Assembly (NCBI RefSeq): GCF_002494345.1
Contig: NZ_NXNI01000001.1
Location: forward strand, 2,666,001 to 2,730,000
Direction: 5' to 3'
Length of the DNA: 64,000 bases
Origin: Natrinema ejinorense
GTDB lineage: Archaea; Halobacteriota; Halobacteria; Halobacteriales; Natrialbaceae
Positions 1 to 64,000 of the stretch are shown in pieces. The translations under genes were made by a program, and so were the position numbers. Under the pieces are notes generated by a model, which was given only the letters and a program-made list of their open reading frames with translations, searched no databases and was not told the DNA's origin. Positions within the stretch are counted from its first letter, which is position 1. The number at the start of each line of letters is the position of its first letter.

Positions 1-2
1 TC

Positions 3-425
3 GAGATCGAACGCGATCTGATCCGGGGCGACCTCGAGGTCTCCGAAGTCCCCGAGGTCTGGAACGACAAGTACGAGGACTATCTGGGCGTGCGACCGGA
101 GACGGACGCGGCGGGCTGCCTGCAGGACATCCACTGGTCCCACGGCGACTTCGGCTACTTCTCGACGTACTCGCTTGGCTCGGTGCTCGCAGCACAGCTG
201 TACGCCGCCGCGGAATCCGATCTCGGCGAGTTCGACGATCGGATTCGCGAGGGCGAGTTCGGCGAACTCAACGGCTGGCTCCGCGAGAACGTCCACCAAC
301 ACGGCAAGCGCTACGTCACGCCCGACCTGATCGAGCAGGCCACCGGCGAGGGGCTGACTGCGGACTACTTCCTCGAGTACGTCGCGTCGAAGTACGGCGA
401 TCTGTACGAACTCAAGGAGTACTGA
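3..425 (+). CDS. Carboxypeptidase Taq (M32) metallopeptidase, C-terminal part
   Basis: This is a partial gene: the reading frame is open from the window edge and about 140 residues remain. M32 enzymes are zinc carboxypeptidases that trim C-terminal residues from peptides in the cytoplasm. The zinc-binding HExxH helix lies upstream of the window and cannot be checked. What identifies the family is the conserved C-terminal stretch HWSHGDFGYFSTYSLGS, encoded near base 134, which matches the M32 signature around the substrate pocket, followed by the usual helical tail. The gene ends in TGA. Its neighbour, an SDR gene 165 bp downstream on the same strand, is probably a separate unit. Confidence 0.88.
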   Translation, partial: EIERDLIRGDLEVSEVPEVWNDKYEDYLGVRPETDAAGCLQDIHWSHGDFGYFSTYSLGSVLAAQLYAAAESDLGEFDDRIREGEFGELNGWLRENVHQHGKRYVTPDLIEQATGEGLTADYFLEYVASKYGDLYELKEY

Positions 426-590
426 GACGGACCGCTGTCAGTCAGCGCCGGCGACCTCACGGACGGCTCCGGGCCACTCGGGACAGGGGACCGCATGACG
501 CGCCACCGCCCACCGGCTGTTGCCCGCTTTCGGAGCCTGTCGTTCCCCGACCCTCGTTTTTAGGAGCGGTGCCCGCCTACTCGTCGAACG

Positions 591-1334
591 ATGTCCGAGA
601 CACTCGAGCAGGGAACGGCAGTCGTAACGGGTGCGAGCTCCGGAATCGGCGCGGCGACCTGCCGCGAACTCGCGGCTGCGGGCGCGAACGTCGTCCTCGC
701 GGCCCGCAGCGAGGACAGATTGACCGAGCTGGCGGACGACCTCGAGACGACCCACGGCGTCGAGACGCTGGTCGTGCCGACGAACGTCCGCGAGGAAGAC
801 GACGTCGACGCGCTCATCGACGACACGGTCGATGCCTTCGGCGGCATCGACGTGCTGGTGAACAACGCTGGACTGGCCCGCGGGAGCGAGGTCGAGTCGC
901 TGTCGACCGACGACTACGAGACGATGCAGGAGACCAACGTCGACGGCGTCTTCTACGCGACGCGGGCGGCGATCCCACACGTCCGCGAGCGGGACGGGCA
1001 CCTGATCTTCGTCGCCAGCTTCGCCGGCCAGCACCCACGACCGGCCAACCCCGTCTACGCCGCGACGAAGTGGTGGGTCCGGGGCTTTGCCAAGAGTCTC
1101 GCGGCCCAGATCGGCGACGACGATATCGGGTTCACCATCGTCAATCCCGCCGAGGTCCGCTCGGAGTTCGGAGCAGCAACGGGCGAGTCCTTCGCCGAGC
1201 GCTTCGACGAAGACGAGGCCAGCGACCCCGCCGAAGTCGCCGAAGCGATCCGATTCGCCGCGAGTCGAGAGGGCTCGAGCGTGAGCGAACTCGACATCAA
1301 TCGCCGGGACAAGTTCGCCGATACCTTCCACTGA
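591..1334 (+). CDS. SDR family NAD(P)-dependent oxidoreductase
   Basis: The protein has 247 residues, the classical length for short-chain dehydrogenases. The Rossmann dinucleotide motif TGASSGIG is at residues 13-20, NNAG at 91-94, a catalytic Ser at about 143, and the YxxxK pair at Tyr156/Lys160, so the active site looks intact. It would reduce or oxidise a small carbonyl or alcohol in the cytoplasm; the substrate cannot be read from sequence. The start is the ATG that places the nucleotide motif at its usual distance from the N-terminus. It stands alone between an M32 peptidase and an unrecognised gene. Confidence 0.93.
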   Translation: MSETLEQGTAVVTGASSGIGAATCRELAAAGANVVLAARSEDRLTELADDLETTHGVETLVVPTNVREEDDVDALIDDTVDAFGGIDVLVNNAGLARGSEVESLSTDDYETMQETNVDGVFYATRAAIPHVRERDGHLIFVASFAGQHPRPANPVYAATKWWVRGFAKSLAAQIGDDDIGFTIVNPAEVRSEFGAATGESFAERFDEDEASDPAEVAEAIRFAASREGSSVSELDINRRDKFADTFH

Positions 1335-1506
1335 GACGGATCCCTGTACCGATGGACCGGCGCAACCGCACGGCGGTTCGCGGTTGTACCGTCACTGACG
1401 GACAGTCGTCCGTCTGACGGCGGGCGCGATCGATCACGGCCCCGTATAAAACGAGGCTGGAAATGCCGGGTACGGACGCTTCCGCTCCTGGCCCCCTCCC
1501 TCGAGT

Positions 1507-1950
1507 ATGCGACTCTCCATTCCGGGCGCACCGGGCGTCTACTTCGATACCGACGCGGAGTCGACGGCGATCAACGTCGCCCTGACCGCCGCCGGCCGAC
1601 GAGCACCGAAACCCCAGGGGTACGCCATCCAGTTGCTGCCCTATCTCTGGTCGTTCGACGTCGACCTCCGGGACGTACCGACCGACCACCCGATCCAGTA
1701 CCTCCATCCGGAAGGGGCACGAAGCCTGGGCGACCTCTCACCCCGGCGGGGCGTTCGCGAGGCCGGCACCGAACTCGAGTCCGTGTTGCGATTCGTCTGG
1801 TCGGTCAACGACGAACTCGAGTCGGCGACGACACGGCTCCTCGGAACGAGCGACGAGGCGGAGGAAGTCACGATCGAAATTCAGGAGGGACGCGTCGAGG
1901 TCGACGGCAGGGAACTCGAAACCGACGAGTTCGACACCCACGACGCCTAG
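1507..1950 (+). CDS. Conserved haloarchaeal protein of unknown function
   Basis: The protein has 147 residues and is acidic, with no signal peptide or membrane segment. The first 60 residues look like a compact alpha/beta domain. The middle holds a charged helix (residues about 85-115), and the tail has a short beta hairpin (about residues 118-135) rich in Glu. I do not recognise the family. Codon use and acidity match the neighbours, so it is probably a genuine gene. It lies 172 bp after the SDR gene and converges on the DtxR gene. Confidence 0.7.
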   Translation: MRLSIPGAPGVYFDTDAESTAINVALTAAGRRAPKPQGYAIQLLPYLWSFDVDLRDVPTDHPIQYLHPEGARSLGDLSPRRGVREAGTELESVLRFVWSVNDELESATTRLLGTSDEAEEVTIEIQEGRVEVDGRELETDEFDTHDA

Positions 1951-2307
1951 GCGTTGGTGACGGGAACGGCGTCCATTCCTGACTCCGATTGAGACGGGAC
2001 AGTACGACGAACTGGTTTCCGGAGGCCGGTTGGCTCGCGTTCGTTCCGTTCACAGTCGTCCCTCACGGAGGTAGTTCGATACGACACGGCGACGCCAATA
2101 GCAGCCGCTCGTGAGTGTTTGAGAGACGGGGTAGGTCAGTCAGGTGAACGCACGTGGAAACCACGCGCGCTGAAAGGTAGCTGTCTGACCGTGCCGTCGC
2201 TCTCCCCTTTCTCGTGTCGCTACAAAACACCTCCGGTACGCGGATCCGGCGAGCGAGACGGCCCATCGAGACCTATCGTGCGTCGAGGGGACGCGCCAAC
2301 CGAGAAC
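1951..2307. other. 357-bp convergent intergenic region with one structured segment
   Basis: No convincing gene lies here. It separates the ends of the 147-aa gene (plus) and the dtxR gene (minus). The only notable content is the two-stem inverted repeat at 2134-2190, listed separately. Confidence 0.7.
2134..2190. repeat. Two-stem inverted-repeat structure between convergent genes
   Basis: GGTCAGTCAG at 2134-2143 pairs with CTGTCTGACC at 2181-2190 (nine pairs, one T-T mismatch). Inside it GCACGTGG at 2150-2157 pairs with CCACGCGC at 2161-2168 around an AAA loop (seven pairs, one mismatch). An asymmetric internal loop with GTGAA on one side and CTGAAAGG on the other separates the stems. It could be a bidirectional terminator element or a small structured RNA. 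No T-run follows it closely. Confidence 0.45.
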
Positions 2308-2742
2308 TCAGTCCGCCCGCCCGCTGGCCCCGACCTCAAGCAGTTCACAGCAGTCCCGCTCGGCGTCGAAGCAGTCGGGACACTGGTCGGGCCGGTCGAT
2401 GATCGTATCGAGTCGCTCCGCGACGGTGTCGTCGATGACGCTCTCGAGGGCACGAGCCTCGTCGCGAAACTCTTCGACCTCGAGGACGTTCGCGAGGAAC
2501 CGCTCGATGATGCAGTAGGTCTGGAGGGCGTTGTGAGCGCGCTCGAGTCCCTCGTCGGTCAGGCTGGCTCCCTGGTACTTCTCGTGGTCGACGAGTTCGC
2601 GGTCCTCGAGTTTGCCGATCATCTCGTTGACGCTGGCCGGACTTACCTCGAGCAAGTCCGCGAGCGTGCCGGTCGATGCGGGGCCGTCCTCGATGCGCTG
2701 TGCCAGGTAGATCGCCTTGAGATATTGATCTGCAGTGTTCAT
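2308..2742 (-). CDS. DtxR-family metal-dependent transcriptional regulator
   Basis: The protein has 144 residues. An N-terminal winged helix (about residues 5-65) contains the typical DtxR/MntR pattern EVSPASVNEMIGKLEDRELV, and a helical dimerisation and metal-binding domain (about 70-130) follows. The tail has four cysteines in CPDC and CC, which may add metal ligands. Proteins of this family repress iron or manganese uptake and storage genes when the cytosolic metal is high. The start is supported by a GGAGG Shine-Dalgarno-like sequence six bases before the ATG. It sits 130 bp downstream of a ferritin-like gene and close to the suf genes, so it plausibly senses iron. Confidence 0.9.
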   Translation of the reverse strand: MNTADQYLKAIYLAQRIEDGPASTGTLADLLEVSPASVNEMIGKLEDRELVDHEKYQGASLTDEGLERAHNALQTYCIIERFLANVLEVEEFRDEARALESVIDDTVAERLDTIIDRPDQCPDCFDAERDCCELLEVGASGRAD

Positions 2743-2872
2743 CGGATCCCTCCATCGGTGTCACTTCGTCGCGCGACGGTCCCTCGCCGGTGTCCCCGAA
2801 CCCGGGGGTCGATACGCGTCTCGGACGGCCGCTTCCCGCCCCGGACGGCCGCCGACGTTGCGATCACTCGAC

Positions 2873-3367
2873 TCATGCTCTGTGCTCCATGATCTCGGTC
2901 ACTTCCTCGACCCCCTCCTTTTCTTCCTCGCGGATGGCCGTCAGCGTCTCGAGGAGCCGGTCACGGTCGACCGCGAACTCGGCGTCGGAGGCCTCGATCG
3001 CCTCGATCAGATCGTCGTAGAACTTGTATGCCGTCTCCTCGTTTGCCAACTGATCGTAGAGGACGCCGTCCGTATCCTCCGGCGGGCCATACTGGGCGTC
3101 GACCAGGGCATTTATCTCCTCGTATCCGACGGTCTCCGCCTCGAGATCGTCGATCAGCGCCTCGAGTCGCTCGCGATGATCGGCCGACTCCGCGGCGGCC
3201 TCCGCGAGCAACTCTTCGACCTCCGCATCGAAGTCCGCCCGCTCTTCGGGCGGTAAGGACTCGATGTGGTGGGCGGCGCGTGACTCGACGAGTTCCTCCA
3301 GCACGACCCCGATCTGCAGCAATCGGGTCAGCTGGTGGTCGCTCGAGACACGCTGTCCCAGACTCAT
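2873..3367 (-). CDS. Ferritin-like domain protein
   Basis: The protein has 164 residues, almost all predicted helix, with Glu/His pairs spaced as in rubrerythrin- or ferritin-like four-helix bundles (for example SRAAHH near residue 30, ESADHRE near 83 and NEETAYKFYDD near 110). Such proteins bind two irons and store or oxidise iron. I cannot assign all diiron ligands with certainty, so catalytic activity is inferred. A TATA-like sequence near 3385-3394 precedes the ATG. It lies just after sufD on the same strand and before dtxR, consistent with an iron homeostasis block. Confidence 0.75.
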   Translation of the reverse strand: MSLGQRVSSDHQLTRLLQIGVVLEELVESRAAHHIESLPPEERADFDAEVEELLAEAAAESADHRERLEALIDDLEAETVGYEEINALVDAQYGPPEDTDGVLYDQLANEETAYKFYDDLIEAIEASDAEFAVDRDRLLETLTAIREEEKEGVEEVTEIMEHRA

Positions 3368-3461
3368 GTCTCGACAAGAGAGCCGCTGTTACTTAGTCGT
3401 CTCGGAGCACCGACGGCGAAAACGGGCAGTCGAAACGGAGCGACGACGAATCGACCCGTCG

Positions 3462-4682
3462 CTAGTCGCGCTGGCGAAGCCGTGCGCCGATCAGTGCTTC
3501 GAGGTCCTCACGAAGTTCGTCGACGTCGATCTCCTCGAGGACGGGCACGAAGAAGCCCTCGACGAGCATGTTGCGAGCGGACCGCGTGTCGATACCGCGG
3601 GAGGTCATGTACAGCAGGTCCTCCTTGTCGACCTGGCCGACCGTGGCGGAGTGGCTGGCCTCGGTGTCGTGGTTGTTGATGATCAGCTTCGGGGAGGCGT
3701 CGGCCTCGCTCTCGTCGGAGAGCATCAGCGTGTTCTCGCGCTGGTAGGAGCTGGTGTCCCAGGCGTCGGCGCCGACGTCCTGAACCCCCTCGTAGACCGA
3801 GCGGGCGACGTCGTCGGTGACGCCGCGGGTGACGAGGTCGGCGGTCGTGTGTTCGGCACGATGCCAGACCTTCGCGTCGAGGTCGAAGTGCTGGTCGTTG
3901 TGGCCGTAGAAGGCACCGACGATCTGCGTCTCCGAGCTATCGCCGCTGAGGGTCGTCGACACTTCGGTCTTCGTGAGTTGGGTACCGAGGTTACCCTCGA
4001 TCCAGTCGATCGTGGCGTAGGTATCGGCGATCCCTCGCTTGACGGTGAAGTTGTAGGCCTCCTCCGAGAGGTTCTGGAGGCTGCCGTACTGGACGTAGCT
4101 GTTCTCGCCGGCGGCGACTTCGACGACGCCGCTGTAGTATTGTTCGTCCTGCTCTGCGCCCGTCGACTGACGCTCGAGGATCGTGACCGAGGACGACTCC
4201 TCGGTGACGACGAGCGTGTAGTTGAACAGCGAGCGGGAGTTCTGCTCGGTTCGGATGGCGACGTCCTCGGCGTCGACGCCTTCGGGGACGTAAATGACCG
4301 TCCCGGTGCTGAACAGGGCCGTCGAGAGCGCCGTCAGGTAGTTCTCCTGGGGATCGACGATGCTGCCGAAGTGCTCCTTCAGGAGTTCCTCGTGCTCGGC
4401 GACGGCGTCGCTCCAGGACAGAACCTCGGCCTCGTCGGGACCGACCTGGTCCTTGTTTTCGGCCGCGTTCAGCGGATCGACGAGGGATTCGAAGTCCAGA
4501 TCGTGGAGGTTCGTCCAGTCACGACCCGGCGTCCGGATGACGTCGGGCATATCGAGAGTCTCGAGGGCCTCGAGGGCCTCGAGACGGGTCTCGAGGAGCC
4601 ACTCGGGCTCGTCGAGATCCCCGCTGATTTCGCGTACCTGTTCTTCGGTCAGATTGGCGTGTACCTGTGTTCCTGCGCTCAT
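3462..4682 (-). CDS. sufD: Fe-S cluster assembly protein SufD
   Basis: The protein has 406 residues. It has the SufB/D core of right-handed beta helix, with sequences such as GTVIYVPEGVDAEDV near residue 130 and the terminal block NNHDTEASHSATVGQVDKEDLLYMTSRG near 335-365. SufD pairs with SufB and, with SufC ATPase, forms the cytoplasmic scaffold on which Fe-S clusters are built. The start lies one base after the sufB stop, which indicates co-translation. The C-terminus reaches 3462, about 95 bp before the ferritin-like gene. Confidence 0.95.
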   Translation of the reverse strand: MSAGTQVHANLTEEQVREISGDLDEPEWLLETRLEALEALETLDMPDVIRTPGRDWTNLHDLDFESLVDPLNAAENKDQVGPDEAEVLSWSDAVAEHEELLKEHFGSIVDPQENYLTALSTALFSTGTVIYVPEGVDAEDVAIRTEQNSRSLFNYTLVVTEESSSVTILERQSTGAEQDEQYYSGVVEVAAGENSYVQYGSLQNLSEEAYNFTVKRGIADTYATIDWIEGNLGTQLTKTEVSTTLSGDSSETQIVGAFYGHNDQHFDLDAKVWHRAEHTTADLVTRGVTDDVARSVYEGVQDVGADAWDTSSYQRENTLMLSDESEADASPKLIINNHDTEASHSATVGQVDKEDLLYMTSRGIDTRSARNMLVEGFFVPVLEEIDVDELREDLEALIGARLRQRD

Positions 4683-4683
4683 A

Positions 4684-6114
4684 TTATCCGAGGCTCCCCT
4701 CCATCTCGAGTTCGATGAGGCGGTTGAGTTCGACCGCGTACTCGATCGGCAGTTCCTCCGTAATCGGTTCGATGAAGCCGGCGACGATCATCTTCTTGGC
4801 GTCGTCGTCGTCCAGTCCGCGCGACTGGAGGTAGAAGATGTCCTCGTCGCCGATCTTGCCGACGGTCGCCTCGTGAGCGACGTCGACCTTCGACTCCTCG
4901 ATCTCCATGTACGGCATGGTGTCCGAGGTCGAGTCGTTGTCGAACATCAGCGCGTCACACTCGACGGCGGTGCTCGCGTTCTCGGCACCGTCGGCGATGT
5001 GGACGAGGCCACGGTAGTTGGTACGGCCGCCGTCCTTGGAGATCGACTTGGACTCGATGGTCGAACTGGTGTCGGGCGCGTTGTGGTAGACCTTCGCGCC
5101 GGTGTCGATGTCTTGGCCTTCACCCGCCAGGGCGATGGTGATGTGGGTGTCGGTCGAGCCGCGACCCTTGAGGATCGTACACGGGTAGAGCATGGTCACT
5201 TTCGATCCCATGCTGCCCGAGACCCATTCCATCGTGCCGTTCTCCTCGCAGATGGCGCGTTTGGTGTTCAGGTTGAACGTGTTCTTCGACCAGTTCTGGA
5301 CGGTCGAGTACTGCACGTGAGCGTCTTCGCCGACGAAGACCTCGACGCCGCCCGAGTGGAGGTTGTGGGTGCCGTACTTGGGTGCGGAACAGCCCTCGAT
5401 GTAGTGGACTTCCGACCCTTCCTCGGCGATGATGAGCGTGTGCTCGAACTGGCCCATCCCCTCCGAGTTCATTCGGAAGTAAGCCTGCACCGGCATTTCG
5501 ACGGTGACGTCCTCCGGAACGTAGACGAACGACCCACCGGACCAGACGGCCCCGTGCAGCGCGGCGAACTTGTTGTCGCTCGGCGGCACGCAGGTCGTCA
5601 TGAAGTGCTCTTTGACGAGCTCGGGGTGCTCCCGAACGGCCTCGTCCATGTTACAGAAGATGACGCCTTTTTCCTCCCACTGTTCCTGCATGTTCTGGTA
5701 GACGACCTCGGACTCGTACTGGGCGCCGACGCCCGAGAGGGCGTTCTTCTCGGCTTCCGGAATGCCCAACTTGTCGAACGTGTCCTTGATCTCGTCGGGA
5801 AGCTCCGTCCAGTCGTCGACGCCTTCCCGCTTGTCGACGTCCGGGCGGATGTAGGGAATGATCTCTTCGACGTCAAGCTCGGAGAGATCGGGCATGCCGG
5901 GCCAGTCGGACGGCATCGGCATGTTGTGGTACTGCTTGAGCGCGCGGAGGCGTCGCTCGAGCATCCAGTCGGGCTCGTCCTTGTCCTCGGAGATCATGCG
6001 AATGACCTCCTCGGTCAGGCCTTTGCCGGATCGGACCGCGGCGTTCTCCTCCTTCTTGAACTCGAACCGGGCCTCAGTGTCTGTCTCTTTCAGGTGATCT
6101 TGATCGGAACTCAT
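4684..6114 (-). CDS. sufB: Fe-S cluster assembly protein SufB
   Basis: The protein has 476 residues, the normal SufB length. It contains family landmarks: the N-terminal helical segment with DEPDWMLERRL, the beta-helix core (GGSFVYVPEDVTVEMP, HYIEGCSAPKYG), and the C-terminal HEATVGKIGDEDIFYLQSRG block. The Cys in IEGCSAP corresponds to the conserved scaffold region where nascent clusters form. It lies 58 bp after sufC and one base before sufD, so it is the central gene of a sufCBD operon read from the minus strand. Confidence 0.97.
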   Translation of the reverse strand: MSSDQDHLKETDTEARFEFKKEENAAVRSGKGLTEEVIRMISEDKDEPDWMLERRLRALKQYHNMPMPSDWPGMPDLSELDVEEIIPYIRPDVDKREGVDDWTELPDEIKDTFDKLGIPEAEKNALSGVGAQYESEVVYQNMQEQWEEKGVIFCNMDEAVREHPELVKEHFMTTCVPPSDNKFAALHGAVWSGGSFVYVPEDVTVEMPVQAYFRMNSEGMGQFEHTLIIAEEGSEVHYIEGCSAPKYGTHNLHSGGVEVFVGEDAHVQYSTVQNWSKNTFNLNTKRAICEENGTMEWVSGSMGSKVTMLYPCTILKGRGSTDTHITIALAGEGQDIDTGAKVYHNAPDTSSTIESKSISKDGGRTNYRGLVHIADGAENASTAVECDALMFDNDSTSDTMPYMEIEESKVDVAHEATVGKIGDEDIFYLQSRGLDDDDAKKMIVAGFIEPITEELPIEYAVELNRLIELEMEGSLG

Positions 6115-6172
6115 ATTGATGTAGTTGTGTTTACGGCTGTAGCGTTATTACGGTTGTTCTAGTCGAATCCGG

Positions 6173-7078
6173 TTACGCGGTGCCGTAGACCTCTTCGCGG
6201 ACCCAGTCGTACCCCTTGTCCTCGAGTTTCTCGGCGAGTTCGGGACCGCCGCTTTTGGCGATCTGGCCGTCGAGCATCACGTGGACGTGATCGGGTTCGA
6301 CGTAGTCGAGGATGCGCTGGTAGTGGGTGATCTGGAGGATCCCGGTGCCTTGCTCGTCGCGCAGGGCGTTGATCCCGTTGGACACGTCCTGCAGTCGGTC
6401 GATGTCGAGCCCGGAGTCGATCTCGTCGAGGACGGCGATCGAGGGCTCGAGGATGGCGGCCTGCAGCACTTCGTTCTGTTTCTTCTCCCCGCCGGAGAAG
6501 CCGGCGTTGAGGTAGCGCTGGGCGAACTTCTCGTCCATCTCCAGTTGTTCCATCTTCTCCTGAAGGATCCCCTGGAATTCGGCGACGCCGATTTCGCCCT
6601 CGTCAGCGGGGCCTTCCATCGGCGAGGACTCGAAGCCCTCGTCGTCGTCTTCTTCCTCGACCTCCTCGTCCTCGAAGAGTTCCTCGCGCTCCTCGATCTT
6701 GGCGTTCAGCGCCGTTCGGAGGAAGTTCGTCATCGTGACGCCTTCGATCTCGGCGGGATACTGGAAGCCCAGGAAGATGCCGAGTGCGGCGCGCTCGTTG
6801 GGCTCGAGGTCGAGCAGGTTCCAGGTGCGCTGGTCCTCGTCGATCTCGATGTCCTCTCCGAACTCCTCGTCCTCGAGGTGGAGCAGGACCTCGCCCTCGG
6901 TTACCTCGTAGGCCGGGTGGCCGGCGATGACTTTCGCGGTCGTCGACTTCCCGGAGCCGTTTGGTCCCATCAGCGCGTGGATCTCGCCCGACTGGACCTC
7001 GAGATCGACGCCCTCGAGAATTGTCTCGTCGCCCTCCGCCACTTCCGCATGCAGATTGTTGAGTTCGAGGCGTGCCAT
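6173..7078 (-). CDS. sufC: Fe-S cluster assembly ATPase SufC
   Basis: The protein has 301 residues and is a cytoplasmic ABC ATPase that drives SufBCD. The Walker A motif GPNGSGKST is at about 38-46, the SufC-type signature FSGGEKKQNE near 194-203, and Walker B is VLDEIDSGLD near 216-225. Bacterial SufC is about 250 residues long. The extra length comes from acidic insertions, mainly around residues 130-165 with runs of Glu and Asp, between Walker A and the signature. It is the first gene of the operon and has an AT-rich promoter region upstream. Confidence 0.97.
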   Translation of the reverse strand: MARLELNNLHAEVAEGDETILEGVDLEVQSGEIHALMGPNGSGKSTTAKVIAGHPAYEVTEGEVLLHLEDEEFGEDIEIDEDQRTWNLLDLEPNERAALGIFLGFQYPAEIEGVTMTNFLRTALNAKIEEREELFEDEEVEEEDDDEGFESSPMEGPADEGEIGVAEFQGILQEKMEQLEMDEKFAQRYLNAGFSGGEKKQNEVLQAAILEPSIAVLDEIDSGLDIDRLQDVSNGINALRDEQGTGILQITHYQRILDYVEPDHVHVMLDGQIAKSGGPELAEKLEDKGYDWVREEVYGTA

Positions 7079-7124
7079 AGTGTTCTGTCGTCTGGACAGT
7101 GGGTCGTATGACTGATAACGGTTT

Positions 7125-7142
7125 CGTATCCAATTGGATACG
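7125..7142. promoter_or_regulatory. Perfect 18-bp palindrome upstream of sufC, candidate operator
   Basis: CGTATCCAATTGGATACG is its own reverse complement. It lies 46 bp upstream of the sufC ATG and a few bases downstream of the AT-rich box at about 7150-7168, so it would overlap or flank the transcription start. A symmetrical site here is best explained as a binding site for a dimeric repressor. The regulator is not known; the nearby DtxR-type protein is a candidate. Confidence 0.6.
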
Positions 7143-7149
7143 GTCTCCT

Positions 7150-7168
7150 ATAGCAAAAATAATTTTTT
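7150..7168 (-). promoter_or_regulatory. Probable sufCBD core promoter
   Basis: On the minus strand this reads ACAAAAAATTATTTTTGCT, the only strongly AT-rich block upstream of sufC, in otherwise GC-rich DNA. Its placement relative to the palindrome fits a TATA box about 25 bp before a start site near 7130. Confidence 0.5.
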
Positions 7169-7519
7169 GTACCGGAAACTCTGACCCGCACGCTAGGAAG
7201 CTATTTCTCTGATAGCCGTAGTACTCGGCGACTGTTCGTCCGAAAACTCGGATTCTATGCGACGGATCGTCAGGATGCCATCTCGAATCGTAACGAATGA
7301 TCAACACCGGGACCGACCCATCGGAACCGGTCGTCTCTCTACCGGCTCGCATCGTCCTCTCGGCTGTCGGACGGTGTCGTGTGGAACCGGCCATTCGCGG
7401 TGACGCACACACCGCTTTCCCCTCTGTACGGTGACGCACGCACGTCCTCCCCCTCCCTGCAACTGTCGGCAGGATCGAACCGACCTCGGCAGTGCCGTCG
7501 ACGATCACCGGGCCGTCGG
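7169..7519. other. Intergenic region upstream of sufC, no gene seen
   Basis: About 350 bp separate the sufC promoter from the end of the next minus-strand gene. A pair of similar short blocks (GGTGACGCACACACC near 7399 and GGTGACGCACGCACG near 7430) is present, but I see no coding or structural signal. Confidence 0.55.
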
Positions 7520-8128
7520 TTATCGCCAAAACCGCTTTGCGAACCGCGAGATGAGACCTTCCTCGGGGGTCGTCACGTCGTCCCAGAGGGTAAACGCCTC
7601 GGCGACGGTGGCGACCTCGCTCGCGACTCGCTCCTGGCGCTCGGGAACGACGACGACCAGATTCACCTCGTAGTGGCCGTGATAGCCGAACTTCAGCAAC
7701 GTTCGGTCGCGGAAGCCGGAAACGAACTCGCGGACCGCAGCCGGTAGCTCTTCTGTGACGAGCACGAACGTAAAATCCGTCCCGAAGTGTTCCTCGTCGG
7801 GGACGACGCGCTCGTCGGCGAGTTCGTGACCGTACTCGACGAACCCCTCGAGTTGCGCGACCGTCGGACGCGACTCGCGCCGGGCGAAGAGGTACTCTTC
7901 GGCCTCGTGATCGGCGTAACTCAACGCGGGATGGAAGAACTGCTTTTGGCTGCGCACGCGCATCTCCCCGTAGAGGTCCCACCGCTCGCCGTCGACGCGG
8001 CGGTCCTTCTCGAGGTCGTAGTTGTACATCAATCGATCGGAGACCCGGTCGAGGTACTCGTCGTCCCAGTGGGGGACCGCCTCGCGGATTTCTGCCGGAA
8101 GCTCCGCCGGCGTCACTTTGTCGCTCAT
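7520..8128 (-). CDS. Conserved haloarchaeal protein of unknown function
   Basis: The protein has 202 residues and is soluble and mixed alpha/beta. The first half is helical and charged (residues 1-100). The second half has a beta pattern with strands such as FTFVLVTEEL and YEVNLVVVV (about 115-165), and it ends in a short basic helix. I do not recognise the family. There is no signal peptide or metal motif. It is single and convergent with nothing, 440 bp from sufC. Confidence 0.65.
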   Translation of the reverse strand: MSDKVTPAELPAEIREAVPHWDDEYLDRVSDRLMYNYDLEKDRRVDGERWDLYGEMRVRSQKQFFHPALSYADHEAEEYLFARRESRPTVAQLEGFVEYGHELADERVVPDEEHFGTDFTFVLVTEELPAAVREFVSGFRDRTLLKFGYHGHYEVNLVVVVPERQERVASEVATVAEAFTLWDDVTTPEEGLISRFAKRFWR

Positions 8129-8335
8129 CCTGTGTTGTCGACCCGTACTCGTCGTTCGCAGTTCCGTTTGGGTTCCGGTCGGGCCGATCCCGTGACCCGT
8201 TCTCTCATACCATCGATTACCGTCGGGGTGTCAAATAATCGTCGGTGGACCGGGATGGGCCGAGAGCGTCGTAACTCGTCGAGTCAGTCGGTAGGTTTTA
8301 GCCGTCGGAGACGAACTAGCGTGTAGATCACACAC

Positions 8336-8566
8336 ATGGGAGGGAGAGAAACCGAAACCTGCGGCCGGTGTTCCATGTCGACGGTCGTCGACGTCGCCTC
8401 GTCGTCCGACGAGGCGGACGATGGCGACGAGAGCCGGAATCCGTTCGGCGAGGCCGCCATCGAGGTCGACGACGAGACGCTCCGGCGGGTCTCGCCGGGC
8501 GCGTGGGCCGGACGCGTTACCGAGTATCTCGACGACGTCGGCCAGCGGCTCATCTATCGCCGCTAG
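8336..8566 (+). CDS. Small unrecognised protein
   Basis: The protein has 76 residues and is acidic in the middle. A CGRC pair at residues 9-12 is followed by an acidic linker and a helical tail (SPGAWAGRVTEYLDDVGQRLIYRR). A TATA-like GGTTTTAG near 8295-8302 supports a start at 8336. A second ATG at 8375 would give 63 residues and lose the CxxC. No function can be assigned. Confidence 0.45.
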   Translation: MGGRETETCGRCSMSTVVDVASSSDEADDGDESRNPFGEAAIEVDDETLRRVSPGAWAGRVTEYLDDVGQRLIYRR

Positions 8567-8650
8567 TGGCAGTCCACGCCTGTACTGCAGAGTCGAATCG
8601 GATTACACGGCCGGATTCGACCCTGCAGTCGACCGTTCGCGGTGCCGTCA

Positions 8651-8875
8651 TCACGACATCGTCACGAGATACGTCATCGCGAAGAGAACGATCGCAGCCG
8701 TCGCGACGTTGACGAATCCGAACTCGATAGCCCCCAGATACGACAGTCCCCAGACGATCGTCCAGGCGAACAGCGTCGACAGCACGGCGTTCATCGCGAG
8801 CAAGACGCGGGGATCGCCCTGCGACGACGAGACACCCGCCTCGAACCCGTCGCGTTCCGAATCGCCATCGCTCAT
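8651..8875 (-). CDS. Small two-helix membrane protein
   Basis: From the ATG at 8875 the product has 74 residues: an acidic N-terminus of about 22 residues, then two hydrophobic helices (about 25-47 and 52-72). An upstream in-frame codon would add eight residues, but the chosen start gives a typical haloarchaeal acidic N-terminus. The family is not recognised. It is divergent from the next membrane gene at 8934, with 58 bp between them. Confidence 0.6.
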   Translation of the reverse strand: MSDGDSERDGFEAGVSSSQGDPRVLLAMNAVLSTLFAWTIVWGLSYLGAIEFGFVNVATAAIVLFAMTYLVTMS

Positions 8876-8933
8876 ACAGGGGAACGACGGCACCGCCACT
8901 TAGCTCTTTACCGCTCGAGAGCGACTGACGACT

Positions 8934-9254
8934 ATGGGACTTCGAAACCGCCACGGCTCCCAGGTCGATCCCGTCCCGTTTCTCGTGGTCGTCGGCCTCA
9001 GCTTCATGCTCCTGTTGTCGTTTGGTCCCCTGTACGGACGGGCCCTCGGCCTGTCGCTCGAGACGGCGATCGGCGCGTCCGCCGGGTTGTTCGCGGTCGC
9101 CGCCGTCGTCGCGTTCTATCGACAGGTGTGGACGTTCTGTCCGGAGATGGCCGGAGCCGTCCCGTCGACCGCCCGTGCGGAACGGCTGTTTTATCTCATC
9201 CCGATCCTCACGGCGCTCATCCTCGGGCTCGCCGTTCCGTTAGTTATGGGATAG
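8934..9254 (+). CDS. Small membrane protein, about three TM helices
   Basis: The protein has 106 residues. Hydrophobic segments lie at about 15-33, 42-62 and 85-105, with a basic N-terminus (RNRH) and a loop containing FCPEMAG between helices two and three. Function is unknown. The start codon follows a short TTTACC-containing region shared with the divergent gene at 8875. Confidence 0.65.
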   Translation: MGLRNRHGSQVDPVPFLVVVGLSFMLLLSFGPLYGRALGLSLETAIGASAGLFAVAAVVAFYRQVWTFCPEMAGAVPSTARAERLFYLIPILTALILGLAVPLVMG

Positions 9255-9341
9255 GACCCTCCGTGCGGTACTGGCCGATCGGTTCGTAGTTGTGGTACAC
9301 AGTCACACACTATTAATACGGTCACCGACGAACGATCGATC

Positions 9342-9545
9342 ATGGGACTCATCGATTCGATGAAGACAGCCCTCTCTGCACCCGCGCCGAAGAGCCGGCC
9401 CGACGACGGCTCCGAGGGCGCATACTGGTGTGACGACTGCGCCGTCCGGATCAGGGACGTCGAACTCGAGGGCGAACCGGTCTGTCCGGACTGTGGCACC
9501 GAGATGCGCTTCGAGCGCTCGACGGGCCGCGACTGCGCGTGTTGA
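9342..9545 (+). CDS. Small zinc-ribbon protein
   Basis: The protein has 67 residues. WCDDC and CPDCG form a four-cysteine zinc ribbon at about residues 30-53, and two more cysteines (DCAC) sit at the extreme C-terminus. Haloarchaea encode many such very small zinc-finger proteins. Their partners are mostly unknown. A TATA-like CTATTAATAC near 9307-9316 precedes the ATG. Its stop codon adjoins the stop of the convergent CobW gene, another metal-linked protein. Confidence 0.7.
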   Translation: MGLIDSMKTALSAPAPKSRPDDGSEGAYWCDDCAVRIRDVELEGEPVCPDCGTEMRFERSTGRDCAC

Positions 9546-10757
9546 TCAGGGCTCACGGATGACGACCTCCTCGCCCTGTTCGGTAGGGAAGGGGCCGTCG
9601 AACGCCGGTTCCCGCTCCGCGTCGGTGACGAGCGCGTCCTCGAGCGCCGACCGGAGCGCCGCCTCGTCGTAGTCAGTTCCGATAAAGACGAGTTCGGTCC
9701 GGCGATCGCCGTGTTCCTCGTCCCACTCGAGGTCCGGGCGGTTCGACCGATACATGTCGCGCTCGACCTCGGGGAGGCTCGCGATCCAGGGCCCCTGTGC
9801 GGTGGCCCTGACCGACGGCCCGGCCTGCGCGATCGAGACTCGCATCTCGGTGTCGGCGATCCAAGCAGTCCCCTTCGCGCGGACGATCGCCCGCGGGAGG
9901 TTTCGGAGGAACGTAGCGAACCGCTCGGGGTGGAGCGGCCGGCGAGACCGGTAGACGAACGAGGTGACGCCGTACACCTCGTCGGGATGGTGGTGGCCGT
10001 GATGGTCGCCGTCCTCGTCGTGTCCGTGCTCGCCGTCGGCCGACTCGAGCGCTCGTTTCCAGCCCGGAAGGTCGTTCACACGGCCGGGGTCGAACAGGCC
10101 GGCGCCGAGTAGCCGATCGGGATCGACCGCCGAGAACTCCGTCGGGATCGTCTCGGCCTCCGGCTGGAGCGCACGGACGAGTTCCTCGGCTTCCGTGAGC
10201 GCCGCGTCCGAACACAGATCGGCCTTGTTGAGCAAGACGAGGTTCGAGACCTCGACCTGTTCGACGAGCAGGTCCGAAAGCGGCCGCTCGTCCTCGTCTC
10301 CCCGCCGTTCCGGTGTACCCTCGCCGCTGAATGCCTCGAGGAACGCGGGCGTGTCGAGAACGGTCACGAGCGTGTCGACGTCGTAGAGCGCCGCGACCCG
10401 GGATTCGGTGGTGAACAGCCGCGCGACGGGGGCGGGTTCGGAGATCCCCGAGGACTCGACGACGAGGTGATCGAACGACCGATCACGGGCCAGCCTGACT
10501 ACGGCAGTCTCGAGGTCGTCCTGAAGCTCACAGCAGATACAGCCGTTCGAGAGCTCCGCGACGCCGTCGTCGACGTCGAGCTCCGACCCGTCGGCGACGA
10601 GTTCGGCGTCGACGTTGACCTCGCCCATGTCGTTGACCAGCACCGCCAGCGTCCGGTCGGCGCTCGAGAGCAGGTGATTGAGCAGCGTCGTCTTGCCGGC
10701 ACCCAGGCTCCCCGAGAGGATCGTCACCGGAATCTCCCCGTCCGTGTCCGTCATCAT
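9546..10757 (-). CDS. CobW/P47K-family GTPase, probable zinc or metal chaperone
   Basis: The protein has 403 residues. The P-loop GSLGAGKTT is at 16-24, the family metal motif CICC at 73-76, NKAD at 177-180, and a histidine-rich stretch (HGHDEDGDHHGHHH) at 244-257 separates the GTPase from the CobW C-terminal domain. G3E-family GTPases of this type deliver zinc, cobalt or other metals to client enzymes. The His run suggests zinc or nickel buffering. It starts with two consecutive Met codons (10757 and 10754). It is divergent from the small gene at 10832 and convergent with the zinc-ribbon gene. Confidence 0.92.
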   Translation of the reverse strand: MMTDTDGEIPVTILSGSLGAGKTTLLNHLLSSADRTLAVLVNDMGEVNVDAELVADGSELDVDDGVAELSNGCICCELQDDLETAVVRLARDRSFDHLVVESSGISEPAPVARLFTTESRVAALYDVDTLVTVLDTPAFLEAFSGEGTPERRGDEDERPLSDLLVEQVEVSNLVLLNKADLCSDAALTEAEELVRALQPEAETIPTEFSAVDPDRLLGAGLFDPGRVNDLPGWKRALESADGEHGHDEDGDHHGHHHPDEVYGVTSFVYRSRRPLHPERFATFLRNLPRAIVRAKGTAWIADTEMRVSIAQAGPSVRATAQGPWIASLPEVERDMYRSNRPDLEWDEEHGDRRTELVFIGTDYDEAALRSALEDALVTDAEREPAFDGPFPTEQGEEVVIREP

Positions 10758-10831
10758 AGCCCAACACTGGGATCGGAGCGCCTTGAAAGCGAGCCACGAG
10801 GGTTTTTAGCGTTCGATACACAGATACTGGC

Positions 10832-11128
10832 ATGGACCTAGCCGATCGGATCGACGCGTTCCGCCAGATACTCGAGGAGTGGCTGCGGGGCCTCTACCAC
10901 GGCATGGTCTCGCATCCGGCCTACGAGAAGATCGAGAAGGAAGCCGAGGACACCGAAGACGCGTTCATTCTGGCGTGTTTCCCGGACGCCTTCGGCATCC
11001 CGTCGCCGGTTTCCTACTACACCGCCGAGTTGCTGCCCTACCTCGAAGACGAGTTCGAATCGTGGGAGCGGCGGCTGTGGGACCGCGGAACGTATCTCGA
11101 ACGCAAGGGACAGCAGTATCACTTCTGA
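10832..11128 (+). CDS. Conserved small protein encoded with an ArsA-type ATPase
   Basis: The protein has 98 residues and is helical, with many aromatic and charged residues and no membrane segment. A TATA-like GGTTTTTAGC lies about 27 nt before the ATG, consistent with a leaderless transcript. Its TGA stop overlaps the ATG of the next gene (ATGA), so the two are translationally coupled. The tight coupling suggests it is a partner or client of the ATPase, but I do not recognise a domain. Confidence 0.75.
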   Translation: MDLADRIDAFRQILEEWLRGLYHGMVSHPAYEKIEKEAEDTEDAFILACFPDAFGIPSPVSYYTAELLPYLEDEFESWERRLWDRGTYLERKGQQYHF

Positions 11129-12102
11129 TGGAGCCGTTCGTCTTCTTCGGCGGCAAGGGCGGCGTCGGGAAAACGACCGTCTCGTGTGCGTACGCGATCC
11201 GGTGTGCGCGGGACGGCCAGCGGACGCTCGTCGTCTCGACCGACCCGGCCCACTCGGTCACCGACGTGTTCGACCAGCCGTTCGACGACGCTCCGCAATC
11301 GGTCCAGGGGATCGACCGCCTCGACGCCATGCAGATCGATCCCGACGAGGAGGTGACCCGTCACTTAGACGAGATCCGGCAGGACCTCTCCGAGCAGGTG
11401 TCGGCGTCGATGGTCAACGAGATCAACCGCCAACTCGAGATGGCACACGGAACCCCCGGTGCGTACGAATCGGCGCTGTTCGACCGCTTCGTCGACGTGA
11501 TGCGGAACGCGGACCCCTACGACCGCGTCGTCTTCGATACCTCGCCGACGGGGAGCACGCTCCGGCTACTCGGTCTCCCCGATCTGCTGGAGAGTTGGAT
11601 CGACCGGCTGATGCACAAGCGACGGACGAGCATCGACCTCTTCGAGAAGGCCGCCGTCGGAAACAACGAACCGCGCCGCGTGATGGAGGGGGATCCCGTC
11701 CTCGCCCGACTCCAGCAGCGCAAGGCGTTCTTCGAGTTCGCCGACTCGGCGCTGCACGACGACGCCGCCTTCTTCCTCGTCCTGAACCCGGACGAACTCT
11801 CGTTGAACGAGACCGAACGCGCGATTGCCACCCTCCGAGAGAAAGATCTCTCGGTGCGGGGTCTCGTCGCCAACAAACTCACGCCGTCGCCCGACCCCGA
11901 CGAGGACGGCCGCGGCGCACGCTACCTCCGCGAGCGCGTCGAGACGGAAGCGGAACGTCTCGAGACGATTCGCTCCGAGTTCGAACCACCGCTGGTCGCC
12001 GAAATCGGCTGGCGAAGTGCGGAGGTCAAGGGCGACCGCCTGGCCGACGTCGCAGACGAACTCGACATCGAAACGGCGGCCGAGCCGCCGACGCACGTCT
12101 AA
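11128..12102 (+). CDS. ArsA/Get3-family ATPase
   Basis: The protein has 324 residues. The deviant Walker A GGKGGVGKTT is at 8-17, and the switch regions STDPAHSVTDVF and FDTSPTGSTLRLL are present, as in Get3/ArsA. The single-domain length fits archaeal Get3-like proteins rather than bacterial two-domain ArsA. Get3 handles tail-anchored membrane proteins and some ArsA proteins drive arsenite export; no arsB or arsR is adjacent, so a chaperone role is more likely. I do not see the zinc-binding CxxC of eukaryotic Get3. The start overlaps the stop of the 98-aa gene. Confidence 0.9.
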   Translation: MEPFVFFGGKGGVGKTTVSCAYAIRCARDGQRTLVVSTDPAHSVTDVFDQPFDDAPQSVQGIDRLDAMQIDPDEEVTRHLDEIRQDLSEQVSASMVNEINRQLEMAHGTPGAYESALFDRFVDVMRNADPYDRVVFDTSPTGSTLRLLGLPDLLESWIDRLMHKRRTSIDLFEKAAVGNNEPRRVMEGDPVLARLQQRKAFFEFADSALHDDAAFFLVLNPDELSLNETERAIATLREKDLSVRGLVANKLTPSPDPDEDGRGARYLRERVETEAERLETIRSEFEPPLVAEIGWRSAEVKGDRLADVADELDIETAAEPPTHV

Positions 12103-12248
12103 CCGGGACAGCGGCTGTGCGGGCTCGAGTGCGATTCGACGGTTCGCGTCGACGCGCTCGAGTCGGCCACACGGACTTGCTACGTCCACGCATACCACTC
12201 CAGCAGCGGACAGAAACCCGTTTAGGCGGGCCACACGAGGACTCGATA

Positions 12249-13448
12249 ATGAGTACGAGTTACCGGATCGGGCTCGTCGGCAAACCCTCCGTCGGCAAGT
12301 CCTCCTTTTTCAACGCAGCGACGATGAACGACGTACCCGAGGGGGCCTACCCGTTCACGACGATCGACCCGAGCGTGGGCGAGGCCTACGCTCGCGTCGA
12401 CTGTGCGGCACCCGAATTCGACGAGGAGTGCACGCCGTCGGTTGGCTACTGCGACCACGGGACCCGCTTCGTCCCGACGAAACTCGTCGACGTGGCCGGG
12501 CTGATCCCCGGCGCACACGAGGGCAACGGGCTGGGAAACCAGTTTCTCTCCGACCTCAACGAGACCGACGTGCTCGTCCACGTCGTCGACTTCTCGGGGG
12601 AAACGGACGCCGAGGGCGAACCCACCGAGGGCCACGACCCGCGGGACGATATCGCGTTCCTGGAGGAGGAACTCGACCAGTGGTATCTGGGCGTTCTCGA
12701 GAAGGGGATCGAACGCTACGAGACCGGCTACACGACCGAAGACGACGCCATCGAGGAAGAACTCGCCGAACAGATGAGCGCGTTCAAGACCAGCGAAGAC
12801 GAGATCAAGCGCCTCATTCGACGCGTCGACGTCGGCTTCGACCCCGCGGCGTGGGACGAGGACGACCAGCTCGAACTCGCCCGCGAGATCCGGAAGGAGA
12901 CCAAGCCGATGGTCATCGCGGCGAACAAGATGGACACCCCTGAGGCGCAAGCGAACTACGAGGAGATCGCCAGCGATCCCGACTACGACCACCTGACGAT
13001 CGTTCCCTGCAGCGCCCACGCCGAGAAGGCCCTGAAGTCGGCCGACAAGGCCGGCGTCGTCGACTACCGGCCGGGCGACGGGGAGTTCGAGATCACGGGA
13101 GACGTCTCCGGCGAGCAGGAACAGGGCTTAGAGAAGATCCGGGACTTCCTCGCGGAGTTCGGCGCGACGGGCGTGCAGGCGGCCCTCGAGACCGCCCTCT
13201 TCGACGTCCTCGGCGTTACGCCCGTGTTCCCCGGCGGCGCAAACGGACTGGGGAACGAACGCGGCGAGGTCTTGCCCGATTGCTACCTGATCCCGCCGAA
13301 CTCGACCGCGGAGGATTTCGCCTATAGCCTCCACTCCGATATCGGCGACGGCTTCCTCCACGCGATCGACTGCCGGACGAACCGCCAACTGGGCAAGGAC
13401 TACGAAGTCGAGTCTCGAGACGTGATCGAAGTCATCACGACGAACTAA
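12249..13448 (+). CDS. ychF: YchF/OLA1-like P-loop GTPase with TGS domain
   Basis: The protein has 399 residues. G1 is GKPSVGKSS at 11-19, G3 is DVAGLIPGAHEG from residue 81, and G4 is NKMD at 226-229. A long helical insertion occupies about 125-215, and a TGS domain closes the protein (about 315-399). YchF/OLA1 proteins bind ribosomes and affect translation and stress. Bacterial and eukaryotic members lost the G4 specificity motif and use ATP; here NKMD is intact, so GTP use is expected. The ATG at 12249 places G1 at the usual position. Confidence 0.93.
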   Translation: MSTSYRIGLVGKPSVGKSSFFNAATMNDVPEGAYPFTTIDPSVGEAYARVDCAAPEFDEECTPSVGYCDHGTRFVPTKLVDVAGLIPGAHEGNGLGNQFLSDLNETDVLVHVVDFSGETDAEGEPTEGHDPRDDIAFLEEELDQWYLGVLEKGIERYETGYTTEDDAIEEELAEQMSAFKTSEDEIKRLIRRVDVGFDPAAWDEDDQLELAREIRKETKPMVIAANKMDTPEAQANYEEIASDPDYDHLTIVPCSAHAEKALKSADKAGVVDYRPGDGEFEITGDVSGEQEQGLEKIRDFLAEFGATGVQAALETALFDVLGVTPVFPGGANGLGNERGEVLPDCYLIPPNSTAEDFAYSLHSDIGDGFLHAIDCRTNRQLGKDYEVESRDVIEVITTN

Positions 13449-13571
13449 CGAAACCGAAATCGGGAGTATCGGCGGTAACTGACGCCGAGGGTGATTCGGG
13501 GCCGGCGTGGCGTCGTCGCCCGCCGGAGACCGCCGCGATAGCTACACGAGGACGATCGATTCGAACGCTCG

Positions 13572-15527
13572 TTAGTCCCGTGAATGAACGTAGCCGATCG
13601 ACCGGGTATCGCCGTACTGGAGCGTTGCATACCGGATGTCGTCCATGTCGACGGAGATGGTATCGCCTTCTTCGAACTCGCCGTCGATCTTCTCACCGAC
13701 GTCGATCTCGCCGAAATCGTCTTTCGCACGGACGTGGAGCGTGAGTTCCGAGGCGGGCAACGAATCACCGCCGACGTGTTCGATCGCGGTGCCGTCCTCG
13801 GCGAACTCGAGTTCGATCTGTGGTCGGGGGCTCGTCCAGCCCATCTGGATGTCGTCGTCGCCCCAGACGACGGTCACGTCGGTCCCGACCTGGACGTCGT
13901 CGATCTCGATCGTCGATCCCGAGGAGACCGTGTCGCTCTCGTCGGCCCACTGCGTGTCCGCCGGTTCCTCGTCGATCAACAGCTCGTACTCGTCGGCCGG
14001 GCGTTCGGCGTCGTCCTCGAACTTGAGGGTCGCCGAGAGCGTCTTGCTCTCGAACTCGTAGTCGAAGCGGACGTTACCCGGCGGCCGGGCACGGAAGTAC
14101 CCGATGCTGTCCTCGTGACTCGTGCCATCCCAACAGACGAGGACGATGTCGCCGGGTTCGACGTCGTCGACGGTCGCCTCGTCGCCCGTGCTCATGGTCT
14201 CGCCCGTCCATGGCTGTACGGTCGTCCGTGGTTCGGGACCCTCCTCGTCGTGACGGTAGGGCGGTTGCTCGCCGTACACCGCGATCGAGACCTCGTCCCC
14301 ATCGAGGGGGAAGTCGTCGGCGTATTCGACGGCGAGGGTGCCGGCGTCGACGTCGTAGTCGAACTCGAACTTGAAGTGGCTGAGGACATGCGTTCCGCTC
14401 GAACTCGAGCCGAGTTCGTGATCGTGCTCGAGGGTAATCGACAGGTTCGGCTCGACGTCGTCCATGTCGATGACGATGGTGTCGCCTTCCTCGAGCGTTC
14501 CGTGGCCGTTGGTCCAGATCTCGCGGTCGTACTCTTCGTCGTCGACTTTGAGGGTGAGATCTTCGATCGGGGTCGGGTCGCCGCGTCCGACCTCGATCTC
14601 GAGGACGTCGTCGTCGAGGTCGACGTCCCGCTCGACCCGGAGACTACCCGGACTCTCGTGTTCGCGGACGGCCCGTTCGGCCGCGAGGTCGCGCTCGGTA
14701 ACGACCGTCACGAGTTCACCGTCGACCTCGACCGTGGGGTCGTCCGTCGCCATGTACGACAGTTCGCCGGTGAGGGACTCGACCAGTTCGTCGGTGACGA
14801 CGGACTCGTCCTCGAACGAAATCGCGAGTTTCATCTCCATCGTATCCGGACCGAGCACGCTCATCGCCCGGACCGCGTACTCGACGGCGACTTCCTCATT
14901 GGTGCTTGGCAGGTGGAAGTCGTCGCCGATGTGGACGCTGTAGCCGGCATCGGCATCGTCGAAGACGGAAAAGCCCTCGTCGATGACGGGTTTGGCCTCG
15001 AGCAGGCGTTCGGAATCGCCCGCGCTTGCAGCGAACGCATCGGTGATCGTCTCGTCGTCTTCGGCGAGGACGACGATGTCGTCGGTAACGGCGGCGATCT
15101 GCTCCCGATCGTTCTCGTGGCGTTCGTACTCGACGCCGCCGTCGGTCTCGCGGGTCTCGCCCTCGCTCTCGAGGTCGAAATCGCCGGCGAGGACGGTGAT
15201 CGGCCTCGAGTAGTCGTCGCCGGTACTGTAGACGAGGGCCTGCTTCGAGACGGATTCGCGGTCGATCCCGAACCCGCCGGTGTTGGGACGGGGCTCGTAG
15301 GGTTCGTTGGCTACTCGTCGCTCCTCGAAGTCTATCGTCGTCACCGCGAGGGAGTCCGAGGCGATCGAGGCCGGCAGGTACTCGAGGAGGGTATCGAGCG
15401 CCGGCGACTCGGAACTGCCATCGGACTGGTCGTCCGTCTGCGTCGCGCCGACGGTACTTCCTGCCAGCGCGATCGTCATCGTCGTGCCGATGCTCCCAAG
15501 GAGGGTACGGCGGGGACACTGTGGCAT
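13572..15527 (-). CDS. Tat-exported acidic protein with four C-terminal beta repeats
   Basis: From the ATG at 15527 the protein has 651 residues. The N-terminus has PRRTLL followed by a hydrophobic stretch and a small-residue cleavage region, a plausible twin-arginine signal; there is no lipobox. Residues 40-290 form one domain of unknown type, with YLP and AVTTIDF near its start. Residues 293-649 contain four related units of about 85 residues (roughly 293-370, 383-480, 484-566, 568-649). Each ends in a strand pair of the type GDT-I-x-[ID]-D-D-V followed by an aromatic or acidic strand. It is probably a surface or secreted protein. It is divergent from the membrane synthase gene at 15763. 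Confidence 0.8.
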   Translation of the reverse strand: MPQCPRRTLLGSIGTTMTIALAGSTVGATQTDDQSDGSSESPALDTLLEYLPASIASDSLAVTTIDFEERRVANEPYEPRPNTGGFGIDRESVSKQALVYSTGDDYSRPITVLAGDFDLESEGETRETDGGVEYERHENDREQIAAVTDDIVVLAEDDETITDAFAASAGDSERLLEAKPVIDEGFSVFDDADAGYSVHIGDDFHLPSTNEEVAVEYAVRAMSVLGPDTMEMKLAISFEDESVVTDELVESLTGELSYMATDDPTVEVDGELVTVVTERDLAAERAVREHESPGSLRVERDVDLDDDVLEIEVGRGDPTPIEDLTLKVDDEEYDREIWTNGHGTLEEGDTIVIDMDDVEPNLSITLEHDHELGSSSSGTHVLSHFKFEFDYDVDAGTLAVEYADDFPLDGDEVSIAVYGEQPPYRHDEEGPEPRTTVQPWTGETMSTGDEATVDDVEPGDIVLVCWDGTSHEDSIGYFRARPPGNVRFDYEFESKTLSATLKFEDDAERPADEYELLIDEEPADTQWADESDTVSSGSTIEIDDVQVGTDVTVVWGDDDIQMGWTSPRPQIELEFAEDGTAIEHVGGDSLPASELTLHVRAKDDFGEIDVGEKIDGEFEEGDTISVDMDDIRYATLQYGDTRSIGYVHSRD

Positions 15528-15762
15528 ACAGGCCGCATTTCTTCCCGGCAATACAAGTAGGTTTTCATTACATTCTGGTTCGATAACTTCTCCGTTCGGT
15601 TTACTCGAGGGATCGAACTCGGTCCCCCTCCCGTCACTCGGTATCGAACGTCTCACCGTGGACGTGAGCGCTCCCAGTGCCGGTCGACGGAAGCCGTCCC
15701 CGAACCGGAAACGGACACCGGGAGGCGACAGGTTCTCATCGCGGGACCGCTTTGTCCGCGTA

Positions 15763-17430
15763 ATGAGCATGCGGCAGTTGACTGCCTACCGGCCGACCAA
15801 ACCCGAAGGTGCGGTGTTCGTCTCCGGCGTCACCAGTATGGGCCTGGAGATTCTCGCGGGCCGGATCATCGCCCCGCAGTTCGGCAGCAGCATCTACACC
15901 TGGGGCAGCATCATCACGGTCTTTCTCGCTGCGCTGAGCCTGGGCTACTGGCAAGGTGGCAAACGGGCCAAGACGGCATCGAACCGGCGAATGAGCTGGA
16001 TCATGCTGGGAACGGCGGGCTACGTCGCGATCGTGATCTACGCGAGCGACCAACTGCTGCTCTCGGCGTCGGCGATGCCGTTACCGGCCCGGTACGCCTC
16101 GCTCCCCGCGGTTCTCATCCTCTTTGGCCCGCCGACCTACCTGCTGGGGTTCATCAGCCCGTACGCGGCCGAACTCTCCCAGAAGGAGGGGATCGGCGAG
16201 GCCTCGGGCCACGTCTACGCGCTCGGTACGATCGGCAGTATCGTCGGTGCCGGTGCGACCACGTACTTCCTCATCCCGACGCTGGGGATCGACATGATCG
16301 GTCTCCTGTTCGGGTTCATCCTCGTCGGTACCGCGTTCGCGCTCACGCTTCCGACCCTCATGCCGCAACCGGCGGCTGCCAGCGTCGCCATCGTGCTGTT
16401 GCTCGTCGTCGCGGCCGGCATCGGCCCGGTCGCGTTCGACCATCGCGGCGACGTCGTCTACCAGACGCAGACGGCCTATCAGGAACTCGAGGTCATCGAC
16501 GACGGGGACGAACGAACGTTGTACCTCGACGGCGCTCGCCACAGCGCGATGGACCTCGAGGAACCCGACCGGCACGTCTTCGAGTACACGCGGTACTTCC
16601 ACATCCCCATGTTGATGGTCGACGACCCCGCCGAGGTCGAGAACGTCCTGTTCATCGGCGGGGGCGGCTACACCGGGCCGAAGGATTACGAGCGCAAGTA
16701 CGACGTCAACGTCGACGTCGCCGAACTCGACCCCGAGGTGACCAGGGCTGCCAAGGACCACTTCCGACTCGAGGAAAGCGAGAACCTGACCGTCCACACG
16801 GAAGACGGCAGGCAGTTCCTCCGGGATACCGACCGGACCTACGACGTGATCGTCCTCGACGCCTACCAGAAGGATCAGGTGCCGATCCATCTAACCCAAC
16901 TCGAGTTCATGGAACTGGCCGAACAGCGCCTGACCGACGACGGCGTGTTCCTCGCGAACGTGATCTCCGCACCCAGCGGTGCGGGCTCGGATTTCTATCG
17001 GGCACAGTACAAGACCATCGACGAGGCGTTTCCATCGACCTACAGTTACCGCACGTCGAACTGGAATTCGGTCCAGAACATCGAAGTCGTCGCCACGAAA
17101 GCCGACACTGACTTCACCGAAGCCGAACTCGCCGAGCGAAACGAGAATCGGGATCTGGGGATCGATCTGAGCGGCGAGATCGACACCACGCTGAGCGAGC
17201 CCAATACCGACGACGTACCAGTACTGACCGAAGACCACGCGCCGGTCGAAAACCTGCAGGCGTCGACGATCGGCCAGGAGTACGTCATCGAGCAAACGGG
17301 AGAGGAGGAAACGCAGCCCGAACCAGCGTCGATCACGATCGAACGGGAGTTACCCGCCGTCGTCCGCCCTGTGCCTGCGCTCGAGGCGGTCACTGCGACA
17401 CCGGTACCGTCCGAACCGGTGACGATCTGA
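15763..17430 (+). CDS. Membrane-anchored spermidine-synthase-like protein
   Basis: The protein has 555 residues. The first 225 contain about seven hydrophobic helices. A soluble domain follows with a SAM-type nucleotide loop GGGGYTGP at 299-306, an acidic ELDPEV at 321-326, DGR at 348-350 and LDAY at 365-368. These match the spermidine/spermine synthase fold. The C-terminal 100 residues are an extra acidic tail. Fused membrane synthases of this type are widespread, but the substrate is uncertain; polyamine aminopropyl transfer is inferred only from the fold. The ATG at 15763 is chosen because it opens the hydrophobic region correctly. Confidence 0.85.
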   Translation: MSMRQLTAYRPTKPEGAVFVSGVTSMGLEILAGRIIAPQFGSSIYTWGSIITVFLAALSLGYWQGGKRAKTASNRRMSWIMLGTAGYVAIVIYASDQLLLSASAMPLPARYASLPAVLILFGPPTYLLGFISPYAAELSQKEGIGEASGHVYALGTIGSIVGAGATTYFLIPTLGIDMIGLLFGFILVGTAFALTLPTLMPQPAAASVAIVLLLVVAAGIGPVAFDHRGDVVYQTQTAYQELEVIDDGDERTLYLDGARHSAMDLEEPDRHVFEYTRYFHIPMLMVDDPAEVENVLFIGGGGYTGPKDYERKYDVNVDVAELDPEVTRAAKDHFRLEESENLTVHTEDGRQFLRDTDRTYDVIVLDAYQKDQVPIHLTQLEFMELAEQRLTDDGVFLANVISAPSGAGSDFYRAQYKTIDEAFPSTYSYRTSNWNSVQNIEVVATKADTDFTEAELAERNENRDLGIDLSGEIDTTLSEPNTDDVPVLTEDHAPVENLQASTIGQEYVIEQTGEEETQPEPASITIERELPAVVRPVPALEAVTATPVPSEPVTI

Positions 17431-17459
17431 CACGGTCGAGTGGCCCCTGCTCGATCGAC

Positions 17460-18254
17460 TCACTCGGAGAGCGTCTCGGCCTCGAGCGGCGTCGCGGTCC
17501 GCCAGTAGTGATCGAGCGAGTCCTCGGCCCACGATCTGACCGCGTCGTCGTCGGTATCGACCGAGGCTCGCAAGATGCCGTTCTCGTCGCGCAAGAGGAG
17601 ATAGACGACCTCGTCGACGATCATGATCGCGATCGGGACGCCCTCCTCGCGGACCCTGATCTCGGCGTCGGTGGCGTCGAGCAGTGCCTCGAGCTGGCCC
17701 CGTAGTCCCGATTCGTCCGCGAGCGCGTCGATGGCGCTGCGACCGAAAACGCCCTTGAACCGCTGGTCGCCGGCGGTCACGCGCTCCCGGACGACGCGCA
17801 GCGTCTGTTCGTTGAACGTATGCGAGAACGTTCGGACGTCGACGCCGTCCCGCAGGAAGTCGAGCAGTCGTCCCAGCGGTGCGTTCGGTCGCGTCGCGCT
17901 GGGAACGGTGATCGTCGCGTCCGAGAGCCGCCGCAGGTCGAAGTCCATCGCGTGGGTCGGCAGGTAGTCGACGATATCGCGGAGCTTCGCCTCGGTTTCG
18001 AGGATCTCCTGGAGGTCGGTAAACCCCGTTGCGACCAATCGGCCGGTCGCGGTCGCGACGTACTCGCTGCCGTCGTGACGGATCCACGATCGATCCTCGA
18101 AATCGCCGAGGATCCGGCCCAGGGTCGCCTGCGAGGCACCGGTCGCCGTCGCCAGCTCGTTGCGCGTGTACCGTTCCTCCGAGAGGAGTCCCAGCACCTC
18201 GACGCGGTTCGACGAGAGTGCGAGGAACTCGATCTCCTCGAGTGCCGATTCCAT
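17460..18254 (-). CDS. Winged-helix transcriptional regulator, FilR1/DUF1724 type
   Basis: The protein has 264 residues. An N-terminal winged helix (about 1-75) contains the recognition segment NELATATGASQATLGRIL. The middle and C-terminal parts (about 105-255) resemble the FilR1/DUF1724 effector domain, with TFSHTFNEQTLRVV and a final strand region VPIAIMIVDEVVYLLLRD. Family members are common in haloarchaea and methanogens and bind DNA as dimers. It is divergent from an EamA transporter, and similar GAAA-N3-TTTC motifs lie between them, so autoregulation and control of the transporter are likely. Confidence 0.87.
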   Translation of the reverse strand: MESALEEIEFLALSSNRVEVLGLLSEERYTRNELATATGASQATLGRILGDFEDRSWIRHDGSEYVATATGRLVATGFTDLQEILETEAKLRDIVDYLPTHAMDFDLRRLSDATITVPSATRPNAPLGRLLDFLRDGVDVRTFSHTFNEQTLRVVRERVTAGDQRFKGVFGRSAIDALADESGLRGQLEALLDATDAEIRVREEGVPIAIMIVDEVVYLLLRDENGILRASVDTDDDAVRSWAEDSLDHYWRTATPLEAETLSE

Positions 18255-18295
18255 ACGGCCAGTCGTCGCCGCCGCGGTAAACCGTTTTCGCAGCG

Positions 18296-18308
18296 TGAAA
18301 CACTTTCA
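18296..18308. promoter_or_regulatory. Palindrome TGAAA-CAC-TTTCA, candidate operator copy 1
   Basis: The arms TGAAA and TTTCA are perfect inverted repeats around three bases, about 42 bp upstream of the regulator start. A second, similar site lies at 18386. The spacing suits a dimeric winged-helix repressor. Confidence 0.45.
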
Positions 18309-18385
18309 TGGTCTGCAGCAGCCTCGCGGCTCGCCGGACTTTCCCGACTCGCGACGGTTTCCCAGTTCGTCGCGCTTTCTTGCTG

Positions 18386-18398
18386 TGAAATATTTTCT
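18386..18398. promoter_or_regulatory. Motif TGAAA-TAT-TTTCT, candidate operator copy 2
   Basis: GAAA and TTTC form an inverted repeat around TAT, just upstream of the TATA-like ACTATAA (18405-18412) of the transporter side. Together with copy 1 it suggests a shared binding motif for the divergent pair. It could also be part of the BRE/TATA region. Confidence 0.4.
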
Positions 18399-18438
18399 GA
18401 ACGAAACTATAACCCCGCAGTTCCTATGATGGAGTACG

Positions 18439-18510
18439 ATGCATTCCGCTATTCACGCGTCGGCCGATCTCGGCTCGGCGCACACGATTCTGACGGGGGT
18501 GACGGCATAG
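18439..18510 (+). CDS. Possible 23-residue leader ORF before the EamA gene
   Basis: This short ORF starts about 30 bp after the TATA-like ACTATAA, the position of a leaderless start, and its TAG is immediately followed by the transporter ATG at 18511. The arrangement would couple translation of the transporter to this ORF. The peptide (MHSAIHASADLGSAHTIL...) has no recognisable domain. It may be chance; conservation would decide. Confidence 0.3.
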   Translation: MHSAIHASADLGSAHTILTGVTA

Positions 18511-19491
18511 ATGCTCTCCCGTCGCAGTGCCGTTTTCTTCGCCCTCTCGAGTCTGCTCTTCGGTGGCACGTTCGTCGCCACGAAGGCCGGATTGGCCTAC
18601 TTCCCACCCTTGCTATTCGTTGCCTTCCGATTCGACGTTGCCGCCGTCGTCATGCTGACGTACGTCGGATTGACGTCGTCGCGGTCGGACCTGCTCCCGC
18701 GGACTCGTAGCGACGTTGCGGGCATCCTCGCAACCGGCGTGCTCGCGATCGGTCTGACGAACGCCCTGCTGTTCGTCGGCCAGCAGTACGTCTCGAGCGC
18801 CGTGGCCTCGATTATCTACAGCCTCAACCCGATCATGACGCCGGTGTTCGCCGCGCTCTTGCTCTCCGACGAGCGCCTCTCTCCGCGGGGCGCAGCCGGG
18901 ATGGGCCTGGGCCTGCTCGGGGTCGGCCTCGTGGTCAGCCCCGATCCGGCGAACCTGCTCGGCGGTGCCCTCGGCAAGGGGATCCTCTTTACCGGCGCAG
19001 TCACCGCCGCGCTCGGCGCAGTATTGATCCGGCGGGCCGACAGCGACCTCTCGAGTACGGTTCGCGTCGCCTGGGGCCTGCCATTCGGCGCGGCGCTGTG
19101 TCACCTGCTGGCCTGGTCGGGCGGCGAATCGATGGCCGCGATCTCGTGGACCTCCGAGGCAGTCCTGGCGTTGACCTACGTCAGCATCTTCGCCGGCGTC
19201 TTCGCGTACATCGCCTACTTCAGCCTGCTCGACACCGCCGGCGCGATCCGCGCGAACCTGATCTTCTACGTCGTCCCCGTCGTCTCGACGCTTGGCGGCT
19301 GGGCGCTGCTCGACGAGACGATCGGCGGCGTTGCGATCGTCGGCTTCCTGACGATCTTCGCCGGCTTCGCCGTGCTGGGGAGCAAATCGATCGACATCCG
19401 TTCGCGGCTCCCGACGGTTCCGACCGACGTCCCCCTCTCCGAGGAGGAATCTGCCGTCAGAGAGGAACCCCGCGGCTACCGCTCGGACTAG
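18511..19491 (+). CDS. EamA/DMT-family transporter
   Basis: The protein has 326 residues with about ten hydrophobic helices arranged as two EamA repeats (about 5-135 and 150-290), followed by an acidic cytoplasmic tail. Typical features include GGTFVATKAG in helix one, SLNPIMTPVFAALLLSDE in repeat one and VVPVVSTLGGWALLDE in repeat two. DMT carriers export or import small metabolites and amino acids; the substrate cannot be inferred. It is probably controlled by the divergent FilR1-type regulator. Confidence 0.93.
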   Translation: MLSRRSAVFFALSSLLFGGTFVATKAGLAYFPPLLFVAFRFDVAAVVMLTYVGLTSSRSDLLPRTRSDVAGILATGVLAIGLTNALLFVGQQYVSSAVASIIYSLNPIMTPVFAALLLSDERLSPRGAAGMGLGLLGVGLVVSPDPANLLGGALGKGILFTGAVTAALGAVLIRRADSDLSSTVRVAWGLPFGAALCHLLAWSGGESMAAISWTSEAVLALTYVSIFAGVFAYIAYFSLLDTAGAIRANLIFYVVPVVSTLGGWALLDETIGGVAIVGFLTIFAGFAVLGSKSIDIRSRLPTVPTDVPLSEEESAVREEPRGYRSD

Positions 19492-19557
19492 AACGTTCAC
19501 CGCCTCCTCCCGCATCTCGTCGGTCTCGGTTTACCCGCGCCGTCCGATTTCGAACAG

Positions 19558-19896
19558 CTAGAACAGCGAGAGTTCGCCCGTCACGCTGTCGACACGGTCG
19601 TCGGCCGCCGGCCCGACGGCAAGCGCGGTGACGGTCCCGGGCTCGAGTTGCGTGTGGCCGGCATCCCGAATAACGGCGTTGGGAATCCCCTCCCGGTCGG
19701 CGATTTCGGAGAGTTCGTACAGTTGGCGTTCGCTCTCTCCTTTCAGGACGACCTTCTTCTGGCCGCCGCTTTTCCACTGGTCTTGCAGTTGCCTGTCCGC
19801 CTTCTCGTAGGCCGACAGCGACGCGTGGGCGACCTGTGCGGCGAGTTTTCCCTGTCCCATGCCGATGTCCGTTCGAGCGACGATGGCCTGTTTCAT
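19558..19896 (-). CDS. pth2: Peptidyl-tRNA hydrolase Pth2
   Basis: From the ATG at 19896 the protein has 112 residues, the usual archaeal Pth2 length. It contains the conserved [14 protein letters not shown] helix and the [19 protein letters not shown] block, which carry the catalytic residues. The enzyme releases tRNA from stalled peptidyl-tRNA in the cytoplasm. An in-frame ATG 20 codons upstream would add a tail not seen in the family, so it was not used. A TATA-like TTATAGG lies about 40 bp upstream. Confidence 0.95.
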
Positions 19897-20157
19897 GGCC
19901 GAGACGAAGACCGGGAGACGTTTAGCCGTACCTATAAGATCGAACGGGTCGCTCACTGTCCCGCGGCCGACGAACGCTCGAGTCGGAAACCCGACGCGTC
20001 ACGCCCGCCGTTTGACTCCCTATCCTCTCGCGTAGCTACCGCAGGACCGTTCTCGTGGAACGAACACGAGAACGACCGATGGGAATCCCGCGATATGCTG
20101 TACCGCCACGTGTAGTCGGGGTTCCTGTCCGTTCGTTCGGAGCACTGGCAGGTCCGT

Positions 20158-21948
20158 TCAGGTGTGATCGGCCGGGTCCCCATCACCGAACCGAACGTAC
20201 CGTCGGCCGACGATCGCAGCCCCGGCGAGGGCGACGGCGACGGCGACGCCGAACCCGATCGGGACCGACCAGGAGTCACCCGACCAGTCGGCCTCGAACA
20301 CGTCCGCGTAGTAGGTCGCGATCTCCTCGCCGTGGAGCGCGAGGAGTACCTCGCGGTTGTTCTCGAGCGAGTTCGAATTCCAGTTCGCACTGCCGACGAT
20401 TGCCGTCTCCCGATCGATCACGATCCCTTTCGCGTGGATCTTCTCGAAGCGGTCGGTGTCCTCGACGAGGCGGACCTCGAGCGGGAGCGATTCTCGCTCG
20501 GCCGTCCGCTCGAGATCGGCGGCCAGGGCCTCGTTTTCGTCGGCGTTGTACTCCGCCGATCCGAGTAGGATCCGAACGTCGACGCCGCGGCGGGCCGCCT
20601 CGACGGTCGCCTCGAGCAGCGATACGTCGGCGGCGATGCTCGGCTGGATAACGAGGATTTCGTCGTCGGCGTCGGCCAGTAGCTGCTGGAGCCGCTGATC
20701 GGCGTTGTCCGGTGCGAGCAGCAGTTCGGCCGAGTCGACGGGGACCGTCGCCGGCTCGTGGTTCGTCGGATATTCGGTTTCGGCATCGGATGACAAGAAG
20801 TCCGGCTCGCCGTCGACGAACGAGGTGTTCGCACGATAGGCCGTCCCCGCCGTCGTGTCCCGCCCCTCGAAGTCGGCTCGGAAAACGCTCCCGAGATCGC
20901 TCGCGATCGCCTCGTCCTCGAGTCGGACGCCCCACCCCCGGCTACTCTCGCCGCCGACGCCCGCCGGCTTCCAGTTCTCGCTGGTGACCAGCACGCGGTC
21001 GTCGGCGACGGCGTATTTGGGATGGTGATACCGGTAGCGCGCGTCCTCGCCGCCGATCACCCGGACGTCGACACCCCCCTCCACGAGCGTCTCGATGACG
21101 GCCGCGGTCGGTGCCGGCGTGCCGCCGACCGGGCTCGCCTCGAGGAGCACCGCGACCTCGACGCCGCGCTCGGCCGCGTCTACGAGGTCGGCGGCGATGG
21201 TCTCGGAGGTGACGGTGTAGCCCGCGAGCAGGAGCCGCTCGTCGGCGTTCCGGATCGTTTCTCGGGGGACTCGCGGCGTGTCCGGAAGGACGAACGCCGT
21301 CGCCTCGTCGACGGCGGCGCTCGAGACGGGGAGACAGGTCGCGTCGTCGGGCCACCACTGCCCGCTGGTGGTGCCGTTCGCCCCGACGGACGGGGCCTCC
21401 GTCCGGTACCATCGCTCCGCGGGTGGCGCGCGGTCGTAGGAGACCGAATCGATCGTGGTCGTCGCGTTTCGGAGCCGGAGATCGTCGCCGCCGTTCGCGA
21501 GTTGCAGGTGCCCCTCGAGCCCGAGAACCGGAGTGTCAGTCAGCCGTTCCGTGGCGTTCGGGGACGTACTCAGCGCGATACGGTCGGAGACCGTCTCGTT
21601 CGGGAGCCGTGCCGTCGTGTGGCCGTCAGTGAGCGTCCAGTTCTCGAGCCGGGTGTCGGGTGGGATCTCGAGGACGACGAACTCGCCGGCGTTTTCGTCG
21701 GTCGGCGGGTTCGGGGCGAGGGCGACGATACGCGGTTCCTTCGGTGTGTCAGTGGTGGTCTGGTTCGTGTGGTTCGCTTGCGGCGGACAGGCGAGGGCGG
21801 TCGCGTTCAGGTCGCCACTCGGGGTGGCTCGAGCACTGGGCTGGTCGGTGATCGAGGTGCCGGTGGCGACTGCAAACCCCGCGAGTATCGTGGTACTGCT
21901 GACGAGACAGATGAGGACGGCAACGAGGGCGGCCCGTCGGTGATCCAT
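20158..21948 (-). CDS. Exported lamin-tail/phospholipase D-like protein with C-terminal anchor
   Basis: From the ATG at 21948 the protein has 596 residues. A signal peptide (about 5-30) leads to a lamin-tail-like beta domain (about 72-170). Two phospholipase D modules follow, with complete HxKxxxxD motifs at His309/Lys311/Asp316 and His505/Lys507/Asp512, each followed by an S/G-x-NW sequence. A hydrophobic helix at 561-584 and a basic stop suggest a membrane anchor with the catalytic domains outside. Such enzymes cleave or transfer phosphodiesters in lipids or DNA. The combination suggests an extracellular nuclease or lipase; the substrate is unknown. Confidence 0.87.
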   Translation of the reverse strand: MDHRRAALVAVLICLVSSTTILAGFAVATGTSITDQPSARATPSGDLNATALACPPQANHTNQTTTDTPKEPRIVALAPNPPTDENAGEFVVLEIPPDTRLENWTLTDGHTTARLPNETVSDRIALSTSPNATERLTDTPVLGLEGHLQLANGGDDLRLRNATTTIDSVSYDRAPPAERWYRTEAPSVGANGTTSGQWWPDDATCLPVSSAAVDEATAFVLPDTPRVPRETIRNADERLLLAGYTVTSETIAADLVDAAERGVEVAVLLEASPVGGTPAPTAAVIETLVEGGVDVRVIGGEDARYRYHHPKYAVADDRVLVTSENWKPAGVGGESSRGWGVRLEDEAIASDLGSVFRADFEGRDTTAGTAYRANTSFVDGEPDFLSSDAETEYPTNHEPATVPVDSAELLLAPDNADQRLQQLLADADDEILVIQPSIAADVSLLEATVEAARRGVDVRILLGSAEYNADENEALAADLERTAERESLPLEVRLVEDTDRFEKIHAKGIVIDRETAIVGSANWNSNSLENNREVLLALHGEEIATYYADVFEADWSGDSWSVPIGFGVAVAVALAGAAIVGRRYVRFGDGDPADHT

Positions 21949-22350
21949 CGCTCCCTCTGGCCGCCTTTCGGTACTTAAAATATCGGACCCAGTCCGTCGT
22001 GGCGGTGCAGCTGTGGGTCGACCCTCTCGAGACCGATACGGAGAGCCGGAAACTGGAGAGGCGGAACCAATGGAACGCTCGAGAACGATGCAAACGGAGT
22101 CCTGCTCGTACTGGCGACACGGAATCGCCACGCCCTCCCCAGCCGATTCGCTCAGTCACTCCGCTCCTTCGCTCATCCCTCGCGCAGATTCGTTCCGCGG
22201 TTCGCCATCGGCGAACCGCGCCACAGTGCGCGCCACCGCACGTGGCTGTGTCGTTCTGGAGCGACGGTGGCGGCGATACCGTTCCTATCGGCACCCCTAC
22301 CGTCGGTCCAGTCGAAATAATCAGCCGAACGGACCGCTCCGGGACGATCG
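21949..22350. other. 402-bp intergenic region with a strong hairpin
   Basis: No gene is convincing here. Most of it is between the start of the PLD gene and the end of the HEAT gene, both on the minus strand. A 25-bp hairpin at 22196-22220 is described separately, and its surroundings (repetitive CTCAGTCACTCCGCTCC-like text) look like non-coding haloarchaeal filler. Confidence 0.55.
22196..22220. repeat. Perfect 11-bp stem hairpin
   Basis: CGCGGTTCGCC at 22196-22206 and GGCGAACCGCG at 22210-22220 are perfect complements around ATC. It lies in the intergenic gap downstream of the HEAT gene and may act in termination or mRNA stability, or be a dispersed repeat. Confidence 0.6.
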
Positions 22351-23691
22351 TCAGGCTGCGGGCTCGAGGTCGACGCTCTGGGCTTCGGCCTGGACGAGGT
22401 AGGCGCGGTCGTCGTCGTAGTCGGCGACGATCTCGAGGGCGTCCTGGGTGCCGATGCGGTTGAGCGCCCACGCGGCGCTGGCCCGGACGCGGTCGGACTC
22501 GTCGTCTGCGAGGGCGTCAGCGAGGGGGTCGATGGCGCGGGTATCCCCGATCAGGCCGAGCGCGCGGGCGGCCCAGCTGCGGATGTCGGCTTCCTCGGCG
22601 ACGAGCTGCTGGGCGATCGGCTCGACCGCGTCTTCGGCACCGATCTCGCCGAGTGCGCGGAACGCGGGCTGTTGGAGGTTCGGGTTGGAGTCGACGTAGT
22701 CGACGAGCGTGTCGACGACCTCCTCGTCGTCGACGCCGATCTTTCCGAGGATTCGCATCGCGGCCTGGTCGCGGCGGTTGGCCTTCTGGAGCATCGGGTC
22801 GATGGCTTCCTCGGGTCCCATCCGCTCTAAGGCCTCCATGCAGTGTTCCTCCATGAAGTCGGAGTCGAAGGTCTCCAGTGCGAGGAGGATCATGTCGACG
22901 TTGCCCTGCTTCTCGTGGACCTTGAGCGCGTGCCACTCCGGCGGGAAGTCCTTGACGTGGTCGAGTACGTCGTAGTAACCCTCGCGGCGGAGCTGTTCGC
23001 GGATCTCGAGGTCGGTCCACTCGGTCGCGTCGTCGACGTCGGACTCGAGGTCGCCGGTCGCCTCGAGCAGGCCGGCGATCGTCTCGGCATCGTCGTCCGC
23101 GTCGAGTGCGGCGTCTTCGACGGTATCGGCCGCAGTATCGAGGGTCGCATCGAGCTGGTCGGAAACGGTCTCGCCCTCCTCGACCAGCGCGACGGTGCTC
23201 CCCAGCAGGTCGTTTAGCTCGTCGAGGAAGTTCTCGACCGCCTCGATCAGTTCGGCGTTGCCCTCCTCGGTCCAGCGGGTGTCCGTGATCGTCCCGCTGA
23301 CGCCGTCGATCTCGCCGACGACGTCCTCACCGTAGGGTCCGCGCTGGTCCTCGAGGTCGGACTCCAGATCCGAGAGGTCGCTCTCGATCTCGTCGTACTG
23401 GTCCTGTAGCTCCTCCTCGGGAGCGGGCTCTTCGTCTTCCTCCTCGTCTTCGTCGGTTTCCGGTGGCTCCGGCACCTCGACGCTCTCGAGTTCGGCGCGG
23501 AACGACTCGAGGTCGGCCTCGACGACGTCGAGGTCGGCCTCGGTCTCGGCGGCCTCGAGGGTCGAGTCGAGTCCCTCGAGATCGTCGGAAAGCGCCGCGA
23601 GGCGCTCGCGGATGGCCTCGAGATCGACGGGTTGTTCCTCCGCGTCCTCCTCGGTGGCCGCATCGTCACCGTTCGCCTCGTCCTCGCTCAT
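22351..23691 (-). CDS. HEAT-repeat protein with acidic coiled-coil N-terminus
   Basis: From the ATG at 23691 the protein has 446 residues. Residues 1-200 are extremely acidic and heptad-like (coiled coil). Residues about 255-430 contain HEAT repeats such as AAMRILGKIGVDDEEVVDTL and SWAARALGLIGDTRAIDPLA. HEAT proteins are scaffolds for protein-protein contacts. The partner is unknown. A 16-codon upstream extension was rejected because the chosen Met gives the typical acidic haloarchaeal start. It precedes, by 66 bp on the same strand, the PssA gene's end. Confidence 0.87.
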   Translation of the reverse strand: MSEDEANGDDAATEEDAEEQPVDLEAIRERLAALSDDLEGLDSTLEAAETEADLDVVEADLESFRAELESVEVPEPPETDEDEEEDEEPAPEEELQDQYDEIESDLSDLESDLEDQRGPYGEDVVGEIDGVSGTITDTRWTEEGNAELIEAVENFLDELNDLLGSTVALVEEGETVSDQLDATLDTAADTVEDAALDADDDAETIAGLLEATGDLESDVDDATEWTDLEIREQLRREGYYDVLDHVKDFPPEWHALKVHEKQGNVDMILLALETFDSDFMEEHCMEALERMGPEEAIDPMLQKANRRDQAAMRILGKIGVDDEEVVDTLVDYVDSNPNLQQPAFRALGEIGAEDAVEPIAQQLVAEEADIRSWAARALGLIGDTRAIDPLADALADDESDRVRASAAWALNRIGTQDALEIVADYDDDRAYLVQAEAQSVDLEPAA

Positions 23692-23757
23692 CGTACCACC
23701 CGGGGACGACGCCGACGCGTGACAGTGTACATACGCCACTATCGTGTCAGCACGGCC

Positions 23758-24483
23758 CTAAGCGTTTCCATGCACGTCGACCTCCGACAGCCGCTCCCGG
23801 TGGCCCCAGTAGAGCCAGGGGCTGAGCGTCATGTACGCCAGTCCGAGCGTCAGGAGGGCGTAGGGAAACGTCCGACCGGCGAAATTCGGCACGAGGATCG
23901 CGAGCGCGTGGATAACGCCCATGATCCCGGCGTCTCGAGCCAGCAGATCGGGGTACTGGATCCGCGAGACCATCAGGTAACAGAACGCGCCGGTGACCGC
24001 GAGCACGAGCCACGGCCGAGTCTCGCCGGCGAGGATCGCCGCACCGAGTATCGTCGCGGCCAGCGTCGTCTGGACGCCCTCGGTGTAACTGCCCGAAATG
24101 TCGTAGGCGGTGTACATCCCCAGACGAGTGACGGCCATGGCGACGAACAGCGCACAGACCGCGGTGGCGAGCAGTAGTTCGGGTGTGAGTGTGTCGTATC
24201 GAACCGCGAAGCCGTCGGTGACGACGACGAACGAGAGGGCTGCGGGGGCGACGGCGAACGACGCCACGTCCGCGAGCGAATCGAGATAGGGGCCGGCATC
24301 GGTACCGCCGTAGCGGCGCGCGAGGATACCGTCGAGGCCGTCCGCGATCGCCGCCAGGAGGATCAGCCGGGCGGCGAGTTCGATGTCGACGGCCGCGATG
24401 ACGACGGCGACGAATCCCAGCGCGGCGTTGGCGATCGTCACCGCGTCGGCGACCCCGAGCCGACCGACGAACCGGGGGAGCAT
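23758..24483 (-). CDS. pssA: Archaetidylserine synthase-type CDP-alcohol phosphatidyltransferase
   Basis: The protein has 241 residues and about eight hydrophobic helices. The CDP-alcohol phosphatidyltransferase motif is present with four aspartates, Asp48, Asp51, Asp68 and Asp72, and Ala55/Arg56 between them. The closest haloarchaeal assignment I recall is PssA of the protein-sorting system, which makes archaetidylserine, a precursor of the archaetidylethanolamine used by archaeosortase ArtA to anchor surface proteins. The start at 24483 begins the first helix correctly. ArtA is not in the window. Confidence 0.88.
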   Translation of the reverse strand: MLPRFVGRLGVADAVTIANAALGFVAVVIAAVDIELAARLILLAAIADGLDGILARRYGGTDAGPYLDSLADVASFAVAPAALSFVVVTDGFAVRYDTLTPELLLATAVCALFVAMAVTRLGMYTAYDISGSYTEGVQTTLAATILGAAILAGETRPWLVLAVTGAFCYLMVSRIQYPDLLARDAGIMGVIHALAILVPNFAGRTFPYALLTLGLAYMTLSPWLYWGHRERLSEVDVHGNA

Positions 24484-24591
24484 ATCGCGGATTCGACGGG
24501 GAGCTACCTTACGTGTTTTCGTTTTCGGAGCGTTCCCAGTTTCGAGGAGTGAACCGGGGCGATTATACCATCACTCTCCCAAGGGGCTTCT

Positions 24592-25026
24592 ATGCACCGG
24601 CGCGTCTATCTCGCCGCCGTCGGAACCGCAGCCTCGGCCGGTCTGGCCGGCTGTTCGTCCGCGCTCAGCGTTCTCGAGGACGATCCCTGCAGCGGAGACG
24701 AGTGCCACATCGGGATGAATCGCACCGAGTTCCTCCCCGAGTCCTACGAGGTGGCCGTCGGCGACACGGTCATCTGGAAGAACACGAGCGAGGCAGACCA
24801 CACCGTCACGGCCTACGACGGACTGATTCCCGACGAAGCCGAGTACTTCGCATCGGGGGGCTACGAGAGCCAAGAAGCCGCATACGACGCCTGGGAGGAC
24901 CGCGGCGGCCGACTGGGGTCGCGCCAAACGTTCGAACACACCTTCGAGGTGCCAGGGACCTACGAGTACTTCTGTATTCCCCACGAGGGTGCCGAGATGG
25001 CCGGCGAGATCGTCGTCACCGAGTAG
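24592..25026 (+). CDS. Halocyanin-like blue copper lipoprotein
   Basis: The protein has 144 residues. An N-terminal signal with RR and a lipobox LAGC (Cys21) indicates a lipid-anchored external protein. The cupredoxin domain (about 45-142) has the type-1 copper ligands His70, Cys128, His131 and Met136. Halocyanins carry electrons at the outer face of the membrane. The Tat-like arginines fit export of a folded copper protein. It is single, divergent from pssA. Confidence 0.92.
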   Translation: MHRRVYLAAVGTAASAGLAGCSSALSVLEDDPCSGDECHIGMNRTEFLPESYEVAVGDTVIWKNTSEADHTVTAYDGLIPDEAEYFASGGYESQEAAYDAWEDRGGRLGSRQTFEHTFEVPGTYEYFCIPHEGAEMAGEIVVTE

Positions 25027-25136
25027 CCCCGCGTCGCTCACCCGGCACAACACGGATCGTTCCGCTCGGACGCGAATCGTGATTCTTCGGCGAGTGTGAG
25101 GACCGAGAGCGCGTTCGGCGACCGCTGCCCGGGCCG

Positions 25137-25850
25137 CTACTCGAGGCGCTGAATCGACGCCGTCGGTGCGCTGTGCATCACGCTCCGCGCCGCGCGTTCG
25201 GCGTTCGATCGGGACGCGTACCCCTCGCCGCTGTCGGCGACGATGTTTCCGTTCCAGTGAACGAGCCGCCAGCGCCACTGTCCCCCCTTGTCCTCGTAAA
25301 CCTCGAAGCGGCTGGTTCGACCGGCGTCGCTCGGTTGCTCTCCGCCCGCCGACTCGGCGTCCGTATCGCGCCCCGTCTCGGCGGGTCCGTCCGCCGCCTC
25401 GTCCACGTCGATGGCGGCAGCGGAACCGCGGTCGGCGAGTCCCTCGAGTGGCAGCACCGCCATTTCGGGATCGGCCTCCGCGGCGTCGGCCTGCTCGCGT
25501 CCCTGGGCCGTCTCGTCGTCATGGTCGGTGATCCGCACGCTCGAGCCCTCCGGGTCGTCCCACTCGAGTTCGAGCTCCAGTTCACTGACCGGCGGTTCGA
25601 CGGCGGTATTGTGCTCGGCTTCGAACTCGGCGACGACCCGCTGGGGGACTACGACGGTGGCCGTCCGTTCGTCGCCGCGTACCTGGACCGATCGCCCGCT
25701 CTCGAAGGCGGTCGCGAACTCCCGGAAGAGGGCAGCGAGTTCGTCGCGATCGTACCCCCGCTCGAGGCTGAACTCCGCCGTGCCCGATTCCGCCGCTCGA
25801 TTCCCATCGGATTCCGCCGCCTGCTCCGCGTCGTCCGGTGTGTCGCCCAT
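25137..25850 (-). CDS. Amphi-Trp domain plus YegP/HVO_2922-type domain fusion
   Basis: From the ATG at 25850 the protein has 237 residues. Residues about 25-100 fit the amphi-Trp domain (alternating strand and helix with RGDERTATVVVPQRVVAEFEA). An acidic linker follows. Residues about 180-237 match the YegP/DUF1508 family (FEVYEDKGGQWRWRLVHWNGN). Both are small fold families of poorly known function. Putting them in one polypeptide is unusual. The first ATG with a haloarchaeal acidic N-terminus was chosen over upstream extensions. Confidence 0.82.
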   Translation of the reverse strand: MGDTPDDAEQAAESDGNRAAESGTAEFSLERGYDRDELAALFREFATAFESGRSVQVRGDERTATVVVPQRVVAEFEAEHNTAVEPPVSELELELEWDDPEGSSVRITDHDDETAQGREQADAAEADPEMAVLPLEGLADRGSAAAIDVDEAADGPAETGRDTDAESAGGEQPSDAGRTSRFEVYEDKGGQWRWRLVHWNGNIVADSGEGYASRSNAERAARSVMHSAPTASIQRLE

Positions 25851-25960
25851 GCGGGAGTGTATGGGCGGCTGTGAGTTAGTGTTTCGTGCCAGTTCCCGCC
25901 TGCACCCCTCGTCGGCGGACTGTCGGAGCGTTTTTGTCGCCACACTGTCTTGCCTCGGCC

Positions 25961-26767
25961 GTGACTGCACGCGACTGGCGCGCCGACCGAGCCGCCGTAT
26001 TCGACCGCGACGCATCCACGTGTCGCCACTGCGGAACCGTCGGCGGCGACGACGAACCGGCGACGCTCCGGATCGTCCCCGTCGGCGACGTTCCACTCGA
26101 GGGCGACGTCCACGAGAGTGGGCTCGTCACCGTCTGTGGGGAGTGTTTCACGACCCTCGACGCCGAACCGTCGGCCGAGCCGATCGACAGCGACGAACTG
26201 TTCCGGCTCGTCCGGGAAACCACCCGGCTCCAGGGGACGACCATCTCGGAGGTGGCCGCCTTCGCATCGCTGGCGACGTCGTTCCCCGAAACCCTTGAGT
26301 CGGCCCTCGAGGAGGGCTCCGACACCGACGTCGAGGAATCGGTAGCCGAGTACCGCCGGACCCGCCGCGACCTCCTGTTGGCCCTCGACGTCGTCGACGC
26401 CCGCCTCGAGCGACTCGCCACGCTCGAGGACGGCGCGGACGCGCCCGACGTTCGGAACGCACTCGAGGAGTTTTCCGAAACCGCGGCCGCGCTCCAGTCG
26501 ACCCTCCGTGAGGTCGTCACGCTGTGCGAAACGGTCGCGACAGGCCTCGAGCGCTGTCACGGCTGTTTCGACCCCCTCGAGGGGGATACCTGCGGGACCT
26601 GCGGGCTCGCGGCCCGCGAGACGGCGACCTGGCAGAGCGACGACGGCCCCCTCGCGTTCGACCGGTTGTTCGCGACGATCAACGACGGCCTCCAGGAGGC
26701 GACCGAGACGACCGAGACGCTGACCGACCGGACGACGACGCTGGCGGAACGGCTCACCGAGGAGTAG
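25961..26767 (+). CDS. Degenerate HNH-like zinc protein with C-terminal zinc ribbon
   Basis: From the GTG at 25961 the protein has 268 residues. The N-terminus (DRDASTCRHCG... GLVTVCGECF) copies the zinc scaffold of HNH nucleases, Cys21/Cys24 and Cys59/Cys62. The catalytic His-His-Ile is replaced by Arg-Ile-Val near residue 37, so cleavage is unlikely. A long helical middle (about 75-195) leads to a second zinc ribbon, Cys199/202/211/214. It may bind DNA or protein. The GTG start agrees with the position of the DRD element. Confidence 0.78.
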   Translation: MTARDWRADRAAVFDRDASTCRHCGTVGGDDEPATLRIVPVGDVPLEGDVHESGLVTVCGECFTTLDAEPSAEPIDSDELFRLVRETTRLQGTTISEVAAFASLATSFPETLESALEEGSDTDVEESVAEYRRTRRDLLLALDVVDARLERLATLEDGADAPDVRNALEEFSETAAALQSTLREVVTLCETVATGLERCHGCFDPLEGDTCGTCGLAARETATWQSDDGPLAFDRLFATINDGLQEATETTETLTDRTTTLAERLTEE

Positions 26768-26932
26768 TCAGTACTGCTCGGGAAGCAGCCGGCGAGTACG
26801 TGACGCGTTCGGGAATGTCCGTGGCGCTCTCGAGAATCGGCACTCGCGCTCGAGGGGCCGACTAACCGGTCGCCGTGCGACCGACTGTTCGGACGCTCCG
26901 GAGCGAAGCAACTCGAGTCCGGTTCGGAGCCC

Positions 26933-27661
26933 TCAGAGTTCGGTCGCGGCCTCGAGCGAGAGGTCGATCGCGCGGCCGACGTTGTTCTTCGCTTTCTCGG
27001 GGAGTTCGTCGTTTTCAGTGTCGGTTCCCTTCTGCGTGCCTTCGACGAGGTTGCCGTCGACGGTACAGATCGCGCCGGCGCGCAACCCCTTGCGGCGGGC
27101 CAGCGAGAAGACCGCGGCGGCTTCCATCTCGACCGACAGCATACCGGCGGCTTCCCAGTCGTCGACGGCGTCGTCAGTCTCGGCGTAGTAAGCGTCGTCG
27201 GACGCGATCGGCCCGACGTGGACGTCTTCGTCGTTCGCTTCGGCGGCGTCGACGAGCGCCGACAACACGTCATAGTCCGGCACCGCGGGGTACTCGACGG
27301 CTTCGTAGCGCTTGCTCGTCCCCTCGTTTTTCGCCGCGCCGGTCGCGACGATCATGTCGCCGATCTCGATCTCCGACTGGAGCGCACCGGTCGTTCCGAC
27401 GCGAACGAACGTTTCGACGCCGACGGCGGCCAGTTCTTCGATCGCGATCGCCGCGGAGGGACAGCCGATCCCCGTCGAACAGATCGTCAGCTCTCGGCCC
27501 TCGTAGGTGGCGTTGACGACCTTGTACTCGCGGTTCTGTGCGATCGTCGTCGACTCGTCGCAGTGGTCGGCGATGCGATCGACCCGTCCCGGATCGCCCG
27601 GAATGAGCGCGATATCCGTCAGATCGCCGTCGTCGACCAGCAGGTGTGGTTGGGTCGCCAT
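26933..27661 (-). CDS. Nucleoside phosphorylase, uridine phosphorylase type
   Basis: The protein has 242 residues and belongs to the PNP/UDP phosphorylase family. Motifs include GDPGRVDRI at 22-30, the substrate region RVGTTGALQ, and the C-terminal SVEMEAAAVFSLA. It splits nucleosides with phosphate to give a base and ribose-1-phosphate in the cytoplasm. Preference for uridine over purines is not certain from sequence. It lies in a minus-strand group with a HalOD1 protein and a PfkB kinase, and deoC is 2.7 kb downstream on the other strand. Confidence 0.93.
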   Translation of the reverse strand: MATQPHLLVDDGDLTDIALIPGDPGRVDRIADHCDESTTIAQNREYKVVNATYEGRELTICSTGIGCPSAAIAIEELAAVGVETFVRVGTTGALQSEIEIGDMIVATGAAKNEGTSKRYEAVEYPAVPDYDVLSALVDAAEANDEDVHVGPIASDDAYYAETDDAVDDWEAAGMLSVEMEAAAVFSLARRKGLRAGAICTVDGNLVEGTQKGTDTENDELPEKAKNNVGRAIDLSLEAATEL

Positions 27662-27777
27662 ACCGTCGCGTTCCGCGGGCGGCGAGAAAAAAGGTTCGAG
27701 GAAGCGCTACGGGGCGACCGATCCTCGATACCACCCGACCGCCGCGTCCGACCGCCGGTCGACGGTCCGATCGTCGG

Positions 27778-28080
27778 TCACTCGACCGGGCACACCTCGA
27801 CGCGATCGGGTCGGACCGTGACCGTCGCGTCGTCGATTTCGAACTCGACGATCCCCGTCGATCTGGACCGACCGCGGTTCGTCTCGGCGAAGAGGCTGTC
27901 GAGTGCGTCGGGGTCGATGTAGTCGTACAACTGCGTACTGGCCGCAGTGACGTCGTCACCGTAATACTGAGCCAGTGCGGTTGCAGCGGCGATACTCGGC
28001 GATTCGTCCGATCGTCGCTCGTATCGGACGGGCCGTCCGTGGCCACATCCGTGGGAGTGAGTTACCCTTCCTTCCGTCAT
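27778..28080 (-). CDS. HalOD1 output-domain protein
   Basis: The protein has 100 residues. The first 25 contain HSHGCGHG, a possible metal or linker segment. The remaining part fits the haloarchaeal HalOD1 domain, with ALAQYYGDDV, YIDPDALDSLF and the strand TVRPDRVEV. HalOD1 domains are presumed sensory outputs in haloarchaea; here it stands alone, with no receiver or PAS domain. It lies between the nucleoside phosphorylase and the PfkB gene and may monitor their activity, but that is inference. Confidence 0.8.
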   Translation of the reverse strand: MTEGRVTHSHGCGHGRPVRYERRSDESPSIAAATALAQYYGDDVTAASTQLYDYIDPDALDSLFAETNRGRSRSTGIVEFEIDDATVTVRPDRVEVCPVE

Positions 28081-28226
28081 GTCTCTCAGTCACGGAATCG
28101 TGACTGTTCACTCGAGTGGGCAACGGCCCCGCCAATATAACTACCGTCAGACAGCACCGGGTGAGAACCACACGACAGCGGTGATTTCCGGGAGTTACGC
28201 GGCGTACAAGAAGGGTGTGGTCGGAA

Positions 28227-29108
28227 TCAGTCCGTGAAAACGCGCTCGACCGCCGTGGCTGTCAGCCTGCTCCGCGCACCGGCACGACTCGCGGTCAGCG
28301 CACCACAGGCGTTCCCGTACGCGAGTGCACGATCGATAGCCTCGTCCTCGAGCCACGTCGCGAGAAACCCCGCGGCGAAGGCGTCGCCCGCACCGGCCGT
28401 ATCGACCGGCTCGACGTCGAATCCCGCGTGGACGACGGTGCCGTCCGGCGTGTACGCTTCCGCGCCATCGGCACCGCACGTGACGACGACGAGCCGGTCG
28501 TCGACGCCCCCGCCTATCGGATCGGTCTCCAGGAGCGCCGTGGCTTCCCGATCGGTCACGAAGACGACGTCGGCGAGTGCGAGCGCGTCGCCGTAGTCCC
28601 GGTCCCCGAGCCGGCGGCCAGGATCGAAACTGACGGTGATTCCCGCCTCGCTCGCGACCCGGGCGATCGCAGCGGCGGTGTCGGGGCGTTGTCCCGTGAG
28701 GTGGATGTGGTCGGCCGCTCGAATCCGAGCCGGCTCGAGGTCCCCAGGGGTGACGGCCTCGTTGACGCCGTCGTTGCCGAGCACCGCGACCGACCCCGTC
28801 TCGTCGACGAGCAGGTACTTGACCGCCGTTTCGGCCCCCTCGACCACGCGGAGCCCCTCGAGGGAGACCCCCGAGCCCTCGAGTTCCCGGCGGGCGAGCA
28901 GGCCGTTGTCGTCATCACCGACGCTGCCGATCAGCCCGGTCTCGACCTCGAGGCCGGCGAGTGCGGCGGCGACGTTGGCGGCGCTGCCACCCCCGGACCC
29001 GCGTTGTGAGCGGATCGACGCTTCGCCGTCGGGTTCCGGGAGCCGATCGACGCGAAGGGTCACGTCCCAGTTGACGTGGCCGGCAGTAAGTACCGTGACC
29101 TGATTCAT
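28227..29108 (-). CDS. PfkB-family sugar/nucleoside kinase
   Basis: The protein has 293 residues. The ribokinase-like signatures are GSGGGSAANVAAALA at 37-51 and DTAGAGDAFAAG at 236-247 with catalytic Asp242. The family phosphorylates ribose, fructose, adenosine or ribose-1-phosphate. Its placement beside a nucleoside phosphorylase and opposite deoC makes a pentose or nucleoside-derived substrate likely, but the sequence alone does not decide. The start at 29108 gives a normal N-terminus. Confidence 0.9.
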   Translation of the reverse strand: MNQVTVLTAGHVNWDVTLRVDRLPEPDGEASIRSQRGSGGGSAANVAAALAGLEVETGLIGSVGDDDNGLLARRELEGSGVSLEGLRVVEGAETAVKYLLVDETGSVAVLGNDGVNEAVTPGDLEPARIRAADHIHLTGQRPDTAAAIARVASEAGITVSFDPGRRLGDRDYGDALALADVVFVTDREATALLETDPIGGGVDDRLVVVTCGADGAEAYTPDGTVVHAGFDVEPVDTAGAGDAFAAGFLATWLEDEAIDRALAYGNACGALTASRAGARSRLTATAVERVFTD

Positions 29109-29258
29109 CGCCTACGAGTTCGGGGACGGCCCCACCGGGCAAAAATGTGGGTGGACTCCGGGCCAGCGAGGGTCGGCCGTGCCCGGCGACGGGACTTCTG
29201 GAGCCGGGCGGTGCCAGTGCTCGGCCACGCCCGTGATTCAGACGGACAGGAGGCCGTC

Positions 29259-30080
29259 TCAGGCCACAGTGAACAACAGCGTGTTGTGAACGGCCGGCCC
29301 GAGCCCGACCGCGGCGACGAGCGCGAGTATCGTTCGGGCCTGCTGTGGCCGTTCGTCGACGTACTCCCGGAACAGCCCGAGAATGACCACCGCGAGGACG
29401 ACCTTGACGAGGACGAACAGCCAGCCGGCCCCGACGTATTCGGCAGTCGGCAGGGCCGCGCCGGCCTCGAGGAGCAACAGCGAGACCGGAACGGTCTCGC
29501 CGGCCGCGAGGACGTCGTAGCCGACCGCAGTCGTGACCCCATCGAGGGTGTGCCCGAAGACGACGAGCGCGCCCGTCGCGCTCGTGGTCGCGGCGATATC
29601 GGTAAACCAGAGGCTCACTGCGACCCAGGTGATCGCGGTGACGATACCGGCGACGACGACGGAGATCACCGGCCAGAACGGCTCGAAGGTCCCGTCTTCG
29701 AAGCTGCGAATCAGTGCGAACATCGCGAAGACCGAGAAAAACGCCGTTCCGGCGATGCCGACGAACCGGTGAGTCGTCCGTTGGAGCCCGCCGACGTGGA
29801 GGAACACGGCGACGATCCAGACGAGTCCGGCGAGGACCGCCGTGACGGCGTAGACCATCGGTGCGGTAAACAGCGGCTCGATACTCGCCGGGAACGCGGC
29901 CATCTTGTAGAGCACGTGCAGCGTCGCGCCGAACATCATCCACGGTGCGAACGCGATAACCGTCCGGTCGGTCACCGGCGGCTCGAGCGTCCACAGCAGC
30001 GCGATGACACCGGCGAGAACCACGATGACCGGAACCAGGAGGTACCACGGCGGGACGACGAACCCCTCGGGTAATACCAT
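29259..30080 (-). CDS. DUF63-family integral membrane protein
   Basis: From the ATG at 30080 the protein has 273 residues and about seven to eight hydrophobic helices. The pattern matches DUF63, a family found in archaea, including WMMFGATLHVLYK near 55-67 and GHTLDGVTTAVGYD near 175-190. No function is known. The upstream Met, six residues earlier, was not used because the promoter (a TATA-like TAAAATGATTA on the minus strand near 30127) fits the downstream start. It lies 150 bp from PfkB on the same strand. Confidence 0.82.
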   Translation of the reverse strand: MVLPEGFVVPPWYLLVPVIVVLAGVIALLWTLEPPVTDRTVIAFAPWMMFGATLHVLYKMAAFPASIEPLFTAPMVYAVTAVLAGLVWIVAVFLHVGGLQRTTHRFVGIAGTAFFSVFAMFALIRSFEDGTFEPFWPVISVVVAGIVTAITWVAVSLWFTDIAATTSATGALVVFGHTLDGVTTAVGYDVLAAGETVPVSLLLLEAGAALPTAEYVGAGWLFVLVKVVLAVVILGLFREYVDERPQQARTILALVAAVGLGPAVHNTLLFTVA

Positions 30081-30387
30081 AGCTGATATGGGACACACCA
30101 GGGACTAACACTTTCCGGTCGAGAACTAATCATTTTACTGAACGATATGATTACGAGAAAGAACACTCATACATGTTCGACCGTCGATCGGCTCCGTCCT
30201 TTCGTCTAGGGCCCGTCAGTCGGTTCGCTCGATTATTCCAGGAAAGATGACACGAATCGGTCCGTCGGGAACCAGTCGCGTTCCGTGGGGAGGACCCTGA
30301 CCGGACGCGGCCCCGGCAGCGAAATCGGATGGCTCGACCGGAGCGTGACCGGACGGCTTTTTGCTCGTCCGGCGAGTCATTCCGCAC
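30081..30387. other. 307-bp divergent intergenic region between DUF63 and deoC
   Basis: It holds an AT-rich segment near 30126-30170 for the minus-strand gene and, next to deoC, the inverted repeat at 30349-30372. No gene is seen. Confidence 0.6.
30349..30372. promoter_or_regulatory. Inverted repeat flanking the deoC TATA region
   Basis: CCGGACG at 30349-30355 and CGTCCGG at 30366-30372 form perfect 7-bp arms around a 10-bp core with TTTTT, 16 bp before the deoC ATG. The T-rich core is at the expected TATA position for a leaderless start. A bound dimeric regulator would block TBP access, so this is a candidate operator. Confidence 0.5.
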
Positions 30388-31065
30388 ATGAACCGCAGCG
30401 AACTCGCTCCCCGGATCGACCACACCGTTCTGGGCCCCGAGACGACCCCTGCCGACGTTCGGAGCGTCCTCGAGGAAGCAACGGAGTACGGCATGAACGC
30501 CTGCATCCCTCCGTACGCAGTCGAACTCGCGACCGAGTACGCCTCCGACGTGACCCTGGCGACGGTGATCGGCTTCCCGCATGGCCAGCACGCTCCCGAG
30601 GTGAAACGCAGGGAAGGGGTCACGGCCTGGCAAGCGGGCGCGGACGAACTCGACGTGGTCATCAACGTGGGCCGGCTGAAAGCGGGCGATACCGCCGCGG
30701 TCAGGGAGGAACTCGCGGAACTGGTCGCCGCGGTACCGATCCCGGTCAAGGTGATCATCGAAACCGCGCTCCTGACCGACGCCGAGAAGCGACGGGCCTG
30801 CGAGGCCGCCGAGGCCGCCGACGCGGCGATGGTCAAGACTTCGACCGGCTTCGCCAGCGCTCCATCGGAGGCCCAACGTGCGAACGGCGAAGCCGCGAGC
30901 GCCGGCGCGACCGTCGCGGATGTCGCACTCATGGCCGAGTACCTCCCCGTCAAAGCCAGCGGCGGCATCGGGTGCTACGACGATGCGATGGCCATGCTCG
31001 AGGCCGGTGCCGACCGGATCGGAGCCTCGAGCGGCGTGGCGATCCTCGAGGGGGCACCGGAATAG
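30388..31065 (+). CDS. deoC: Deoxyribose-phosphate aldolase
   Basis: The protein has 225 residues. The aldolase core is intact: Asp89 in ELDVVIN, the Schiff-base Lys150 in VKTSTGF and Lys189 in PVKASGGI. It cleaves 2-deoxyribose-5-phosphate to glyceraldehyde-3-phosphate and acetaldehyde. An earlier in-frame codon adds nine residues with no family support. Its neighbours on the minus strand are a nucleoside phosphorylase and a PfkB kinase, which supports a nucleoside-breakdown setting. Confidence 0.94.
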
Positions 31066-31154
31066 CGGCGAGAACGGTCGGACCAGCGACCGACACGGCA
31101 CGGGGCCCGAGCGAAGCCAAAGGGTTTTGATCGCGCCGGGGGCAACGAACGGCT

Positions 31155-32561
31155 ATGCTCGAGGGAGCGCGAGCGTGGCTTCGCGGGGTCGCGAGACGAC
31201 TCCGACGGCTCGAGCGACGGGAACTCGATTCCTTCCGTCGGTGGCTCGAGCACACCGGAAACCTCCTCCACCTCTCGGTGCTCGTCTTCGTCCCGCTGTT
31301 GATCGCGGCGGTGACCTGGCTGGCGAACGCGAGCGCCGCGATCTCGTTTCTGGTGTTCCCGCCGCTCGCGTCCGGAACGTACACGCTCTTTGCCGATCCC
31401 GAGGGGAAGTATTCGACGCCCTGGAAGTTCGTCGGCGGAATGACGACCGGAGCGTGCTGTGGCTGGCTCGCGCTGGCGCTGTCGGCCGCCGCCGGTCTCG
31501 ACGGCGGCGGCGTCAGCGCGGCCGGTGCCGCCGTCGGGGTCTTCTTCACCGGTGGCTGTACCTGGGCGCTCGACCTCGAGGAGCCGACGGCGTTTTCGAC
31601 CGCGCTGCTCGTGCTCGTGACCGGGAACGCACAGGTGGCCTACGTCCTCGGGATCGTCGTCTCGAGTGCGTTCGTCGCGGCCGCCTTCGTCGTCTGGCGG
31701 GATCGCTTCTACGAACAGCGCGCCCGCTATCTCTACGGGACGATGGGCGGGGACGATCACGTCCTCGTCCCGATGGACGACGGCGACGAGACCGTCGCTC
31801 GCTTCGCCGCGTCGATCGCCGGCGCACACGACGCTGGAAAGGTCGTCCTCCTGGATATCGTCGACGAGACCGACGCCCCCGAGGACGAGCGACGAGGCGA
31901 AACGGATCCAGCCGAACGCGCGGCCACCGACGCCGCTCGTCACCTCGAGTCGCTCGCAGCCGATCTCGAGACTGCATACGACGTTCCCTGTGAGGTCGTC
32001 ATCGCGGGCGACCACGGACGCTCGGCCGGACTCGTCCTCCGGACCGCGCGAGAACTGCGCTGTGATCTCATCGTCACACCGTACGCCGAACGCGAGAGTG
32101 GCGGCCTCTCGACGTTCATCAGCGGGTTATTCGACAGCGAGATCGACGTGATCGCTTTCCGGTCGAACGGAACCCGCCGGCGACGATGGCGGAACAGCCT
32201 CGTCGCAGTCCGGGGTGCCGGCGACACCGCCCGCGCGATGCTCGACTTCGCGATCCGGGTGACCGACACCGGTCGGACGGTCAGCGTCTGTACCTGTATC
32301 GACAGCGAATCGCGCCGCCGCACGGCCGAGAGTACGCTTGCGGACCTCGTCGATGCGTTCCCCGGCCGCTTCGAGACCCACGTCGCCACCGCGTCGGTCG
32401 AATCCTATCTCTCGCGGACCGCACCCCGGTACGACGTCTGTTTCGTCGGCTCGAGTACGGATCGGTCGGCCGCCTCCCGATTCGTCTCCCCGCCGACGTT
32501 CCGGAAACTCAGCGATCTCGAGGCCGACGTCGCGATCGTCCATCGGGGCCGGCATCGATAA
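31155..32561 (+). CDS. HPP membrane domain fused to universal stress (USP) domains
   Basis: The protein has 468 residues. Residues about 35-180 contain four or five hydrophobic helices of the HPP family (AAISFLVFPPLASGTYTLFA, TGGCTWALDLEEPTAFSTALL). Residues about 195-465 form two USP-like alpha/beta units, seen in VLVPMDDGDE and SLVAVRGAGD. HPP domains may carry small anions or nitrite; USP domains bind ATP in stress adaptation. The fusion suggests a regulated transporter or sensor. It converges with a K+ channel whose end is four bases away. Confidence 0.87.
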   Translation: MLEGARAWLRGVARRLRRLERRELDSFRRWLEHTGNLLHLSVLVFVPLLIAAVTWLANASAAISFLVFPPLASGTYTLFADPEGKYSTPWKFVGGMTTGACCGWLALALSAAAGLDGGGVSAAGAAVGVFFTGGCTWALDLEEPTAFSTALLVLVTGNAQVAYVLGIVVSSAFVAAAFVVWRDRFYEQRARYLYGTMGGDDHVLVPMDDGDETVARFAASIAGAHDAGKVVLLDIVDETDAPEDERRGETDPAERAATDAARHLESLAADLETAYDVPCEVVIAGDHGRSAGLVLRTARELRCDLIVTPYAERESGGLSTFISGLFDSEIDVIAFRSNGTRRRRWRNSLVAVRGAGDTARAMLDFAIRVTDTGRTVSVCTCIDSESRRRTAESTLADLVDAFPGRFETHVATASVESYLSRTAPRYDVCFVGSSTDRSAASRFVSPPTFRKLSDLEADVAIVHRGRHR

Positions 32562-32565
32562 CCTG

Positions 32566-33753
32566 CTACTCCCGTTCGAGGATCCGATCGATCAGATCGC
32601 TCTCGTCGCTGCCCAGCGCCGAGCGAACCAGCAGATGGCCACCGAGCTGTGCGGGACTGATAACCGAGTTCGCGCCGGCGCGCTCGAGTTTCTTGGTATT
32701 CTCCCGGTCGGTCGCACCGGCGACGATGCGAGTGGTCGGTGCGAGCTGGCGAGCAGTGAGGATGGTGAGGGCGTCCTGTGCGTCGTGGTTCGTCGCGACG
32801 AGGATCGCGGCCGCACGATCGATCTTCGCGCGGCGAAGCGGCTCCTCGTCGCTGGGATCGCCGGCGACGACCGAGATCCCGCGTTGGGTGAGCTCCGTCG
32901 TGGCTTCGCGATCGCTGGTGACGACGACGAACTCCCGGCCGTTGTCCGCGAGTTCGTCGACGATCGGTTCCGTCAGTTCGCCGTAGCCGAGCACGAGGAT
33001 GTGCTCGTCCAAGAGCTGGAGCTGTGATTCAGTCATTTTTCCGAGTGTTTTCGAGATGCGGTCCTGGATTACCGGTCCGACGAGCGCCCCGATCGCGATA
33101 CCGAAGCTGGCGACGCCCAGGATGAGTACGGACATCGTAAACAACATCCCCTGGACCGACTCCGCGTTCGGCGTCACGTCGCCGTATCCAACCGTACTCG
33201 AGGTGATCAGCGTGAAGTAGAAGGCATCGAGGATGTTGTTGATCCCGTCGAAGTGCTCCCTGAGTGCGTAGCCGCCGATGGTCCCATAGAGCTGCACGCC
33301 GACGAGTGCGGAGCCGGCCGCGATCTGCGTCGTCGTAAGCGAGAGGGGGTTGTCGAATCGCTTGCGCGTAAGCAGGAGGAACGGCATCGCGAGCAGTGAG
33401 ACGACGACCAGCGGGACCGAGTACTGGCTGGTCTGGAGCAGTCCCTGCGCTGCGGTCAGGGGCAGGAGAAAGAGCGTTGCCCACCAGCCGGCTCTGAGTC
33501 CGCGCCGGAGTGCGAGCGCACTGCCGACCATCAGGAATCCGGTGAGTGCCCCGGTGAAGCCGGCAGCGTCCTGGACGGCCTCGGGAACGTACTCCGCAAG
33601 TGGTCCGTAGACGGTCTCGGTCCCGATATTGATGACCGCAGTGGCGACCGAAAGCAAGGCAACGAGCAGAACGAGGACGATGGCGATCCGCGTCGTGAAC
33701 ACCCGCTGCCAGTTCTCCGGCAATCGCGCTCGAAGCGACGGGTCCTCGACCAT
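32566..33753 (-). CDS. Two-transmembrane K+ channel with RCK (TrkA-N) domain
   Basis: The protein has 395 residues from the ATG at 33753. An N-terminal membrane region of several helices ends in the pore with the selectivity filter TVGYGD (about 187-192). A C-terminal RCK domain follows (about 250-390), with the nucleotide-binding glycines in LVLGYGELTE. It would form a ligand-gated potassium channel in the cytoplasmic membrane. A GTG two codons earlier is less likely. Two TrkA-like genes follow on the other strand, so this is a potassium-handling locus. Confidence 0.9.
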   Translation of the reverse strand: MVEDPSLRARLPENWQRVFTTRIAIVLVLLVALLSVATAVINIGTETVYGPLAEYVPEAVQDAAGFTGALTGFLMVGSALALRRGLRAGWWATLFLLPLTAAQGLLQTSQYSVPLVVVSLLAMPFLLLTRKRFDNPLSLTTTQIAAGSALVGVQLYGTIGGYALREHFDGINNILDAFYFTLITSSTVGYGDVTPNAESVQGMLFTMSVLILGVASFGIAIGALVGPVIQDRISKTLGKMTESQLQLLDEHILVLGYGELTEPIVDELADNGREFVVVTSDREATTELTQRGISVVAGDPSDEEPLRRAKIDRAAAILVATNHDAQDALTILTARQLAPTTRIVAGATDRENTKKLERAGANSVISPAQLGGHLLVRSALGSDESDLIDRILERE

Positions 33754-33917
33754 ACACACCGCTGGGTGGTGGTGTTAGTTAAACGTCTCCGTCTGTGCCG
33801 ACCCAGACCGAGCCAATCGTCGCGTCGGCTCTCGGTCGGCGTGAGACCGACGATTGCTGCCACCGGCACGGTGGTCGTGTCGGTGCAAATTTAACGACTC
33901 CCTCCCACTGACCCACA

Positions 33918-35195
33918 ATGCAATCGCTTCCGGTCGACTTGCTGATCGAGGTGCTGCTCGGCCTCTATCTCGGGTTGCTAACCGGGATCGTTCCGGCGTT
34001 CGTGGCCGGCTCGCTGGGATTTCTCGTTCGGTATTTCACCGGCGTCACGCTACCCGGGTTCGGTGTCGTCGTCCTCGCGCTGTCGATCGCCAGCGTCCAG
34101 GGCGGGCTGCTCGGCCTCGTCGAACCCACGATCTCCCAGTCGCCGCGGCTGCTGGTCGCCGTCCTGGTTGTCCTCATGCTCGCGCTCTATGCCCACAACC
34201 AGGGCGACAAACTCGGGGCTGAACTCCCCCGCCGACTCTCCTTTACCCGCCTCCGACAGCGAACACTCTCCGCCGACGTCGTCGAACTCGTCGGCTCGGT
34301 CGGTCAGGTCACCGTCCGCCCGACCGGCGAAATCCGGAACATGGAAGGCTACCCCCCGCTCTCGGCTACCCTGCGGCAGATCCTCAAGAGCGGCTCGTGG
34401 CGGCTCCCCGCCGATCTCCCGCTCTCGGAACTCGAGTCCCGTCTCGAGGAGCGACTGCGAACGGACCACGACCTCGCCGACATCGACGTCGCGATCGACG
34501 AACAGGGGCGGGCGACGATCACGGCCGCACCGCCCTCCGGCAGTCTCTCGAGACGGGTCGCGGCGGGCCAGCGGGCGGTCTCGATCGCCACGCTCGTCCC
34601 GACCGGCCTCGGTCGCGGCGACGAGGTTACCGTTCGCGCCGGCGAGCGCTCGATCGCCGGGACGGTGGTGAGTGCACGGACCGATATCGACGACGAACAC
34701 GCTCGGGCTCCCGTTCCCGACGAACCACCAGCGGAGCTGGCCACCGACGGCGGTGCCGACGTCGAATCCGAGATCCACACGGCGAAGCCGACCGCAGCGA
34801 CGGCCGGTGGCCCGGGACGGGTCACGGTCTCCGTCGCCCGGCGGGACGTGAAGGCCGTCCTCGAGGCCGACTCGCCGCGACTCGTCGTGCGCTCTCGTGG
34901 TACGAGCCGCGAGTTCGAAGCGTTCGCGCTGGTCAAACGCGAGGGATACGCCGTTCGCCGGATTATCGTCGGAACGAGCGACGCAGCCGACGAGAGCGCC
35001 GACCTCGAGGATCCTCCATCGACGGGGACCGTGAGCGTCCTCGCGGTGCGACGGCAGGGCAGCGAAACGGGCGGCCGAAGTAACGGCTGGGTGTTCGGTC
35101 CCGGCATCGAACGACGACTCGAGCCCGGCGACGAGGCGTTCCTCGCGGGGCCGGACGACGCGATCGAGGCGTTCGCGGAGGCGATCGCGCGATGA
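33918..35195 (+). CDS. Membrane protein with TrkA-C-like (RCK_C) domain, copy 1
   Basis: The protein has 425 residues. Three hydrophobic helices (about 8-95) precede a cytoplasmic region with two TrkA-C-like beta domains, one around 110-240 (SLSRRVAAGQRAVSIATLVPTGLG) and one near 300-420. There is no Rossmann-type RCK_N signature and no pore filter. Proteins of this type are annotated in haloarchaea as potassium-transport regulators. Its stop is 49 bp before the next gene, and both share architecture. Confidence 0.75.
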   Translation: MQSLPVDLLIEVLLGLYLGLLTGIVPAFVAGSLGFLVRYFTGVTLPGFGVVVLALSIASVQGGLLGLVEPTISQSPRLLVAVLVVLMLALYAHNQGDKLGAELPRRLSFTRLRQRTLSADVVELVGSVGQVTVRPTGEIRNMEGYPPLSATLRQILKSGSWRLPADLPLSELESRLEERLRTDHDLADIDVAIDEQGRATITAAPPSGSLSRRVAAGQRAVSIATLVPTGLGRGDEVTVRAGERSIAGTVVSARTDIDDEHARAPVPDEPPAELATDGGADVESEIHTAKPTAATAGGPGRVTVSVARRDVKAVLEADSPRLVVRSRGTSREFEAFALVKREGYAVRRIIVGTSDAADESADLEDPPSTGTVSVLAVRRQGSETGGRSNGWVFGPGIERRLEPGDEAFLAGPDDAIEAFAEAIAR

Positions 35196-35244
35196 ACCGC
35201 GCCGTCGGCCCTTGGCTCCGTCCCCATCGTGGGGGTGGGCGATC

Positions 35245-36495
35245 GTGATCGACCCCGTCGTGGCACAGCTGGTTTCGACCGAGACGCTGATCGAAGCGAT
35301 CGTTCGAATCCTCGGCTTTGCCCTGCTCGCGGCCGGCGTGGGAGCCAGCGTGGCGTTCGTCTACCGATGGTACAGCGCCGACGAGATCGCCGAGGGTATC
35401 GCGGTCCTGTGTGGCGTCGCGCTCGTTGCGATCTGGTTGAACACCCAGACCGCGCTGTCCCAGGCGATTATCGGTAACACGGGACTGACCGAGCCGGCCA
35501 CCGCCATCTACACGGTTGCCGCGTTCGTCGCCAGCGCGATCGCCGCCGACGCGGGTCGACGGCTGGGCGATTACCTCGCGCTGGACGTGTTCATGGTCGC
35601 GACCCCACGGACGATCACCGAGGTCACGCAGCTGGTTCGGGCAGCCGGTCGCGTCGTCACCGTCGAACTGCCCGATGAAATCGCCGACATCGACGGCTAC
35701 GACACCGTCGACGAATCGGTGAAAACGGAACTCGTGGGCCAGACGTTCCTCTTCCCCCGGCGGCTCTCGGTCGAGGAGTTACGCGAGCGACTGATCGCCC
35801 GCCTCGAGCGCGATTTCGGGATCGGACACGTCGACGTCGACATCGCGGCGGACGGAACGGTCGAGTATCTCGCGGTCGGGAGCCGACCGGCGGGGATCGG
35901 TCCGACGCTCGCACCGGGGACCGTCGCCGTCGCGCTGGCGGGCGATCCCGCGGCCGACGCCAGCCCGGGCGATGCGATCCGAATCTGGGCTCGCGACGCC
36001 CCCGACGGAACCGCTCGACGGATCGCCGGCGGCGAGTTGCGCGCGACGGCCGCCGATACCGTGACGGTCGCCATCGACGCCGAGAACGCCCGCGACCTCG
36101 AGCCGGAGCGGACGTACCGGCTCGTGACGCTGCCGGGGAGTCCCGACGCCGAACGGGAACTCGTCTCCCTGCTCCGGGCGGCCGACGAGACGGTCACGAC
36201 CGTCTCGATCGAGGCCGACGATTCCCTCGTCGGGATATCGATCGACTCGCTGCCGGTCCTGGTGCTGGCCCTCGAGCGCGAGACCGAGGGCGGTACTGGC
36301 GACGAACACCTGCCGTTGCCGGCCGGCGACGTTCGACTCGCTGCCGGCGACACCGCCTACGTCCTCGGTCGGCCGGAGGCCCTCCGGCGGGTGACGGAGC
36401 GAACGCTGATCGGACCGACGGAGCGAAGCGAGGACCAGGACCGCGACGCGGAGCCCGCATCGGTGCGGGAGCGCGAACGGACACAGGAGCGGTAG
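35245..36495 (+). CDS. Membrane protein with TrkA-C-like domain, copy 2
   Basis: From the GTG at 35245 the protein has 416 residues. Three hydrophobic helices lie at about 15-100. The cytoplasmic part repeats the pattern of the preceding gene (ELVGQTFLFPRRLSVEELRERL, DTAYVLGRPEALRRV). The GTG gives the correct beginning; a TTG eleven codons upstream is possible but the sequence there is low in haloarchaeal features. The tandem pair probably acts together with the channel encoded at 32566. Confidence 0.73.
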   Translation: MIDPVVAQLVSTETLIEAIVRILGFALLAAGVGASVAFVYRWYSADEIAEGIAVLCGVALVAIWLNTQTALSQAIIGNTGLTEPATAIYTVAAFVASAIAADAGRRLGDYLALDVFMVATPRTITEVTQLVRAAGRVVTVELPDEIADIDGYDTVDESVKTELVGQTFLFPRRLSVEELRERLIARLERDFGIGHVDVDIAADGTVEYLAVGSRPAGIGPTLAPGTVAVALAGDPAADASPGDAIRIWARDAPDGTARRIAGGELRATAADTVTVAIDAENARDLEPERTYRLVTLPGSPDAERELVSLLRAADETVTTVSIEADDSLVGISIDSLPVLVLALERETEGGTGDEHLPLPAGDVRLAAGDTAYVLGRPEALRRVTERTLIGPTERSEDQDRDAEPASVRERERTQER

Positions 36496-36526
36496 CTACT
36501 TGCCGCCGGCACCGATAGCGCCACGT

Positions 36527-36811
36527 ATGCCTACGGAGTGGAAGCTGTTCGCCGACCTCGCCGAACGCGCCGGTGACAAACACGTGACCGTCGACGCCAC
36601 GGCCGGCGACACCGTCGGGGACGCCTTCGAAGCGCTGCTCTCGGCGGCCCCCGAACTCGAGGGCCGCGTGCTCGACGACGACGGCGACCTGCGATCGCAG
36701 ATCAACGTGCTTCGTAACGGAACCAACGTCCTGGTCGAAGAGGAGGGACTCGAAACGGAACTCGAGGAGGGCGACGAGTTGGCGCTGTTCCCGCCAGTTA
36801 GCGGCGGCTGA
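36527..36811 (+). CDS. samp1: Ubiquitin-like small archaeal modifier protein SAMP1 (MoaD/ThiS fold)
   Basis: The protein has 94 residues and a beta-grasp fold. It starts MPTEWKLFADLAERAG, contains NVLRNGTNV and ends in LALFPPVSGG, with the terminal di-glycine used for activation by the E1-like UbaA. In Haloferax the homologue is conjugated to lysines of target proteins and also donates sulfur for molybdopterin. The ATG at 36527 is chosen because the SAMP1 N-terminus begins there; nine upstream codons add nothing. Confidence 0.93.
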   Translation: MPTEWKLFADLAERAGDKHVTVDATAGDTVGDAFEALLSAAPELEGRVLDDDGDLRSQINVLRNGTNVLVEEEGLETELEEGDELALFPPVSGG

Positions 36812-36901
36812 GTTCGCGTCCCCACCGGAGACCGACCGTACTACCGTCCTCCACCGAAAGCCGTCGAGTTTCTTAACTCGCTTCGATCGAAACGGGAGGT
36901 C

Positions 36902-37840
36902 ATGCGAGTGCGAACGGCGGTCAGCCTCGCGGGGCGTGCAATCGGTGCCGGGATTATCGGCCTCGGCACGCTCGGGATTCTCGGGTTCGCCCTCGCGGTC
37001 CTCGGTGGCCTCGCGATCGGTGGGTTCGTCCTCCGCGCCGTCGGCCTCGTGATCGACCCGGGAGCGAAGGCCTTCGTCGGGAGCATTCTTTTCGGAACGA
37101 TCCTCACGATACTGACGTGGGCCGGTGGCGTGCGGAAAGCGATCCGTCGCAGTCGTGCTCGGCTCCGCCGCGAGACGGAGCCGATCGACCCCGACGGAAC
37201 CGGACGGGTCGCGTCGTCGACCGCTCGGCTCGCGGCGCAGTTCGACCTCCCGCTGCCGGAGTTGCGACGCCACGTTGCGACCACGCCGATCGCGTGTACG
37301 ACCACCCACGAGGGCGAGCCGGTGGTGATCGTTTCCGACGGGTTGCTCGAGGCGCTCCCCGATGACGAACTCGAGGCGGTACTCGCCCACGAACTCGCAC
37401 ACGTCGCGAACGGCGACCAGCGGTTGATGACGTGGGCGCTCGTGCCCCTGATCGCGTCCGAAGAGTTCTACGAGATGGTGGACGACGAGGGAGAGGATGT
37501 CGATCCCCGCGACCGTCCCTGGCTAGCCCTCGGCCGACTACTGGTCGGCAGTTCGACGCTCGGCGTCGGGTTGTTCTCCCGCGGACGGGAGTTCGCGGCC
37601 GATCGAGCGGCCGTTACCGCGACGGGCGACCCGGGAGCGCTCGCTGGGGCTCTCCAGCGACTCGATTCGGCGACGGCCGAGCGACCGCCCGAGGACCTCC
37701 GGAACCACACCCGTTCCGTCGACGCGATGTCCGTCCTCCCGACGCTGGACCCGGAACACGACGGCGGCGGTGGCCTCTTTGCGACCCATCCCGCGACGGA
37801 GCGACGCCTCGAGCGGTTGCGGCGGCTGGCGTCGGACTAG
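36902..37840 (+). CDS. M48-family (HtpX-like) membrane metalloprotease
   Basis: The protein has 312 residues. Two hydrophobic helices at the N-terminus (about 10-35 and 55-75) precede the zinc site HELAH at 163-167. The third ligand is the Glu in the EFAAD motif at 230-234. HtpX proteases degrade misfolded membrane proteins. The C-terminal FATHPATERRLERL is typical. It lies 90 bp after samp1 on the same strand, though a shared transcript is not certain. Confidence 0.92.
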   Translation: MRVRTAVSLAGRAIGAGIIGLGTLGILGFALAVLGGLAIGGFVLRAVGLVIDPGAKAFVGSILFGTILTILTWAGGVRKAIRRSRARLRRETEPIDPDGTGRVASSTARLAAQFDLPLPELRRHVATTPIACTTTHEGEPVVIVSDGLLEALPDDELEAVLAHELAHVANGDQRLMTWALVPLIASEEFYEMVDDEGEDVDPRDRPWLALGRLLVGSSTLGVGLFSRGREFAADRAAVTATGDPGALAGALQRLDSATAERPPEDLRNHTRSVDAMSVLPTLDPEHDGGGGLFATHPATERRLERLRRLASD

Positions 37841-37847
37841 TCCGGCG

Positions 37848-38798
37848 TCAGTCCCCCGCGAGATCGATCCCCAGAACGAAGTCCGGTTCCTCGGAGATAG
37901 CCGCGCCCGCGTAGGGCGCGTCGGTGACGGCGCGAGCGGTCTCGGGGAGCAGAACGCGCGTCTCGTCGGCACCGCAGTCGGCCGCATCTCGAGCGATCGC
38001 GGCGAACAGCGACCGCGCGGCGTCGGCGTCGTCCCACGCGGCGACGCCGTATTCGGCCCACGTTTCCGTCGTCGCGTCTCCGGACGCGGTGTCCGCATCC
38101 GCCTCGAGTTCTCGGTCGTACGTTCGCGATCGGTAGGCCGTGCCGGCGAGTCCGTCGCCGTCCTCGACCGCGAAGACGGCCGTCTCGTCGGCCAGCCGTG
38201 TGAAGTCCGCTCGCGTGAGTTCCCGGACGGCCCACGATTCCTCCGGTGCGAGTCCGAGCCCGGTGAGGTGCTCGCGGGCGTCGCTGTGGGTCCAGTACCG
38301 CCAGGCCGCCGTCGGATCGATCGAGACCCGATGTGGCCCCTCGGCCTCCGAATCCGGCTCCGGGTGGGCGAACCGGAACTCGGTGATCGGTTCGTAGCCG
38401 CTGGCTCGCGCTGCGCCCAGCGACGCCGCGTTCCACGAGAAGATCATCACGCGGCCGATCGTCGCTCCCTGCTCGCGGGCCCACTCGAAGCTCGCCTCGT
38501 TCAGGCGGTGGCTCACGCCCTGCCGACGGTAGTCGGCCGCGACGCGCATTCCCTGAAACCAGGCTTCGTCGGGCGACAGCATGACTCCCTGGACGAGCCC
38601 CGCGACCTCGCCGTCGACTTCGGCGAGGAGGGTCTTTTTGCCCTGACCCGGTTCGTCCTCGAGCCAGTCGTGGTAGATCCGCGGGATGTAGTCGCCGCCG
38701 TGCTCGGGCCAGAGGTCGCTGGTGAATCCGACGACGGCGTCGTAATCATCGTGAGTTGCGCGGCGGATTGCGATGGAGGGGTCGGCATCAGATGACAT
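37848..38798 (-). CDS. GNAT-family N-acetyltransferase
   Basis: The protein has 316 residues. The first half fits a GNAT fold: RRATHDDYDAVVGF at the start, and the acetyl-CoA region QGMRVAADYRRQGVSHRL at about 82-100. The second half is a likely degenerate second GNAT unit, with FAVEDGDGLAGTAYRSRTY near 210. The substrate is unknown. It ends eight bases from the stop of the convergent M48 gene. Confidence 0.85.
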   Translation of the reverse strand: MSSDADPSIAIRRATHDDYDAVVGFTSDLWPEHGGDYIPRIYHDWLEDEPGQGKKTLLAEVDGEVAGLVQGVMLSPDEAWFQGMRVAADYRRQGVSHRLNEASFEWAREQGATIGRVMIFSWNAASLGAARASGYEPITEFRFAHPEPDSEAEGPHRVSIDPTAAWRYWTHSDAREHLTGLGLAPEESWAVRELTRADFTRLADETAVFAVEDGDGLAGTAYRSRTYDRELEADADTASGDATTETWAEYGVAAWDDADAARSLFAAIARDAADCGADETRVLLPETARAVTDAPYAGAAISEEPDFVLGIDLAGD

Positions 38799-38926
38799 CG
38801 TCTGGCAAACAGTGATGACTCATGTGGTCACGTGGGAAAGATCTTCGCAGAATCGACCCGGGCCGTCCAATCGGTGCACGCGCTGAGCCGTACCGACTGG
38901 TGCGAGGGCGTTGAGAGTGAACACCA

Positions 38927-38939
38927 CCCCCCCCCCCCC
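38927..38939. repeat. Run of 13 C residues
   Basis: Thirteen consecutive C on the plus strand (G on the minus strand) lie nine bases downstream of the stop of the minus-strand membrane gene ending at 38949. Such a homopolymer is unusual in this sequence. It could vary in length by slippage or be a sequencing artefact. Confidence 0.7.
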
Positions 38940-38948
38940 GCCGGACTG

Positions 38949-39527
38949 TCAGCGCCGGGCAGCGTCAACGATGCCGGCAGTCTGTCCGACAGCGACCATG
39001 ACGAAAGCCAGAGTCGCGAGCAACCCTCGATCGTCGACGAGAGATCCGACGAAAAGGACGGCCCCGAGGATCGAGAGCGCAGCGCCCCCGCCGTAGACGA
39101 ACGCCGCATCCGGGAGTTCTCGGGCGGTGTACGCGAGTCCCGCCGCGGGGAGGACCATCCAGCCGACCAGACTCGTCGCGAGCAACGGTTCCGCGACCGA
39201 CGGAAGAAAGAACCCGCCGATACCGGCGACCGTAATACCGAGGCCGGCGACGAGGACGAGCCGCCAGGCTCGCAACGCACCCCGGTCCATCTCGTTCCAC
39301 CCCGTGATCGCAAAGACGGCGATGAACCCTGCCATCACGAAATGGGCGACGAGAATACCGTCGTCGCTCAGGTAGCCGGCGTATGCGGCCCCCGCAGCGA
39401 GCCAGGCTGCTGGAATCAACACGACCGGTCCGAACTCCCGCACCTCCTCGAGCACGTCCGCAAGTACGCGGGGCGGGAGGAATAACGTCCCGATATCTAC
39501 TACTGTGGGGTATAGAAACCTCCGCAC
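38949..39527 (-). CDS. Integral membrane protein of unknown function
   Basis: The protein has 192 residues with about five or six hydrophobic helices (for instance 33-52, 58-76, 88-110, 115-132, 143-162). The family is not recognised. The start at 39527 is the first Met; a second at 39296 would remove two helices. The stop is next to the poly-C tract. Confidence 0.65.
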   Translation of the reverse strand: MRRFLYPTVVDIGTLFLPPRVLADVLEEVREFGPVVLIPAAWLAAGAAYAGYLSDDGILVAHFVMAGFIAVFAITGWNEMDRGALRAWRLVLVAGLGITVAGIGGFFLPSVAEPLLATSLVGWMVLPAAGLAYTARELPDAAFVYGGGAALSILGAVLFVGSLVDDRGLLATLAFVMVAVGQTAGIVDAARR

Positions 39528-39585
39528 GTCTCGATTTCGATGATCGGCGAACGATACGTGGGGTGGATGTGCCCCGGAGGGCGTG

Positions 39586-40839
39586 TTACTCCCAGGGAAC
39601 CGACCGCTCCTGAATCTCGCCGGCCAGCGAGGTCCCCATCGCCTCCTCGACGTCCTCGGCGTTCTCGAGTGCCCACATCAACTTCACTTTCGCCGTCCCC
39701 GGCAGCGTATCGCCGGCCTCGACGACCCCTGCCTCGATCAGATCCCGACCCGTGTCGTAAACTCGGTCGCAGACTCGTCCCTCGAGACACTGGCTGGTCA
39801 TGACGACGGTCGTCCCGTCCTCGATCAGTTCCTCGATTCGTGGGATGAGGTCGGTGTGGACGTGGCCGAGGCCCGTGCCTTCGATGATGACCCCCTCACA
39901 TCCCTCGAGGACGTCGAGGAACCGGGGATCCATCCCGGGCGTGAACTTCAGGAGTTCGACGTCGTCCTCGAGGGCGGGTTCGATGGCGAGGTCGACCGCG
40001 CCACGCTCCTGGTACTCCCGGCGGAACTCGACGGTTTCGCTCTCGTAGTCGACTTCTCCCAGCGGTTCCGCCCCGACGGTTTCGAACGCGTCCCGCCGCG
40101 AGGTGTGGTTCTTCCGGACGCGCGTCCCGCGGTGGAGCGCACAGCGGTCGTCCGACTCGGAGGCGTGCATACAGACCATGACCTCCGCACAGTCGCTCTT
40201 TGCGGCTTCGACGGCCGAAACGGCGTTCATCACGTTGTCCGAGGACGGCCGATCCGCGGAGCGCTGGGAGCCGGTGAAGACGATCGGGACCGGCGTCTCG
40301 AGCATGAACGACAGCACCGAGGCGGAGTACTGCATCGTGTCGGTGCCGTGCATGACGACGACGCCGTCGGCACCGGCCGCGATCTCCTCGTGGACCGCGT
40401 GGGCGAGGTCCTGCCAGATGGGCGGTTCCATGTTCTCCGAGAGGATGTTGGCGACGACGCGCCCGCGGTAGTTCGCGCGGCCCGCGAGGTCCGGAACGGC
40501 GCGCAAAACGTCCTCGGCGTCGAACTGGGCCGTCACCGCGCCGGTGCGGTAGTCGACTGTCGACGCGATCGTGCCGCCGGTCGAGATCAGCGAGATCGTC
40601 GGCAAGTCGTCGTCGAACTCGATCGCCGAGCCCGTTTCGTCGGTTCCCGTCGAATCGGTGCCGTCGATCTCGTAGACGTCCTCCGCGAGGACCGACACGT
40701 CGGCTCCCTCCCGGTCGACGCCGACGTTGTAGCCGCCCTCGAGTTTCACGACGAGGTGGTCGTCCGTGCTCGAGGGGAGCAACACGCCTTCGTACGTGCG
40801 GTCCGCGCGATCGACGCGGACGCGGTCGCCTGGGTTCAT
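39586..40839 (-). CDS. gatD: Glu-tRNA(Gln) amidotransferase subunit D
   Basis: From the ATG at 40839 the protein has 417 residues. An N-terminal GatD beta-barrel (about 1-75) is followed by an L-asparaginase-type domain with STGGTIAST at 86-94 and HGTDTMQYSA at 164-173, the two threonine-containing active-site loops. GatD releases ammonia from glutamine for GatE, which converts Glu-tRNA(Gln) to Gln-tRNA(Gln). GatE is not in the window. An upstream extension of 35 residues was rejected. Confidence 0.95.
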   Translation of the reverse strand: MNPGDRVRVDRADRTYEGVLLPSSTDDHLVVKLEGGYNVGVDREGADVSVLAEDVYEIDGTDSTGTDETGSAIEFDDDLPTISLISTGGTIASTVDYRTGAVTAQFDAEDVLRAVPDLAGRANYRGRVVANILSENMEPPIWQDLAHAVHEEIAAGADGVVVMHGTDTMQYSASVLSFMLETPVPIVFTGSQRSADRPSSDNVMNAVSAVEAAKSDCAEVMVCMHASESDDRCALHRGTRVRKNHTSRRDAFETVGAEPLGEVDYESETVEFRREYQERGAVDLAIEPALEDDVELLKFTPGMDPRFLDVLEGCEGVIIEGTGLGHVHTDLIPRIEELIEDGTTVVMTSQCLEGRVCDRVYDTGRDLIEAGVVEAGDTLPGTAKVKLMWALENAEDVEEAMGTSLAGEIQERSVPWE

Positions 40840-40963
40840 GCGTGGCCGTTGCGCGGCGGCGGACTTGAAGGCACGCTTTCCGCCCGGTCCGTCGAGACGG
40901 TTCGGGACGTGAGAGCGGTTATCGAACGCAACAAATAAACCCACGACGGATTACATACGTGAT

Positions 40964-42049
40964 ATGCAAGTCGAGCCGCAGGCGTTCGACCGGGTTCTCT
41001 CGTCGATGTGTACGGACCCTCACCCGGCGGCGCGCGACGCGGCCGAACGGTTTCTCGCGACCAATCCCGGTGATCCGGGCACCTACCCAAACGTCGCAGC
41101 CCTCGAGGACAACGCCGTCGCGTTGCTGAGCGAGATCGCAGGGCTCGAGGAGCCGGCGGGCTACATCACCAGCGGCGGAACGGAAGCGAACATTCAGGCG
41201 ATCCGGATCGCCCGCGAACGAGCGGCGAGCCGGACGCCCAACGTCGTCATGCCCGAATCGGGCCACTTCAGCTTCCAGAAGGCCGCCGACCTGCTCGGCG
41301 TCGAACTGCGAATCGTCCCGACCGACGACCGCCATCGGGCCGACCTCGAGGCCGTCCGGGCCTCCGTCGACGACGACACCGCCGCGGTGGTCGGCGTCGC
41401 CGGAACGACCGAGTACGGCCGCGTCGATCCGATTCCCGAACTCGGCGAAATCGCACAGTCGGTCGACGCCGCCCTCCACGTCGACGCCTCGTGGGGCGGC
41501 TTCGTCCTTCCCTTTACCGACTACGAGTGGCACTTCGACCACGCCGCGGTCGACACGATGGCGATCGACCCCCACAAGATGGGCCAGGCCGCCGTTCCCG
41601 CGGGCGGACTGCTCGTCCGCTCGCCGGACCTGCTCGACGAACTCGCCGTCGACACGCCCTACCTCGAGTCGACCTCGCAGGCGACGCTGACGGGAACTCG
41701 TTCGGGTGCCGGGGTTGCGAGTGCCGTCGCCGCGATGGAAGAGCTGTGGCCCGGCGGCTATCGCCGCCAGTACGTCCGCTCACAGAACAACGCCGAGTGG
41801 CTCGCCGACGCCCTCGAGAAGCGGGGCTACGACGTCGCCGACCCGACGCTGCCGCTGGTCGCGGCCGACGTGCCGCGATCGACGTTCGACGCGCTGCGAG
41901 CCAAGGGCTGGCGGATTTCGCGGACCGCCACGGGGGAACTCCGGGTCGTCTGTATGCCCCACGTCACCCGCGAGATGCTGGCCTCGTTCATCGGGGATCT
42001 GGATCGACTCGAGGTGCGCGCGAGCGTGCCGGTCGTCAGCGACGATTGA
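40964..42049 (+). CDS. mfnA: Tyrosine/aspartate decarboxylase MfnA
   Basis: The protein has 361 residues and is PLP-dependent. [12 protein letters not shown] near 70-81 binds the cofactor phosphate, Asp174 lies in HVDASWGG, and the Schiff-base Lys205 is in DPHKMGQ. In methanogens MfnA makes tyramine for methanofuran. Haloarchaea lack methanofuran, so production of beta-alanine for coenzyme A from aspartate is the likely role. A TATA-like AAATAAAC sits 27 bp before the ATG. It is divergent from gatD. Confidence 0.92.
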
Positions 42050-42161
42050 GACGGTCCCCTGTCCCGAGTGGCCGGCGACCGAACGGAGCACTCCGGTCAC
42101 CGATCGATTTCTCGAGGGAGCGGGGGCGGACCGACTGTCAATACCGACGAGAGCTACCGCA

Positions 42162-42533
42162 TCAGGAACGGACCGCAGCACCGGCGACGCCGGCGATCGC
42201 ACTCTCGAGGGCCATGATCAGCGAGATTGCGATAGCGAACGCGACGATTCCGAGCCCAGCAGCCCCGGAGATCGCTCCGCCGATCGGGCCGAGCGCGAGG
42301 CCGGCGACGCCGACGGTGATGCCGACGAGGAGTCCACCGATGATTCCGCCGAGCGAGCCGGCGAGCAATCCGTGCCAGAAGCCGCTCCCGAGGCCGCCGC
42401 CGGCCATATAGCCGGCGACGAAGCCGCCGATCAGGCCCGCGACGAGCTGGCCGATTCCGGGCACGACGAGGCCGACGATTCCGAGTACCGTCGCGACGAG
42501 AAAGCCCACGAAGACGGCACGCCAGTTTGTCAT
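42162..42533 (-). CDS. DUF5518-family small membrane protein
   Basis: From the ATG at 42533 the protein has 123 residues and four hydrophobic helices rich in Gly and Ala. The pattern matches DUF5518, a haloarchaeal family of unknown role (VGFLVATVLGIVGLVVPGIGQLVAG). Earlier in-frame codons add an unlikely basic-cysteine extension. It is divergent from the NOG1-like gene at 42680. Confidence 0.82.
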   Translation of the reverse strand: MTNWRAVFVGFLVATVLGIVGLVVPGIGQLVAGLIGGFVAGYMAGGGLGSGFWHGLLAGSLGGIIGGLLVGITVGVAGLALGPIGGAISGAAGLGIVAFAIAISLIMALESAIAGVAGAAVRS

Positions 42534-42679
42534 ACGGGATCGGACGACGGCGACGGCAATAAGCTCGTGGCGGACATCTGCTGCCCGAGCTGACGGACTG
42601 CTCCCGAAAACACACTTCCGGAATCGACACACCGACTCATAACGAACGCCCTTTATGATCGGGGGCTCTAGTCCGGGAC

Positions 42680-43669
42680 ATGATTTTCGAAGACCTTCCG
42701 ACGACGCCCACGTCGGAAGAGCTGATCGACAAGGCGTTTTCGCGGGCAGCGCGGGCCGGCAAGGCCAAAGGCGGCCTCGAGGCCCAGCAGTCGATGCTCC
42801 AGACGGCGGCCAACATCATCTCCGACAACCTCGAGAACGTGGTCACGGCGTGGCCGGACTTCGAGTACGAGGACGACGTCCATCCGTTCTACTACGAGCT
42901 GGCGGACGCGATCGTCGACGTCGACCGGCTCCGACAGGCGCTGTCGGAGGTCATGTGGGCCAGCCGGAAGGCCCGCGAGATCCACGAGGAGTACCAGCCC
43001 CGCCTCCGGAAAACCGACGTGGACACCGCGCGAAAGCACCGCAAGCAGGCCTTCGCCCGACTGGCCGACATCGTCGAGCAGGTCGACGACCACCTGCTGT
43101 ACATCAACGAGTCGCGCAACGATCTGCGCGACCTGCCCGAGATCAATCCCGACGAGCCGACGATCGTCGTCGGCGGTTACCCCAACGTCGGCAAGTCCTC
43201 GTTCGTCAACGACGTCACCAACGCGCGCGGCGAGACCGCCTCCTATCCCTTCACCACGAAGGGGATCGGCGTCGGCCACTTCGAACGAGATCACATCCGC
43301 TACCAGATCGTCGACACCCCCGGCCTGCTCGATCGCCCGCCGGCGGACCGAAACGAGATCGAATCCCAGGCCGTCAGTGCCATCGAGCACCTCGCCGACT
43401 GCATGCTCGTGATGGTCGATCCCACCGGCGAATGCGGGTATCCGATCGGTCCCCAACTCGAGCTCCGGGACTCGATCATGGCCCAGTTCGACGCCGTTCC
43501 CGTGTACACGATCGCGAACAAGTCCGACCGCTTCGAGGAGGACGACCTCGACGAGGCCGTCGCGGCCGACTACACCATGAGCGTCGAGACCGGCGCGAAC
43601 GTCGAAACGGTACTCGATGCCGCCGTCGAGGCGATCGGATACGAGCCCGAATTGCCGTTCGACGGCTAA
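42680..43669 (+). CDS. NOG1/Obg-type GTPase
   Basis: The protein has 329 residues. A helical N-terminal region (about 1-155) precedes the G domain with GYPNVGKSS at 166-174, DTPG at 212-215 and NKSD at 280-283. NOG1 proteins act in large-ribosomal-subunit assembly. The G domain is complete, so GTP binding is expected. The N-terminal helical bundle fits the Nog1 N-terminal family. It is a single gene. Confidence 0.92.
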   Translation: MIFEDLPTTPTSEELIDKAFSRAARAGKAKGGLEAQQSMLQTAANIISDNLENVVTAWPDFEYEDDVHPFYYELADAIVDVDRLRQALSEVMWASRKAREIHEEYQPRLRKTDVDTARKHRKQAFARLADIVEQVDDHLLYINESRNDLRDLPEINPDEPTIVVGGYPNVGKSSFVNDVTNARGETASYPFTTKGIGVGHFERDHIRYQIVDTPGLLDRPPADRNEIESQAVSAIEHLADCMLVMVDPTGECGYPIGPQLELRDSIMAQFDAVPVYTIANKSDRFEEDDLDEAVAADYTMSVETGANVETVLDAAVEAIGYEPELPFDG

Positions 43670-44015
43670 CTTACGGGTGAGCCGATGAGGGGACCCGGTC
43701 CCCTCTGGATGTCCCGATCTATCCCGTCACCGGGATCGGCGGCCCGAGAACGTGGCGTCGACGGCGGCTCGATCGCGACAGGACAGGGTGGCCGATTCGG
43801 ACGCGAGGTCAGACTCGGAGGTCACTCGCTCGACCGTTTTTTCCGATAACGGAACCCCAGGCACAACCGTGCCCCATCTCGAGGAACGAGGCCCGAGCCC
43901 CCGGTCGCAAACCCTGTTCGCTGACCCGGTCGCAGGTCCCGTTCGCTGCGAACGCCCGGCTCGCGATCGGCCCGTGAGAGCCTGTCGTCGACGGGACCGG
44001 ACGGCTCCGCTCGTC
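43670..44015. other. 346-bp convergent intergenic region
   Basis: No gene is seen. It contains a six-T run at 43837-43842, suitable for termination of the NOG1 gene, two similar blocks of CGGTCGCA near 43902 and 43927, and a small hairpin CGTTCG-CTG-CGAACG at 43940-43954. Confidence 0.6.
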
Positions 44016-45317
44016 CTACTTGTCCCCCCGCTCGAGGACCTCGACGTACCTGACCTCGACGTTGACCGACTGGTCGGCGTGGTCGTTGATCCGCTCGTGC
44101 ATGGTATCAGCCAGTTCGGGTGCCGATTGATCGGGCGGGCCGCCGATCGTCACGATCACCCGCTCGGCGTTCCGGAACGGGTAGTTGTCGTCCATCACGA
44201 CCTGGAACTCGAGGAGCTGATAGTTCTCGTACTGGTCCTGTGAGAGGAGCGTCTCCACTTCCTCGCGAGCGTCCTGTTCGAAGTTCCCCGACTCGTAGGA
44301 GGCGTACGTGATCCCGCCAAGGAACACCGCGAAGATCAGGACGATGACGACGAGGCCGACGATCCGCTGGCGAAGGCGCTGTTCCGTTTCACCGAGGTCG
44401 AACAGGTTCTCCGGGCGATACCCGGCGTACCACAGCGTCAACAGGCCCGCGAGGTTCACGGAGAGCAGGTTGACGAGGACGAGTACCGTCGCGCCGATCG
44501 CGGCCGTCGGCTGGCCCCACGCGAGCGTGATACCGGCGACGCCGGCGGGGGGAATCAACGCTGCCGCGATCATCACGCCGACGAGCGCAACGGAGGTTCC
44601 GGTCGCGATGCTCACGACCCCCGCGACACCGGCACCGAGGGCGATCGCAAGCGAAAGCAAGTCCGGCGCGAGCCGTTCGGATATCTCGCCGACGCTCGAG
44701 AGGACGAGGTCCGGCGGGACGATGTTCAGGGAACGAACCAGCACCGCGAAAATCGCCGCCGCCGCGATCGCGACCACGACGCCGACGATCTGGTACGTGA
44801 CGCTTTCGACGAACAGTTCCTCGTCGTCGATCACCGTGCCGACGCTCGCCCCCAGCGCCGGACCGATCAGCGGCGCGATCACCATCGAACCGACGACGAC
44901 CGCCGGCGAGTCCAGTAACAGCCCCGCGGTCGCGACGACGGCACTGATGACCGTCATCACCACGTAGACGGGGAAGCTCGGCGTCAGATCGTCGGCCTCC
45001 GCCTGCAGCTCCTGGCGTGAAATCCGGTCCGATCCGACGTCGCCGTCCTCGTACTCGTCTCGAAGTGCCTGAAATCGCCTGGAAACGACCGTCTCCGCGT
45101 CGACGACGACCGTATACGCGTCCTCCTCGATCCCGGCGTTCTGTATCTCGTCGAGTACCGGCTCGACGGCGGCATCCGGCAGCGGGAAGTAGACGACCGC
45201 CGTGTACTTCCGGCTGCTGGTCTCGTCGGTCACGACGTAATCGATCTTCCGCTCGTCGAGAATCTCGAGGATCGTCTCTCGCTTCCCCGTCGGCACCGTC
45301 AACTGTACGAGACGCAC
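44016..45317 (-). CDS. DUF389/TIGR00341-family membrane protein
   Basis: The protein has 433 residues. A cytoplasmic N-terminal alpha/beta domain (about 1-110) with MRLVQLTVPTGKRETIL precedes six or so hydrophobic helices (about 120-350). The terminal part forms another soluble domain (about 360-433). DUF389 proteins occur in many archaea and bacteria with no defined function; a transport role is sometimes suggested. It is divergent from the small membrane gene at 45447. Confidence 0.88.
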   Translation of the reverse strand: MRLVQLTVPTGKRETILEILDERKIDYVVTDETSSRKYTAVVYFPLPDAAVEPVLDEIQNAGIEEDAYTVVVDAETVVSRRFQALRDEYEDGDVGSDRISRQELQAEADDLTPSFPVYVVMTVISAVVATAGLLLDSPAVVVGSMVIAPLIGPALGASVGTVIDDEELFVESVTYQIVGVVVAIAAAAIFAVLVRSLNIVPPDLVLSSVGEISERLAPDLLSLAIALGAGVAGVVSIATGTSVALVGVMIAAALIPPAGVAGITLAWGQPTAAIGATVLVLVNLLSVNLAGLLTLWYAGYRPENLFDLGETEQRLRQRIVGLVVIVLIFAVFLGGITYASYESGNFEQDAREEVETLLSQDQYENYQLLEFQVVMDDNYPFRNAERVIVTIGGPPDQSAPELADTMHERINDHADQSVNVEVRYVEVLERGDK

Positions 45318-45446
45318 GTGTCGATCTGAGACGCCCCTGGGTCATAACTTCGGGGCATTCCCTCCCACGCGAATCGCCCGCTTTGGCTCGAGCAACGGAT
45401 CGTCTCTTTCACAACGTTTCTTGTATCAAGCAGAGACACGACGCGT

Positions 45447-45920
45447 ATGAAGCGACGGATCGCCTCGCTACTGGGCGTCGGTATGCTGGGAATGGTCAGT
45501 GCGTATCTCGCCGCGTTCGGTTCGAGCGTGGTCACCGGTCCGCTCGCCGGCGCGTTCCTCGCTGGCTTCGCCCTCTCGGCGGTCCTACTGCTCGTCGGCG
45601 GGCTCGTCGATTCGATCACGGTCGTCGGGCGACCCGTTCCGTGGAACGTCGTCGTCGGGATCGGTGACGTCCTCCTCGCGGCCGTCGTCACGCTCTCGGC
45701 GATCCGCTCTGCTCTCGTCACGGACGACGCGTGGTCGTGGCTCTTCGCCGGCGGGGTCGCCGTCGGCTGTACGTCGCTGGCCTGGTTCGGCGTCCAGACC
45801 GCCCGCGATAGTCGCCACGTCGACCTCGAGGCGACGACCTCGAGCCGCCGGCTCGTGGCCATCGCCCTGCTGGTCGCAGCCTCGTTCGGAATCGGGGTGT
45901 TCGTCGCGACGAGCGTGTAG
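45447..45920 (+). CDS. Small four- to five-helix membrane protein
   Basis: The protein has 157 residues with hydrophobic segments at about 8-27, 33-54, 68-88, 96-115 and 135-155. I do not recognise the family. The basic MKRR start suggests an inside N-terminus. It lies 94 bp before engB on the same strand, but engB has its own TATA box. Confidence 0.65.
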
Positions 45921-45983
45921 CGTCACGGGACCACCAGGCGGGGCCGACTGGAGCCCACTGGCAGCCGACTCCCGTTACAGTGC

Positions 45984-45990
45984 GTATAAA
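45984..45990 (+). promoter_or_regulatory. TATA box of engB
   Basis: GTATAAA is centred about 28 bp before the engB ATG at 46015, the spacing for a leaderless haloarchaeal transcript. It supports the 46015 start over longer reading-frame extensions. Confidence 0.7.
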
Positions 45991-46014
45991 GGTCGGTCCA
46001 CCCTACGGTCGGGT

Positions 46015-46638
46015 ATGATCGATTTCGATACGCGGCCCAACCGAGACGCCGAAGTGGCGCTCGTCGGGCGCTCGAACGTGGGGAAGTCCACGCTCATGCG
46101 CGAGCTGACCGGCCACAGCTTCGACACCGGGGGGAAACCCGGGGTCACCCGCTCGCCCAACCACTACGACTGGGCACCCGAGGATTTCGTCATCACCGAC
46201 CTCCCCGGTTTCGGCTTCATGAGCGGCGTCGACGAGGAGCATCGCGAGCAGATCAAGACCGAAATCGTTCACTACCTCGAGGAGTACGCCGACGACATCC
46301 TCGTCGCGATTTTGGTCGTCGACGGCAAGAGCGTCATCGACATCATCGACCGCCACTCGGGACCCGACGAGATCCCCTACGACGTCGAGATGTTTCACTT
46401 CCTGCGGGAGCTGGACGTGCCGACGGTCGTCGCCGTCAACAAGATGGACAAGGTCGACGACGAGGACGAACGGCTCGACGACCTCTGTGACCGCCTCGGC
46501 CTCTACCCACCGTGGAAGCAGTGGCAAGACACCATCGCCCCCATCAGCGCCAAACGCGGCCAGCTCGAGCCGCTCACCGAGGCCGTTCGATCCCACCTGC
46601 ACGAGCAACAGCGGGACGATCTGTTCAAGTTCTTCTAA
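46015..46638 (+). CDS. engB: GTP-binding protein EngB
   Basis: The protein has 207 residues. The TRAFAC G domain carries GRSNVGKST at 18-26, DLPGFG at 62-67 and NKMD at 142-145. The family acts in ribosome assembly or cell division. The ATG is placed by the TATA box at 45984-45990. A nested palindrome begins one base after the stop codon. Confidence 0.93.
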
Positions 46639-46689
46639 CGAAATTTTGCTCTGCGGGCGCGGCGAAGCCGCGCCCTCGGCAAAATTTCG
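46639..46689. repeat. Nested perfect palindrome after engB
   Basis: CGAAATTTTGC at 46639-46649 pairs exactly with GCAAAATTTCG at 46679-46689. Inside, GGGCGCGGC at 46655-46663 pairs exactly with GCCGCGCCC at 46667-46675 around GAA. The whole element is 51 bp and begins directly after the engB stop. It may be a terminator, an RNA stability structure or the end of a small dispersed repeat. Confidence 0.75.
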
Positions 46690-46915
46690 ATCAAAAGCAC
46701 TCCTCCCTCCGTTCTGGCCCCTTCGGGCCCTCCACATCGGTCGTCGGCCCGCTCGCTCGGCCTGCGACCTCGCTCGCAGTGCGTGTCGGGTAAGTGCCTG
46801 CCCTCCCCCGGGTTGCACGACCCTCGTGATACTCGAGTCGTGCGCCCGGCCACCACGCGTTCCGTCTAATATCGGCACTTATTCGAGAGCCCCACTGCCT
46901 CGAATCAACCTCGCG
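46690..46915. other. Region downstream of the engB palindrome with two further small hairpins
   Basis: GGCCC-CTTC-GGGCC at 46716-46729 and CTGCGA-CCTCGC-TCGCAG at 46762-46779 are further inverted repeats. No reading frame is convincing. It separates the convergent dehydrogenase and engB genes. Confidence 0.5.
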
Positions 46916-47869
46916 TCAGACCACGCGGTTGTGGAATTCCTCGCCGGCCGCGAGCCGATCGACGTTCTCGCGGACGATGTCGCCGATGTCCCGGAAGTAG
47001 TCGCGGGTGTAGGCGGCGCAGTGGGGCGAAATAATCACCTCGTCCATCCCCCACAGCGGCGAGTCCTCGGGCAGGGGTTCCGCCTCGAAGACGTCCAGTG
47101 CCGCCCCCGCGAGCGCGTCGCCCTCGAGAGCGTCGATCAGCGCCGGTTCGTCGACGACGGAGCCCCGGGCGACGTTCACGAAGTAAGCGTCGTCGCGCAT
47201 GGCGTCGAACGCCTCCGCGTCGAAGAGGTGATGGGTCTCGTCGGTCAGGGGGACGGTGACGATCACGAACTCGGCGTCGGCGATCGCCTCGAGGAGGCGG
47301 TCGGTCGTGTCGATTTCGTCGAATCCGGGGACCGGATCGCCGGAGCGTCGAACCCCGGTCACGCGGACGCCGAGCCCGCCGAGGGTTTCGGCGACGCCCC
47401 GCCCGAGGGTCCCGGTGCCGACGACACAGGCCGTCGATCCCGGGAGCGTAAACGCCTCGTCCCACTCGGGGCGGGTCCACCGGCGCTCTCGCTGGTTCGC
47501 GACGTGGGCGTGCAGTCGCCGGGCGAACATGAGGAGATAGCCCGCGACCGTCTCGCCGACGGTTCGATCGTGAATGCCCGTGCTGTTCGTGAGAATCACG
47601 TCGTGGTCCTCGAACTCGTCGAACGGGAACCGATCGACCCCCGCCTGAATCGAGTGGACCCACTCCACCTCGAGGAAGGCCTCGCGGTGTTCCAGCGTGA
47701 CCACTGCATCGTACCTGGGGATTTCGTCGTCGCCGATTACTGCAACCTCGGTCGGCAGGTTGGAGAGGGACGCCGCCAGTTCAGCCGGCGGAAACACCGC
47801 CTCGACTGACTCGTGGACGCCGAGTCGCTCGAGTTCGAATTGCATGCGCGTCAGTACAGGCGAGTCCAT
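46916..47869 (-). CDS. D-2-hydroxyacid dehydrogenase
   Basis: From the ATG at 47869 the protein has 317 residues. The NAD-binding GTGTLG is at 151-156, and the catalytic Arg235 (NVARGS), Glu264 (FEAEPLP) and His283 (SPHCAAY) are present. It interconverts 2-keto acids and D-2-hydroxy acids. Haloarchaea have several paralogues; the substrate is not known. A 26-residue upstream extension contains cysteines and was rejected. Confidence 0.92.
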   Translation of the reverse strand: MDSPVLTRMQFELERLGVHESVEAVFPPAELAASLSNLPTEVAVIGDDEIPRYDAVVTLEHREAFLEVEWVHSIQAGVDRFPFDEFEDHDVILTNSTGIHDRTVGETVAGYLLMFARRLHAHVANQRERRWTRPEWDEAFTLPGSTACVVGTGTLGRGVAETLGGLGVRVTGVRRSGDPVPGFDEIDTTDRLLEAIADAEFVIVTVPLTDETHHLFDAEAFDAMRDDAYFVNVARGSVVDEPALIDALEGDALAGAALDVFEAEPLPEDSPLWGMDEVIISPHCAAYTRDYFRDIGDIVRENVDRLAAGEEFHNRVV

Positions 47870-48034
47870 GTTGAAGCTTTGCGGATCTCCAGCGTCGAGA
47901 TCGGCCGATCGGCACGTCCCAGTCGTGGGATTCGAACCAGGCGACACGGCAGGACGACAGGAGCGACTACGAATCCAACTGACACGGTACTCCGGCCACC
48001 GGCTTTATAATCGAGACATCTGTATCGGTATCGG

Positions 48035-48448
48035 ATGGGCACGATCGAGAACACATCTACGTTTGCCGAATTCGATGCAGACGCGGTCCTCGAGAAACTT
48101 CGAGAGATCGCTGGCGGCCAGATCCTCACGGTTGCCGAATACGACGCCGAGACGTACAATATCATGTACATGGACGACCAGATGGGCCACCAACTCGGCG
48201 ACGCAGTAGACATCGAAGAGCTCGCAGACAGGATCCACAGCGACTACCGGCTCGATTTCACCGAAAAGGAAATGTACGAAGACGTGTACAGCGAACTCGG
48301 CGAGGTACGCGCCTTTGCCGTCTTCTTCGAGGGAAACACTATCTTCCGGTTCGTGGGGGAAACGACTGGATTGTACGTCTCACTCACGATGGACGCGCCG
48401 TTCAACGCGGTGATCGAAGCAGTGTCCGATATCATCGAGGACGCGTGA
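48035..48448 (+). CDS. Conserved haloarchaeal protein, first gene of a pair
   Basis: The protein has 137 residues and is acidic. A helical N-terminus (about 10-30) is followed by a strand-rich region (LTVAEYDAETYNIMYMDDQ, FAVFFEGNTIFRFV) and a final helix. It resembles small haloarchaeal proteins encoded next to KaiC/RecA-like DUF genes. A TATA-like TTTATA at 48004-48009 is 28 bp before the ATG. Its TGA is one base from the next ATG, so the pair is translated together. Confidence 0.78.
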   Translation: MGTIENTSTFAEFDADAVLEKLREIAGGQILTVAEYDAETYNIMYMDDQMGHQLGDAVDIEELADRIHSDYRLDFTEKEMYEDVYSELGEVRAFAVFFEGNTIFRFVGETTGLYVSLTMDAPFNAVIEAVSDIIEDA

Positions 48449-48449
48449 G

Positions 48450-49043
48450 ATGCAGACGAAACAGAGAGAACAGTTAGCGGAGGCGTCGAACGTGTTGTTG
48501 CTCGGATCGATGCTCGACGATTCGACGAAACGAACCCACAACGCGCTCCTGTCACAGGAGTTGACCGAGCGAACGGACGTCCTGGCGCTGACGTTCCAAT
48601 CACCGGGCCAGTGGCTGCGAACGTGGACGGGCACGCCGGAAACGCACGACGGACGAATCACCGTCATCACGCTCGACGAGTCCCCCTATCAGTCGACGCA
48701 ACGAACCGACGACGTGACGTCGATTACGGTCAATCCAGCCGATCTGACCGGGATCGGAATGAAAGTGAGCGATTACCTCTCGAGCCAGGTGAAGACGGAC
48801 GCCGAGACGGTGGTCTGCTTCGATTCGATCACCGGACTCCTCCAGTACACGAATCAGAAGTCGCTGTTCCGGTTTCTGCGGGTGATTACGCGTCGCATCG
48901 AACACGTCGATGGGATCGCTCACTTCCACCTGGACCCGGACGCCCACGACCGAAAAACCATCAGTACGATTAAAACGCCGTTCGACGCGATCGTCCAACC
49001 CGATACCGCCGGCGGGGGTGTGACCGTTTCAACGCGCTACTAG
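48450..49043 (+). CDS. RecA/KaiC-like domain protein without P-loop, second gene of a pair
   Basis: The protein has 197 residues. The layout of strands and helices follows the RecA/KaiC superfamily (strands in NVLLLGS, VLALTF, RITVITL, TVVCFDSITGLL and DAIVQPDT), but a GxxGxGK loop is absent and GSMLDDSTKR stands in its place. It fits haloarchaeal DUF7504-type proteins linked to signalling. ATP binding is therefore doubtful. With the preceding gene it could form a sensory or regulatory module. Confidence 0.75.
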   Translation: MQTKQREQLAEASNVLLLGSMLDDSTKRTHNALLSQELTERTDVLALTFQSPGQWLRTWTGTPETHDGRITVITLDESPYQSTQRTDDVTSITVNPADLTGIGMKVSDYLSSQVKTDAETVVCFDSITGLLQYTNQKSLFRFLRVITRRIEHVDGIAHFHLDPDAHDRKTISTIKTPFDAIVQPDTAGGGVTVSTRY

Positions 49044-49215
49044 TCTCGCACCGATCCCGACTCTTCCGTCGACCGACCGTCTCGGGTATCGCTCCAATGG
49101 GTTTTCGGTCACGCACGGTGGATGACTCTCGGCGACGTAGAAGGCGGCTCGGAGAAAATCCCTCGTCACAAGGGGCTCGGAGGGGGTAACTCTTCGTCAC
49201 GGCCGCCGGGAGCAG

Positions 49216-50604
49216 CTACTCCCTCGACGGGTTTCGGTCTGTCGTTTCTCGAGTCGGCGATGCCCCGCTGTTACGCCACTCCTCGAGGCCCCGCAACTCC
49301 GCGGCCACGTCCCCAATGTCGGCCGGCTCGAGCGTCCCGCGCTCGGTCACGAACTGCGTCACGCACTCGGCGGGTGTCACGTCGAACGTGGGGTTCAGCA
49401 CGTCGAGCGACGCGTCGCCGTCGTACACCGCGGATCGGTCCCCGGACTCGAGGTTTACCTCCTCGCCCGTCGAGACTTTGTCCGTCGCCGCGACGACGGA
49501 CACCGGAATCCCCTCGCGATCGGCGACGAGTGCCAGTGATCGCGTCCCCGTTTTGTTCACCACGGAGCCGTCGGATAGCACGGTATCCGCGCCGACCACT
49601 ACTTGTGCGACGTCTTCGCGTGCGAGCACGTGCGCGATCGCCGCATCCGTGTGGACCGACACGGTGCTGTCGGTCATTTCGGACAGCCGCTCCGCGACAT
49701 CGATCCCTTCCCGGGCGGGTCGCGATTCGGCGACGAACACGCGCGACGGCTCACCCATTTCGAGCGCCTCGAGAACGGTTCCCGACCGAGAGAGGGTCGC
49801 GACGCTGTCCGCCACGAACTCGCTCGCGGTCGCTGCGGCGTCCTCGTCAGCGTCGATCGCACGGTCGATGTTCCAGGACGTCGACTCGAGGACGGCCGAG
49901 GCATCCCCGTTTTCGCCGTCCGCGCCGGCCATGACGCGATTGACACGGTTTCGGAGGACGGCCATCGACGGTCGGGCTTCGAGTAGCCGGCCCGCGAGTT
50001 CGGCGAGCTCGTCCCACTCCCCGTCCGGATCGGTCCCGAACTCCGTTCGCTCGGCGACGAGCACTCCAGCCCGATCGCGAAGCACCTCGAGCGCGCGCAG
50101 CGACAGGTACGCGGCCCCGTGCTCGCCGTCGGCGGCGATCGACCGAACGGTCGGTGCCACGCGCTCGTAGGCTGTCCAGAGTTCGGGAACCGTCACCCGG
50201 TCGTCGACCGGCTCGAGCATCGCGGTCGGCGGTGCCCACTCGAAGGCGTCGTGTTCGTCGCTCAGCCGGATCTCGCGGGTCTCGCAGTCGAACAGATACG
50301 GGTGGACGGCCCACTCGCGCTCGAGATCGGGGTCGACGAACGTGACCGGCCGCCCGGAGCGAACGAGCGAGACGTCGTCGGACTCGATGCCGGTTTCCTC
50401 GCGGATCTCGACGCGGACCTGTTCGTCCGGCTGGCCCTCGGCGAAGCCGGAGACGCCGCCCCATTGGCCCCTGTAGGTGCCGACGGAATCGCTCCGGCGG
50501 AGCAACAGGACCGCTCCCCGGTTTCGGAGGAAGGCGGTAACGACGTGGCTCGTCTCCCCGTCGTCGCTCCCCCGGTCGTCGGACGCTGCCGGTGAATCGC
50601 TCAT
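49216..50604 (-). CDS. NUDIX domain fused to IF-2B/ribose-1,5-bisphosphate isomerase-like domain
   Basis: The protein has 462 residues. The N-terminal NUDIX domain (about 20-150) has a box-like GGVSGFAEGQPDEQ...EIREETGI; it has one extra residue and Val where the first Arg usually stands. The second part (about 155-440) is an IF-2B-type domain with VVVGADTVLSDGSVVNKTGT near 335-354. In archaea such domains include R15P isomerase and initiation-factor relatives; this one lies far from the nucleoside cluster at 27-31 kb. The combination suggests a nucleotide-linked sugar phosphate reaction, but the substrate is open. Confidence 0.85.
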   Translation of the reverse strand: MSDSPAASDDRGSDDGETSHVVTAFLRNRGAVLLLRRSDSVGTYRGQWGGVSGFAEGQPDEQVRVEIREETGIESDDVSLVRSGRPVTFVDPDLEREWAVHPYLFDCETREIRLSDEHDAFEWAPPTAMLEPVDDRVTVPELWTAYERVAPTVRSIAADGEHGAAYLSLRALEVLRDRAGVLVAERTEFGTDPDGEWDELAELAGRLLEARPSMAVLRNRVNRVMAGADGENGDASAVLESTSWNIDRAIDADEDAAATASEFVADSVATLSRSGTVLEALEMGEPSRVFVAESRPAREGIDVAERLSEMTDSTVSVHTDAAIAHVLAREDVAQVVVGADTVLSDGSVVNKTGTRSLALVADREGIPVSVVAATDKVSTGEEVNLESGDRSAVYDGDASLDVLNPTFDVTPAECVTQFVTERGTLEPADIGDVAAELRGLEEWRNSGASPTRETTDRNPSRE

Positions 50605-50719
50605 ACGCGACCGACGTCCGCCCGAAGGGAATCGCTTTCGGGACTCGAAACCGTCCCCCCCAACCGCCCAACGGATCGAGTGCGTGAACTATACCTACCT
50701 CGGCCCCCCGCCTGTGACC

Positions 50720-50797
50720 ATGACACAGCGCGTGCCGGTATCGCTCGACGAGGATTCTGACACGCTACTCGAGGGACCAGCCTACGATGACCAGTGA
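50720..50797 (+). CDS. Possible 25-residue leader ORF overlapping hyuA
   Basis: It begins 29 bp after a TATA-like AACTATAC (centred near 50691), the expected leaderless start, and its TGA lies inside the next gene, whose ATG is at 50787. The two frames overlap by eleven bases, so translation of hyuA could depend on this ORF. The peptide is acidic and has no domain. It may be a chance frame. Confidence 0.35.
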   Translation: MTQRVPVSLDEDSDTLLEGPAYDDQ

Positions 50798-52814
50798 GCG
50801 GCCGCCGGTCGATGGCGACACGCGCATCGGCGTCGACGTCGGCGGCACCTTCACCGACGTGGCCCTTTCCGTCGACGACCAACTCGTCACCGCGAAGGTC
50901 CCGACGACCGACGACCAACACGTCGGCGTCCTCGAGGGGCTCCGCAAGGCCTGCGACCGCGCCGGCATCGAACCCACCGAAATCGACGGCTTCGCCCACG
51001 CGATGACCGTCTCGGTCAACGCCCTGCTCGAACGCGGCGGCGCGAAGACGGCGCTCGTGACGACCGACGGCTTCCGGGACGTCCTCGAGATCGGTCGCCA
51101 GGACCGACCCGAGCTGTACGATCTCGAGGCCGAGAAACCGGAGCCGCTGGTCCCCCGCGACCGACGGTTCGAAGTCGACGAGCGGACGACCGTCGACGGG
51201 GTCGAACGCCCGGTCGACGCCGAGGCGGTCCGCGACCTCGCGGCGACGCTCCGCGAGCGCGACGTCGAGGCGGTCGCGGTCTGTCTGCTGCACGCCTACG
51301 CCGATCCCGAGAACGAGCGCCTCGTCGCCGAGACGCTACGCGAGGAACTCGAGGCCCCGGTCTCGGCCTCCCACGAGGTGCTCGCGGAGTTCCGCGAGTT
51401 CGAACGCACGTCGACGACGGCGGTCGACGCCTACGTCCGGCCCGCGATCGACCGCTACGTCGGTCGGCTGGTCGAGGAGGCCCACGAGGCCGGGCTTCCG
51501 GCACCGCGGATCATGCAGGCCAACGGCGGTATCGCCGATCCCGAGACGGTGCGCGACCACGCCGTGACGACGACGCTGTCGGGGCCGGCCGCCGGCGTCG
51601 TCGGTGCGGCGGCCACCGTCGGCGACGATACCGTCGACGGACTCGTGACGTTCGACATGGGTGGTACCTCGAGCGACGTGAGCCTCGTCCGGGACGGACG
51701 GGCCGAGCGGACGACCGACGCCGAGGTGGACGGCATACCGATCCGGACGCCGATGGTCGACGTGAACACCGTCGGCGCGGGCGGCGGCTCGATCGCGTGG
51801 GTCGATTCGGGCGGCGCGCTCCGGGTCGGGCCGGAGTCCGCGGGTGCAGCGCCCGGCCCGGCCTGTTACGACCGCGGTGGCACTCGACCGACCGTCACCG
51901 ACGCCAACGTCGTGCTCGGCTACATCGGCCCCGAAACCGCACTGGGCGGTGAAATGACCCTCGACGTCGACGCCGCACACGACGCCCTCGAGCGACTGGC
52001 CCAGGAAGCCGGCCTCGCGGGACCGCTCGAGGCGGCTCGCGGCGTCTACCGGGTGGCGAACGCGACGATGACGCGGACGATCCGGTCCGTGACGGTCGAA
52101 CGGGGCCACGACCCTCGCGACTTCGCGCTCGTGGCCTTCGGCGGCGCGGGGCCGATGCACGCCGTGGCGCTGGCCGATTCCCTGTCGATCGATCGGGTCG
52201 TCGTCCCGCGACCGAGCGGCGTGCTTTCCGCGTTCGGGCTGCTCGCGGCCGACGAGAGCTACGATGCCGCCAGGACCGTCGGCGTCACCCTCGACGGAGC
52301 GAAGCCAGCGGCGCTCGAGGACGTGTACGACGACCTCGTGGCCGACGTGCTCGCGGACGCGTCGGATCCGGACGCGGCACGCGTCGAGCGGGCAGCCGAC
52401 TGCCGGTACACGGGCCAGAGCTTCGAACTGACCGTTCCTGTCGACGATACGTTCGACGCGAACGCGGTCGCGGACCGGTTTCACGACGTCCACGAGCGGA
52501 CCTACGGCTACGCGATGGACGAATCGATCGAGGTCGTCACCCTCCGCACGACGGCGACCGTCCCGGGATCGGAGCCGGCGATCCGCCACGACGGCGAGGG
52601 CGACGCGGTCCTCGGTACTCGTGACGCCGCCTTTCCCGACGCTGGCCGGCAGGAGACGACGATCTACGACCGGGATCGGCTCGCGGCGGGCGCGTCGATC
52701 ACGGGCCCGGCGGTTCTCGAGCAGGCCGAAAGCACGACCGTCGTCCCGCCGACCTGGGCGGGGGAGGTTCTGACCGACGGAACGCTCGTCGCGACGCGAA
52801 CGGAGGAGAACTAA
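50787..52814 (+). CDS. Hydantoinase/5-oxoprolinase family protein A
   Basis: The protein has 675 residues. It carries the ASKHA-type phosphate loop DVGGTFTDVA at 17-26, GPAAGVVGAA near 266 and FDMGGTSSDVS near 289, so an ATP-dependent amidase-type reaction on a cyclic amide (hydantoin, 5-oxoproline) is likely. It works with the B subunit encoded two bases later. Start 50787 is supported by the DTRIGVDVGG element. Confidence 0.93.
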   Translation: MTSERPPVDGDTRIGVDVGGTFTDVALSVDDQLVTAKVPTTDDQHVGVLEGLRKACDRAGIEPTEIDGFAHAMTVSVNALLERGGAKTALVTTDGFRDVLEIGRQDRPELYDLEAEKPEPLVPRDRRFEVDERTTVDGVERPVDAEAVRDLAATLRERDVEAVAVCLLHAYADPENERLVAETLREELEAPVSASHEVLAEFREFERTSTTAVDAYVRPAIDRYVGRLVEEAHEAGLPAPRIMQANGGIADPETVRDHAVTTTLSGPAAGVVGAAATVGDDTVDGLVTFDMGGTSSDVSLVRDGRAERTTDAEVDGIPIRTPMVDVNTVGAGGGSIAWVDSGGALRVGPESAGAAPGPACYDRGGTRPTVTDANVVLGYIGPETALGGEMTLDVDAAHDALERLAQEAGLAGPLEAARGVYRVANATMTRTIRSVTVERGHDPRDFALVAFGGAGPMHAVALADSLSIDRVVVPRPSGVLSAFGLLAADESYDAARTVGVTLDGAKPAALEDVYDDLVADVLADASDPDAARVERAADCRYTGQSFELTVPVDDTFDANAVADRFHDVHERTYGYAMDESIEVVTLRTTATVPGSEPAIRHDGEGDAVLGTRDAAFPDAGRQETTIYDRDRLAAGASITGPAVLEQAESTTVVPPTWAGEVLTDGTLVATRTEEN

Positions 52815-52816
52815 CG

Positions 52817-54442
52817 ATGACGACTGACCCGACGGACGAGACGGACGACCGCATCGATCCAGTGACCCTCGAGGTCATTCGCAACCAACTCGAGAGCGTC
52901 GCCGAGGAGATGGGACAGACCCTGATTCGAGGGGCGTATTCACCGAATATCAAGGAACGACGGGACTGCTCGACGGCGCTGTTCGACGCCGAGGGGCGGA
53001 TGGTCGCGCAGGCAGAACACATCCCGGTCCACCTCGGCGCGATGCCGGCCGCGGTCGACGCCGTGTACGAGCACGATCCGAAGCCCGGCGACGTGTTCGT
53101 TCTCAACGACCCCTTCACCGGCGGAACGCACCTGCCGGACGTGACGATGGTCTCGCCGATCGCCCCTGACGGAGCAGTCGTCGGCTACGCCGTCTCTCGA
53201 GCCCACCACGCCGACGTCGGCGGGATGACACCCGGCAGTATGCCCGCCGGCGCGGAGGAAATCTATCAGGAGGGGCTTCGGCTCCCCCCGATTCGACTCG
53301 TCGAGGGCGGCGAGCCCCGGGAGGACGTTCGTTCGCTCGTCCTCGCGAACGTCCGCAACCCCCGCGAGCGCCGGGCGGACCTCCGCGCACAGCAGGCAGC
53401 GAACGAACGCGCCGAAGCACGGCTCGCAGCCCTTTTCGACGAGCACGGCCGCGAAACGGTCCTCGAGGGGTTCGACGCCGTCATCGACTACTCCCGCGAG
53501 CGGATCGCGGCGGAAATCGCGGCCTTGCCCGATGGCACCTACGAGGCCACCGACGTCCTCGAGGGCGACGGCGTGACCGACGAGGACATCGAAATCGCCG
53601 TGACCGTCACGGTCGACGGCGAGACGATCGATGTGGACTTTTCCGGAACCGCAGCGCAGGTCGCGGGGAATCTCAACGCACCGCTGGCGGTCGCGACGAG
53701 CGCGGTCTACTTCGTCGTCCGCTGTATCACCGATCCGGAGATCCCGCCGAACCACGGCTGTTACGAGCCGGTGAGCGTCGTTGCGCCCGAGGGATCGCTG
53801 TTGAATCCGAACCCGCCCGCCGCCGTGGTCGGCGGCAACGTCGAGACCAGCCAGCGGGTCACCGACGTCGTCTTCACCGCACTCGCGCAAGCCGCGCCCG
53901 ACCGCGTCCCCGCACAGGGTCAGGGGACGATGAACAACCTCACCATCGGCGCGCGAGACGGCTCGTTCGCCTACTACGAGACGATCGGCGGCGGCTTCGG
54001 CGCGCGCGCCGACCGCGACGGGATGGACGGCGTCCAGGTCGGCATGACGAACACGCTCAACACGCCCGTCGAATCCCTCGAGACCGAGTACCCGCTCCGG
54101 GTCGAACGCTACGCGCATCGGGACGGCAGCGGCGGACGCGGGCGGTTTCGCGGGGGTCTCGGCCTCGAGCGCTCGGTCACGGTCGAGACCGACGCGACGG
54201 TGTCGCTGCTGACCGAGCGCCGCCGACACGCGCCGACGGGCGTCGCCGGCGGCGAAGACGGCGCGACCGGCGAGAACCTGATCGACGGCGAAGCGGTTCC
54301 CGCGAAGACGACGGTCGACATCGACGCCGGGACGACCGTCACCGTGCGGACCCCTGGCGGCGGCGGGCACGGGAATCCCGACGAGCAAGACGAGGCTGAA
54401 AACGAAGACGAGCAGGTCAGGACGCCCGCTAGGAACAACTAG
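52817..54442 (+). CDS. Hydantoinase/5-oxoprolinase family protein B
   Basis: The protein has 541 residues and matches HyuB: DPVTLEVIRNQLESVAEEMG at about 14-33, RAHHADVGGMTPGSMP near 129-144, and PPNHGCYEPVSVVAPEGS. It begins two bases after the A subunit stop, so the pair forms one operon. It supplies the second half of the ATP-dependent hydrolysis of hydantoins or oxoprolines. The C-terminus is acidic and low-complexity. Confidence 0.93.
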   Translation: MTTDPTDETDDRIDPVTLEVIRNQLESVAEEMGQTLIRGAYSPNIKERRDCSTALFDAEGRMVAQAEHIPVHLGAMPAAVDAVYEHDPKPGDVFVLNDPFTGGTHLPDVTMVSPIAPDGAVVGYAVSRAHHADVGGMTPGSMPAGAEEIYQEGLRLPPIRLVEGGEPREDVRSLVLANVRNPRERRADLRAQQAANERAEARLAALFDEHGRETVLEGFDAVIDYSRERIAAEIAALPDGTYEATDVLEGDGVTDEDIEIAVTVTVDGETIDVDFSGTAAQVAGNLNAPLAVATSAVYFVVRCITDPEIPPNHGCYEPVSVVAPEGSLLNPNPPAAVVGGNVETSQRVTDVVFTALAQAAPDRVPAQGQGTMNNLTIGARDGSFAYYETIGGGFGARADRDGMDGVQVGMTNTLNTPVESLETEYPLRVERYAHRDGSGGRGRFRGGLGLERSVTVETDATVSLLTERRRHAPTGVAGGEDGATGENLIDGEAVPAKTTVDIDAGTTVTVRTPGGGGHGNPDEQDEAENEDEQVRTPARNN

Positions 54443-54469
54443 AACCGATCGGTCGTCCTCGAGGGACGA

Positions 54470-54802
54470 TCAGTCCCGCAGATAGCCGACGAGCCGGTCG
54501 ACTGCGTCGTTTAGCGGCTCGGGTTCTACTCGGCCGAACCAGTCAAGAATATCGTCGTGAGACAGCGAGACGACTCCCCAGGGGACGAGATAGCTCTCCT
54601 TCGGCAATCCGCCGTCGAGGAAATCGTCGTCGGTGACGGGGATCGTCTCGTCGTACCACGTTCGCGTCGTCAGCGTGACTGCGATGTACTGCTCCCCATC
54701 GAACGGATGAGCGGTCGTGCTGACGATCGCGAACGGACGACTCGGTTTCGATTCGTCGAACGGAGCTCCCGCCTCGATGATGTCTCCGCGTTCGTATTTC
54801 AT
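54470..54802 (-). CDS. PemK/MazF-like toxin
   Basis: The protein has 110 residues with the MazF SH3-like order: YERGDIIEAGAPF at 3-15, SRPFAIVSTTAHPF and YIAVTLTTRTWYDE, ending in a helix. MazF toxins are ribonucleases that cut mRNA. Its start overlaps the stop of the HTH gene by four bases (ATGA on the minus strand). An RNase activity is inferred; the usual Arg and Thr in the active site appear in SRPF and TTRT. Confidence 0.82.
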   Translation of the reverse strand: MKYERGDIIEAGAPFDESKPSRPFAIVSTTAHPFDGEQYIAVTLTTRTWYDETIPVTDDDFLDGGLPKESYLVPWGVVSLSHDDILDWFGRVEPEPLNDAVDRLVGYLRD

Positions 54803-55170
54803 TCGCCGTCCGTCCCCCGCTCACCCGGATGTCGCTCATCAGTGCCGGCCTCGCGCCACGCGTCCATCTCTTCCGTACCGAGTTGCTCGTTGAGCGAGTC
54901 GAGACTGCGGCTCAGGTCGGTGGCGGACCGGATTCGGTCCGAGTCACCGGCCGCCCAGTACGGCGGCTTGTGTCGCACCAGATTTCGCTCCTTCAATCGG
55001 CTCAGTACCGCACTGACGGCGTTCGGTTCGATGCCCGTCGAATCGGCGATTTCGCCCCGTCTGAAGGCCTTGTCGTCGTTCGAAACGAGAAAGGAGAACA
55101 CTCGCTCCGCCTGCGTGCGTTCCCCTTCGAACTCCGTTTCCCGTTCGAAGGTATCGATATCGATCGGCAT
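54799..55170 (-). CDS. Winged-helix partner of the MazF-like toxin
   Basis: The protein has 123 residues. A winged helix at about 15-70 includes GEIADSTGIEPNAVSAVLSRLKERNLVR, and a charged tail of about 50 residues follows. Classical MazE is a swapped-hairpin DNA-binding protein; this one is of MarR type and is therefore a non-canonical antitoxin candidate. The overlap with the toxin and position upstream fit autoregulation. The tail could bind the toxin. Confidence 0.78.
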   Translation of the reverse strand: MPIDIDTFERETEFEGERTQAERVFSFLVSNDDKAFRRGEIADSTGIEPNAVSAVLSRLKERNLVRHKPPYWAAGDSDRIRSATDLSRSLDSLNEQLGTEEMDAWREAGTDERHPGERGTDGE

Positions 55171-55321
55171 ACGTTCGTTTTCGTGTTTGGAACGTATGGC
55201 TGTTTTCCTCGTTTGTACCGTGTTTCACAGAACGGATTAGCAGCCTCCGCTCGAGCCGGCCGACGGTGACTCCATTCTCCGGTGACGGTGCGTTTTTGAC
55301 GCCGCTTCCCCACCCACCAGT

Positions 55322-56092
55322 ATGGAACTCAACGGCGTGGCGGAGCTGCCCGAAATCCGCCCCGGCGACGACATCGCCGCCCTCGTCGCGGATCGGGCCG
55401 CCCTCGAGCCCGGCGACGTGCTCACGGTCGCGAGCACCATCGTCTCGAAGGCCGAGGGACGGACGGCGGATCTCGAGGAGTATCCCGTCAGCGGCCGGGC
55501 ACGGGAGATTGCCGACCGAATCGCCGAAGTTGCCGGCGAGGAGAAGGACCCGCGGTTCGCGCAGGCGATCATCGAGGAGAGTTCGGAACTGCTGATCGAC
55601 TGTCCGTTCCTGCTGGCCGAAACCCGCTTTGGACACATCTGCCCCAACGCTGGAATCGATCGCTCGAACGTGCCCGACCACGACCTGTTACTCCTGCCGC
55701 GGAAACCGAGTGAGAGCGCCGAGCGGATCCGGTCGGGGCTCGAGGATCGGGGCATCGAAGACGTGGCTGTCGTCGTCACCGACACCTGCGGTCGTCCGTT
55801 CCGCCACGGACAGACCGGCGTCGCGATCGGCTGGGCGGGGATGCCCGCGAGCCGGGACTGGCGGGGCGAACGCGACCGCGACGGCCACGAACTCGGCGTT
55901 ACCGTCCAATCGGTGGTCGACGAACTCGCCGCCGCCGCGAACCTCGTCACCGGCGAGGGGGCCGGCGGGACGCCCGCAGTCGTCGTCCGGAACTGGGAGT
56001 TCGGTACCCACGAGGGGAGCGACGAGCTCTTCCGGTCAGTCGAAGACGACCTCGTGCGACAGGCACTACGAGACTGGAGGGTCGACGAATGA
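55322..56092 (+). CDS. cofE: Coenzyme F420-0:L-glutamate ligase
   Basis: The protein has 256 residues, the length of archaeal CofE. The family blocks include VASTIVSKAEGR at 36-47, ETRFGHICPNAGID near 98-111 and TDTCGRPFRHGQTGVAIGWAG near 153-173. It adds glutamate residues to F420-0, completing the redox cofactor used by the adjacent reductase. The stop overlaps the next start (ATGA), so the two are coupled. Confidence 0.95.
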   Translation: MELNGVAELPEIRPGDDIAALVADRAALEPGDVLTVASTIVSKAEGRTADLEEYPVSGRAREIADRIAEVAGEEKDPRFAQAIIEESSELLIDCPFLLAETRFGHICPNAGIDRSNVPDHDLLLLPRKPSESAERIRSGLEDRGIEDVAVVVTDTCGRPFRHGQTGVAIGWAGMPASRDWRGERDRDGHELGVTVQSVVDELAAAANLVTGEGAGGTPAVVVRNWEFGTHEGSDELFRSVEDDLVRQALRDWRVDE

Positions 56093-57114
56093 CTGATCAC
56101 ACTCCCTCGAGCGGCGAGCCGACCTGGGGCATCGAACTCACTCCCGAACACCCGCCGGAACGTGTCGCCGGACTGGCCGCACTCGCCGAGGACGAAGGGT
56201 TCGAGATCGCCTTCGCGAGCAGCCACTACTTCAACCGCGACCCGCTCGTGGTGTGCTCGCGGATGGCCGATGCGACCGACGAGATCCGGCTGGGGCCGGG
56301 CGTCGTCAACCCCTACGAAACCCATCCCGTAAAACTCGCGTCGGGAACGGCGACGATCGACGAACTCAGCGACGGCCGAGCGGTCTTCGGCGTCGGCGCG
56401 GGCGATCGCTCCTCCCTGTCGAACCTCGGCATCGAACGGGACAGCCCGCTCCGGCGCGTCCTCGAGACCTTCGAGGTCGCTCGTGACCTCTGGGACGGCG
56501 AGACGGTCACCCACGAGGGAACTTTCACCGCGCGGGACGCGGCGCTCAACCTCGACCCCCCGTCCGATCGGATACCGGTCTACGTCGGCGCACAGGGCCC
56601 ACACATGCTCCGGATGAGCGCGAAACGCGCCGATGGTGCGTTGGTCAACGCCGCCCATCCGCGGGACCTCGAGTGGGCCGCGGGCCAACTCGAGCAGGGA
56701 CTTGCCGAACGGCCCGACGACCACGGCGCGTTCGAGTCGCTGGCGTTCGCGAGCGTCAGCGTCGCCGGCGACGAAACCGAGGCGCGCGAGGCGGCTCGAC
56801 CCCCCGTCGCCTTCATCGTCGGCGGGGCCGCGGAGCCGGTCCTCGAGCGCCACGATATCGACCGCGACGCGGCACGCGCGGTGAGCGAGGCGCTCGAGCA
56901 GGGCGATCTTCCCGAGGCCTTCGGCCGCGTCACCCCACCGATGATCGACGCCTTCTGTATCGCGGGAACGACCGAGACGGTCGCGGAGCGGTTCGCCCAG
57001 GCGCTCGAGTACGTCGACGGGATCGTCGTCGGCTCGCCGCTGGGACCGGATCTGGAAGACGCCGTCGAACGGGCGAGCGAGGCACTCGCGCGCGCAAGCG
57101 GTCGGGATACGTAA
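56089..57114 (+). CDS. mer: F420-dependent methylene-tetrahydro(methano)pterin reductase-like protein
   Basis: The protein has 341 residues and is a luciferase-like TIM-barrel with WGIELTPEHPPERV, FGVGAGDRSSLSNLGI, GAQGPHMLRMSA and a C-terminal ASEALAR helix. In methanogens Mer reduces methylene-H4MPT with F420H2. Haloarchaea mostly use folates, so a methylene-tetrahydrofolate reductase role is likely here. It overlaps cofE by four bases, tying the reductase to cofactor synthesis. Confidence 0.9.
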   Translation: MTDHTPSSGEPTWGIELTPEHPPERVAGLAALAEDEGFEIAFASSHYFNRDPLVVCSRMADATDEIRLGPGVVNPYETHPVKLASGTATIDELSDGRAVFGVGAGDRSSLSNLGIERDSPLRRVLETFEVARDLWDGETVTHEGTFTARDAALNLDPPSDRIPVYVGAQGPHMLRMSAKRADGALVNAAHPRDLEWAAGQLEQGLAERPDDHGAFESLAFASVSVAGDETEAREAARPPVAFIVGGAAEPVLERHDIDRDAARAVSEALEQGDLPEAFGRVTPPMIDAFCIAGTTETVAERFAQALEYVDGIVVGSPLGPDLEDAVERASEALARASGRDT

Positions 57115-57130
57115 ATCGAAAACGAAAGTC

Positions 57131-57325
57131 TCAGTTCGCGGTAAAGAGGTTCCCGACGGCACCGAGGGTGAGGATCCCGAAGACGCCCACCGAGACGGCG
57201 ACGAGAAGCGCCCCCATCAGGACCAGCAGCGGTGCGAGTCCGGCACCCATTGCGACGTCGCTGAAGAGGCCGATCATTTCCACGATGTTGTCCACGATGA
57301 TGTTCAGGGGTGTGATCGTAACCAT
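57131..57325 (-). CDS. Small two-helix membrane protein
   Basis: The protein has 64 residues. Two hydrophobic stretches (about 5-25 and 28-58) suggest a membrane peptide with a flexible middle. It converges with the mer gene, 17 bp away. No family is recognised. Confidence 0.55.
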   Translation of the reverse strand: MVTITPLNIIVDNIVEMIGLFSDVAMGAGLAPLLVLMGALLVAVSVGVFGILTLGAVGNLFTAN

Positions 57326-57408
57326 ATACGGGGGTTGTTACCGGCCCTACTTGGCGGTGCCGGTCCCGCATGCGGACGGTTAAGTCCCGTCCGTTCGTAT
57401 CGGTGCCC

Positions 57409-57648
57409 GTGCCCGACGACGCGACGCTCTCGGATTTCGGCTCCACCGACGGCGATGGCGATCGAACGACGGGAGACTCATCTCGAGACGGCGGCGAACC
57501 GAGCGACGACCCAGGTGGCGGTTCGATCGGCGCTGTCCGCTCGACGTACGCGTGGGGCGACTACGCGTGTACACGCTGTGGGTGTCCGACTGAGCGGGTC
57601 TGGCGAGCCGACGGCGACCTGGTCTGTCCCGACTGCAAACAGTGGTAA
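57409..57648 (+). CDS. Small zinc-ribbon protein
   Basis: From the GTG at 57409 the protein has 79 residues. A disordered acidic N-terminus of 45 residues precedes a zinc ribbon, CTRCG at about 55-59 and CPDC at about 73-76. A TATA-like GGTTAAG near 57378-57384 is about 27 bp before the GTG, which supports that start; an upstream ATG at 57370 would overlap the promoter. Such proteins are widespread in haloarchaea with no known partner. Confidence 0.7.
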   Translation: MPDDATLSDFGSTDGDGDRTTGDSSRDGGEPSDDPGGGSIGAVRSTYAWGDYACTRCGCPTERVWRADGDLVCPDCKQW

Positions 57649-57744
57649 TCGGCTATTGCCACCGATACGAGCCGTTTTCTCGGGGGTGAGCCTGCGAGTG
57701 GGCCCCGAAGCTTTATACTTTCGTCGTGGCTTTGTTCAGGTGCA

Positions 57745-57939
57745 ATGGCGAAAGGTACGGTTGCGTTCTTCAACGACACTGGCGGCTACGGATTCATCGA
57801 AACCGACGACGCGGACGAGGACGTGTTCTTCCACATGGAGGACATCGGCGGTCCTGACCTCGAGGAGGGCCAGGAACTGGAGTTCGAGATCGAGGAGGCC
57901 GAAAAGGGGCCACGCGCGACGAACGTCGAGCGGCTCTAG
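57745..57939 (+). CDS. cspA: Cold-shock domain protein
   Basis: The protein has 64 residues, one OB fold. The RNP-like GYGFIET at 14-20 and DVFFHMEDI at 26-34 are present. CspA proteins bind single-stranded RNA and DNA and prevent mRNA folding. A TATA-like TTTATACTT at 57712-57720 lies 29 bp before the ATG, as in leaderless transcripts. The acidic residues reflect the haloarchaeal background. Confidence 0.95.
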   Translation: MAKGTVAFFNDTGGYGFIETDDADEDVFFHMEDIGGPDLEEGQELEFEIEEAEKGPRATNVERL

Positions 57940-58238
57940 GCTGTCCTGGGAGTGGTATCGGTTTCCGATCGGACATCGATAGCGGCTGCAACGGTCTGAC
58001 CGTCGGCTCACGGAGCGCCGACGCGTCGTCCACGCTCACGAGCGGCCGCTCTCCTCGCGGACGTACGCTCTCGGGTCCGGGCTCTCGTTTTGCTCGAGCC
58101 ACGCGAATCGGTCGCTCGACGACGACCCGACACGTCTCGAGAAACGAGTGACTCGTATGACACAAAACATATGTTCCGCAGAACCAGATGAGGATGTGGA
58201 GAACGGTTCGTCCGGTCCCCGCGGACAGCCTCGAGACT
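57940..58238. other. 299-bp upstream region of the MoxR operon
   Basis: No gene is seen. It holds an AT-rich block with the perfect 10-bp palindrome AACATATGTT at 58166-58175, about 65 bp before the moxR ATG, which may belong to the promoter. Confidence 0.5.
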
Positions 58239-59219
58239 ATGACTGATGCCAACCCGACAGCGGAAGCGAGTACAGAGCCGGCGGCCGACAGCGATCCCCT
58301 CCGAATCTCGACGATAAAGCGGTTGTGTGACGATATCGAGACGAACGTCTCTCGCGTGATCGTCGGCCACGACGACGTGATCGAACACGTGATCACCGCC
58401 GTCCTCGGACGCGGCCACGTCCTTCTCGACGACGTGCCCGGCGTCGGCAAAACGATGCTGGCACGCTCGATCGCCAAATCCGTCGACTGTACGTTCAGCC
58501 GCGTTCAGTTTACGCCCGACCTCCTCCCCTCCGACGTCACCGGCGTGAACGTCTTCAACCAGAAGAGCCGCGAGTTCGACTATCAACCCGGCCCCGTCTT
58601 CGGGAACATCGTGCTGGGCGACGAAATCAATCGTGCGCCGCCGAAGACACAGGCGGCGCTGCTCGAGGCCATGGAAGAAGAACAGGTCACCGTCGACGGC
58701 ACGACGCGCGAACTCCCGACGCCGTTTACCGTAATCGCGACCCAGAACGCCGTCGAACCGAACCGGACCTACGACCTGCCCTTCGCCGAGGTCGATCGGT
58801 TCATGAAGAAGTTGCATCTGGGCTACCCCGACACCGACGAGGAAGCCGATCTCCTCGGCCGAACGGTCGGCGACCACCCCATCGAGTCCCTCGAGTCGGT
58901 GACCGATCGCGACACGCTCGTCGCCGCCCGCGAAACCGTGTCGACGGTTCAGGTCGCGGAGCCGGTCCGGACGTACGTGACGCGACTCGCGGCTTACACT
59001 CGCGAGAACGCACGCATCGGTGTGAGTCCCCGCGGGACGATATCGCTGCTCCGAGCGGCCCAGGCTCGCGCCGTCACGAACGGTCGGGACTACGTGATCC
59101 CGGACGACGTACAGGCCGAAGCGCCGGTCGTGATGAGCCACCGGATCAAGACGACCGGTCGCGACCGGGACGGCACCGCGGTCGTCGAGGACGCACTCGA
59201 GCACACCGCCGTCGAATGA
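58239..59219 (+). CDS. MoxR-type AAA+ ATPase
   Basis: The protein has 326 residues. Walker A is DVPGVGKT at 65-72, Walker B with the downstream Asn is GDEINRAPP at 127-135, and the arginine region is EVDRFMKKLH near 189. MoxR ATPases are chaperones that help assemble or activate their operon partners. The start at 58239 is preferred over one 17 codons upstream because the resulting N-terminus is acidic and typical. The stop overlaps the DUF58 start by four bases. Confidence 0.94.
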   Translation: MTDANPTAEASTEPAADSDPLRISTIKRLCDDIETNVSRVIVGHDDVIEHVITAVLGRGHVLLDDVPGVGKTMLARSIAKSVDCTFSRVQFTPDLLPSDVTGVNVFNQKSREFDYQPGPVFGNIVLGDEINRAPPKTQAALLEAMEEEQVTVDGTTRELPTPFTVIATQNAVEPNRTYDLPFAEVDRFMKKLHLGYPDTDEEADLLGRTVGDHPIESLESVTDRDTLVAARETVSTVQVAEPVRTYVTRLAAYTRENARIGVSPRGTISLLRAAQARAVTNGRDYVIPDDVQAEAPVVMSHRIKTTGRDRDGTAVVEDALEHTAVE

Positions 59220-60289
59220 GACTCACACGCCGCGGCTGGATCGTCGTCGCCGTCGTGCTCGGGGCCGTCGCGTTGAGCTGGCAGTTCGGTCCGCGGGCGC
59301 TCAACGCCGTCGTCGTTCCCCTCGTCGTCGTCCTCCTGGCCGGCCTGCTCACGATCGGCCGAGCCAACCGACCCCGAGTCACCCGCCAGCCCGTCCCCGA
59401 GGGATTCATCGGGGAACAGCGACGGGTCGAACTCACGATCGAAACCGATCGCCCCGTCGCCGCGACGGTCCGCGATACCGTCGGCGACGGGCTCGCTGCA
59501 GCCACGGACCCGGTCGCGAAAACGACCCTCGAGGGCGATGAGACATTTACGTACGACGTTCGACTCGAGGAACGGGGCGAACACCGAGTCGGCCCGCTGT
59601 CGATCACCGTCGAGGACGTCGTCGGACTCGTCGAACGGCGGTTCGAAGACGAGGCGACGACGCCCGTCCTCGTCTATCCGCGGGTCCGAGGACTGGGTCG
59701 CGGTCCGGCGGCCGATATCCAGCTGCTCGCGAGCGTCGCGGATCGCCACGTTCACGACGAGTTCGATCACCTCAGGGAGTACCGGCGCGGGGACCCGCTA
59801 CGGGATATCCACTGGAAGAGTGCGGCAAAACGGCCCGACGACGACCTGGTCGTCACGGAGTATGCGGACGGCGAGGAGGCCGGGGCCGTCACGGTCGCCG
59901 CCGAATGTCTCACCGACCGCGACGGGGAGATGGCGTCGGCCGCCGCGACCGTTGCGACCGACCTCCTCGAGCGAGGTGCCACGGTCGGACTGGTTCTCCC
60001 CGACGGGAGACGGCCGCCGGGATCGGGCCGAGCACACCACCGCGAACTCCTGGGAGTACTGGCCGTCGCCGGGCCCGGGACGCTCGGGGAGCAGGCCCGA
60101 CGGGACGCGGACGTGGTGGTCCGGACCGAGACCGACGGGACGACGGTCGTCATCGACGACCAGGAGATTCCATTCGACCGGCTCTGTGGTCGCGACCGGG
60201 CGGAGCGGACGGACAAGCCCAGCGAACGGAGCGGGAGCGGCGATCGAACCGACCACGACACCGGTGACTCCCCGGGGGTGACCGTATGA
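59216..60289 (+). CDS. DUF58 protein
   Basis: The protein has 357 residues. Two N-terminal hydrophobic helices (about 7-47) precede a soluble domain with RGDPLRDIHWKSAAK near 188-202, the DUF58 signature. DUF58 proteins often follow MoxR genes and are proposed partners of surface or extracellular assembly systems. The acidic C-terminus (about 310-357) is low complexity. It overlaps both neighbours by four bases, so the three genes form one transcript. Confidence 0.93.
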   Translation: MRLTRRGWIVVAVVLGAVALSWQFGPRALNAVVVPLVVVLLAGLLTIGRANRPRVTRQPVPEGFIGEQRRVELTIETDRPVAATVRDTVGDGLAAATDPVAKTTLEGDETFTYDVRLEERGEHRVGPLSITVEDVVGLVERRFEDEATTPVLVYPRVRGLGRGPAADIQLLASVADRHVHDEFDHLREYRRGDPLRDIHWKSAAKRPDDDLVVTEYADGEEAGAVTVAAECLTDRDGEMASAAATVATDLLERGATVGLVLPDGRRPPGSGRAHHRELLGVLAVAGPGTLGEQARRDADVVVRTETDGTTVVIDDQEIPFDRLCGRDRAERTDKPSERSGSGDRTDHDTGDSPGVTV

Positions 60290-62601
60290 GTACGCAATCG
60301 TCCAGTCACGCCGGCGATCGAACGATCCCACTCGACGGGGATCGCCGGGTCGGCTCCGCCGCCCTCCGCCCCTTGGCACTGGGCTGTGTACTGGTTTTGA
60401 CGGCCTCGTACGTGAGCGTCCTCTACGGGATAACGCAGGTCGTCGGCGGCAGTCGATCGCTGTTCGCGATCGTCGGATGCATGCTTCTCACGGCGACGCT
60501 GTTCGCACGGGTGATCCGTCCCTGGACCGCGGGCGCCCTCGCGATCGCGGCGGCCGGCTTCGGGTTCGCCTACTATCTCACCGCTGCCGGCGTCGAACTC
60601 GGCGTCGTCTTCACGGCCAGCGATGCCCTCATCTCCGATACCGTCGCGCTCGCGACCGGGCTGCCGGTGCTTCGAATGGTCCAGGCGGGGATCTGGACGC
60701 TGGGATTCGTGCCCGCCCCCGTGTTCCTCTCGTGGTATCTCGCCGTGCGGGGCCGGTACGCACTCAGCGTCGTTCCCGGCGGGATCGCGCTTGGCTTTCT
60801 CGTGTTGACCGGCGACGCCGGGACGCTCGTTACCTTGATCGGCACGCTCGCCGCCATCGGGACCATCGCCGTCGGCGAACTCGAGCGTCGTGGCGGTTCG
60901 ATCGCGCAAGCGGACTTGCTCGCGGTCCTGTTCGCAGTGATCGTCGCCCTCTCGCTGTCGGTGACGGTCGTCCCCGGTGAGCCGACGGGGCCGACACACC
61001 TCGTCCAGGGCGAAGACGGCTCGCTCGAGGCCACGATCGATTCCGCACCAGAGCGGTCGGGCATCTCCGGGCAGGTGGATCTCTCGCCGGAGGTGCGCTT
61101 TACCGTCGAATCCGATCAGCGGTCCTACTGGCGAACGGGCGTGTACGATCGCTTTACCGGCGACGAGTGGATCCGGACCGGCCAGAGCAGTCGGTACGAC
61201 GGCCGACTCGCGAACCCCCCCGGGAACTACGAGACGGTGCAACAGACGGTCACTGCCGAAACGGAACTGGGTATCATGCCGGTCGCACCACAACCCCTCT
61301 CCCTCGGTGGCGACGTGACACAGCGAACGACCGTCTCCAGACACGACCAGCCACGACCCGAAACCCCCCTCCAGGAGGGCGATCGGTACACCGTCGAAAG
61401 CGCAGTCGTCGATTCGAGCCCGACCGCACTCCGAAACGCAGGGACGGACTACCCCGAGAAAGTCACCGAATACTACCTCCAGACGCCGGAAGGCACCTCG
61501 AGCGAGTTCCGGGAACGCACCGCGGAGATCACGGCCGACGCCGAGAACCCATACGAGAAAGCCATCGATATCGAGCGACACCTCCGTTCCTCGAAGGACT
61601 ACTCGCTGGAGGTCTCCCAGCCCGCTGGCAACGTCGCCGACGGATTCCTGCTGGAGATGGACGAAGGCTACTGCGTCTACTTCGCGACGACGATGACACA
61701 GATGCTCCGGGAGGAGGGGGTTCCCGCCCGCTACGTCACCGGCTACACGAGCGGCCAACAAGTCGACGACGACGAGTACGTCGTTCGCGGGCTCGACGCC
61801 CACTCCTGGGTCGAGGTCTACTTCCCCGACCACGGCTGGGTCCGGTTCGACCCGACGCCCGGGGGCTCACGCAGCGAGGTCCACACCGAGCGTCTCGAGG
61901 AAGCCCGTGCGAACGGAAACGAGGACGCGGATACCGACGAGAGCGAGGACGTCCCGATCGGCGACGAAGACCAGAACGACCCCCTCGAACCGCCGACATC
62001 CGATCCAAACGGCCCGAACGACCCAGCCGACGATCCGGACAACGGAACGGAGCCGGCCGACGATCCGAACAACGGAACGGAGCCGGCCGACGATCCGAAC
62101 AACGAATCGAACCCGTCGGATTCCGGTGACCGAACCGACGGAAGCACGGCCGACGACGACAGGTCACTGAGCGAATTCCTCCTCACGGTTACCCGCGAGA
62201 CGGCCGTACTCGGACTCGTCGTTCTCGTCGGCCTCGCCGCCGGCGCGCGCCGGACCGACGCGACGACCCGCCTCCGTCGCGAGGTCGGCGTCTACTGGCA
62301 CGGGTCCCGGGCAGATCCGGATCGAGACGCCGAACGCGCCTTCGACCGCCTCGAGCGACTCCTCGGACGCCAGTACCGCCCCCGCCGTCGCGGGGAATCG
62401 GCGCGGGCATACCTGCAGGCACTGTCGCAGGCAGCCCGGACGGACGGGGACCGACTCGATCCGCGGGCCCAGCAGGTCCTCGAGTACCACGAACGAGCGA
62501 CCTACGGCGGCGGGGTTAGCCGGGCCGAAGCCGACGAAGCGATCGCGATCGTCGACGACCTCGCTCGGAAGCGACTCCCGGGTATCGGTCGCCTCCGATA
62601 A
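60286..62601 (+). CDS. Transglutaminase-like TgpA-type membrane protein
   Basis: The protein has 771 residues. About seven hydrophobic helices (about 20-225) precede a large external part with a transglutaminase-like catalytic triad Cys463, His506 and Asp522 (in EGYCVYFATTM, DAHSWVEVYF and RFDPTPG). A linker contains three 10-residue repeats of the type ADDPxNGTEP at about 581-610. A further helix (about 635-655) and a helical C-terminus follow. Proteins of this kind cross-link or cleave proteins at the cell surface. It is the last gene of the MoxR-DUF58 operon. Confidence 0.92.
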   Translation: MSTQSSSHAGDRTIPLDGDRRVGSAALRPLALGCVLVLTASYVSVLYGITQVVGGSRSLFAIVGCMLLTATLFARVIRPWTAGALAIAAAGFGFAYYLTAAGVELGVVFTASDALISDTVALATGLPVLRMVQAGIWTLGFVPAPVFLSWYLAVRGRYALSVVPGGIALGFLVLTGDAGTLVTLIGTLAAIGTIAVGELERRGGSIAQADLLAVLFAVIVALSLSVTVVPGEPTGPTHLVQGEDGSLEATIDSAPERSGISGQVDLSPEVRFTVESDQRSYWRTGVYDRFTGDEWIRTGQSSRYDGRLANPPGNYETVQQTVTAETELGIMPVAPQPLSLGGDVTQRTTVSRHDQPRPETPLQEGDRYTVESAVVDSSPTALRNAGTDYPEKVTEYYLQTPEGTSSEFRERTAEITADAENPYEKAIDIERHLRSSKDYSLEVSQPAGNVADGFLLEMDEGYCVYFATTMTQMLREEGVPARYVTGYTSGQQVDDDEYVVRGLDAHSWVEVYFPDHGWVRFDPTPGGSRSEVHTERLEEARANGNEDADTDESEDVPIGDEDQNDPLEPPTSDPNGPNDPADDPDNGTEPADDPNNGTEPADDPNNESNPSDSGDRTDGSTADDDRSLSEFLLTVTRETAVLGLVVLVGLAAGARRTDATTRLRREVGVYWHGSRADPDRDAERAFDRLERLLGRQYRPRRRGESARAYLQALSQAARTDGDRLDPRAQQVLEYHERATYGGGVSRAEADEAIAIVDDLARKRLPGIGRLR
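62026..62115 (+). repeat. Three tandem 30-bp repeats in the transglutaminase linker
   Basis: The units start at 62026, 62056 and 62086. Units one and two differ at a single base, and unit three diverges after the first 18 bases. Each unit encodes ADDPxNGTEP or a variant. The repeats probably arose by slippage and lengthen a flexible linker. Confidence 0.85.
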
Positions 62602-62719
62602 CCCGACCGAGACGAGTCCGGCGACCCGCAGTTCACGCCGTTCGGCGGCGGCCAGCCACCGACAGAACTCCTCGGGCACTGAAAAAGAACCACGCGAAGG
62701 CATGCGGGTCCCGATAGTG

Positions 62720-62726
62720 TTTAATA
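62720..62726 (+). promoter_or_regulatory. TATA box of the aIF1 gene
   Basis: TTTAATA is centred 29 bp before the ATG at 62752, matching the leaderless pattern seen for engB, cspA and mfnA. Confidence 0.7.
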
Positions 62727-62751
62727 TGCCCGTTTCATAGCAACGAACGTA

Positions 62752-63045
62752 ATGTCGGAAGTCTGCTCGACGTGCGGGCTGCCCCAAGAACTCTGCGTCT
62801 GCGAAGACGTGGCCAAGGGCCAACAGCAACTCAACATCCGCATTGACGAGCGCAGATACGGGAAAGAGGTAACGATCGTCGAAGGATTCGACCCGAAGGA
62901 CGTCGATCTGGACAGTCTCTCGTCGGATCTCAAGTCAAAATTCGCCTGTGGCGGGACCGTCGAGGACGACCAGATCGAACTCCAGGGGAACCACACCGGC
63001 CGCATCGAGGAGTTCCTTCGGGACCGCGGCTTCAACGTCGCCTAA
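62752..63045 (+). CDS. Translation initiation factor aIF1/SUI1
   Basis: The protein has 97 residues. An N-terminal four-cysteine zinc element (CSTC and CVC at 5, 8, 15 and 17) precedes the SUI1 fold, with [10 protein letters not shown] near 38-47 and [13 protein letters not shown] near 60-72. SUI1 proteins check start-codon selection on the small ribosomal subunit. A T-rich stretch follows after 60 bp. Confidence 0.95.
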
Positions 63046-63104
63046 TGCCCGCAATGCTCTGAGACGACTTCCGAACCCACGACCGCGCCGCCGCTCTCGA
63101 ATCG

Positions 63105-63114
63105 TTTTTTATTT
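63105..63114 (+). terminator. T-rich terminator after the aIF1 gene
   Basis: TTTTTTATTT lies 60 bp after the aIF1 stop, in otherwise GC-rich DNA, and fits the intrinsic archaeal terminator type. Confidence 0.6.
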
Positions 63115-63228
63115 CGCATATCGACCAGTCGCGACCCTCCCGGAGAGTCGCGGTCGCTCGTCTCACAGGTAGTCGCTCACCTCGCAAAGAGCTGGCTCGA
63201 AACGACGGCGCGATCTCCGGTCGGGGCG

Positions 63229-63594
63229 TCAGAACGGGGATTCGCGTCCGGCCGGTTCGTCCTCGTCTTCCGGCTCGCGGACGAGCCCGAACTTCATCCC
63301 GTACTTGTCGAGACCACCCGCCATGCTCTCGACGCGTGCGTCGGCAGTCCCCTCGTAGGATCCGATGAGCTGTGCAGCCTGCACGCTCGCCTTCCCGTGG
63401 GGACAGACGGTGACGATGTGGTCGTCGTCCTCGAGTTCCTCGACGCGCTCCGTAAGTTCGTGGAAGGGGATGTTCTCGCTGCCGGGAATGTGACTGTGTT
63501 CGAAATTCCGCTCGTCTCGGATGTCGACGATGCGAACGTCGGCATCCGCCTCGAGAAGCTCCTTGACCTCGTCGGTGGAGATTTCGCCGTCCAT
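63229..63594 (-). CDS. Single-domain rhodanese
   Basis: From the ATG at 63594 the protein has 121 residues. A rhodanese fold with RIVDIRDERNFEHSHIPGS near 21-39 and the active-site loop CPHGKAS at 64-70, Cys64 as the sulfur carrier, is present. Rhodaneses transfer sulfane sulfur to cyanide or protein acceptors. The longer frame adds 12 unlikely residues. It is single and minus-strand. Confidence 0.92.
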   Translation of the reverse strand: MDGEISTDEVKELLEADADVRIVDIRDERNFEHSHIPGSENIPFHELTERVEELEDDDHIVTVCPHGKASVQAAQLIGSYEGTADARVESMAGGLDKYGMKFGLVREPEDEDEPAGRESPF

Positions 63595-63830
63595 TACCGT
63601 GACAGTGGGTATCGACGTGAATAAGAACACGGGTTTGCTCCCCTACTGGAACCGCTGGCAGTTCGGTTACGGCCCGTCGGCTATCGATCCGATACGTGGC
63701 GGTGGTCCACGCCTGCACTGGGGGTCGGATCCGGCGGTGTGAGGCGATTCGACTCTGCAATCGACGGGTGGACGGTACTAGAACAAAAAACATATACAGG
63801 AGTTGTCGTATCTCACACGTACTGGTCCCA

Positions 63831-64000
63831 ATGAGTGTACTCGTTCCGATGCAAGGCGGTGGCGGTGCGATCGTTCTGTTCGCACTCGTGTTGTTCGCCA
63901 TCCAGATTGCGGCGCTGGTGTGGGTGTACACCGACGCCCAGACGAACAGCCCACACAGTGCAGCGCTCTGGACGCTCGTCGTGTTCTTCGGCGGACTCCT
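63831..64000 (+). CDS. Small membrane protein, N-terminal part (PLD-nuclease N-terminal-like)
   Basis: This gene is cut by the window end. The visible 56 residues contain a Gly-rich start, a first hydrophobic helix (about 13-32), the conserved polar loop WVYTDAQTNSPHSAALW and the beginning of a second helix. This resembles haloarchaeal two-helix proteins of the PLDc_N type. A TATA-like CATATAC at 63791-63797 precedes the ATG. Confidence 0.75.
   Translation, partial: MSVLVPMQGGGGAIVLFALVLFAIQIAALVWVYTDAQTNSPHSAALWTLVVFFGGL

Follow-up and report, generated by a model that had tools for sequence, protein, structure and literature searches.

What restrains a MazF-like toxin whose gene is preceded by a gene for a winged-helix protein, where a MazE gene would be expected from the known module? 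The question is raised by two small overlapping genes on the minus strand of a 64,000-nucleotide stretch of Natrinema ejinorense DNA, the whole of which is referred to here as the window. Very probably, the two genes form a toxin-antitoxin pair in which the winged-helix protein restrains the MazF-type toxin in place of MazE. This answer draws on the gene order and overlap, the conservation of both genes, their co-inheritance, the predicted fold and catalytic residues of the toxin and an asymmetry in gene decay, all of which are features observed for the module. The parts of the locus are the following:

54470-54802, minus strand: toxin gene of the MazF/PemK superfamily, 110 amino acids, assigned from its open reading frame, fold, family profile and conservation
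54799-55170, minus strand: antitoxin gene, 123 amino acids, winged helix and acidic tail, assigned from its open reading frame, MarR_2 match, structure model and Foldseek
54799-54802, minus strand: ATGA overlap of 4 bp, toxin start codon over antitoxin stop codon
55175-55216, minus strand: putative promoter/operator 5' of the antitoxin start, with a block like ACAAACGAGGAAAACAGCCATACGTTCCAAACACGAAAAC and AAAC/ATAC direct repeats

On the minus strand the 123-amino-acid winged-helix gene comes first and the 110-amino-acid gene second. Because positions 54799-54802 (ATGA) are common to both open reading frames, the stop codon of the upstream gene overlaps the start codon of the downstream gene; both frames, their positions and the four-base overlap were found as an earlier sequence-only reading had given them. 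Against orthologs dN/dS is low, 0.09-0.20 for the toxin and 0.07-0.26 for the antitoxin, which marks the two as genuine genes under purifying selection. A long antisense open reading frame on the plus strand (54557-55240) was judged spurious because the minus-strand frames are so strongly selected.

The downstream product had been called MazF-like from its sequence, and both its predicted structure and its family agree with that name. The AlphaFold2 model of the 110-residue protein shows a MazF fold with confidence (mean pLDDT 90.5). All top Foldseek matches to this model are MazF proteins (E 3.4e-6), and VIA-align superposes it on MazF-mt1 over 107 residues (Z 14.3, rmsd 2.4 A), results by which the toxin has the PemK-like barrel of the PemK/MazF superfamily. 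Scanned alone, the window toxin gave no Pfam match above threshold, PF02452 (PemK_toxin) included, and nothing useful in Pfam, NCBIfam or PADLOC; a PHROGs scan returned a weak MazF-like match (E 0.0012). The family alignment and profile were built from 50 relatives, 44 of which hit PF02452 with E values of 0.1 or less (best 3.7e-10), and the profile finds the solved structure of B. subtilis EndoA/MazF at E 1.8e-4. In this profile alignment, Arg22 and Thr45 of the toxin are placed opposite Arg25 and Thr48 of EndoA. The arginine is kept in 82/83 family members and position 45 is Thr or Ser in 83/83, the catalytic Arg and Thr/Ser pattern of the superfamily, and from the alignment we infer that Arg22 and Thr45 form the catalytic pair. 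B. cereus MazF needs Arg25 and Thr48 for activity, and in MazF7 the Thr is replaced by Ser (PMC7354611). To judge by its fold and catalytic residues, the protein would be a MazF-type endoribonuclease whose cutting of RNA would halt growth.

The upstream product was described in the sequence-only reading as a winged-helix protein with a charged tail that is not MazE-like, and each element of that description is borne out. The protein matches Pfam MarR_2 at E 5.1e-5 with 23.8 bits, which is under the cut-off of 27, and 47 of 50 antitoxin relatives match the same family at E <= 0.01. Foldseek matches to its model are MarR/ArsR-type winged helices, so that the winged-helix core of the MarR family is recognized by profile and by structure. 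The model has a mean pLDDT of 66.9 and is confident only at about residues 20-75; of the N- and C-terminal helices by which MarR proteins dimerize, a single candidate at 77-96 is predicted with low confidence, and the C-terminal tail (about 97-123, pLDDT about 50) is disordered in the model. This poorly ordered tail is acidic, with nine acidic residues and three Arg counted in residues 98-123, and its Trp105 is kept in 82/83 relatives. At E <= 10 the window antitoxin does not hit PF04014 (MazE_antitoxin), nor is this family one of the 25 that 50 antitoxin relatives match most often; a winged helix stands in place of the N-terminal SpoVT/AbrB domain of MazE. The partner of a distant MazF in a methanogen is a clear MazE, matching PF04014 at E 8.7e-10.

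Judged from sequence, the pair resembles MazEF in its predicted working and is set apart from MazE by its DNA-binding domain. The MazEF systems of E. coli and B. subtilis (MazE-MazF/EndoA) share with it the antitoxin gene in first position, the MazF fold, the Arg/Thr active site, promoter repeats and, as predicted for the haloarchaeal protein, an antitoxin with a DNA-binding N-terminus and a flexible acidic tail. They differ in that the DNA-binding domain of MazE is of the SpoVT/AbrB type and that of the haloarchaeal protein is a MarR-like winged helix, and the window toxin is about 12-25% identical to the solved MazFs. Kis-Kid/PemIK is similar in its PemK-superfamily toxin, its occurrence on plasmids and its overlapping operon, whereas PemI and Kis are AbrB-type antitoxins and the haloarchaeal partner is a winged helix. 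Partners other than MazE have precedents: Makarova et al. (2009) list AbrB, RHH, CcdA-associated and XF1863 partners for MazF and PHD for SMa0917, and MazF-RHH, MazF-XF1863 and SMa0917-PHD thus pair MazF-superfamily toxins with non-MazE proteins, although no winged helix is among the listed partners (PMC2701414). A winged-helix antitoxin with MazF was not described in the open-access papers covered by our literature search; earlier work may exist.

The sequence-only reading had proposed looking for the pair in haloarchaea, and the result was positive in most genomes. Toxin relatives are present in 93/125 genomes of the family (Natrialbaceae) and 188/243 genomes of the order (Halobacteriales); beyond the order, toxin matches are mostly weak and are paired with small proteins of other kinds. 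Haloarchaeal plasmids carry many copies of the pair, and in their annotation the toxin is usually named PemK/MazF and its partner 'MarR family' or 'helix-turn-helix'. The window pair itself sits between a hydantoinase gene (hyuB) and cofE. Both flanks accompany 10 of the 11 close orthologs, which come from several genera, and for the eleventh the stretch examined includes cofE. In five genomes of the genus without the pair the hyuB-cofE gap measures 69-139 bases, against 879 here (54443-55321). This variable gap holds a cupin-like gene in other genomes, including one of the same species, and a racemase-like gene in further genomes of the genus (both names come from inspecting translations), and the toxin pair is found there in a few genomes of the genus. 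The same genome encodes one more complete winged-helix/MazF pair (G000:C1:2957250-2957965; L032, L166), which shares about 42-45% identity with that of the window. The genome also contains a decayed third copy (L186, G000:C1:2864500-2868800, near 1790-2240), in which a short open reading frame keeps the antitoxin start and the C-terminal tail without most of the winged helix and adjoins a truncated toxin.

Such patchy distribution and mobility would suit an abortive-infection defence, in which the antitoxin senses infection or is lost and the RNase is freed; this would be a role for the same machinery and not another mechanism. The antitoxin of AbiE (AbiEi) likewise has an N-terminal winged helix, joined to a separate C-terminal neutralising part, and the AbiEi model weakly matches the winged helix of the window antitoxin. 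No likeness to AbiEi was found outside that domain, and the AbiEii toxin is a nucleotidyltransferase. We consider the defence role unlikely, since the toxin is without a match in PADLOC, searches of viral contigs and phage records found no toxin relatives, and the neighbors are metabolic genes (hydantoinase, cofE) and not defence genes.

The fate of the two genes in decaying copies bears on whether the downstream product is harmful. Both genes are intact in 82 of 91 toxin-selected loci, where a gene counts as 'intact' if a single reading frame covers 95 or more profile positions, a definition that admits a few open reading frames without a usual start codon. Seven loci combine a broken toxin with an intact antitoxin, and a single locus (L062, 1075-1824) retains an intact toxin reading frame with its catalytic residues beside a degraded antitoxin; at one more (L035) the toxin is broken and the antitoxin was not found. 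As in type II systems, the toxin is therefore rarely kept without its antitoxin (one locus versus seven), an asymmetry of the kind predicted if the toxin does harm and the antitoxin does not. At the hyuB-cofE site the toxin is broken in 4/11 copies and the antitoxin is intact in 11/11. When 27 antitoxins were chosen for having no listed toxin, five proved to have an intact toxin and nine a broken one, and none was found for 13. Promiscuous pairing, in which lone antitoxins would serve another toxin type, was rejected because these antitoxins adjoin toxin remnants or nothing consistent.

The same data can be set against the idea of a domesticated operon, in which an ordinary winged-helix transcription factor accompanies a MazF-fold partner that processes or binds RNA and is non-toxic at native levels. 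Toxin-less antitoxin genes are indeed common and intact, so the winged helix may have a role of its own, and the window pair occupies a stable chromosomal site common to several genera. Yet the catalytic residues are kept, it is the toxin and not the regulator that has been inactivated repeatedly, and the patchy presence, the sites without the pair and the many plasmid copies fit an addictive toxin better; we regard domestication as distinctly improbable.

The association of the two genes extends well beyond the window. The winged-helix gene lies just 5' of the toxin in 83 relatives and the 4-bp overlap recurs in 62/83 measured gene pairs, which places the order and overlap remarked on in the sequence-only reading beyond chance. 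Over 80 pairs, evolutionary distances among toxins and among antitoxins correlate with r 0.88. When antitoxins are exchanged between paralogs within a genome, r averages 0.47 and reaches at most 0.73 (1000 swaps). The fall indicates that a toxin and its own antitoxin are inherited together, although swapping within genomes does not fully remove shared ancestry. Inheritance of two small adjacent genes as a unit is again the pattern of type II systems. MarR-like genes are common in haloarchaea and one might adjoin the toxin by accident, the true antitoxin being elsewhere or an RNA, but this is hardly credible when the same winged-helix family adjoins the toxin in nearly all loci, usually with the 4-bp overlap, and the partner's variation follows that of its own toxin rather than a paralog's. 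A third gene of about 109 amino acids overlaps the toxin by 4 bp in L066, L072, L082, L217 and L223 (1839-2168 in L223) and is labeled 'hypothetical' in the annotation of a Salinigranum plasmid; a regular third gene in the module was rejected, as it is limited to this small subgroup.

We thus favor, with considerable confidence, a chromosomal type II module composed of a MazF-type RNase toxin and a winged-helix antitoxin that would repress the promoter and block the toxin with its tail. Toxicity, RNase activity, neutralization, autorepression and the tail's function are the predicted parts of this proposal. The earlier suggestion that a MarR-type antitoxin with a charged tail represents a variant of the known module gains support from the pairing, co-inheritance, toxin decay, catalytic residues and promoter block.

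The promoter block, located just 5' of the antitoxin start, is kept in 10 orthologs, and the sequence further upstream diverges. In a set of 24 diverse members the triplet TAC is over-represented (88 vs 61), and its recurrence at a distance of 9 bp, seen 15 times against an expectation of 2.0, falls near the AT-rich promoter. A palindromic operator with the arms CATACGTTC/GAACGTATG of the window was rejected: orthologs do not preserve these arms, which makes direct repeats the better fit. The repeats and the conserved block suggest that the winged-helix domain would bind the promoter shared by the two genes and repress it, making the module autorepressed.

Evidence on the tail comes from a locus outside the haloarchaeal order that belongs to a small separate class (L173). 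Its toxin partner is without a winged helix and has an unrelated N-terminal region, and 12 of its last 22 residues are identical to those of a winged-helix partner, a match above all 200,000 shuffles. The disordered tail of MazE has a known role in MazF inhibition (PMC4803016), and the two observations together make the acidic tail of the antitoxin the likely inhibitor of the toxin. By analogy with MazE, the flexible tail with its Trp would fill the RNA-binding groove of the toxin; beyond its winged helix the antitoxin is poorly modeled, so this mechanism rests on analogy and one natural exchange of the N-terminal region. We tentatively extend the proposal, in a form that we think less likely than not, to a modular antitoxin: the acidic Trp tail would be a toxin-specific inhibitor carried on a winged helix in haloarchaea, on an unrelated region in L173 and on AbrB/DUF2281 domains in methanogens, and lone antitoxins would serve as immunity genes that protect against newly arriving modules of this type.

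If the toxin-antitoxin reading is correct, the majority of haloarchaeal genomes harbor a MazF system whose antitoxin is of another kind and has so far been annotated only as a MarR or HTH regulator. The winged helix would join the antitoxin folds that control MazF, the family would illustrate how tail and DNA-binding domain can be exchanged, and the system would be open to testing in Haloferax volcanii. With many paralogs per genome, it would also lend itself to work on partner specificity and on immunity conferred by an antitoxin alone.

Distant MazF relatives in methanogens (L175-L178, L182 and L183) have MazE or DUF2281-type partners. The tails of these partners carry an acidic motif with two Trp residues, KDWL.PEEDEAW.DL-like, which resembles the tails of some winged-helix partners.
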